A stretch of DNA of 22,190 nucleotides, taken from a virus. Positions 1 to 22,190 of the stretch are shown in pieces. Made by a program: the position numbers and the translations under genes. The DNA lies in the IMG/VR virus record IMGVR_UViG_3300049003_000003, positions 1-22,190 of that record; one strand, 5' to 3'. The notes beneath the pieces are model-generated. The model was not told the DNA's origin, ran no database searches, and was given only the letters and a program-made list of their open reading frames with translations. Every line of letters starts with the position of its first letter. The first letter of the stretch is position 1.

Positions 1-9
1 GTAAGCCAT
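1..9 (-). CDS. start of next structural gene (partial, off left edge)
   Basis: An ATG at 9-7 is followed by codons for Ala-Tyr before the window ends. An AGGGG SD sequence lies about 8 nt upstream (around 17-21), just inside the stop region of the capsid gene. The first three codons are the same as those of the capsid gene. Position suggests a head-completion or further structural gene, but nothing of the product can be seen. Confidence 0.6.
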
Positions 10-20
10 GTTCAGACCCC

Positions 21-944
21 TCAGACGCTCGTGATCTTGCGAGCCGCAGCCGGCTCGACGATGATCGGGACGGTGACGCGGCGCATACGCAGACGCCACA
101 CGTCCTCGTCGTCGTCCCGGATGGTCTTGGCCTGCACACCGACGCCACCAGCGTTGGCGTAGCCGGGGCCGCCTAGGTCCTCGTCAGCCATGCCGCCGAG
201 CATCTGCGAGTCCAGCACCAGCACCGTGCCCGCGGTGGGCAGGTTCGGGGAGGGCAGGAACCGCATCCCGTCGATGACCGGGAACGCGCCGGTGATCAGC
301 GGGTTGCTGCTGTCCGTCTCGCGGGGCAGGAAGCCACCCGAGGTGAACGCGGCGAAGGCGTACGCCCAGGTCGTGTCGTCGAGGACGACCGTGTCCGGGT
401 CGTAGCCCTGGTTGAGGGCCAGGATGGACGCCTTGGCGACGGCGACATCGGTCAGGATCTGCTTCGCCGAGGCCGTCGACCACGTCGCCGCAGCCGCACC
501 GGTGGCCGTGACCGCGGATGCGATGGCGGACAGGGCAACCGAGTCGATGAACTTCACGTTCTGGTTGACCAGCTTGATCATCGCCTTGTTGACGGGCTGC
601 ATCCGCTGGCGCTTGATCGACTCATCGGTGATCTCGGTGTCCTGACCCCACTTGACCGTCTTGGCGATGGACGCCGTGCCGGTCGCAGCAGTGGTCAGCG
701 GGTACTCGGCGCCGGGAGCGACCGCACGCGGGTTGTCCGCAGTGAAGATCGTTTCCCCGGTCTCGTACAGCACCGCCCCGCCCTCGACCGAGAACCGGCC
801 GGTGAGCAGGGTGTCAGCGATGTACCGCTGTTCGGCCAGGGTGCGCAGCCGGCGAGCGATCAGGGTCGGGGAGTTGAGGAACCGGCTGATCGACTCGACG
901 TCGCCCGAGAGCGTCGGCGAGGGGGCCGGGTAGGTGTAAGCCAT
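21..944 (-). CDS. major capsid protein
   Basis: This 307-residue protein is most likely the HK97-fold major capsid protein that forms the icosahedral shell. The evidence is length, position directly after scaffold and decoration genes, and sequence character: an N-terminal helical segment with RRLRTLAEQRYIAD, a central helix-rich region (about 100-150) with VNKAMIKLVNQNVKFIDSVA, and a C-terminal beta region ending VPIIVEPAAARKI. The start is ATG at 944, with AAAGGA at 955-960 as the SD. It is the last complete gene of the head operon in the window. No protease domain is fused to it. Family assignment rests on recognition and gene order, not on a search. Confidence 0.88.
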   Translation of the reverse strand: MAYTYPAPSPTLSGDVESISRFLNSPTLIARRLRTLAEQRYIADTLLTGRFSVEGGAVLYETGETIFTADNPRAVAPGAEYPLTTAATGTASIAKTVKWGQDTEITDESIKRQRMQPVNKAMIKLVNQNVKFIDSVALSAIASAVTATGAAAATWSTASAKQILTDVAVAKASILALNQGYDPDTVVLDDTTWAYAFAAFTSGGFLPRETDSSNPLITGAFPVIDGMRFLPSPNLPTAGTVLVLDSQMLGGMADEDLGGPGYANAGGVGVQAKTIRDDDEDVWRLRMRRVTVPIIVEPAAARKITSV

Positions 945-972
945 GTCAGGTCAGTCCTTTGGTCTCGTCGGC

Positions 973-1341
973 TCAGCGGGTGAGCTTGACTTCGACGAGA
1001 GCAGGCCCCGTCGCGGTGGTCAGGGCCAGGCCGACGACGTTGTAGTCAGCCGTCCCGTTGGTGTGCGTGGCGACGGCACCGGCAGCGGCACCCTCGACGA
1101 GCTGGCCGGCAGTCACGGTCCCCGAGGCGGGGATGCGCTGAACGCCGCTGGTGAAGACGGTGACGTTGTCGCCGGATGCGCCGTCGAAAGCGGCGACACC
1201 GAGCCAGGACGCGGACGCCGCAGTGCTAGGGGCGACGGTGCCGGAACCGGAGACGATCACGAGCTGGCCACCGGTGATGGCAGCCGACGCCGCTCGGGTG
1301 ATCGCATCACCATCATCGTGAAGCGGGAGGTACTCAGCCAT
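973..1341 (-). CDS. head decoration protein (DUF2190-like)
   Basis: This 122-residue Ala/Gly/Thr/Val-rich protein resembles small capsid decoration or stabilisation proteins that bind the outside of the mature shell. It has short beta-strand patches (GGQLVIVSGSGTV, WLGVAAFDGASGDNVTVF, YNVVGLALTTA), as in DUF2190-type proteins, which replace lambda gpD in many actinophages. It begins MAEYLPLHDDGDAIT and ends VEVKLTR. The start is ATG at 1341 with an AAAGG SD about 7 nt upstream. It sits between scaffold and capsid, which is the usual place. No enzymatic residues are expected or seen. Confidence 0.75.
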   Translation of the reverse strand: MAEYLPLHDDGDAITRAASAAITGGQLVIVSGSGTVAPSTAASASWLGVAAFDGASGDNVTVFTSGVQRIPASGTVTAGQLVEGAAAGAVATHTNGTADYNVVGLALTTATGPALVEVKLTR

Positions 1342-1376
1342 CAGATGGCCTTTCTAGGAGTAGAGAGAGGGGGTTG

Positions 1377-1910
1377 TTACTTCGTGCCGAAGAGCTGCGC
1401 GAAGAGGACGTCGTCCTCGGACTCGACGCCGCCGGGAGTGGCCCCGGGACGCAACTGCTCCACCGGACGCCGCTGAGGTGCGGTGGCGGGCGGGGGAGCG
1501 GGCTGGGACTGCGCGGAGATCAGAGCCGCGATCTTCTGAGCGCGGGCAGTGACTTCCTCTTCGGTGCCAGAGCCGAGCAGGTCGAAGTGGTCAGCCGAAA
1601 TGCCGTGCGTGGCAGCCGCCTTGTAGCGGATCGCTTCTGCGCGGGCATTCTCGGCGTCCCGCTTGGCAGCCTCGGCTGCTTCGGCGAAACGCTGAGTCTC
1701 GGACTTGGTCGACTCTTCCAACGCGCGGAACTGGTCGGCCATCGGCTTCAACTCGTTGACCTGCGTGCGGTACTTCGCCGCTTCCTGATTCGCCTTCGTC
1801 AGCGACTGCCGCGCCCACTCGGGGAGCGCACTGGCGTCCTGCGTTTCGGGCTGCTGCTGCGGTGCCTCCGGGGCGTTCTGGGCAGCGTCGGGCGAGACCG
1901 GTTCGGTCAT
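1377..1910 (-). CDS. capsid scaffolding protein
   Basis: This 177-residue protein is probably the internal scaffold that directs procapsid assembly. Three parts are visible: a Pro/Gln/Glu-rich disordered N terminus (1-30), a long predicted coiled coil rich in Ala, Glu, Lys and Gln (about 33-105, for example TQRFAEAAEAAKRDAENARA), and a Pro-rich linker followed by a short acidic and hydrophobic C-terminal tail ending DDVLFAQLFGTK. The tail could contact the capsid protein. The start is ATG at 1910 with a GGAGG SD 9 nt upstream. It follows the MuF-like gene after a 98-nt gap that carries inverted repeats. The call rests on coiled-coil character and position. Confidence 0.78.
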   Translation of the reverse strand: MTEPVSPDAAQNAPEAPQQQPETQDASALPEWARQSLTKANQEAAKYRTQVNELKPMADQFRALEESTKSETQRFAEAAEAAKRDAENARAEAIRYKAAATHGISADHFDLLGSGTEEEVTARAQKIAALISAQSQPAPPPATAPQRRPVEQLRPGATPGGVESEDDVLFAQLFGTK

Positions 1911-1971
1911 GGGGGTGTCCTCCAGGGACTGTGGATTGGTGGTGCATCCGCCGTCACCTGGACGGGGAAGA

Positions 1972-2017
1972 TTTAGGACATGACCTAAAGGGTCCTAAGA
2001 GGTTTTCTTTAGGACCC
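1972..2017 (-). repeat. nested inverted repeats around the MuF-like stop codon
   Basis: GGGTCCTAA (1990-1998) and TTAGGACCC (2009-2017) form a perfect 9-bp stem with a 10-nt loop. The right arm contains the stop codon of the MuF-like gene. Immediately beyond, TTTAGG (1972-1977) and CCTAAA (1984-1989) form a second, 6-bp inverted repeat around a CATG core. The minus strand has no clear U tract after the stem, so this could be a weak terminator, an RNA-processing site or a protein-binding site. It occupies the gap before the scaffold gene. Confidence 0.55.
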
Positions 2018-2785
2018 GTCGGCCTGGCGCTCGTTCCACGCCTTGCGGAAGGCGGCCATGCGCTGGGCACCGCTCAGGCCCTGCGCCGATTCCCTGTAGA
2101 TCGCATCGGCCTGGTCGCTGATCGCGGGTAACTGCTGTCCGCGGCTGAACGCCGGGGCGCCGGAGCATCCGCAGTCGTTGTGCGCTTGAAAGGCGACGGT
2201 GTCCTTCTTGTACACAACGCCTCGACTGGAGAGGAGGGCACAGAAGGCGCACGGGTCGCCGTCGGTCACGCGATACCAGCCGACCGCGGCACGATCGTGC
2301 TTGACCGTTTCCAGCACCGTCGTGCGGCCACCGTCGAGCGCCACCCGGGCAGCAGTGCCGAGGGTGGTTGACAGTGCCGTATTCGGCTGCGCCGTGTCCT
2401 TGGCGATCATCCCGGGACCGGAGAAGCCGAACGCCTTGGCCATCCACTGGGGATCAGGAGCGGGGGCCGTCTTGATCAGGCTCCGGGGAGTCGGTGAGCT
2501 CAGCGCCTGCGCCCGAGCGGACTGGTAGAACCGCCCGGCCGCCGCGGACGACTGCCCGTGGTAGTTGCCGACCAGGAGTTGCATGGCCCGGAGCCACCCG
2601 GGGAACGTCTCCGCCAGCCGCGTCTTGTCCAGCGCCGGCCACAGCTTGATCACGTCCCGCATCAGTGCGGCACGGATCGCCATCTGCACGGCCTTGGCAG
2701 CGACGGCCGCCTCGAGGGCATAGGTGGCGGCCTGGCCGACGTCGACACCCTGCGGGGGCGCCTGCTGGTCGGCGGGTGCGGTCAC
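2009..2785 (-). CDS. MuF/VG15-like minor capsid protein
   Basis: This 258-residue protein matches the VG15/MuF-like head proteins found after the portal gene in many actinophages. Members are packaged in small numbers and some homologues are annotated as capsid maturation proteases. The N-terminal two thirds is helical. The diagnostic part is a cysteine/histidine cluster: DPCAFC (C179, C182), then HNDCGC (H202, C205, C207), which fits one metal site. The start is GTG at 2785, overlapping the portal stop by 4 nt (GTGA), so the two are translationally coupled. No protease active site is obvious, so I do not call it a protease. Confidence 0.75.
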   Translation of the reverse strand: MTAPADQQAPPQGVDVGQAATYALEAAVAAKAVQMAIRAALMRDVIKLWPALDKTRLAETFPGWLRAMQLLVGNYHGQSSAAAGRFYQSARAQALSSPTPRSLIKTAPAPDPQWMAKAFGFSGPGMIAKDTAQPNTALSTTLGTAARVALDGGRTTVLETVKHDRAAVGWYRVTDGDPCAFCALLSSRGVVYKKDTVAFQAHNDCGCSGAPAFSRGQQLPAISDQADAIYRESAQGLSGAQRMAAFRKAWNERQADGS

Positions 2786-4218
2786 CCTCCGCCGAGCCCG
2801 GCAGCAACGTGCGGGTCAGGTGCCTGGGTCTGCTTGCTCAGCGTCACCATCAGCTTGTCGAGGGAGTCGCCGGACTTGATCAGCTCCACGGCCTGCTGCT
2901 GGTCCTGATCGGTCCAGCCGGGGACGCGCTTCCACAGCATCTCCGCCGGGATCCCGAGCATCTGCTGCATCTTCCCCAGCGCATCCACGATCGCCCCGGG
3001 AGACGTGGTGGTCATGTCCCGCCACCGGATCTGCGAGGACGTGTCCGATGCGGCCGAGTCGTCGCCGTCGATGAGTGCCGCCGTCCGCAGCACCAACTCC
3101 CAGGATTCGCCGAACGAGGTCTTGATCTCCGACCCCTTGCGGTCCTTGCCGGCGTCCATCGACGCGACCGCTTCCGCACCCACGTTGCGGGGTGCCGTGC
3201 CCGACGAGCCGAGCGCCGTCGCCGGCACCTGCGCGATGGCCGACATGTCGGCGAGCGCGGAGTCCTTCGACGTGATGTAGGGCGCCAGGTCGGTGCCGTC
3301 GAGGGTGCCGACCTTCACCGTGTCGTCCTTGAACGTCCACAGCTCCGACGCCGCCGCCTTCAGTAGCTCCTGCTCCGACTGCGGAATCCAGCCGATCACG
3401 TACCGCTGCTTGAACGCCTGGTAGTACTGCGCGATCGACATTTCGAACGTGGTCTCGTCGATGCGGCGCTGAATGTCGATCAGCGGCTCGACGATGCCGA
3501 ACTGCTCCTCGCCGTCGAGAAGCATCCGGTCCCGGAAGCGGGCCACCGGGCAGAACCCGAGGCCGTGCTCACGGGCCTCGAGGAAAACCCACTGCGTACC
3601 GTCCGGAATGCGCATCTGCGCACCCAGACCAGAGAGCGGATACTTCTCCACCCCGATGTGGTAGACCATTTCCTCGTCGTAGAGCTTGACCATCGGCCCG
3701 TTGACGTCGAGGGCCATCATCGGCCAGTCGTCCACGGTCGGGTCCTGGTAGATCGCCGTCATTCGGCGCGGCGAGTAGCCCTCGATCACAGGCGCGGTGT
3801 CACCGGGCAGGATCGTCACGTACGACGCCCCGTACTGGAGCGCAGAACGGTGCACACCCGTCTGTCGGGCGTCCAGGCCGTTCTTCTGCCAGTACTTCCA
3901 CGCCGACGACGGAATGCCGTTGGCCTCGATGTAGCCGTCAGCCTTCATCACCTGCGAGAAGGTGTCGAGGATCAGCGGGAGGAAGTTGGTACGCGACTTC
4001 CACGCCAGGTTCTTCATCACCTGCGGGGCGTCCTGCGGCATCTCCACGGTGGGAGCACCAAGACCGACCGCAGTGATCGGCTGGTTCATGTACTGCGAGT
4101 AGGCGCGGCGAGGGTTCACGGCGGCGGCGATGAAGTTCAGCCGCTCGGCCTCGTAGATGCGCGGACCGCCCCAGATGTTGCGGGCTGCGTCTAGCGCGTC
4201 CTTAGGCTTCAAAGCCAC
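2782..4218 (-). CDS. portal protein
   Basis: This 478-residue protein is the dodecameric portal through which DNA is packaged and ejected (SPP1 gp6-like family). Recognisable parts are the N-terminal region AERLNFIAAAVNP, the helical wing segment NFLPLILDTFSQVMKADGY, the central FEMSIAQYYQAFKQRYVIG, and the conserved region near 330-360 with AIAQVPATALG and AGKDRKGSEIKTSFGESW. A Gly-rich tail ends the protein. The start is GTG at 4218 with an AGAGG SD about 10 nt upstream. It follows the large terminase gene by 13 nt and overlaps the next gene by 4 nt. Length is normal for the family. Confidence 0.92.
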   Translation of the reverse strand: MALKPKDALDAARNIWGGPRIYEAERLNFIAAAVNPRRAYSQYMNQPITAVGLGAPTVEMPQDAPQVMKNLAWKSRTNFLPLILDTFSQVMKADGYIEANGIPSSAWKYWQKNGLDARQTGVHRSALQYGASYVTILPGDTAPVIEGYSPRRMTAIYQDPTVDDWPMMALDVNGPMVKLYDEEMVYHIGVEKYPLSGLGAQMRIPDGTQWVFLEAREHGLGFCPVARFRDRMLLDGEEQFGIVEPLIDIQRRIDETTFEMSIAQYYQAFKQRYVIGWIPQSEQELLKAAASELWTFKDDTVKVGTLDGTDLAPYITSKDSALADMSAIAQVPATALGSSGTAPRNVGAEAVASMDAGKDRKGSEIKTSFGESWELVLRTAALIDGDDSAASDTSSQIRWRDMTTTSPGAIVDALGKMQQMLGIPAEMLWKRVPGWTDQDQQQAVELIKSGDSLDKLMVTLSKQTQAPDPHVAAGLGGG

Positions 4219-4231
4219 GCCGAACCGCCTC

Positions 4232-5875
4232 TCATCTGAAGAATGCTTGGCCCGTGTAGACCTTCTTGGGTGCCGCTGCGAGCGCCAGACGGCGCACCAT
4301 TCGGGCGCCGATCACGCACACCGCGGCGTCGATCTTGCGGGGGGAGTCGGGTGACTCCTTGGAGATCGACATGCGGCCCTTGTGCGGGGAGTTCCGGGCG
4401 TTCCCGACGTGCCGAGCCGTCCGTGAATCTCCGTCGTGTGTGAACCGCCCCGAGACGATCTCTTCGTGGCACACCTCGGCCGCCTCGGCGAACTCGTAGG
4501 CGTGTGAGCGCATGTCCCAAGCGATGTGCGCCGGCTCCCGGCCAGACGGGGCAGCCATCACCACGTACTGGTCTTTCCAGCGGTCCGGCCACGTCACCCG
4601 GACGAAGCCTTGCCACTCCTGCACGTCGGCGAAGAAGGCCACCACGTTGTACTTCTCGTGGGCCCGGATCACCGCCGAGTCGACAGCGCCGACAGGGACG
4701 ACATCCTCGGTGGTGTGCTTCGGGTCGGGCTCGTAGACGTACTCGGTGAAGACGTGCCCGTCGGACATGCAGCAGCCGACCAGCGCCGTCGCATCCCGAG
4801 ACTTGGAGCCGTCGAAGAAGAGGACGACGTCTTCTCCATCGGAGACGACCCGCGTCGAGTTGGTGAGCTTCGCCCACTCCTGCGGCGTCACCCACGCCCG
4901 CTCATCGGCGACCGGCTGATTCAGGTACTTCCGGCGCGAATCCGACTCCAGCGACTGCAAGTCCCAGATGCGCTCCCGGATCGCGTCCAGGTTCGCCCAC
5001 CAGCAGTCCCCGTAGACGTGCTCGAGGCCAGCCGTGAGACCAACCTCGTCAGGACCCGGCTCGTCATGCAGGACCGTGTTCGGGGGTGCCACGCGGGCGT
5101 CGTAGAGGATCTTCGACTCACCGCGGGTGCGGCCTTCCTCCTGTGCGACCCATGAGTCCCAGGACTTCTCGGCGACCGAGTCGGCGCCGGGCTCCCACGA
5201 GTTGCAGGTCTCCAGCATCCGTGACCCGGACTTGGCCAGGTTGTCCGCCAGCGTCGCAGCGAACTCCGGGCCGTTGCGTGCCGGTGTCCAATGCTCCGGC
5301 TCGTCGCCGACGACGAACGTGAACTCGCCACCCTCAGCGGACGACGCCGAGCCGGTGAGGATGTGCAGCTTCCCGCCGGCCGCCACGTTGTACTGGGTCA
5401 GGCCGGGGTCGAGACCGTGATCCCGGACGACGCGGGAGCCCTTCGGCGCGAACGCCCGCACCATCCGCATGGTGTTCTCGGTCTGCGCCTCGGTGGTGGC
5501 CGCAATGACCACCCACGGCATCGATACGGCTTTCCCGACGCAGCCACCGGGCGCGTCCGGGTCCCAGTGGTCGAGCCGCACGGGCGCGCACAACTCCACG
5601 AGCGCCATGAGGGCCGCGAACGGGCTCTTGCCGCTGCCCTTGGCGAGTCGGCGCACGGCCCGGCGGTACAGCCAGTCGCCCGACTCGTTCAGCGCATAGA
5701 AGTGCAGCAGGAAGTCGATCTGCGACTGGGTGAAGGCGAATCGCTGGCCCGCGTTCGGCCCGTTCGGCTGCCGCAGGTACTTCGACGCCCACCGCACGGC
5801 CTCCCAGCCGAGCGTGAGTGACGGAACCTCGGTCGGGAGAGTGGCTAGACGGTCAGAGGGAGACGGCAGCGTCAT
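4232..5875 (-). CDS. terminase large subunit
   Basis: This 547-residue protein is the packaging motor ATPase and headful/cos nuclease. The ATPase domain shows a Walker A-like AKGSGKS (78-84) and a Walker B region FTFVVGDEPEHW (185-196; D191, E192). RRKYLNQPV (314-322) is the conserved linker segment. The nuclease domain has a first Asp in LFFDGSKSRDATALVG (D355), a second in FFADVQEW (D417) and a late Asp in RKIDAAV (D516), fitting the RNase H-like metal site. A longer frame opens at 5926, but ATG at 5875 has a GGAGA SD and overlaps the previous small gene by only 23 nt, so I chose it. Confidence 0.93.
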   Translation of the reverse strand: MTLPSPSDRLATLPTEVPSLTLGWEAVRWASKYLRQPNGPNAGQRFAFTQSQIDFLLHFYALNESGDWLYRRAVRRLAKGSGKSPFAALMALVELCAPVRLDHWDPDAPGGCVGKAVSMPWVVIAATTEAQTENTMRMVRAFAPKGSRVVRDHGLDPGLTQYNVAAGGKLHILTGSASSAEGGEFTFVVGDEPEHWTPARNGPEFAATLADNLAKSGSRMLETCNSWEPGADSVAEKSWDSWVAQEEGRTRGESKILYDARVAPPNTVLHDEPGPDEVGLTAGLEHVYGDCWWANLDAIRERIWDLQSLESDSRRKYLNQPVADERAWVTPQEWAKLTNSTRVVSDGEDVVLFFDGSKSRDATALVGCCMSDGHVFTEYVYEPDPKHTTEDVVPVGAVDSAVIRAHEKYNVVAFFADVQEWQGFVRVTWPDRWKDQYVVMAAPSGREPAHIAWDMRSHAYEFAEAAEVCHEEIVSGRFTHDGDSRTARHVGNARNSPHKGRMSISKESPDSPRKIDAAVCVIGARMVRRLALAAAPKKVYTGQAFFR

Positions 5876-6038
5876 CGGGGCGCTTCTCCGGGCCGCGCAT
5901 CCACTCGTCATCGCCGTAGCGGGCAAAGCGCACGTTCATCATCAGGCCACTCGCGTAGCGGTACGCCTCCAGCTCCGAGGCGAAGGGCACGAAGGCCGAC
6001 CCGTCCCAGTTGAAGGCGACCCAGACGCCCTCGGTCAT
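5853..6038 (-). CDS. small conserved protein between terminase subunits
   Basis: This is a 61-residue protein of unknown function. It begins MTEGVWVAFNWDGSAFVPFA, then has SELEAYRYASGLMMNVRFA and an Arg/Asp-rich tail. Proteins of this pattern, a short beta hairpin followed by one helix, are common beside terminase genes in actinophages; I know of no assigned role. ATG at 6038 overlaps the small terminase stop (ATGA), and its end overlaps the large terminase start by 23 nt. Its place inside the terminase operon hints at packaging, but that is inference. Confidence 0.72.
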   Translation of the reverse strand: MTEGVWVAFNWDGSAFVPFASELEAYRYASGLMMNVRFARYGDDEWMRGPEKRPDDAAVSL

Positions 6039-6457
6039 CGGACCGAAGCCAGGTAGGTGACCATTGCCGCGTCGGCAGCAGCCTCGTCCTCGTCGACCTC
6101 GGGCGACTCAAGCTCAACCCGGGCCCGACGGCGCGAACCCTCCGTCGTCAGCAGCTCCGTAGCCGCACCAGCCCACGCCGCGATCATCTGCGCCGACACC
6201 CGGCCGCCCGCGAGCTGTCGAGACAGGATCTCCGCCCACACCCGCGCCGTCTGCCAGTCACTCGGCTGATACCAACGAGCCTGACCGGACTGCGCCAGCG
6301 ACTCGTACCAGTCGCGGGCCATCTCATGCCACGTGGGATCGGCCGCGGGCTGCTCGGCACGAATGCCGGGCGCCTTCACCGTCTCGATGCCGTCAGAGTT
6401 CTTGTTCTGCCGGCGACGGTGATCCGAACGAGTCGGAACAGGACCTCGAGCGCCCAT
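6035..6457 (-). CDS. terminase small subunit
   Basis: This 140-residue protein is probably the DNA-recognition subunit of the packaging motor. It starts MGARGPVPTRSDHRRRQNKN, the typical basic N terminus of actinophage small terminases. A helical region follows (WHEMARDWYESLAQSGQARW, then SDWQTARVWAEILSRQL) and an acidic tail (ESPEVDEDEAAADAAM) that may contact the large subunit. The open frame extends to 6625, but ATG at 6457 has a strong AGGAGGT SD 6 nt upstream and begins the conserved sequence. It is immediately upstream of, and coupled by ATGA overlap to, the small gene before the large subunit. Confidence 0.88.
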   Translation of the reverse strand: MGARGPVPTRSDHRRRQNKNSDGIETVKAPGIRAEQPAADPTWHEMARDWYESLAQSGQARWYQPSDWQTARVWAEILSRQLAGGRVSAQMIAAWAGAATELLTTEGSRRRARVELESPEVDEDEAAADAAMVTYLASVR

Positions 6458-6492
6458 CAGTGACCTCCTGGGTCGTGGCGACCCACCTGGGG

Positions 6493-6681
6493 TCAGGAAT
6501 CCTCGGAACGTGCCGCCTGCCACGACGAGAAGTGGCCGACGAAGTTCGCGTACAGCGAGACGAAGACGAGGAACGGCACGCTGTCCCGCCAGAACATCAA
6601 CGTGGGCACCACCAAGACCGCCCACACGACCATCAGGAAGAGATGAAGGCGGCGAAGGTGCGCGGCATCGACACGGCGCAC
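6493..6681 (-). CDS. small two-span membrane protein
   Basis: This 62-residue protein has two hydrophobic segments, LHLFLMVVWAVLVVPTLMFW (about 12-31) and VPFLVFVSLYANFVGHFS (about 35-52), with an Arg-rich N terminus and an acidic C terminus (ARSEDS). The start is GTG at 6681 with an AGGAGG SD 6 nt upstream. Similar short membrane proteins occur near terminase genes of actinophages. A holin role is possible from size and topology, but no lysin is nearby to support it. A role in superinfection control is equally possible. Confidence 0.72.
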   Translation of the reverse strand: MRRVDAAHLRRLHLFLMVVWAVLVVPTLMFWRDSVPFLVFVSLYANFVGHFSSWQAARSEDS

Positions 6682-6694
6682 GGAAGCCTCCTGC

Positions 6695-7252
6695 TCAGAG
6701 AGGCAGGTGCCCCGTCAGGTCCGCGAGTTGGACCGGCGAGCCACGCAGCGGCTTGTTGGTCACCGTGATGTACCGGCCAGAGCCGTAGACCTCGACGCGC
6801 AACCCCCGGAAGGTCAACTTCCGGCCCGTCGGGACGTAGCCATGACCCCAGATGTGAATGCCAGTCCCAGACGGCGACCATTCGACGTAGGTCGCGGGCA
6901 ACTCCGCAAGCCACGCCTTGGCCGCGGGATCGAGGACGCCACCTTCGGCGCAGTGGTCGACGTCGATGCAGACCAGCCCATCACCGTTCAGAACAAAGCC
7001 CTTGCGCGGCAGGTCTCGGACCGCAGAGTAGGACGCCCAGGTGGCCGGATCGGTCGAGCTGGCCGGAGCGCCATCGATCCGGATCGGCCGCTTGGTCGCG
7101 GTGTGCGACACCCACCGAGGAGCGTCCCGCAACTCCGCCGGCACCTGACGCCGAGAGAGTGCCTTGCGACAACGAGTCGAACAGGTCCGGGCGTGCGAGC
7201 GCACCAGCAGCGGAAGATCCGCCCCGCACATCTCGCACACCTGCAACGCCAT
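6695..7252 (-). CDS. PrimPol-like (AEP) domain protein with N-terminal zinc motif
   Basis: This 185-residue protein resembles the bifunctional primase/polymerase N-terminal domain of the archaeo-eukaryotic primase superfamily. A Cys pair set, CEMC and CSTRC (C6, C9, C24, C28), forms a likely zinc ribbon. Metal-binding acids appear in CIDVDHC (D97, D99), the SGxGxH-type motif in SPSGTGIHIW (H133), and the third acidic strand in VEVYGSGRYITVT (E154). No helicase domain is attached. It could make primers for the phage helicase, yet it lies in the packaging operon. ATG at 7252 has no SD, but TAGCCT ends 6 nt upstream, suggesting leaderless translation. Confidence 0.8.
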   Translation of the reverse strand: MALQVCEMCGADLPLLVRSHARTCSTRCRKALSRRQVPAELRDAPRWVSHTATKRPIRIDGAPASSTDPATWASYSAVRDLPRKGFVLNGDGLVCIDVDHCAEGGVLDPAAKAWLAELPATYVEWSPSGTGIHIWGHGYVPTGRKLTFRGLRVEVYGSGRYITVTNKPLRGSPVQLADLTGHLPL

Positions 7253-7439
7253 GCCGACAGGCTACCAGCGATGTCACACTTTTGTGCCCACGACCTGCAC
7301 GAACCTGGCGCGGTATGTAGATACCCCCGCTGGACGGTCAGGGGTGCCCCGGCCTTCACAACCCGTAGCCGATCTCCGGCGCTATACGTCTCGGTGTCGG
7401 GGCCGGCCAGGGCCTGGGACCCCCCCACCCCTCTGTGAG
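7253..7439. other. non-coding gap between HNH and PrimPol-like genes (possible cos region)
   Basis: This 187-bp gap holds the candidate promoter at its left end and a GC-rich end at 7411-7451. That end contains a run of seven C (about 7420-7426) and a 5-bp stem-loop CTCTG/CAGAG (7431-7445) overlapping the HNH stop. In HK97-like phages that carry an HNH gene beside the terminase, cos often lies in such a gap. No cohesive-end sequence can be recognised by eye, so this is only a candidate. Confidence 0.25.
7259..7264 (-). promoter_or_regulatory. candidate -10 box of a leaderless promoter
   Basis: On the minus strand TAGCCT matches the actinobacterial -10 consensus TANNNT. Six bases separate it from the ATG of the PrimPol-like gene, so transcription would begin at or next to the A of the start codon. 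The gene lacks an SD, which fits. No good -35 hexamer is seen at 17-18 nt. Confidence 0.4.
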
Positions 7440-7727
7440 TCAGAGCAGGCCGGGATGCCTCGGCGTCGCCCTCCTGGTAGGCAGGCGGGCAGCCTGCGCC
7501 TCGGTCTGAGTCTTGATCGAGTGACAGTGGTGGCACACACCACGCCTGTTGCTGTAGGACCAACGGTCGCCACCCTTGTGCAGGGGGATGACGTGGTCCT
7601 CCTCGGTCGACACCTCAGTGCATCCATCGAAGCGGAGGTAGCAGATCGGATCGCGAGCGAGGATGTCGGCACGTTGTCTGCGTTGCCGGCTAGTAGATCC
7701 GGGATGCTTGCTGGTGGACCAGGCCAC
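7440..7727 (-). CDS. HNH endonuclease (packaging-associated type)
   Basis: This 95-residue protein is an HNH endonuclease of the short type that works with the terminase to nick or cut at cos in HK97-like phages. The fold is visible: basic N terminus RQRRQRADILARDP, zinc Cys C29 and C36, the first His in TEEDHVIPLHKGGD (D44-H45), N60 in SYSNRRGV, and CHHCHSIKTQTEA (C65, C68, H69). Start GTG at 7727 has AGGA about 10 nt upstream and lies 6 nt past the previous stop. It is 1 kb upstream of the small terminase gene, with the PrimPol-like and membrane genes between. Confidence 0.85.
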   Translation of the reverse strand: MAWSTSKHPGSTSRQRRQRADILARDPICYLRFDGCTEVSTEEDHVIPLHKGGDRWSYSNRRGVCHHCHSIKTQTEAQAARLPTRRATPRHPGLL

Positions 7728-7733
7728 GGGCCG

Positions 7734-7982
7734 TCATCCTGGCCCGATGCGGTTGCCGCGTGGTGCGTGGCCATGCGCTACGCGGTTGGCGTCTGAGCCA
7801 CCGGCCATGCCAGTGGCTTCCTTGTACCAGCTCTCAGTGACCCTCTTGGCCACCTCGGGGTTCAAGTACTTGACGAGGTGGTGGTACAGCTCGGTCCAGG
7901 TGCTCCACTTGGCACGGCCCTCGCCGTAGATCCAGTAGTGCTTGAGCTTGTCGCCACCATCGCCGGGGTGCAGGTCAGCCAT
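7734..7982 (-). CDS. conserved phage protein of unknown function
   Basis: This 82-residue protein contains LKHYWIYGEGRAKW followed by STWTELYHHLVKYLNPEVAK and RVTESWYKEATG, a pattern I recognise from actinophage genes next to HNH/terminase modules. The conserved aromatic/basic core (about 13-60) is helical. The Gly/His/Pro-rich tail is probably disordered. No function is known to me. ATG at 7982 has a strong AGGAGGTGA SD 9 nt upstream. It lies just before the HNH gene and is likely co-transcribed with it. Confidence 0.75.
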   Translation of the reverse strand: MADLHPGDGGDKLKHYWIYGEGRAKWSTWTELYHHLVKYLNPEVAKRVTESWYKEATGMAGGSDANRVAHGHAPRGNRIGPG

Positions 7983-8001
7983 TCAGGCTCACCTCCTGTG
8001 C

Positions 8002-8418
8002 TCAATGTGCAGCGGCGATTACCTGCCCGATGGCCTGCTGTGTGGCTGCGTTGTAGACGACGCGGGCACTCGGGCAGTAGGCGTCGATGAAGTAGGCACG
8101 GTCGATGACCATGTCGTGGTACGCAGCGTCGGTCGGATAGAGCGACCGGACGTTTTCGAGTAGCCCGGTCATGTCGGCCACGGTGTTGTCGCAGGTGTTG
8201 CCTGCGACGGTGACGGCCTCGCCGCGCTGGACTTCGGGGGCACCGAGGCCGGCCGCCGCAACGTGCGCCGTGTAGACGTCGTACGGGTCAGCCGGCGCTG
8301 TGGAGCTCGGGGATGTCGCGGAGGTCGATGTCTCTGCGCTCTTCGAGGTGTCGGCCTTGGCGGTACAACCGGCGAGAGCGAGCAGAGCAAGTGCGGTGAC
8401 GGCTAAGCGGGTGTGCAC
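8002..8418 (-). CDS. secreted lipoprotein, DUF732-like
   Basis: This 138-residue protein has a clear lipoprotein signal: basic MHTR, hydrophobic stretch LAVTALALLALAG and lipobox LAGC with Cys18 as the lipidation site. A Ser/Thr/Ala-rich linker follows (about 20-48). The rest (DPYDVYTAHVAAAGLG to the end) has two Cys (CDNT and AYCPS) that could form a disulfide, as in the small helical DUF732 domain of mycobacterial and actinophage proteins. GTG at 8418 is the only sensible start; its SD is weak. Surface lipoproteins encoded by phages sometimes block superinfection, but that role is inference here. Confidence 0.78.
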   Translation of the reverse strand: MHTRLAVTALALLALAGCTAKADTSKSAETSTSATSPSSTAPADPYDVYTAHVAAAGLGAPEVQRGEAVTVAGNTCDNTVADMTGLLENVRSLYPTDAAYHDMVIDRAYFIDAYCPSARVVYNAATQQAIGQVIAAAH

Positions 8419-8451
8419 GTCGCTGATAGTCGCCGTCCGGTTGCGAACTGT

Positions 8452-8610
8452 CTAGTACCAGTACCGCCGCCCACCAACGCCGTGCCCTGCCGCACCCAAC
8501 GCGAGCAGCACGAGCCCGACGAGCAGCAGCACGACACCGATCCAGAACAACACCTTGAGCGCGGGGACGATCAGCGCCAGCACGATGAGGGCAATGCCGA
8601 GAATCAACAT
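8452..8610 (-). CDS. small membrane protein, DUF6131-like
   Basis: This 52-residue protein is almost entirely two transmembrane segments, LILGIALIVLALIVPAL and LFWIGVVLLLVGLVLLALG, followed by the tail GVGGRRYWY. The hydrophobic pair plus a GGRR-aromatic tail is the DUF6131 pattern common in actinobacteria and their phages; function unknown. A frame opens at 8649, but ATG at 8610 has an AGGGGA SD 8 nt upstream and overlaps the HNH gene by 7 nt, so I chose it. It precedes the lipoprotein, so the two may act together at the envelope. Confidence 0.75.
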   Translation of the reverse strand: MLILGIALIVLALIVPALKVLFWIGVVLLLVGLVLLALGAAGHGVGGRRYWY

Positions 8611-9050
8611 GATTGCGTCCCCTGACGTTGAGCTAGTTCCTTCTGCCACCGACGCTTAGCGTGCATCCGCTGACACTCGGGGCACACACGCTTGCGTCCT
8701 GCCCGATACGGGGGCAGCGGATGGTCGCGTATGCAACGCGTCTGCTTCGCTTGTCTTGCCGCTTGGTTAATGCCTCGTAGGACGTTCGTGCGCTGCGTGA
8801 CGGGCTCGAGGTGGTCCGGGTTGACACAGTTGCGCACCCGACATAGGTGATCTAAGGAGAGCCCGTCCGGGATAGGCCCACGGAGTAGCTCATAGGCGAA
8901 TCTATGGGCCTGCGACATAACCGGCGGGTTCGGCGCTACTAGGAACCGCCCGTACCCGTTCTGATTTAAGGCCGCAGTCCACAACCAGCACGTGTCGGTC
9001 TTGCGAACCTTCGGCCAAAAGCGTTCGGGCGCGGGAGTAGCCTTGCGCAT
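8604..9050 (-). CDS. HNH homing-type endonuclease
   Basis: This 148-residue protein is an HNH_3-type endonuclease. CWLWTAALNQNGYGRF (21-36) is the typical N-terminal segment. The catalytic site is SLDHLCRVRNCVNPDHLEPV (D67-H68, C70, C75, N77, H80). A second zinc-like cluster follows at C106, H110, C123 and C126, with a basic tail for DNA binding. Unlike its neighbours it uses rare TTA leucine codons (in AALNQ and in SLDHL) and looks less GC-rich, so recent transfer is likely. ATG at 9050 has a GAAGGGGA-type SD. It overlaps the next gene by 7 nt. Confidence 0.87.
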   Translation of the reverse strand: MRKATPAPERFWPKVRKTDTCWLWTAALNQNGYGRFLVAPNPPVMSQAHRFAYELLRGPIPDGLSLDHLCRVRNCVNPDHLEPVTQRTNVLRGINQAARQAKQTRCIRDHPLPPYRAGRKRVCPECQRMHAKRRWQKELAQRQGTQSC

Positions 9051-9081
9051 CGTCGGTCCCCTTCCACGGGATCGTCAAATG

Positions 9082-9111
9082 CCCCGGGCTGACCTGGCCG
9101 TCAGCTCGGGG
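9082..9111 (-). terminator. stem-loop, possible terminator
   Basis: CCCCG (9082-9086) pairs with CGGGG (9107-9111), and GCTGAC (9088-9093) pairs with GTCAGC (9100-9105), leaving one interrupted pair and a 6-nt loop. It sits in the 107-nt gap before the HNH homing gene. On the minus strand only CATTTG follows; on the plus strand a TCTTGCTGTT stretch follows. A terminator or read-through attenuator is likely. Direction is uncertain. Confidence 0.5.
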
Positions 9112-9157
9112 TCTTGCTGTTCAGGGGGTGGATGGCTAGACCTGCGCGTCGGTCATC

Positions 9158-9340
9158 TCAGCCACCCGCAGCCCGTCGCCGATCGAGTAGCCGGTTCAGC
9201 CGCAGCTCCGCATAGTCGACGGTGCGCTGTGCATCACCGGACGGGCAGTGCGCATGGTCGAGTCGCGCGCCCCGCAGTTCGGCGAGGGCTTCAGCTATCT
9301 GAACGTCGAGAACATCGAACGCAGTCGTCTTAGTTGCCAC
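9158..9340 (-). CDS. small helical protein, unknown
   Basis: This 60-residue protein is predicted to be two helices: VLDVQIAEALAELRGARLDH and TVDYAELRLNRLLDRRRA, with a Cys/Pro turn between. Charged and Leu spacing suggests a helical hairpin or dimer. GTG at 9340 is preferred because AGGTGA lies 5 nt upstream; another GTG at 9349 would add three residues. It overlaps the membrane gene upstream by 11 nt. No family recognised. Confidence 0.65.
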   Translation of the reverse strand: MATKTTAFDVLDVQIAEALAELRGARLDHAHCPSGDAQRTVDYAELRLNRLLDRRRAAGG

Positions 9341-9458
9341 GCCGCTCACCTCGCATTCTCACGAGCGCCACGCCGATACCGATGAGTGCGCCGACCGCGA
9401 TGAACGCGGCTTCCCCGACGACGAATAGGACAGTGGCGTACGGGATCTCTACCGTCAC
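9330..9458 (-). CDS. single-span membrane microprotein
   Basis: This is a 42-residue protein with one long hydrophobic segment (ATVLFVVGEAAFIAVGALIG and beyond, about 8-33) and a basic cytosolic tail RMRGERRGN. GTG at 9458 has GGGAGG 7 nt upstream; the frame is open to 9518 but that extension is Arg/Ser-rich and has no SD. It is the first gene after the terminator-bearing gap and may begin the late transcript. Function unknown. Confidence 0.65.
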   Translation of the reverse strand: MTVEIPYATVLFVVGEAAFIAVGALIGIGVALVRMRGERRGN

Positions 9459-9710
9459 GGCTGGCCTCCCGCGGGAAGTTGTGCCCGAGGATTGCGGCCG
9501 GGCTCCGCGCCAGATCACTTGCGCACCGAGCGCGTCCCAACTGGCGGGGCAAGCAGAAGGCCCCGCCTGTTGAGCCAGTGGCTCAGAGCGGGGCCGCGTA
9601 CTGCGTTAGATGGGACAACCACTCTGCGTCCAGAGAATGCGGTCGCCCGGGTGCAGAATGACACATCACCGTGACGCTGCGCAACGTGACACGCTTTCCC
9701 GTCCGGTTCG
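9459..9710. other. largest non-coding gap; probable early/late boundary
   Basis: This 252-bp gap contains a strong stem-loop (9559-9595) and, on the right, a small CTCTG/CAGAG hairpin near 9623-9637. No gene is supported in it, and I found no tRNA. TTGGGA followed 17 nt later by TGATCT on the minus strand (left half) is a poor promoter match, so a promoter for the downstream genes is expected but not identified. Confidence 0.5.
9559..9595 (-). terminator. strong stem-loop terminator
   Basis: The outer stem is GGCCCCGC (9559-9566) with GCGGGGCC (9588-9595), and the inner stem is TGAGCC (9571-9576) with GGCTCA (9580-9585). On the minus strand TTCTGCTT follows. It lies about 115 nt past the stop of the HTH gene and about 100 nt before the next start, as expected for the end of the early transcript. 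The stem is symmetrical and could also stop plus-strand transcription. Confidence 0.7.
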
Positions 9711-10613
9711 CTAGGCGCTTGCCTTGCTCTGGAATCGATCGGGGTCGTAGTGCCCGAGCACGGCACGGATGCCTTGTCGGCTCGCCATCTTCCGCACGTT
9801 AGCCACGGTGGTTCGCCACTGCTGCGCCAGTTCCTCGGCAGTCAACATCCGCCGTCCGTCCTCGGTCTTAGGTCGAGCGAGCTCCGCCGCTATGTCGTCG
9901 ACCATGCGCTTGAGCCGAGCCTTGTCCGCATCGGTGGCCCACACCGCGTTGCACGTATCGCAGACTGCCGCGCCGGGTGCCTGCTCCCAACTCTGCGCAC
10001 ACCGGTCGGTGTAGACCCGCCACACCGCTTGCGTCTCGTCCCGTAGCCACACCTCTCCGGTGCAGTGCTGACCGTTCACGATGCTTGGGCAGCGGCTGTA
10101 GGGCCGATCGGCACGGTGCCCATTCGCCGCCTTGAGCTGGCCCACGAGCTGCCGGACCTCGCCGTACATCTCATCGACCCAAGGCTGGCCGGCGATCCAG
10201 TCCAGCGCCCGCGTGAGGATGTCGCGTTCACCGCTGATGGTGATGGCTGGCCGGTCTGCGAACCCGCGTTCCTCGCGCACCACCCGTGCCCAGGAATGGA
10301 GCACGTCGAGCACGGGCAACGTCTGGCCTGCCGCGTGCTGGTCGTCGTCGGTCTCGCTCATGCCGGTGCCCCGCCGGGTGTCCAGGTGAACGAGGACGTC
10401 GAGCCGCGCAGGTGCTCGAGTGGATGCCAGAGACCCACCGCCCGAGCCGCTGCGGATCGCCATGCTGGGGACGGCGGACAGGATCGCCGCCTCGTCCTCG
10501 ATCTGCCTCAGCATGTCGTCCAGGCGGTCGAAGTGGACGGTGCATAGCAGCCCGTGCCGCGCCTCTGCCGGCTTGCTGTGGACGACACAGGCCCGCTGGT
10601 GATCCTCGGTCAC
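9711..10613 (-). CDS. zinc-binding helix-turn-helix DNA-binding protein
   Basis: This 300-residue protein is probably a phage DNA-binding regulator. The C terminus (about 258-300) holds an HTH of excisionase/MerR-like type: LTAEELAQQWRTTVANVRKM followed by ASRQGIRAVLGHYDPDRFQ. The N terminus has a Cys/His pair set (CVVH, LCTVH), and the middle has four cysteines in RCPSIVNGQHCTGEVW and VCDTCNAVW that fit a zinc site. The central segment VLDVLHSWARVVREERGF to ILTRALDWIAGQPW is helical. GTG at 10613 overlaps the previous stop (GTGA) and has AGGGAG 7 nt upstream. It is the last gene before the terminator. Confidence 0.72.
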   Translation of the reverse strand: MTEDHQRACVVHSKPAEARHGLLCTVHFDRLDDMLRQIEDEAAILSAVPSMAIRSGSGGGSLASTRAPARLDVLVHLDTRRGTGMSETDDDQHAAGQTLPVLDVLHSWARVVREERGFADRPAITISGERDILTRALDWIAGQPWVDEMYGEVRQLVGQLKAANGHRADRPYSRCPSIVNGQHCTGEVWLRDETQAVWRVYTDRCAQSWEQAPGAAVCDTCNAVWATDADKARLKRMVDDIAAELARPKTEDGRRMLTAEELAQQWRTTVANVRKMASRQGIRAVLGHYDPDRFQSKASA

Positions 10614-10849
10614 AAGTGCTCTCCCTCTACGCGGAACCCGGGCTCAGCAGGTATGCCGTCATCAAGGATCATTCGGTGCCCGTAGATCCGCTCCGGGATT
10701 GAGTAGGGCAGGTTCTCGTCCCAGCCGATGCTGCGCAGTAGCCGCTTTCGGAACTCCGTTGTCACGAGGATGTCGGGCTCGTCGTAGTGCTGGGCTCGGT
10801 GCTCCTGCAAAGCCTCGACGAGTTCGCGTAACACGTTCTCGGCGCTCAC
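10610..10849 (-). CDS. hypothetical protein, 79 residues
   Basis: I do not recognise this protein. It has an N-terminal helix (NVLRELVEALQEHRAQHY), a central stretch TTEFRKRLLRSIGWDENL and a C-terminal beta-like part (GHRMILDDGIPAEPGFRVEG). It is soluble and acidic, with no cysteines. GTG at 10849 has GGGGAG just upstream and overlaps the previous stop by 4 nt; its end overlaps the HTH gene by 4 nt, so the three are coupled. Confidence 0.7.
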   Translation of the reverse strand: MSAENVLRELVEALQEHRAQHYDEPDILVTTEFRKRLLRSIGWDENLPYSIPERIYGHRMILDDGIPAEPGFRVEGEHL

Positions 10850-11007
10850 TTGCTCCCCTTCTTCGGCTTCATCCCACGGGCCACGCTCTCAACGGCGGTG
10901 CACGATCCGGTCCCGATGACGCAGTGCCGGTACCAGCGCCGCCTATGCTTGTCGTACTTCCACGGCGTAAATCGGTGATCGGCCGTGCGTGCGATCGGCT
11001 CGGTCAT
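10846..11007 (-). CDS. small basic protein, unknown
   Basis: This is a 53-residue basic protein with aromatic residues in RFTPWKYDKHRRRWYRHC, then GTGSCTAVESVARGMKPKKG. Two cysteines and several His could bind metal, and the charge suggests nucleic-acid contact; both are inference. The frame is open to 11202, but ATG at 11007 has an AAGGGGAAG SD 7 nt upstream and starts 2 nt past the SNase-like stop. Confidence 0.7.
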   Translation of the reverse strand: MTEPIARTADHRFTPWKYDKHRRRWYRHCVIGTGSCTAVESVARGMKPKKGSK

Positions 11008-11009
11008 GG

Positions 11010-11387
11010 TCACTTCCCCTTCTGGTACGGCGGCCAGCCCTTGACCGTCATCAGCCATTGCGAGGCGCTGTTGCCGTCGACGTCGAGCAGATCGCCGAGC
11101 ATCCGATCCCAACCGGCGGACTCGTAGGTAACGACGCGGACGTCGATCGATCCGATGCGCGACCAGATCCAGTGTTCGAGGTCTTCCTTCGCTTGCTCCC
11201 ACCCTGGGTGATCACCGCGCTCCGGCGTGTCCACCCAGACCAGCCGAATGGGCATGGAGTCGACGTCGGTGATGCGGAAGTCGTGGTCGCCCAGGTGCTC
11301 GATGCGGGAACGGATCAGGCGCAGGGTGTCCCCGTCCGTGACCTTCTCGACGCGATCCACCTGCCATTCGGTGCCGTCGATGCTCAC
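11010..11387 (-). CDS. SNase-like (thermonuclease-fold) protein
   Basis: This 125-residue protein matches the staphylococcal nuclease OB-fold family. VTDGDTLRL (16-24) is the usual first strand pair (D18, D20). RLVWVDTPERG (48-58) matches the catalytic block, with R48 and E56 in the positions of SNase Arg35 and Glu43 and D53 as Asp40. GWDRMLGDLLDVDG (92-105) carries R95 in the position of Arg87. All three catalytic residues are therefore kept. There is no signal peptide, so it would act in the cytoplasm, perhaps on host DNA or RNA. GTG at 11387 has a GGAAAG-type SD and overlaps the upstream stop (GTGA). Confidence 0.78.
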   Translation of the reverse strand: MSIDGTEWQVDRVEKVTDGDTLRLIRSRIEHLGDHDFRITDVDSMPIRLVWVDTPERGDHPGWEQAKEDLEHWIWSRIGSIDVRVVTYESAGWDRMLGDLLDVDGNSASQWLMTVKGWPPYQKGK

Positions 11388-11558
11388 GCGCTTTCCTTCC
11401 GGTCGAGTTTCGCCGCGACTGCTGCCGCGTCACGGTGGGCTTGGTAATGCCGGGTACGGGACGGCATCAATGGCTGCGGCGGTGTCGTGATCCGAGCCGT
11501 CGATCACCGTTGTGGTTTGGCAGCGTGGGCAGGTCCAACGGTCCATCGCGGTCCACAT
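11384..11558 (-). pseudogene. frameshifted small zinc-finger-like gene
   Basis: From ATG 11558 the frame reads MDRWTCPRCQTTTVIDGSDH, then AAAIDAV, and then loses sense and stops at 11430. Dropping one base from the GGG at 11458-11460 lets it continue RTRHYQAHRDAAAVAAKLDRKESA to a stop at 11384-11386. That stop overlaps the SNase-like GTG start by 4 nt, as elsewhere in the operon. The merged 57-residue protein has C10-x2-C13 and H37-x3-H41, one complete zinc site split by the shift. It may be a broken gene, a sequencing error in a short G run, or a +1 programmed shift. The start forms TGATG with the upstream gene. Confidence 0.7.
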
Positions 11559-11722
11559 CAGGGACGCCACGCGGCGATCAGGTTCATCAGATCGTTCAGC
11601 AGCCGCTCATGCTTTTCCGAGTCGTGGACCTGGCCGTACTCGGCCACCGTCATGCCCTCGGATTCGGCCATGTGCTGCAACAGCCGTAGGGAAATCTCGT
11701 ACTTGAGTTGGATGTCGTTCAT
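11558..11722 (-). CDS. small helical protein, unknown
   Basis: This 54-residue gene was found by reading the overlaps. The protein is MNDIQLKYEISLRLLQHMAE followed by SEGMTVAEYGQVHDSEKHER and LLNDLMNLIAAWRP. It is all-helical with no cysteines. ATG at 11722 overlaps the DUF6221 stop (ATGA), and its TGA overlaps the next ATG (TGATG). Tight coupling and normal codon use support it as real. No family recognised. Confidence 0.7.
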   Translation of the reverse strand: MNDIQLKYEISLRLLQHMAESEGMTVAEYGQVHDSEKHERLLNDLMNLIAAWRP

Positions 11723-12000
11723 GGCCGCCACGCCTCGCGGTAATCGGGGTGGTCGGCATAGGGCAGGGCGAGGAGTTCAAGCGTCTCGCAGGGGATCGAC
11801 TCAAACGAGGCGTCATGGGCGTCGCACGGGTCGTAGCCGATCCTGTGCAGCTCCACGATCCGCCGCTTGGCCTCGCACTCGGCGAGGATGCGATGCGGTG
11901 CGAAAGCTCCGGTGAGAATCACGTCTCGACGGCCGATCTCCAGACGTGCCACCTCCTCGTCCTCAGCAATCCGCGCCAGCAGGAACTCGGTCAGGTTCAT
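11719..12000 (-). CDS. DUF6221 family protein
   Basis: This 93-residue protein has the DUF6221 pattern: N-terminal FLLARIAEDEEVAR, then HRILAECEAKRRIVELHR, two cysteines (YDPCDAH, IPCETLE), and the signature ending LALPYADHPDYREAWRP. The family is frequent in actinobacteria and their prophages and has no known biochemical role that I can state. ATG at 12000 has a GGGAGG SD 6 nt upstream. The gene overlaps both neighbours by 4 nt. Confidence 0.85.
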   Translation of the reverse strand: MNLTEFLLARIAEDEEVARLEIGRRDVILTGAFAPHRILAECEAKRRIVELHRIGYDPCDAHDASFESIPCETLELLALPYADHPDYREAWRP

Positions 12001-12491
12001 CTGTTCCTCCCCGCAAAGTTGAACCGCTTGAGTCGTTCCTCGATGTCGGCCGCGTTCTTGGCCTTGCGCTCAACCGAGTCCACCGGGTGCGGGAACTCGT
12101 CGGACAGGTCTCGCGCCTCGATCAGCGCGCCGTGCACCTGCAACGGGATGCCACTGGGCTCGGTCGCGGGCACGGCGGGAAACTCGTCGGTCGGCGTCTC
12201 GTCGGGCTCGAACCTTGAATTGTTGTCCACAGATTTCAAGGTTTCCGCCGCCGGTGAGTCGTCCTCCACCGGCTCGGGCACCTCCACGCCGAGGAATTCC
12301 AGCAGCGATTCGAGGCGGTAGTCGAGGCCAGCGAGCTGTTCGGCGTTGGCGGCGAGTTCCCGTTCGTGCGCGTCCCACCGCCGTTCGTGGGTCCACAGGC
12401 AGACGACGGTGATGAACGAGATGAGCAGGAACATGACGAGCAGGACGGCGAACCCGTTGCCGTTGGGCTGGGCGACGGTGGCGGCGGTCAT
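11997..12491 (-). CDS. single-span membrane protein with cytosolic tail
   Basis: This 164-residue protein has an N-terminal transmembrane helix (GFAVLLVMFLLISFITVVCLW, about 14-34 in the chosen frame), then a helical segment RRWDAHERELAANAEQLAGL that could be a coiled coil, an acidic Pro-rich linker (PEPVEDDSPAAE), and a basic C-terminal helix (AADIEERLKRFNFAGRNR). No catalytic motif is seen. ATG at 12491 overlaps the upstream stop by 4 nt; the longer frame to 12656 is Arg/His-rich and overlaps the upstream gene, so it is not used. Function unknown. Confidence 0.7.
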   Translation of the reverse strand: MTAATVAQPNGNGFAVLLVMFLLISFITVVCLWTHERRWDAHERELAANAEQLAGLDYRLESLLEFLGVEVPEPVEDDSPAAETLKSVDNNSRFEPDETPTDEFPAVPATEPSGIPLQVHGALIEARDLSDEFPHPVDSVERKAKNAADIEERLKRFNFAGRNR

Positions 12492-12766
12492 CGGCTGGTC
12501 TCGGCGTGCAGGTCGGCCAGGTGGAGGGAGACGGCCGCGCCGATGGTGATCGGGTCGCGGTCCTCGACGAAGCTGCCCTCGTCCATTCCGCGCCTGATGA
12601 TGGAGACGATGAGCTTCACGCGAGCGCCGAACACCGGGTCGTTCAGGTAGCGCCACCTTGCGTCGTCGGTGATCGCCTGCGCCTTTTCGTCGGCCTGCAA
12701 GTTGAGGTCTTGAATGAAGCGGGACCAGGACTCGTACACCGCGGCTGACTTCTCGATCTCGCTCAC
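12488..12766 (-). CDS. hypothetical protein, 92 residues
   Basis: This is an acidic helical protein (SEIEKSAAVYESWSRFIQDL, then ARWRYLNDPVFGARVKLIVS and HLADLHAETSR) with no cysteine and no membrane segment. GTG at 12766 has GGAGGTG 7 nt upstream, a strong SD. No family recognised. It begins a coupled run through to the HTH gene. The 114-nt stretch upstream (12767-12880) has no supported gene. Confidence 0.7.
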   Translation of the reverse strand: MSEIEKSAAVYESWSRFIQDLNLQADEKAQAITDDARWRYLNDPVFGARVKLIVSIIRRGMDEGSFVEDRDPITIGAAVSLHLADLHAETSR

Positions 12767-12880
12767 CCCGCCACCTCCGTCGTCGCGTCCACGTCCACGG
12801 TCTCGTCCAAGGTCGTCTCCTTCGTCGCGGTGGTTGCGGCGGATGGGAAGGCTCCGTCGGTGACTCTGGGTGGTGTCGGA

Positions 12881-13150
12881 TCAGACTGCGATGGCGATTG
12901 CCGGGTCAGCGTCATTTCCAGGACCGGCGTACTCCCCGGCACCGACCCACGTTGTCCCGAAGCCGTTGACGGAAGCCTTGAAGACGGGATCGCCGTTGCG
13001 CTTCGTGACGGCCGCGGGGTCCTGGCATCCGCCTGCGCCGGGACGGTGGCGGTCGAAGTTGGCGACGGAGCTGAAGTGCTCGTGACAGGTCGGGCAATGG
13101 GCCTGGCTGAGTCCGGTCCAGTGGCGTCCACAGCGGCAGGTGGCGGGCAT
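12881..13150 (-). CDS. FDXHR-type putative zinc-binding protein
   Basis: This 89-residue protein contains the FDXHR signature. CRCGRHW and HCPTCHEHFSSVANFDRHR provide four Cys plus the F-D-x-H-R motif, followed by GAGGCQDP. The family is common in actinophages and thought to bind zinc; its target is unknown. The C-terminal third (FKASVNGFGTTWVGAGEYAG) is Gly-rich and less conserved. ATG at 13150 has an AAGGAG SD 6-7 nt upstream. The frame is open to GTG 13252, but that N-terminal extension has no SD. Confidence 0.8.
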   Translation of the reverse strand: MPATCRCGRHWTGLSQAHCPTCHEHFSSVANFDRHRPGAGGCQDPAAVTKRNGDPVFKASVNGFGTTWVGAGEYAGPGNDADPAIAIAV

Positions 13151-13274
13151 GGGGTGTCTCCTTCGGTTGAGGGTGTGCAGGTCGTGGCTTCCGGCGGCAC
13201 AGGACGACTCAGCGGGTCGCCTCTTGCTGCGACGCGGAACCCACGGCCACACGTCCCCGGACTACCAGCGGCCC

Positions 13275-13421
13275 TCACGACGTCATCGCCAGCAGCACGA
13301 AGGCCACCGCGAAGATGCACATGCCGAGAACGAAGACGGCCCCGATGAGTGCGCCGCTCGGCCCGTCGTGGATTTCCTCCATGTCGATCCACGACGCCCA
13401 CTGGTCGTCGTCCCCGCTCAC
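13275..13421 (-). CDS. small membrane protein, acidic N terminus
   Basis: This 48-residue protein has an acidic N terminus (SGDDDQWASWIDMEEIHDGP) followed by one transmembrane helix (ALIGAVFVLGMCIFAVAFVL). The charge pattern suggests the N terminus inside or outside depending on insertion, which cannot be told. GTG at 13421 overlaps the upstream stop by 4 nt (GTGA) with a weak GGGGGTG SD. Function unknown. The 124 nt between this stop and the FDXHR start hold no supported gene. Confidence 0.65.
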   Translation of the reverse strand: MSGDDDQWASWIDMEEIHDGPSGALIGAVFVLGMCIFAVAFVLLAMTS

Positions 13422-13612
13422 GACGCCAGCACCCCCGCGTCCGCACCGGAATGCCCGACGACCTGCCGCGCCAGCTCGCACTTCGGCCACACGCACATCA
13501 GTTCGGCGGCCAGGTTCTCGAACAGCACCCGCCCGCAGGATTCGCACACCGGCAGCGTGGGGCGTGCGGTGAACCGGCCCGTGGCGTGGTCGCGGGACAG
13601 GGCCGCGGTCAC
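13418..13612 (-). CDS. small zinc-binding protein
   Basis: This 64-residue protein has CESCGR and CVWPKC, two Cys pairs separated by about 16 residues, fitting a zinc ribbon. GTG at 13612 has GGAGG 6 nt upstream, so the longer frame to 13765 is not used. It is coupled by 4-nt overlaps to genes on both sides. Target unknown. Confidence 0.7.
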   Translation of the reverse strand: MTAALSRDHATGRFTARPTLPVCESCGRVLFENLAAELMCVWPKCELARQVVGHSGADAGVLAS

Positions 13613-13791
13613 AGTCGACCTCCGGCGAGCACGACTGCGTGTCGGTGGTCCTGCCCGAGCGATGCCGACTCTGCGTGCTCCCTGCACACCGCTTGGCCGT
13701 TGATGACCGTGATTGCCCGGGCTACGTTCGCCGAGTCCTCGCGGATCCACATGCAGATCGAGCAATAAAGCCCACTGCCTGCCTCGGTCAC
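13609..13791 (-). CDS. small Cys/His protein, unknown
   Basis: This 60-residue protein begins TEAGSGLYCSICMWIREDSA and continues with a beta-like VARAITVINGQAVCREHAES. C10, C13, C45 and H48 fit a C3H zinc site. GTG at 13791 overlaps the upstream stop (GTGA); SD weak (GGCGGA). The C-terminal tail GQDHRHAVVLAGGRL overlaps the next start by 4 nt. Confidence 0.68.
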   Translation of the reverse strand: MTEAGSGLYCSICMWIREDSANVARAITVINGQAVCREHAESASLGQDHRHAVVLAGGRL

Positions 13792-13961
13792 CGTCGTCCG
13801 CCCATCGTGCCCACGCGCTCGATCCGCCACTGCACGTCGGTCGCCTGCCGCCGTCGCAGCCACCACGCGCCGATGCGGGTGCGGGTCAGCAGGGTGCGTG
13901 CCGGCAGCCACCACCACTGGCCCTCGCGGAAGCGGAAGGCGTCGAGCTGGTAGCGGATCAC
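13788..13961 (-). CDS. Trp/Arg-rich 57-residue protein
   Basis: This gene was found by reading the overlaps. GTG at 13961 overlaps the upstream stop (GTGA) and its own TGA overlaps the next GTG. The protein (RYQLDAFRFREGQWWWLP, then TRIGAWWLRRRQATDVQWRI) has six Trp and many Arg, arranged as amphipathic beta strands or helices. It has no cysteines. Codon use is GC-rich, as in its neighbours. A peripheral membrane or nucleic-acid role can be imagined but nothing shows it. Confidence 0.68.
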   Translation of the reverse strand: MIRYQLDAFRFREGQWWWLPARTLLTRTRIGAWWLRRRQATDVQWRIERVGTMGGRR

Positions 13962-14197
13962 CGGTCGGCCTGGGCTCGGTACGCGGCGACGGCGGCGACA
14001 GCGAGAGTGCGGAGACGTGCCTGCTGTTCGATGAACGCACGGAGCGGGCTACCCCAGTCGTCAGGGTGACGACCTTCCGCAACCCACAGCGCCCGCGCCA
14101 CCACCTCCACGACCCGTTCCTCGTCGAAGATCCCGAAGCGGTCGAAGCGTGCGCGGAACTCGGCGTCGCTGGCGTCGGTCCGGTCGGTGACGGTCAT
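13958..14197 (-). CDS. hypothetical helical protein, 79 residues
   Basis: This soluble protein contains SDAEFRARFDRFGIFDEERV, then EVVARALWVAEGRHPDDWGS and RAFIEQQARLRTLAVAAVAA. Its middle (ALWVAEGRHPDDW) is a pattern I have seen in actinophage small proteins, without a known role. ATG at 14197 has GGAGGTG 8 nt upstream; the frame to 14449 is not used. Overlaps are 4 nt on both sides. Confidence 0.72.
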   Translation of the reverse strand: MTVTDRTDASDAEFRARFDRFGIFDEERVVEVVARALWVAEGRHPDDWGSPLRAFIEQQARLRTLAVAAVAAYRAQADR

Positions 14198-14319
14198 CGG
14201 AGCCACCTCCGCCACCAGGGGAGCCATGCGGGGGTCTTGGCTCGTCGGCCCATCCGGCAGAGCTGGAGCGGGTAGCCGGACCCGTGAGGGTGCCCGCTGT
14301 TGCGACATACCGTGGTCAT
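14194..14319 (-). CDS. 41-residue basic microprotein
   Basis: MTTVCRNSGHPHGSGYPLQL is followed by CRMGRRAKTPAWLPWWRRWL. C5, H10, H12 and C21 could hold one zinc; the Trp/Arg-rich end may contact membrane or nucleic acid. ATG at 14319 has a GAGG SD about 9 nt upstream and overlaps its upstream neighbour's stop by 4 nt; its own TGA overlaps the next ATG. No family recognised. Confidence 0.62.
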   Translation of the reverse strand: MTTVCRNSGHPHGSGYPLQLCRMGRRAKTPAWLPWWRRWLR

Positions 14320-14522
14320 CGGGTGGCCTCGGTGTCCCAGATGACGAGCGGGTGGCGCATGTGCTGCCCGTACATCTGTCGTCCGCCGTTCCAACGCGCG
14401 GCATCGACTGGCCGGTCTTCGCGGAAGAGGCCCTCGGACTCCGCGCCAAGGATTTGGCAGGGGGCGTTGAGCACGGTCCAGGGCTGGCCGTCTGCGTCTA
14501 GAACTCGATCGCCGATCTTCAT
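14316..14522 (-). CDS. small beta-rich protein, unknown
   Basis: This 68-residue protein starts MKIGDRVLDADGQPWTVLNA, an SH3-like opening strand pattern, and ends MRHPLVIWDTEATR. The opening resembles small phage accessory proteins that bind proteins or DNA, but no family is assigned. ATG at 14522 has AAGGAG 9 nt upstream and overlaps the previous stop (ATGA). Confidence 0.7.
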   Translation of the reverse strand: MKIGDRVLDADGQPWTVLNAPCQILGAESEGLFREDRPVDAARWNGGRQMYGQHMRHPLVIWDTEATR

Positions 14523-14665
14523 GCCTTCTGCTCCTTCTGTCGGAGTGCGTCTTCGAGCAGCCGCCGCGCGGCAGCTCTTCCTTCGGGTGTGGACGACGGC
14601 CCAACCAGTGCCGGCGGGGGTGGTTCGGTGGTGGCGAGCCAGTCGGCGAAGTCGATGACGGTCAT
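14519..14665 (-). CDS. 48-residue protein after helicase
   Basis: This gene was found by reading the overlaps. It reads MTVIDFADWLATTEPPPPAL, then VGPSSTPEGRAAARRLLEDA and LRQKEQKA. It consists of a short N-terminal helix, a Pro-rich linker and a charged C-terminal helix. ATG at 14665 overlaps the helicase stop (ATGA), and its TGA overlaps the next ATG. A helicase partner is conceivable from position only. Confidence 0.68.
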   Translation of the reverse strand: MTVIDFADWLATTEPPPPALVGPSSTPEGRAAARRLLEDALRQKEQKA

Positions 14666-15903
14666 GCCGCACGTCCCGAGAACGTGGGCGGCTGGAATGC
14701 GAACCGGGCATCAGCGATCAGTTCCGTGGGCCAGTCCCGCTCGCCACGGGCACCACGCCACGGCACGACCTCGACGCGGCGGAACTCCTGCGCGTCGTCC
14801 GTCTTCGCGCGGCGCAGACCCATGCCGAACTCGGGCCAGCGCAGCCACAGCGACGAGCCGGTCGGTCGGACCGGTCGGTCGGTCATCGCGTTGGAGCCGT
14901 GGCCGGCGTGGGCCTCAAGCAGCAGCGCGCAGTTGCCGCGGGTGCGGATGAGGTCCAGGGCGACGGTGCAGGCGCGGGCCGTGGCCTCGTCGTTGGGGTT
15001 GTCGTTCATCAGCTTGTAGAGCGGGCCGATGATCAGGATGTCCGGCTGGCACATGGTCACGCGCTTCATCAGCCACGCCACGTTCGACGGCTCAGCAAGG
15101 TTGAGACCCTCGGGGCGGCGCTCGACGAACACCCGGTCGGCGACGTCGTGACGGGCCGACTTGACCTTCGCGGAGTCGACCATCTTGCGGATCGTCTGGC
15201 GCATGATCTGCGCCGGGTTCTCCAGGTCGACGAGCAGCACGGTGCGCGGCTCGATCGGCGCGTAGGTGAACGGGTCCAGGCCGGCAGCGGCGCAGACCGC
15301 GATCTGGCGCAGCAGCATCATCTTCCCGAGCCCCTCGGCGCCGGTGAGGATCATGCGGTCTTCGCGGGCGAGCAGGCCGGGGATCACCCAATCCTCAGGC
15401 TGGTCCTCCTCGCCGAGGAAGTCGGTCAGGGTGGGCACCGTGACGTTGCCGGTGATCAGTTCGGCCTCGGTGACGTCGGCGAGCTGGGCTTGCGTCTCGG
15501 TGGTGACGGCGAGCGGCTCACAGGTGTCGTTGTTGGCCTGCTGGACGAGGCGGGTGCCGATCTCGACGAGTTCGCGGCGCGTGGCGTGACGCCGGATGTC
15601 CTCGGCGAGCAGCGGCGCTGACGCGGGGACCTCGACCTGCTGGATGAGTTCGAACAGGTAGGGGCCGCCGCCGATCTTGCCGAGCGTCCCGTCAGCGGTG
15701 GCCGCGGTGAGGACCGCCGTGGCGTGCATCGGTTCGCCGGCCAGGAAGCGGCGGTGCAGGACGGCAGCCAGGAAAGCGTGCGCCGGGTGATGGAAGTCGT
15801 CGGGGGAGATGACGGCGAACACACGCTCGGCCACGTTGGGCTGCTGCATGAGCGAGCCGAGGACCTGCTTCTCGGCGATCACGTTCTGGATGGGCGCGGT
15901 CAT
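14662..15903 (-). CDS. DnaB-N/RecA-fold replicative helicase
   Basis: This 413-residue protein is probably the phage replicative helicase. Residues about 7-110 are a DnaB N-terminal domain (EKQVLGSLMQQPNVAERVFA, then DDFHHPAHAFLAAVLHRRF). A RecA-fold domain of the RepA/AAA_25 type follows. Its Walker A reads GAEGLGKMM (188-196), with Lys194 kept but Met where Ser/Thr is expected. Walker B-like strands are TVLLVDLEN (D226) and PDILIIGPLYKL; LLLEAHAGHGS is the sensor loop. ATG at 15903 makes an ATGA overlap with the initiator gene; ATG at 15909 is an alternative. It follows the initiator, as in many phages. Confidence 0.85.
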   Translation of the reverse strand: MTAPIQNVIAEKQVLGSLMQQPNVAERVFAVISPDDFHHPAHAFLAAVLHRRFLAGEPMHATAVLTAATADGTLGKIGGGPYLFELIQQVEVPASAPLLAEDIRRHATRRELVEIGTRLVQQANNDTCEPLAVTTETQAQLADVTEAELITGNVTVPTLTDFLGEEDQPEDWVIPGLLAREDRMILTGAEGLGKMMLLRQIAVCAAAGLDPFTYAPIEPRTVLLVDLENPAQIMRQTIRKMVDSAKVKSARHDVADRVFVERRPEGLNLAEPSNVAWLMKRVTMCQPDILIIGPLYKLMNDNPNDEATARACTVALDLIRTRGNCALLLEAHAGHGSNAMTDRPVRPTGSSLWLRWPEFGMGLRRAKTDDAQEFRRVEVVPWRGARGERDWPTELIADARFAFQPPTFSGRAA

Positions 15904-16682
15904 CGCCATTCGACCTTCTGGCCCATGACGAACTCTTCAGGGTGGATCTCGCGCCACCGCTGCGCCGACTCGACCCAGAGCATCCGCTTCTTGCCCTCGT
16001 GCGGGTCAGCGGGGCGAAGCTGGTGCACGCTCGCCTCGTCTTCCCAGCGCCCGGCGTTGAGCCAGCTCGCGGGGAGCGGTCGGTACTGCGGGTCGGGGCT
16101 GAAGGCGTGGGCGGTGAGTCCGTCGAGGACTTCCTGGGGGTCGACCTTCTTGATGACCTTGTCCCACGCTTTGCGTGCTGCTGCCTTTGCCTCTCGCCGG
16201 GGGTACAGCTTCCAGAACTCATCGAAGAGGTCAGGCTCGGGAGAGATACGTAGTATCTCTTCTTTCTCTGCCTCTGTATCTGGTACGGCTTTGCTAGGCG
16301 TTTGCTTGGGCAAATCGCTAGCAACACCCCTAGCACTTGCTAGACCTTTTGCTTTGGCTTCGCCACCTCGTTTGCCAGCCTCACGACGGGCCGCCTTGAG
16401 CTGTCTTACCTGCTCAGCGCTCCGCTGGTGCTCCAGGTAGTCGTGCACCATGTAGCCGCTGTCGGCTACCTCGATCAGACCGGAAGTCGTCAGTGTCGCC
16501 CACACACGCGGCGGAGCCATTTTGCGTGCGACCGCAGACGAAATCTCTCCATCTGTCAGGTTGCGGGCGCAGTAGCAGAGCGCCTCGATGTAGGTGCGGA
16601 ACTCCTTATCCGAGAGGCCGGCCACTTTCGGGTGCTCGTCGAATCCGTCATGGAGCTTGACGTAGGTGCGGTCGTCAGCCAT
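15900..16682 (-). CDS. replication initiator / helicase-loader-like protein
   Basis: This 260-residue protein has the layout of phage initiators or DnaD/DnaT-like loaders. The N-terminal winged-helix-like domain (1-95) has LSDKEFRTYIEALCYCARNL and VWATLTTSGLIEVADSGYMV. A charged, low-complexity linker (about 100-150) follows. The C-terminal domain has LFDEFWKLYPRREAKAAARK and LPASWLNAGRWEDE, the typical loader signature. It would bind the origin and deliver the downstream helicase. The linker-coding DNA is clearly less GC-rich and contains repeats that may be the origin. ATG at 16682 has an AAGGCGG SD and forms TGATG with the GIY-YIG gene. Confidence 0.8.
   Translation of the reverse strand: MADDRTYVKLHDGFDEHPKVAGLSDKEFRTYIEALCYCARNLTDGEISSAVARKMAPPRVWATLTTSGLIEVADSGYMVHDYLEHQRSAEQVRQLKAARREAGKRGGEAKAKGLASARGVASDLPKQTPSKAVPDTEAEKEEILRISPEPDLFDEFWKLYPRREAKAAARKAWDKVIKKVDPQEVLDGLTAHAFSPDPQYRPLPASWLNAGRWEDEASVHQLRPADPHEGKKRMLWVESAQRWREIHPEEFVMGQKVEWR
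16242..16343. other. candidate replication origin inside the initiator gene
   Basis: Four copies of a CTAGCA(A/C) motif lie within 50 bp, two in each orientation (CTAG cores at 16294, 16318, 16330 and 16340). Beside them is a perfect inverted repeat AGAGATAC-gta-GTATCTCT (16242-16260), with an A/G-rich minus-strand stretch between. The segment is much less GC-rich than the window and encodes only the linker of the initiator. This is the lambda-O arrangement: iterons within the initiator gene. No experiment or search supports it yet. Confidence 0.45.
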
Positions 16683-17011
16683 CAGACGACCGCCTTCGGC
16701 CGCGCGATGTTGTAGACCGGAGACTCCGTAAGGATGGCTCGGATCTCGTGCTGGCGAGCGATCCCTTCGCCGCGGAAGCAGGTCACTCGTGCGCGGCGAA
16801 CCTCAGCCCACCAAGGCTTCCGACGGTGCTTGGCCCATCGAGACGCGATGTTGAAGGTGATCCCCACGTAGAGGAGGCGGCCTGCTCGGTCGTACAGGCG
16901 GTAGATCGACTCGTGCTGGTAGCCAGTGCTGCCGTTCTCGGTGTGGCAGCAGTACAGGGCTCGGCGGACGGTGACGCGCGGGATGATGAAGTCCTCGGTG
17001 CTGAGTTCCAT
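16682..17011 (-). CDS. GIY-YIG nuclease-like protein
   Basis: This 109-residue protein has a GIY-YIG fold. SIYRLYDRAGRLLYVGIT (35-52) supplies the two tyrosine-containing strands, with SIY and YVG in place of GIY and YIG. R58 (ASRWAKHRR), E89 (ARQHEIRAI) and N101 (VYNIARP) match the catalytic Arg, metal-binding Glu and conserved Asn. Stand-alone proteins of this size occur in phages as homing enzymes or DNA-repair nucleases; no DNA-binding extension is present. ATG at 17011 forms a TGATG overlap; the frame to 17179 overlaps the upstream gene and is not used. Confidence 0.82.
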   Translation of the reverse strand: MELSTEDFIIPRVTVRRALYCCHTENGSTGYQHESIYRLYDRAGRLLYVGITFNIASRWAKHRRKPWWAEVRRARVTCFRGEGIARQHEIRAILTESPVYNIARPKAVV

Positions 17012-17238
17012 CAGGCGGCGTCCTCGAGCAGCAACCACACGACGTGCGACTCGTCCAGCCCGCCGGCCAGCGCGATCTCGGCGTCGGTGAGGCCGTGGGT
17101 CCGGGCGCTCGAGCAGATGGAGCGCAGCGCGTTGACGGACTGCTGCCAGTGGACGGATGCGACGGCGACGGCGTTCCATGCCGCGTCGCGCACTTCATCG
17201 CGTGGGGTGTTGCCCGATTCGGGCTGGTCGTTCATCAT
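17011..17238 (-). CDS. small protein with HTH-like C terminus
   Basis: This 75-residue protein has an N-terminal helix (DEVRDAAWNAVAVASVHWQQ) and a C-terminal region LTDAEIALAGGLDESHVVWL that has the spacing of a helix-turn-helix. It may be a small DNA-binding regulator, but the HTH is short and unproven. ATG at 17238 makes an ATGA overlap; the second ATG at 17235 is an alternative. An AAAGG SD lies about 11 nt upstream. Confidence 0.65.
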   Translation of the reverse strand: MMNDQPESGNTPRDEVRDAAWNAVAVASVHWQQSVNALRSICSSARTHGLTDAEIALAGGLDESHVVWLLLEDAA

Positions 17239-17417
17239 GGAGTCGCTGCCTTTCCGGCGTAGTGGTCGAAGGTGGCGCGGCCTCGTCGTGTGTCAGCACG
17301 GCGGGGCCACTTCATTTTCCCGGTTGACCTGCGGTTTCGGTAGGCGAGATCGAAAGTCTGTTCGACCCCGCAATCGATCTGTCCCGCCGTGTCCACGTTG
17401 CTGCCAATGCGTCTCAC
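17235..17417 (-). CDS. small basic protein downstream of WhiB
   Basis: This is a 60-residue basic protein: RRIGSNVDTAGQIDCGVEQT, FDLAYRNRRSTGKMKWPRRA, then RGRATFDHYAGKAATP. No family is recognised; the charge suggests DNA or RNA contact. The open frame runs to 17786 but there it is a shadow of WhiB; GTG at 17417 has AAAGG 9 nt upstream and starts 49 nt past the WhiB stop. That SD lies in one arm of a small hairpin. Confidence 0.6.
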   Translation of the reverse strand: MRRIGSNVDTAGQIDCGVEQTFDLAYRNRRSTGKMKWPRRADTRRGRATFDHYAGKAATP

Positions 17418-17428
17418 TGCTCGTTCGC

Positions 17429-17449
17429 CTTTGTAGGGTTCCCACAAAG
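17429..17449 (-). promoter_or_regulatory. hairpin covering an SD sequence
   Basis: CTTTGT (17429-17434) and ACAAAG (17444-17449) form a 6-bp stem with a 9-nt loop. On the minus strand the 3' arm contains most of the AAAGG SD of the next gene. When folded it would hide that SD, so translation may depend on read-through from WhiB or on a trans factor. Confidence 0.4.
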
Positions 17450-17466
17450 AGCAGAAGGGCGGGCGC

Positions 17467-17958
17467 TCACGACGCCACCTGCTCCCGCGCCGGGCACGAC
17501 AGCCGCTTGTGCTTGGACATCGACGCCGGCAGCAGCAACGTCCCGCAGGCAGGGCAGGGGCGACGGTCAGCGGCGACGTAACGGCCCTCCACGAACGAGG
17601 CACACTGGTCGCACAGGGGCATGTAGCGCTTGCGGTGCACCTCCACGCCGACCGCCGTCCCGTGGGCCACGTTGTTGCGGACCGAACGGGGCAGGTCCAG
17701 CGTCGGGCGGACGGGGGTGATGCCGAGGCGGTCCGCGATGGCCTTCCGTTCCCGCTCGTCCGTTCCCGCCCACACGCCTTCCTCACCGCGGGTGACGGCC
17801 CACATGAGGCAGCCCTCGCGGTACTTGCACGGGTCGCACACCCGCTTGGCCTTCTCCAGCCGCTTCGGTGCGGACTTGCTGTCGGCGAACATCAGGTCCG
17901 GGTCAGCGGCGCACGGGGTGGTGACGTCGGACGGGATCGGGTACGGCGGGCGAGTCAC
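17467..17958 (-). CDS. WhiB-family transcriptional regulator with extra C-terminal zinc module
   Basis: This 163-residue protein is a WhiB-like iron-sulfur regulator. The four cluster ligands are C16, C41, C44 and C50 (CDPCKYREGC), followed by GVWAGTDERER (61-71), the WhiB turn, which binds the primary sigma factor, and a basic helix. Phage WhiB proteins are usually about 80-110 residues. Here a second module follows: AHGTAVGVEVHRKRY with LCDQC (C116, C119), CPAC (C135, C138) and HKRLSC, fitting a zinc ribbon. It probably alters host or phage transcription. GTG at 17958 has an AGGAGG SD 8 nt upstream and overlaps the previous stop (GTGA). Confidence 0.88.
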   Translation of the reverse strand: MTRPPYPIPSDVTTPCAADPDLMFADSKSAPKRLEKAKRVCDPCKYREGCLMWAVTRGEEGVWAGTDERERKAIADRLGITPVRPTLDLPRSVRNNVAHGTAVGVEVHRKRYMPLCDQCASFVEGRYVAADRRPCPACGTLLLPASMSKHKRLSCPAREQVAS

Positions 17959-18158
17959 GACTCGCCTCCTTTCGAGCAGGCGGTCAGGTACTCGCGGATG
18001 GCGCTGATCGGGATGCGGATAGCCGCGTCGCCGAATCGGTAGGACCGCAACTCACCGGACGCGATGGCCCGGTCGACGATGCCGCGGGAGACGCCGAGCA
18101 GACGTGCGGTCTGGATGATCGTGAGCTTCTGCTCGCGGATCGGGTCGGGGGCGGTCAT
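17955..18158 (-). CDS. excisionase/AlpA-like helix-turn-helix protein
   Basis: This 67-residue protein has a MerR/excisionase-type HTH: LTIIQTARLLGVSRGIVDRA followed by a wing IASGELRSYRFGDAAIRIPI and SAIREYL. Such proteins act as excisionases or small regulators. No integrase is in the window, so excision cannot be assumed. ATG at 18158 overlaps the methyltransferase stop (ATGA), and its TGA overlaps WhiB, which suggests the two regulators are made together. Confidence 0.82.
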   Translation of the reverse strand: MTAPDPIREQKLTIIQTARLLGVSRGIVDRAIASGELRSYRFGDAAIRIPISAIREYLTACSKGGES

Positions 18159-18880
18159 GCGGCTGCCACCGCCGATTCAGCAGCCATGATCAGTTCCCCG
18201 ATGCGCTGGGCGACTGCGGGAACCACGGCGTTTCCGATGGCCTTAAGTCGGTCCACCCGGCCGGGAGTCCCATAAGCCACTCCGTGAGGTCGGGACTCAG
18301 TGGCCCACGTCCGTCCCGATTCCTGGCAGCGTCCTTCATGTTCCAGTCCTTGCGCCGGCGTCCAAGAACCCCACCGCCGTTCGAGTCGGAGGCCCGGGGC
18401 GTGGGCCACTCCGAACAGGCGGGTACGTGTGTGTGGGGCTCCCACTGCACAAGCGCTGATGGTCCCGACGCGGACTCGATAGCCTCGTCGACCAAGGTCA
18501 GCGAGAACAGTTCCGAGTCCCTTGGTCCGCAGACCAGGCACGTTCTCGAACATGAACCATTCGGGTCGGAGTTCTCCGACAAGTCGGTCCACGTCGGGCC
18601 AGAGCCACCGCTCGTCGTCTTCTCCGAGTCGCTTGCCAGCATGTGAAGCCGGCTGACACGGGAAGCCCGCGGTGACGAGGTGGATCGGCGGGCGCTGTCG
18701 GGATCGCCACCAGTCGGCCGCTGTCTTGACGTCGTCATGCTTCGGTACCTCCGGCCAGTGCTTGGCCAGCACGCGCTGGCAGAAGGGGTCGCGTTCGACT
18801 TGTCCGACGGTGGTCATGCCAGCCCGCTCGAGGCCGAGGTCCAGGGCGCCGATACCGGAGCAGAGGGAGAGGACGTTCAC
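18155..18880 (-). CDS. DNA cytosine-C5 methyltransferase
   Basis: This 241-residue C5 methyltransferase transfers a methyl group from S-adenosylmethionine to cytosine. Motif I is LCSGIGALDLGLERAG (6-21), motif IV GFPCQP with catalytic C75, motif VI ENV (112-114), motif VIII RTRLFG (152-157) and motif X RLKAIGNAVVP. Motifs are in the usual order. The target-recognition region between VIII and X is only about 45 residues, shorter than in most such enzymes. GTG at 18880 has GAGGG 9 nt upstream and overlaps the zinc-ribbon stop (GTGA). It lacks a partner restriction gene. Confidence 0.9.
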   Translation of the reverse strand: MNVLSLCSGIGALDLGLERAGMTTVGQVERDPFCQRVLAKHWPEVPKHDDVKTAADWWRSRQRPPIHLVTAGFPCQPASHAGKRLGEDDERWLWPDVDRLVGELRPEWFMFENVPGLRTKGLGTVLADLGRRGYRVRVGTISACAVGAPHTRTRLFGVAHAPGLRLERRWGSWTPAQGLEHEGRCQESGRTWATESRPHGVAYGTPGRVDRLKAIGNAVVPAVAQRIGELIMAAESAVAAA

Positions 18881-19017
18881 GACGCCGCCCTCTTCCGCTC
18901 GTCCACACACACCGGGCACAGCGGCTGACTGGCGAGCGCCAGGTGGACGCCGCACGTCGTGCACCAGATGAGCGGGTGGTCGGACGGGCCGAGGGGGATC
19001 GGCGTGGGCGCGGTCAT
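18877..19017 (-). CDS. 46-residue zinc-ribbon protein
   Basis: HPLIWCTTCGVHLALASQPL leads to CPVCVDERKRAAS: two CxxC pairs 12 residues apart, a minimal zinc ribbon with a basic end. ATG at 19017 overlaps the VRR-NUC stop by 4 nt, and its end overlaps the methyltransferase start. Its place between nuclease and methyltransferase suggests an accessory to one of them, but that is inference. Confidence 0.72.
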   Translation of the reverse strand: MTAPTPIPLGPSDHPLIWCTTCGVHLALASQPLCPVCVDERKRAAS

Positions 19018-19319
19018 GCGACGGCCCTGCGCTCTTCCAGCAGCACGCGGCGAATGAGGCCGGTGTCCCAGTGCTGGGGCCGCCACACGTAGACCTCGTG
19101 GTGCACGCCGAGGTGGGTGAGCCACACGTCCTGTTCGGGCCGCAGCTTCCCCTTCTCCGACTTGAGTTCGATGAAGATGAGCCGGCCGGTGGTGGTGTGG
19201 ATCAGGACGAGGTCGGGGAAGCCTGCGCGGTTGCGGCGCGGGTCGTTGTCGTGGAAGTGCATGAACCCGGCCCAGCGGGCGAGGTCGATGACCATCTGTT
19301 GGAGCTGCGCCTCGGTCAT
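19014..19319 (-). CDS. VRR-NUC domain nuclease
   Basis: This 101-residue protein is a stand-alone VRR-NUC, a PD-(D/E)xK nuclease family. NRAGFPDLVLI (D36), LIFIELKSEKG (E51, K53) and LRPEQDVWLTHL (Q63) form the catalytic core, and the C-terminal strand VYVWRPQHWD completes the fold. Such phage proteins may act in recombination or on branched DNA. ATG at 19319 makes an ATGA overlap with the adenine methyltransferase gene. Confidence 0.87.
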   Translation of the reverse strand: MTEAQLQQMVIDLARWAGFMHFHDNDPRRNRAGFPDLVLIHTTTGRLIFIELKSEKGKLRPEQDVWLTHLGVHHEVYVWRPQHWDTGLIRRVLLEERRAVA

Positions 19320-19858
19320 CGGGACCACACCAGCAGGCAGCAACCGAACGGCGGGCGCTCGTTGGGCTTTACCTCAGTGGCGCCGGGCTTGATGAACCGC
19401 AGGCGACCGGGCAGGAACTGGACCGAGAGCGGCAAGTCCGGACGGTCCCGGAAAGGCTCGACGTACTCCTGCCACCAGGGCTGCTCGGGCCGGTTGGCGG
19501 GCAGAAGCATGACGATGCTCTCGACGGGATGCCGGGTGAGGCCCGGTACGTTCCCGAGGGGTTCCATTCGGTACCACTCGCGCCACGCCTTCTCGAGCCA
19601 GCGGTCGAGACCGGAGTACGGCGGGTTGCACCACACGGAGCCCATCCACGGCTGCAAGAGGCCATCGGCCAAGCGCGTGTAGTAGTCCGGCGTCTTGGCG
19701 TTGTGCGGGGCGGCGGCAACGTCGAGCGTGAAGTGGTACCGCTCGTTCAGCTCGTCCCAGAAGTCCTGCGGCGTGCCCCGGTCGTCGATCTCGTCATCGA
19801 CACCGTTGCGGGTCACCTGCTGCGGGTGGTTGTTGGCGCGGAATCCGACGAGGCTCAT
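19316..19858 (-). CDS. phage N6-adenine DNA methyltransferase (Dam-type)
   Basis: This 180-residue protein resembles the phage N-6-adenine methyltransferase family (PF05869 type). DDRGTPQDFWDELNERYHFT and LDVAAAPHNAKTPDYYT form the N-terminal part. WCNPPYSGLDRWLEKA carries the catalytic NPPY (78-81), and the later LLPANRPEQPWWQEYV and FLPGRLRFIKPG are typical of the family. It would methylate adenine in phage DNA, probably against host restriction. ATG at 19858 overlaps the microprotein stop (ATGA), which fixes the start; GTG at 19876 is not needed. Confidence 0.88.
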   Translation of the reverse strand: MSLVGFRANNHPQQVTRNGVDDEIDDRGTPQDFWDELNERYHFTLDVAAAPHNAKTPDYYTRLADGLLQPWMGSVWCNPPYSGLDRWLEKAWREWYRMEPLGNVPGLTRHPVESIVMLLPANRPEQPWWQEYVEPFRDRPDLPLSVQFLPGRLRFIKPGATEVKPNERPPFGCCLLVWSR

Positions 19859-19947
19859 GCCGTCCACGACTTCCACCGCAGCAGCCGTGCGACCGCCTCG
19901 GCGACGTAGGTGAGGGCCAGGATCAGCAGGGCCACCTCGGGGGTCAC
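19855..19947 (-). CDS. 30-residue membrane microprotein
   Basis: GTG at 19947 overlaps the stop of the upstream gene (GTGA), and its TGA overlaps the ATG of the adenine methyltransferase (ATGA). The peptide TPEVALLILALTYVAEAVAR has one short hydrophobic segment and a basic Trp-rich end (LLRWKSWTA). Overlap at both ends and full use of the gap argue for real translation. It could serve mainly to keep ribosomes moving, or be a small membrane effector. Confidence 0.6.
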   Translation of the reverse strand: MTPEVALLILALTYVAEAVARLLRWKSWTA

Positions 19948-20570
19948 GACAGGCCCTCGAGCGTCGGCTCGGCGTCGGCCTGCTGCTCGTGCTTGATCCA
20001 GTCGAGGACGGCCTTCGCTTCGACAGGGGTCAGATCCGTCGGTGACTTGATCTCGCGGTCGATGACCTGAGCGACGGCGGCCAGCTTCGTCTCGCGGTCG
20101 ATGATGCCGAGGCGGGTCAGGCCGTCACCCAGTGCCTTGAGGTCCGCGTCAGAGATGCCGCCAGCCCGAGCGGGTGCCGGTGCGTCAGCGAGCGGCTGGA
20201 CGACGTAGGGCGCGCGCTTGCCCTTGGAGACGGCCAGGACGAGCGTCAGGGCCTTGGGGATGTGCGACAGATGGCTGACCCTGATCCCGCCGACGTCCAT
20301 GCCACCGAACCGCACAGCCGGGTCGCGGTAGAGCGTCATGCGGCGGCCGGCGTAGGTGGCTGCGTCCGGTCCCCACGCCGACACCAAGATGCGGCGCACC
20401 GTCTTGCTCGGCTTGAACGGTCGGCCGGGGAACTCGGCGAGGTGGATGTCGACGGGCTGCTCGGCGCTGCCCTTCTTGACCTCGGTGATGGTGAACGTGC
20501 GCGGGCCGGTCAGCAGGTCCTCGGCGTTGAGCTGGTCACTGCGCGGGATGATCGTGTCGGTCATGTCCAT
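19944..20570 (-). CDS. conserved phage protein of unknown function (recombination region)
   Basis: This 208-residue protein starts TDTIIPRSDQLNAEDLLTGP, continues with beta strands (TFTITEVKKGSAEQPVDIHL, RRILVSAWGPDAATYAGRRM, then RDPAVRFGGMDVGGIRVSHL) and ends with two helices (DADLKALGDGLTRLG, then PVEAKAVLDWIKHEQ). I recall similar proteins from actinophages next to YqaJ-type nucleases, without a known function. The beta-rich part could be a single-strand-binding or annealing fold, but no signature shows it. ATG at 20570 forms TGATG with the upstream gene and has GGAGG 9-10 nt upstream. Confidence 0.7.
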   Translation of the reverse strand: MDMTDTIIPRSDQLNAEDLLTGPRTFTITEVKKGSAEQPVDIHLAEFPGRPFKPSKTVRRILVSAWGPDAATYAGRRMTLYRDPAVRFGGMDVGGIRVSHLSHIPKALTLVLAVSKGKRAPYVVQPLADAPAPARAGGISDADLKALGDGLTRLGIIDRETKLAAVAQVIDREIKSPTDLTPVEAKAVLDWIKHEQQADAEPTLEGLS

Positions 20571-21196
20571 CAGGCGACGCCTCCAAATAGGTCGCCTTGA
20601 GACAGGCGATTAGCAATGACTTCGCAGTACCGTTCTTCGATCTCGACGCCGATAGCGCGGCGGCCTTGTGCGCGAGCGGCAAGCAACGTGGCGCCAGACC
20701 CGGCGAATGGATCGGCGATAATGCCGGGCGGGCACTTCTGGATTAGCCGCTCCATGAGGGAGACGGGCTTGGGCGTCGGGTGATCGACGCGGCTCGCCGG
20801 TATCCGGTTGGTGCGGATTACGGTCCCTTCGCGGGTGCCGGTGAAGCCGTCGCCGAGGACGTAGACCTCCTCATGGGAAGGACCCCACGGCAGACTCAGG
20901 TCACCCATGCCGGGCCACTCGCCCTTGTCCCACACGAGGAGGGCACGAGTGGCTGCAGGACGAGCTACACGCCAGGTTCCGAACACGATGGCCGGGCGGT
21001 CACCCCAAATGGCTAGGGCGTCGTCTCGTGCCGTCAGCGTGGTGTCGCCCTTGATCTGGTTCGGCTTCCAGCCCGAGACGTAGGCCATCCCGTAGGGCGG
21101 GTCCGTCACCAGCACGTCGGCGATCAGCCAGTCCTGGATCTCGCGGCAGTCGCCGTGGTGAAGGAATACGTCGTCGTCGGCGTAGTAGAGAGTCAT
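20570..21196 (-). CDS. beta-type N4/N6 DNA methyltransferase
   Basis: This 208-residue methyltransferase has catalytic DPPYGM (32-37) before the AdoMet-binding DPFAGSG (162-168), which is the beta-class order. HPTPKPVSLMERLI is the conserved pre-motif helix. LVWDKGEWPGMG and HEEVYVLGDG are typical strands. It methylates adenine N6 or cytosine N4; sequence alone does not tell which. ATG at 21196 overlaps the HNH-AP2 stop by 4 nt. It lacks a long target-recognition domain. Confidence 0.9.
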   Translation of the reverse strand: MTLYYADDDVFLHHGDCREIQDWLIADVLVTDPPYGMAYVSGWKPNQIKGDTTLTARDDALAIWGDRPAIVFGTWRVARPAATRALLVWDKGEWPGMGDLSLPWGPSHEEVYVLGDGFTGTREGTVIRTNRIPASRVDHPTPKPVSLMERLIQKCPPGIIADPFAGSGATLLAARAQGRRAIGVEIEERYCEVIANRLSQGDLFGGVA

Positions 21197-21690
21197 GCCG
21201 CACGCTCGCCGGGGGCGGGGAAGTTGACGGTGGCGTACTCGCCGTGCAGCTCACGCGCGGCGGCGTCGTAAGCGCAGGCGGCTTCCTCGGCGGTCGAGTA
21301 GTAACCAAGGTGACGAGGCCGCTGGCCGCTGACGGCTATGTACGCCCGCCACTTGTCGTGCCCCTTGTGCCAGGACACCCCCTTGAATCCAGACGAGTTG
21401 TCCAGGCGACGGCGGCTGTTTTGGAGGTTCTCCCCAGTCGTGACTTCTCGGAGGTTCAGGCGCCGGTTGTCCAGGCCGTTGCCGTTGCGGTGATCTGTCC
21501 TCTCGAACCCGGTGAGGAACTTGTGCAGCAGCAACCTCGTGCGCTTTCCGTTCCGCCGGACCTCCCGGATCGCGTACACGTTCCGACCGTTCTGGCGCGC
21601 GTGCCACTTGTGGGCAAGCACGCGCTCGGCGTCGGCCGCGTCAACAATGGCGACGTAGCCCTGCGACAGAGGTACTTCGACGATGGTCAC
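21193..21690 (-). CDS. HNH endonuclease with AP2 DNA-binding domain
   Basis: This 165-residue protein is a homing-type HNH-AP2 enzyme. The first part (VAIVDAADAERVLAHKWHAR) is the common N-terminal module. The HNH site is LLLHKFLTG (H56) with TDHRNGNGLDNRRLNL (D66-H67, N69, N78). NLQNSRRR is the NUMOD-like linker. The AP2 domain (103-157) reads KGVSWHKGHDKWRAYI, then GYYSTAEEAACAYDAAAREL and NFP. GTG at 21690 has GGAGA 9 nt upstream and is coupled on both sides by 4-nt overlaps, so the homing gene is fully embedded in the operon. Confidence 0.9.
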   Translation of the reverse strand: MTIVEVPLSQGYVAIVDAADAERVLAHKWHARQNGRNVYAIREVRRNGKRTRLLLHKFLTGFERTDHRNGNGLDNRRLNLREVTTGENLQNSRRRLDNSSGFKGVSWHKGHDKWRAYIAVSGQRPRHLGYYSTAEEAACAYDAAARELHGEYATVNFPAPGERAA

Positions 21691-22190
21691 AGGATCATCT
21701 CCATCTCGACGACGCGCTCCGTCATCGGGAAGCCAGCGACAGCGGTCTCGTAAGCAGCCACCATCTCCGCCGCCGCTTCCTCGAACTTGATGACGGCGGT
21801 TTCGATCGCGTCGAACCACTGCTGATCTGGATAGACGCGCTTCACCCAGAGAGGCATCCCGCCCGCATAGCTGATGTAGTCACACCAGGCGCGGCCACTG
21901 ACCAGAAGGCCCGCCTGCAACTGCGCGAAGTTCTCCGCGGGCACCTGGCCGTCGAGAACGGTCTGGAGCTGCTTTTTCTGGCGGCGGGACTTGACCTCGA
22001 TCAGGCCGTCATCACCGACCAGGCCGTCGGGGGAGTAGCCGATGCGGAACGTGCGCCCGTCGACCGTGAACTCGCGGACCATGAACCCGACCGTGTCGAC
22101 GATGACGCCGCGCCACTCCTCGTACGTGGCGACGGCGCGCGGCTCGTCTTCGTGGCCCCGCAGCATGTCGTCGGACACGAAGACCGGGTC
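21687..22190 (-). CDS. YqaJ-like viral recombinase/exonuclease (partial, 5' end off window)
   Basis: The visible 167 C-terminal residues fit the YqaJ/lambda-exonuclease family. DMLRGHEDEPRAVATYEEW is the helix with the conserved RG and Glu. YSPDGLVGDDGLIEVKSRR has the catalytic Asp and the E-x-K pair. QVPAENFAQLQAGLLVSGRA is the typical following helix. The frame is open to the right edge with no convincing start, so the protein begins outside. It would resect double-stranded ends for phage recombination. A long C-terminal helix (FDAIETAVIKFEEAAAEMVA) ends it. Confidence 0.85.
   Translation of the reverse strand, partial: DPVFVSDDMLRGHEDEPRAVATYEEWRGVIVDTVGFMVREFTVDGRTFRIGYSPDGLVGDDGLIEVKSRRQKKQLQTVLDGQVPAENFAQLQAGLLVSGRAWCDYISYAGGMPLWVKRVYPDQQWFDAIETAVIKFEEAAAEMVAAYETAVAGFPMTERVVEMEMIL

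What the first reader, a model, noticed from the sequence alone, without database searches (positions are those of the whole stretch)
11384..11558. A single extra base splits a zinc site across two frames
The CxxC half and the HxxxH half of a small zinc-finger-like protein lie in different frames. Removing one G from the GGG at 11458-11460 joins them and ends the protein exactly on a GTGA overlap with the SNase-like gene. The fit argues that the merged form is ancestral. It could be a decayed gene, a read error, or +1 programmed frameshifting on CCC of the mRNA.
Basis: seen in the sequence. Interest (0 to 1): 0.58.

Follow-up and report, generated by a model that had tools for sequence, protein, structure and literature searches.

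The report
Frame-broken phage zinc-finger gene
A small phage gene for a probable zinc-binding protein is cut in two in this sequence by one extra base, while its relatives carry it whole, so it is most likely a fresh mutation or a sequencing error and not a special way of making protein.

Summary
On the minus strand, frame A (ATG 11558, stop 11432-11430) carries CPRC; another frame carries HYQAH and ends on the GTGA that starts the SNase-like gene. Searches with the joined peptide found no relative. A spacing pattern that allowed any frame, plus profile searches, found five gene copies on four other viral contigs, all reading C-x2-C-x23-H-x3-H in one open frame. Reading across that point raises the score from 42.7 to 55.7 bits; 14 of 29,345 unrelated tails do as well. 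Codon usage also switches frame there. The joined protein is predicted as a beta-beta-alpha finger with the break inside the helix. Programmed frameshifting is unlikely: CCC is not a frame-A codon, no nearby slip re-pairs well, and relatives need no shift. What remains is a very recent one-base mutation or an error in the contig; without reads I cannot separate them. Ordinary result, low interest. The finger family has no confident match in Pfam, PHROGs or NCBIfam.

The parts
11430..11558 (-). Frame A: 5' part of the small zinc-finger gene (ATG 11558, 42 aa, stop 11432-11430); holds the CxxC half
   Evidence: profile made without the window matches 11555-11460, E 3.9e-13
11384..11467 (-). Other frame: 3' part of the same gene; holds HxxxH; ends GTGA with the SNase-like start. 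An ATG at 11467 exists but has no Shine-Dalgarno-like sequence before it
11452..11460 (-). Place of the frame break; two GGG runs on the + strand (11452-11454 and 11458-11460); relatives favour the run at 11458-11460
11010..11387 (-). SNase-like gene (125 aa), GTG start, GGAAGGA upstream of it
   Evidence: phrog_452 endonuclease E 2.5e-8; upstream sequence
11558..11722 (-). 54-aa gene upstream, overlaps the finger gene by 1 nt (TGATG)
11719..12000 (-). DUF6221 gene (93 aa)
   Evidence: PF19730 E 7.6e-22
9711..10613 (-). 300-aa gene (weak phrog_908 match) whose homologue follows the finger gene in L176, L244 and L270

Best explanation
This is a small phage gene for a one-domain zinc finger (C-x2-C-x23-H-x3-H, predicted beta-beta-alpha), normally one reading frame tightly packed against its neighbours by overlapping stops and starts. 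In this record one extra base at about 11458-11460 breaks the frame inside the helix. Ribosomes would stop at 11430 and make a 42-aa peptide without the histidine pair, which should not bind zinc in the usual way. The SNase-like gene keeps a ribosome-binding sequence of its own, so it may still be made. Shown: the frame break, single-frame relatives, and the position. Inferred: zinc binding, loss of function, and that the break is either a very recent mutation or a sequence/assembly error, about evenly likely.
For: Five single-frame copies on four other contigs: L176, L244, L164 and L270 (two copies on one contig), and L130; all have W-T-C-x2-C-x23-H-x3-H. In an alignment with four of them both His of the joined window reading align with no gap through the break. 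A profile without the window stops at 11460. Score gain 42.7 to 55.7 bits, 14 of 29,345 tails. Best codon switches at 11442-11457. Synteny: the gene after the finger in L176, L244 and L270 is 31-36% identical to window 9711-10613, E 5e-23 to 1e-32. TGATG at the start is shared with L176, L244 and L130; stops in ATGA or GTGA occur in L164, L270 and L130. Model: strands 4-9 and 16-21, helix 23-56, pLDDT 80.3, break at residue 33/34 in the helix. The intact His pair and the lack of stops beyond the break fit a very recent change or an error.
Against: No close relative was found (best 64% over 36 residues) and no second record of the same phage, so the whole form is not shown for this phage itself. 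L176, L244 and L164 came from a pattern that demanded HxxxH (any frame allowed), so they cannot testify to relatives that lack it; L130 was found without that pattern and L270 by profile. Three weak profile hits (G057, G086, G093; E 4e-4 to 6e-3, the G086 one with a TGA inside) do not look like family members on inspection.
Confidence: 0.9

Rival explanations
1. Sequence or assembly error: the phage has an intact gene and the extra base exists only in the record.
For: The record is a 22,190-base virus contig of IMG/VR; the frame past the break is undamaged; it is the only clear break I found in the window, the methyltransferase anomaly being explained otherwise.
Against: The run is only three bases long, and no other error signature was found in 22 kb.
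Confidence: 0.47
2. Real, very recent frameshift mutation: a pseudogene or a variant in the phage population.
For: One base, with coding signal on both sides; small accessory genes of phages are often dispensable (general knowledge, not tested here).
Against: No decay besides the one base; no second record with the same break seen.
Confidence: 0.43
3. Programmed +1 frameshifting makes the full protein from this sequence.
For: Both frames are open from about 11503 to 11433; phage PSA uses +1 shifts on a proline codon (PMC5009743, passages seen).
Against: CCC is not a frame-A codon; no codon in the overlap re-pairs well after +1; no stop or rare codon at the proposed site. The CCG before the frame-A stop lies past both His codons, so a slip there would not rebuild the site. 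Relatives need no shift.
Confidence: 0.03
4. Two separate proteins: a 42-aa CxxC peptide and a 27-aa peptide from ATG 11467.
For: An ATG exists at 11467 in the second frame.
Against: No Shine-Dalgarno-like sequence before it; it lies inside frame A; none of the five relatives has separate halves.
Confidence: 0.03

Closest known systems
Unnamed single-frame finger genes on IMG/VR contigs (L176, L244, L164, L270, L130)
   Same: W-T-C-x2-C-x23-H-x3-H; 30-48% identity to the joined reading for four of them; homologous following gene in L176, L244 and L270
   Different: They are in one open frame; the window copy is split
Classical C2H2 (beta-beta-alpha) zinc fingers
   Same: CxxC beside a predicted hairpin, HxxxH in a predicted helix
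   Different: Spacer of 23 where classical fingers have about 12 (recalled); no Foldseek match in the PDB at E 0.001 or better
Listeria phage PSA +1 frameshift genes
   Different: PSA shifts on a proline codon just before a stop or a pseudoknot (passages of PMC5009743); here CCC is not a codon of frame A

Membership tests
Finger family of L176, L244, L164, L270, L130 | W-T-C-x2-C at the N-terminal side | tested here: met
   frame A, (E 3.9e-13)
Finger family of L176, L244, L164, L270, L130 | H-x3-H 23 residues after the second Cys | tested here: met
   only if read across the break; frame A alone lacks it
Finger family of L176, L244, L164, L270, L130 | one open reading frame | tested here: not met
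   window copy is split; so it is a broken copy, not an intact member
Finger family of L176, L244, L164, L270, L130 | binds zinc | not testable with these tools
   inferred from the ligand pattern and the model
Programmed +1 frameshift genes | P-site codon that re-pairs in the +1 frame | tested here: not met
Programmed +1 frameshift genes | stop or slowly decoded codon in the A site at the proposed shift | tested here: not met
   after GTC and CCG follow CCG and TAC, 32 and 20 per 1000 codons
Programmed +1 frameshift genes | arrangement kept in relatives | tested here: not met
   five of five relatives are in one frame
Known zinc-finger families of Pfam | match above a curated cut-off | tested here: not met
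SNase-like nuclease (neighbour) | match to a nuclease family | tested here: met
   phrog_452, E 2.5e-8; no Pfam or NCBIfam match

The most novel reading that the evidence does not exclude
The split is a switch: phage populations carry in-frame and out-of-frame forms at the short G/C run, so that the finger protein, and translational coupling into the nuclease gene, are turned on or off between individuals.
Probability: 0.04. Interest if true: 0.5.

Novelty: new member of a known kind. Interest (0 to 1): 0.16.

Why it matters
It shows a way to settle a suspected frameshift in a lone contig: a frame-blind spacing pattern finds whole relatives where similarity search fails, and a profile made without the window points to the broken base. 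It also brings out a small phage finger family with no confident Pfam, PHROGs or NCBIfam match. Beyond annotation it matters little.

Tried and rejected
Tried without result: similarity searches of the joined peptide, the SNase-like gene and the 54-aa gene in phages, plasmids, viral and genome collections; one search did give seven staphylococcal phage nucleases, too distant to help. Weak hits rejected: Gordonia phage GTE6 (E 10, second Cys missing); L046, the antisense of a capsid gene; phrog_16156 (E 0.04; its profile also matches in 4 of 14 control genomes at E up to 1). A narrower DNA pattern found nothing. Two patterns for the nuclease gave 17 stretches without a relative and none. Tblastn with the L130 protein found nothing in phages or plasmids. 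Fold searches gave no hit at E 0.001 or better.

Considered and rejected: programmed frameshift; separate halves; a second frameshift in the methyltransferase as a sign of poor sequence (a second open frame is also seen in Mycobacterium phage Rhynn).

In one search the random tails included the window's own CxxC region; one search leaves out 11384-11570. In some searches (and the codon counts) one of 23 training stretches was read out of frame; one search repeats correctly (one search gave -7.9 and +5.0, one search gives -9.4 and +4.4). One search was not repeated.

Full report
What is there. The window is the whole of one IMG/VR virus record, 22,190 bases. Its portal protein is closest to actinobacterial phages (47% to Gordonia phage GMA4), and its capsid protein has relatives up to about 80% identical in other viral contigs. 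The genes I considered lie on the minus strand and overlap tightly: 24 of the 40 stops I listed lie in NTGA. At 11558 an ATG overlaps the stop of a 54-aa gene (TGATG). Frame A runs to a stop at 11432-11430 and holds DRWTCPRC. A different frame holds RHYQAH and ends at 11384 in the GTGA of the SNase-like start. The stated GGG is at 11458-11460; there is a second GGG at 11452-11454.

Is it more than chance? A codon model trained on 23 stretches of the window's other genes gives, after 11460, -9.4 bits for frame A and +4.4 for the other frame; 9 of 576 and 3 of 576 out-of-frame 24-codon windows reach +4.4, against 535 of 579 in-frame ones. The twelve best switch points lie at 11442-11457.

Relatives. 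Searches with the joined peptide found no relative in 50,697 phage records (three hits, E 7 or worse), 72,556 plasmids (three hits, E 3 or worse), the viral contigs or the genome collection; 1 of 43 handle records gave a hit, which was the antisense of a capsid gene. The DUF6221 neighbour brought 80 loci. One of them, L130, held a small protein with the same spacing. Of 120 placements, 18 were in one open frame, and 8 of those had a spacer of 23 residues. Four of these 8 are clear relatives: L176, L244, L164 and L243 (the same contig as L130). A profile of L176, L244, L164 and L130, made without the window, found the window at 11555-11460 (E 3.9e-13, profile positions 3-34 of 55) and a second copy on L164's contig (L270, E 5.6e-12). 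It matched 5 of 23 records (the window and three sources of the profile among them; the fifth, L207's record, E 6.7e-7, is more distant and in one frame), 1 of 40 and 3 of 40 (one of these the record of L130). The three weak new ones do not look like family members on inspection.

All five relatives read W-T-C-x2-C-x23-H-x3-H in one frame. Aligned with the joined window reading, the four show no gap through the break, and both His columns are invariant. Joined readings score 52.1-55.7 bits, frame A 42.7, the second half alone 4.4; 14 of 29,345 random tails reach 55.7. The reading that breaks at 11458-11460 gives AVRTRH, where L176 and L244 have AVRERH and L270 has AVRDRH; it scores above the other two. 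In L176, L244 and L270 the following gene is a homologue of window 9711-10613 (31-36%); in the window three small genes stand between. The TGATG start is shared with L176, L244 and L130.

What it would make. AlphaFold2 predicts strands 4-9 and 16-21 and a helix 23-56, mean pLDDT 80.3 but pTM only 0.51. Cys10 and Cys13 lie just after the first strand, His37 and His41 in the helix; the break is at residue 33/34 inside the helix. I did not measure distances between the ligands. No PDB or viral model matched at E 0.001 or better. No Pfam, PHROGs or NCBIfam model matched with confidence. As found, the gene gives a 42-aa peptide without the histidine pair. The SNase-like gene keeps GGAAGGA before its GTG.

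How it came about. Programmed +1 shifting fails on three counts: CCC is not a frame-A codon; no codon in the overlap re-pairs well after +1, and the A-site codons at the proposed site are common; relatives need no shift. A 2016 review, of which I saw passages, describes phage PSA shifting on a proline codon before a stop or pseudoknot, and a slow A site as generally important for +1 shifts (PMC5009743). Separate halves fail because none of the five relatives shows them and the ATG at 11467 has no ribosome-binding sequence. A recent one-base mutation and a sequence error remain. The undamaged second half shows that the break is young or not real. A scan of codon frames along the window found one other strong anomaly, in the cytosine methyltransferase; that gene is whole in its own frame, and the second open frame is also present in Mycobacterium phage Rhynn, so I do not count it as a second error. 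Without reads I put error at 0.47 and mutation at 0.43.

Verdict. Observation confirmed; the merged form is the family form; the split is ordinary.

Noticed in passing
window 18155-18880 and 18190-18738, minus strand: A C5 cytosine methyltransferase gene (phrog_363, E 9.9e-73) has a second open frame over much of its length that also matches methyltransferase PHROGs (1008, 26627, 31772) and contains EWLMGLPAGWTDL; codon usage favours it at 18521-18247. Rhynn has a similar second frame (44.6% over 74 aa); the matching frame differs from the annotated one in Rhynn and Hades and equals it in XFactor (positions). Possible dual coding, or a shadow of first-frame conservation.
   Followed up: partly
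L164 and L270 (one contig): Two copies of the finger gene on one viral contig, about 7 kb apart.
   Followed up: partly
window 11719-12000; L003:2682-3930: DUF6221 gene; a Streptomyces plasmid carries three DUF6221 genes in a row, and 80 viral loci hold relatives.
   Followed up: no
window 9711-10613: 300-aa gene of unknown function whose homologue follows the finger gene in three relatives.
   Followed up: partly

Follow-up and report, generated by a model that had tools for sequence, protein, structure and literature searches.

A probable replication origin in the linker segment of a phage initiator gene

In the virus fragment analysed here, an IMG/VR stretch of 22,190 bp with linear ends (referred to below as the window), a gene encoding a protein with the profile matches of a replication initiator is directly followed by the gene for a DnaB-like replicative helicase, with which it overlaps by 10 bp (Table 1). 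The same two genes also adjoin each other in the phages Catfish, MrSmee, Asapag, Pitbull and Kithara. A GIY-YIG endonuclease-like ORF (16682-17020, minus strand) immediately precedes the initiator gene, overlapping its start by 1 bp, and the early region also carries DNA methylase genes of the C5-cytosine and N4/N6 type (18155-18964 and 20570-21196, minus strand). A short Prim-Pol-like protein of 185 aa, consisting of a primase/polymerase N-domain only, is encoded at 6695-7252 on the minus strand, distant from the helicase gene. No Rfam family was matched in the window.

Table 1. Positions of features at the locus (nucleotides of the window or, where stated, residues of the initiator)
Feature	Position	Strand	Remarks
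Initiator gene	15900-16682	minus	260 aa; PHROG 3926/2447/270/9327 'replication initiation / primosomal protein', E 1e-23 to 1e-19
DnaB-like replicative helicase gene	14662-15909	minus	Pfam AAA_25 1.5e-27, DnaB N 9.5e-14; PHROG 19 DnaB-like helicase
Iteron 1, TTGCTAGACCTTTTGC	16337-16352	plus	exact; core CTAGCAA 16337-16343, minus
Iteron 2, GTGCTAGGGGTGTTGC	16321-16336	minus	one mismatch; core CTAGCAC 16330-16336, plus
Iteron 3, TTGCTAGCGATTTGC	16310-16324	minus	exact; core CTAGCAA 16318-16324, plus
Iteron 4, TTGCTAGGCGTTTGC	16291-16305	plus	exact; core CTAGCAA 16291-16297, minus
Degenerate tandem element, CCAGATACAGAGGCAGAGAAAGAAGAGA (coding strand)	16256-16283	minus	exact CAGANNCAGANNCAGA at 16267-16282
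Hairpin, AGAGATAC-TAC-GTATCTCT	16242-16260		perfect 8-bp arms, 16242-16249 and 16253-16260; 3-nt loop
Stability minimum of the window at 100-bp scale; likely site of unwinding	16203-16302		nearest-neighbour stability scan
Winged-helix N-domain	residues 1-85		AF2, confident; wHTH fold matches
Long helix	residues 89-116		AF2
Disordered linker	residues 117-150		AF2, low confidence
Helical C-domain	residues 151-220		AF2

The AF2 model of the initiator (pLDDT 82.9) divides the protein into the regions listed in Table 1, and the profiles of PHROGs 3926, 2447 and 270 cover both its N- and C-domain, with E values of 1.9e-23 (residues 4-116), 2.5e-20 (6-129) and 6.7e-20 (113-221), respectively. In all, 12 PHROGs are matched, among which the O-like PHROG 678 is absent, and a weak DnaD-like match is also present (phrog_1701, E 0.0035). 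Pfam yielded no family, a PDB sequence search gave no match, and Foldseek returned nothing at E <= 0.001. Structural matches obtained with VIA-align reached at most Z 7.2 and involved generic winged helices; among the many wHTH proteins that align with the N-domain are 4pt7, 4pta and 5kbj (Z 5.8-6.2), whose titles read 'Structure of initiator', 'Structure of MDR initiator' and 'Structure of Rep-DNA complex', and which we take to be RepA_N initiators. Alignments with Z values of about 6, below the value of 8 from which the tool is trusted, may perhaps reflect just the common wHTH arrangement.

An initial annotation of the sequence had described four CTAGCA(A/C) motifs, two per orientation, within the initiator gene, and all four are indeed found inside 53 bp. 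The window holds five occurrences of CTAGCAM in total, four of which belong to this linker cluster (16291-16343). The accompanying observations on composition were also borne out, since CTAG is scarce in the window (17 occurrences, with 27.5 expected) and A/T content is raised locally, GC being 49% at 16242-16343 and 66.8% window-wide. The motifs are the cores of four longer iterons of 15-16 bp, KTGCTAG-N3/4-TTTGC, of which three are exact and one carries a single mismatch. The claim that this DNA encodes only the linker was nearly right: the disordered residues are 117-150, while the iterons code for residues 109-131, approximately.

Shuffling of synonymous codons indicates that the four-site cluster is not a product of codon constraint. 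None of 20,000 gene-wide shuffles produced four CTAGCAM within 60 nt, and 2 of 20,000 did so when the linker's own codons were employed; any 6-mer appeared four times in 12 of 4000 gene-wide shuffles. By counts of exact repeats the linker of the window does not stand out, being unexceptional for 8-mers (p = 0.49) and ranking 82nd of 1436 for 7-mers. Because such blunt counts work for most relatives but not for the window, words derived from the relatives were used as a test, and with these the linker scores 12, while the rest of the 22 kb scores at most 3 and shuffled versions at most 6 (0 of 4000 reach 12).

Between the CTAGCA sites and the inverted repeat lies a CAGANN tandem that the initial annotation had missed (minus strand, 16267-16282), with the sequence CAGATACAGAGGCAGA. 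The exact element CAGANNCAGANNCAGA has a single match in the whole window, with 0.00 expected; the strict autocorrelation score of the tandem is low (6.5, rank 43 of 120), and its place and strand agree with those of the tandem in 55 of 68 related loci. Regarding the inverted repeat, which had been placed next to the CTAGCA motifs, the repeat itself is present, but it does not directly adjoin them, the nearest site being approximately 30 bp away. The possibility that this hairpin is a terminator was rejected, as it is not among the results of the consensus scan, whose lone terminator-like match overlaps two iterons, at a frequency that is about that of chance. Of the two calculations that the annotation had suggested, local melting agrees with its reading, in that the stability minima of the window at 100, 150 and 200 bp are all located here, with the tandem tract forming part of the easiest-melting stretch. 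The other, GC skew, gives no support: neither GC nor AT skew has an extremum near 16.3 kb. Skew is uninformative in this fragment because the early genes share one direction and skew tracks the coding strand.

Comparison with relatives covered viral sequences, namely 20 stretches from named phages and 80 IMG/VR loci encoding the N-domain (numbered loci below); counts refer to a set of 68 loci, the window included, with N-domain identity under 80%. The linker DNA is the top repeat cluster of its own locus in 31 of the 68 and within the top 5% in 56, and codon shuffling in 21 relatives gave p 0.003, the floor of 300 shuffles, in 14 and p <= 0.01 in three more. It had been proposed that a true origin would keep its repeats above the level of protein conservation, and this is what the relatives display: the linker protein and the exact word are lost, and clustered iterons are present at the same place. 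Iterons of the window's CTAGCA type recur in L033, L034, L038, L081, L088, L110 and Kithara, while elsewhere the iterons are of the TCGCA, TAACG, GTGAC and other types. On the N-domain tree, itself poorly resolved, loci of one iteron class tend to cluster: 36 changes are required in place of the 47.3 obtained with shuffled labels, and none of 200 shuffles gave so few. Such clustering would be expected of iterons that are read by the N-domain; the association is real but loose. In one subgroup with TCGCA/CGATCG iterons (L035, L043, L051, L058, L059), a GNHRRWH...CxxC motif is added after the winged helix, and is perhaps a zinc-binding extension.

In most relatives, the coding strand carries a tandem element just 3' of the iterons that is T-poor, is most commonly CAGANA, and advances in 6- or 7-bp steps, as in CAGAGACAGAGACAG, CAGATACAGATACAG, CAGAATACAGAATACAG (period 7) and CCCGACCCGACCC (period 5). 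A tandem score of at least 9 is reached in 55 of the 68 loci, with a mean T content of 6%, and in 52 of 68 the highest-scoring tandem of the locus is the one in the linker region, where 3.2 would be expected. Periods of 6 (30 loci), 7 (14), 5 (6) and 11 (5) were recorded; some period-11 arrays are the iterons themselves (L039, L080, L109). In 11 of 54 loci, the window included, the tandem is followed by a hairpin whose arms measure 8 bp or more, versus 0.95% of background windows (p = 4e-12). Loops of these hairpins are often TAAA or TAAC (L030, L031, L110, L013, L089), an example being GTTAGACTC-TAAA-GAGTCTAAC.

A scan of viral contigs located CAGAGACAGAGACAGAGACAG in at least 120 stretches and the period-7 pattern in 54. 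Among the matches listed, an ORF of at least 150 aa spans the motif in 122 of 131 non-redundant loci, with the motif near residue 125; 56% of the loci, also among the matches listed, have a 6-mer present at least three times in the 100 nt before the motif, as compared to 11% of random segments, and in 27 of the 38 listed loci with at least four copies the last copy ends 11 nt or less from the first CAGA. Many of the loci encode other types of initiator, with L114 matching PHROG 26426 and the O-like PHROG 678, and L156 a primosomal family; the tandem is therefore common to initiators with different N-domains. It is not exclusive to them, since some loci (L142, L256) have neither iterons nor an evident initiator. 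A second initiator family, recognizable by KNWxxFQHxKDRxPPWIKL (L114, L126, L130, L134, L139 and similar loci), has GCTAGCA or GATATCA iterons directly before CCAGAGACAGAGACAG, and many different C-terminal domains after it.

The coding nature of this DNA evokes the question of whether the repeats could be a by-product of the protein, an acidic, E/T-rich disordered linker being encoded with simple codon repetition. The linker is indeed disordered, and tandems of period 6 read mostly in the E-T frame, 110 of the 122 tandems recognized by DNA pattern, among the matches listed, starting in a single reading frame, which indicates that the protein sequence is constrained too. The iterons, however, lie in different frames, and the period-7 loci carry ACAGA in all three, periods 5 and 7 not being multiples of three. 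Codon usage, compared in 16 genes with GC above 55%, is also at odds with a protein-level explanation: threonine in the E/D-T repeats is encoded by ACA in 47 of 48 cases, as opposed to 34 of 253 in the remainder of these genes (p = 1e-31), while glutamate in the repeats is GAG in 40 of 40. Among viral loci, the initiator N-domain is found upstream of the synonymous GAGACC version in 2 of 77, of GAGACA in 30 of 112, and of the period-7 version in 40 of 47. In addition, 12 short initiators end soon after the N-domain (TripleJ, which is L020, and L039, L040, L064, L065, L066, L070, L080, L091, L092, L100, L109), and at these loci the iterons continue in non-coding DNA past the stop codon, mostly accompanied by the tandem; L060 resembles them but is a weaker case. 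Repeats past stop codons, periods of 5 and 7, near-exclusive ACA and the rarity of the N-domain beside GAGACC show that selection acts on the DNA in this initiator family. The by-product explanation is already disfavoured for the family, and we give it almost no weight.

Two further explanations merit consideration. The iterons could be operator or partition sites, bound by the winged-helix protein itself or by a ParB-like factor and serving expression or plasmid-prophage segregation, with the origin situated elsewhere. Proteins of the wHTH type are often autoregulators, and the window is a fragment. The mycobacteriophages Miko and Rachaly, moreover, have a parS of five direct repeats just downstream of repA (PMC7157519). 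Neither operators nor parS sites, however, would predict a strand-asymmetric tandem on the 3' side of the repeats, as conserved in 55 of 68 loci, or the coincidence of this site with the lowest stability of the window, and a simple consensus scan of 15800-17100 revealed no sigma-70-like promoter; we consider this explanation unlikely. Chance clustering combined with replication slippage, which would leave neutral microsatellites in an unconstrained linker, gains some plausibility from the tolerance of disordered linkers for repeats and from the failure of blunt word counts to mark the window. It is nonetheless highly improbable, given that gene-wide codon shuffles never reproduced the four CTAGCAM, that dozens of divergent loci show iterons, tandem and, in some cases, hairpin in the same order and position, and that the tandem unit is common to different initiator families.

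The reading that we favour, with a probability of roughly 0.87, is that the linker segment of the initiator gene is the replication origin of the phage, in a lambda-O-like arrangement. Iterons, tandem, hairpin, low stability, DNA conservation and a position between the initiator domains, by the helicase gene, are computed properties of the locus; from these we infer an active origin at the initiator linker. The origin reading of the initial annotation is supported by the conservation of the repeats in relatives and past stop codons, with which local melting agrees. Features of the lambda-O-like architecture present here are repeats inside the initiator coding sequence, an adjacent easily melted tract, and a neighbouring helicase gene. 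Since the window comprises a linear-ended fragment of 22 kb, a further origin could exist elsewhere in the genome.

By analogy with lambda O, TrfA of RK2 and DnaD of B. subtilis, initiation would involve iteron binding, opening and helicase loading. The winged-helix N-domain would bind the four TTGCTAG-N3/4-TTTGC iterons, and this binding could strain and open the adjacent, T-poor CAGANA tandem tract. One exposed strand might be captured at the tandem by the C-domain of the initiator or by a partner, after which the DnaB-like helicase, product of the adjoining gene, would be loaded. The small hairpin may delimit the opened DNA or aid single-strand assembly.

The location of an origin inside an initiator gene is of a known kind, with lambda and pSK41 as examples; the oriV of RK2 does not lie within the trfA gene. 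The lambda origin, in gene O, resembles the window in having centrally placed iterons within the initiator gene, an easily melted flank and a helicase-related neighbour gene, and the tract beside its iterons is crucial for unwinding (PMC7466680). Lambda O binds its own iterons, whereas iteron binding by the initiator of the window is predicted, and no sequence link between the two proteins was found (PHROG 3926/2447/270 in the window, and not 678). They also differ in the flank, which is a CAGANA tandem in the window and plain AT-rich DNA in lambda, and in the next gene, which encodes a DnaB-like helicase rather than a P-type loader. In pSK41, a RepA_N-type plasmid, the origin is central within rep (PMC5703833); although one is a plasmid and the other a phage, the candidate origin of the window likewise lies inside the initiator gene.

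A direct precedent for the role proposed for the tandem element is found in RK2 oriV, where iterons lie beside an unwinding element of tandem repeats: four 13-mers adjoin the iterons, and TrfA binds one strand alone in a sequence-specific manner (PMC4081077). The RK2 13-mers are AT-rich, while the element of the window's family consists of 5-7 bp repeats that are T-poor on the coding strand. In the oriC of B. subtilis, short repeated single-strand motifs by the initiator boxes direct the strand choice of the helicase (PMC10201434); these motifs, the DnaA-trios and the DnaD recognition element, differ in serving another initiator at a chromosomal origin and in having pairs of TnnT as their motif. 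RepA prophages of mycobacteria, like the window, encode an actinophage initiator with an N-terminal HTH, and a lambda-like position of their origin, within repA or immediately before it, has been suggested, but the origin was not located (PMC7157519). The regions examined by those authors contained no repeated motifs, whereas in the window family repeats are present and conserved.

The present analysis assigns a likely origin to a poorly studied group of the actinophage type, and a sequence rule, namely an iteron array followed by a CAGANA tandem and sometimes a hairpin, could serve to locate origins in many phages and prophages via the initiator gene. It is tempting to regard the CAGANA tract, together with its variants of period 5 and 7, as an origin element that is widespread in phages, a code in single-stranded DNA that abuts the iterons, is read by the initiator or by the helicase-loading machinery, and serves several unrelated N-domains and many C-domains, as a counterpart of the DnaA-trios and the RK2 13-mers; this proposal is tentative, and we would put its chances at somewhat below even. 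The element renders testable both the identity of the reader of the opened strand at phage origins and the way in which the helicase reaches the right strand. It appears, on weak evidence, to be new, a search of the open-access literature having revealed no description of it.

The ETETET or RPDPTRPDPT linkers of phage initiators could be explained as the footprint of a DNA function. Tandems with other units, such as (CCATC)n, (GACCC)n, (CTGATTC)n and (CCCAA)n, occupy the same place in L009, L013, L021, L023, L026 and L111, giving proteins such as RPDPTRPDPT. In the Arthrobacter phages Kepler, Galaxy, Jamun and Kuleana (L016, L017, L024, L027), whose N-domain is different, the linker carries repeats of the GGGGTG(A/C)AC type and then (AACCGTCCTTG)n, and the initiator gene is followed by a DNA methylase gene instead of a helicase gene.
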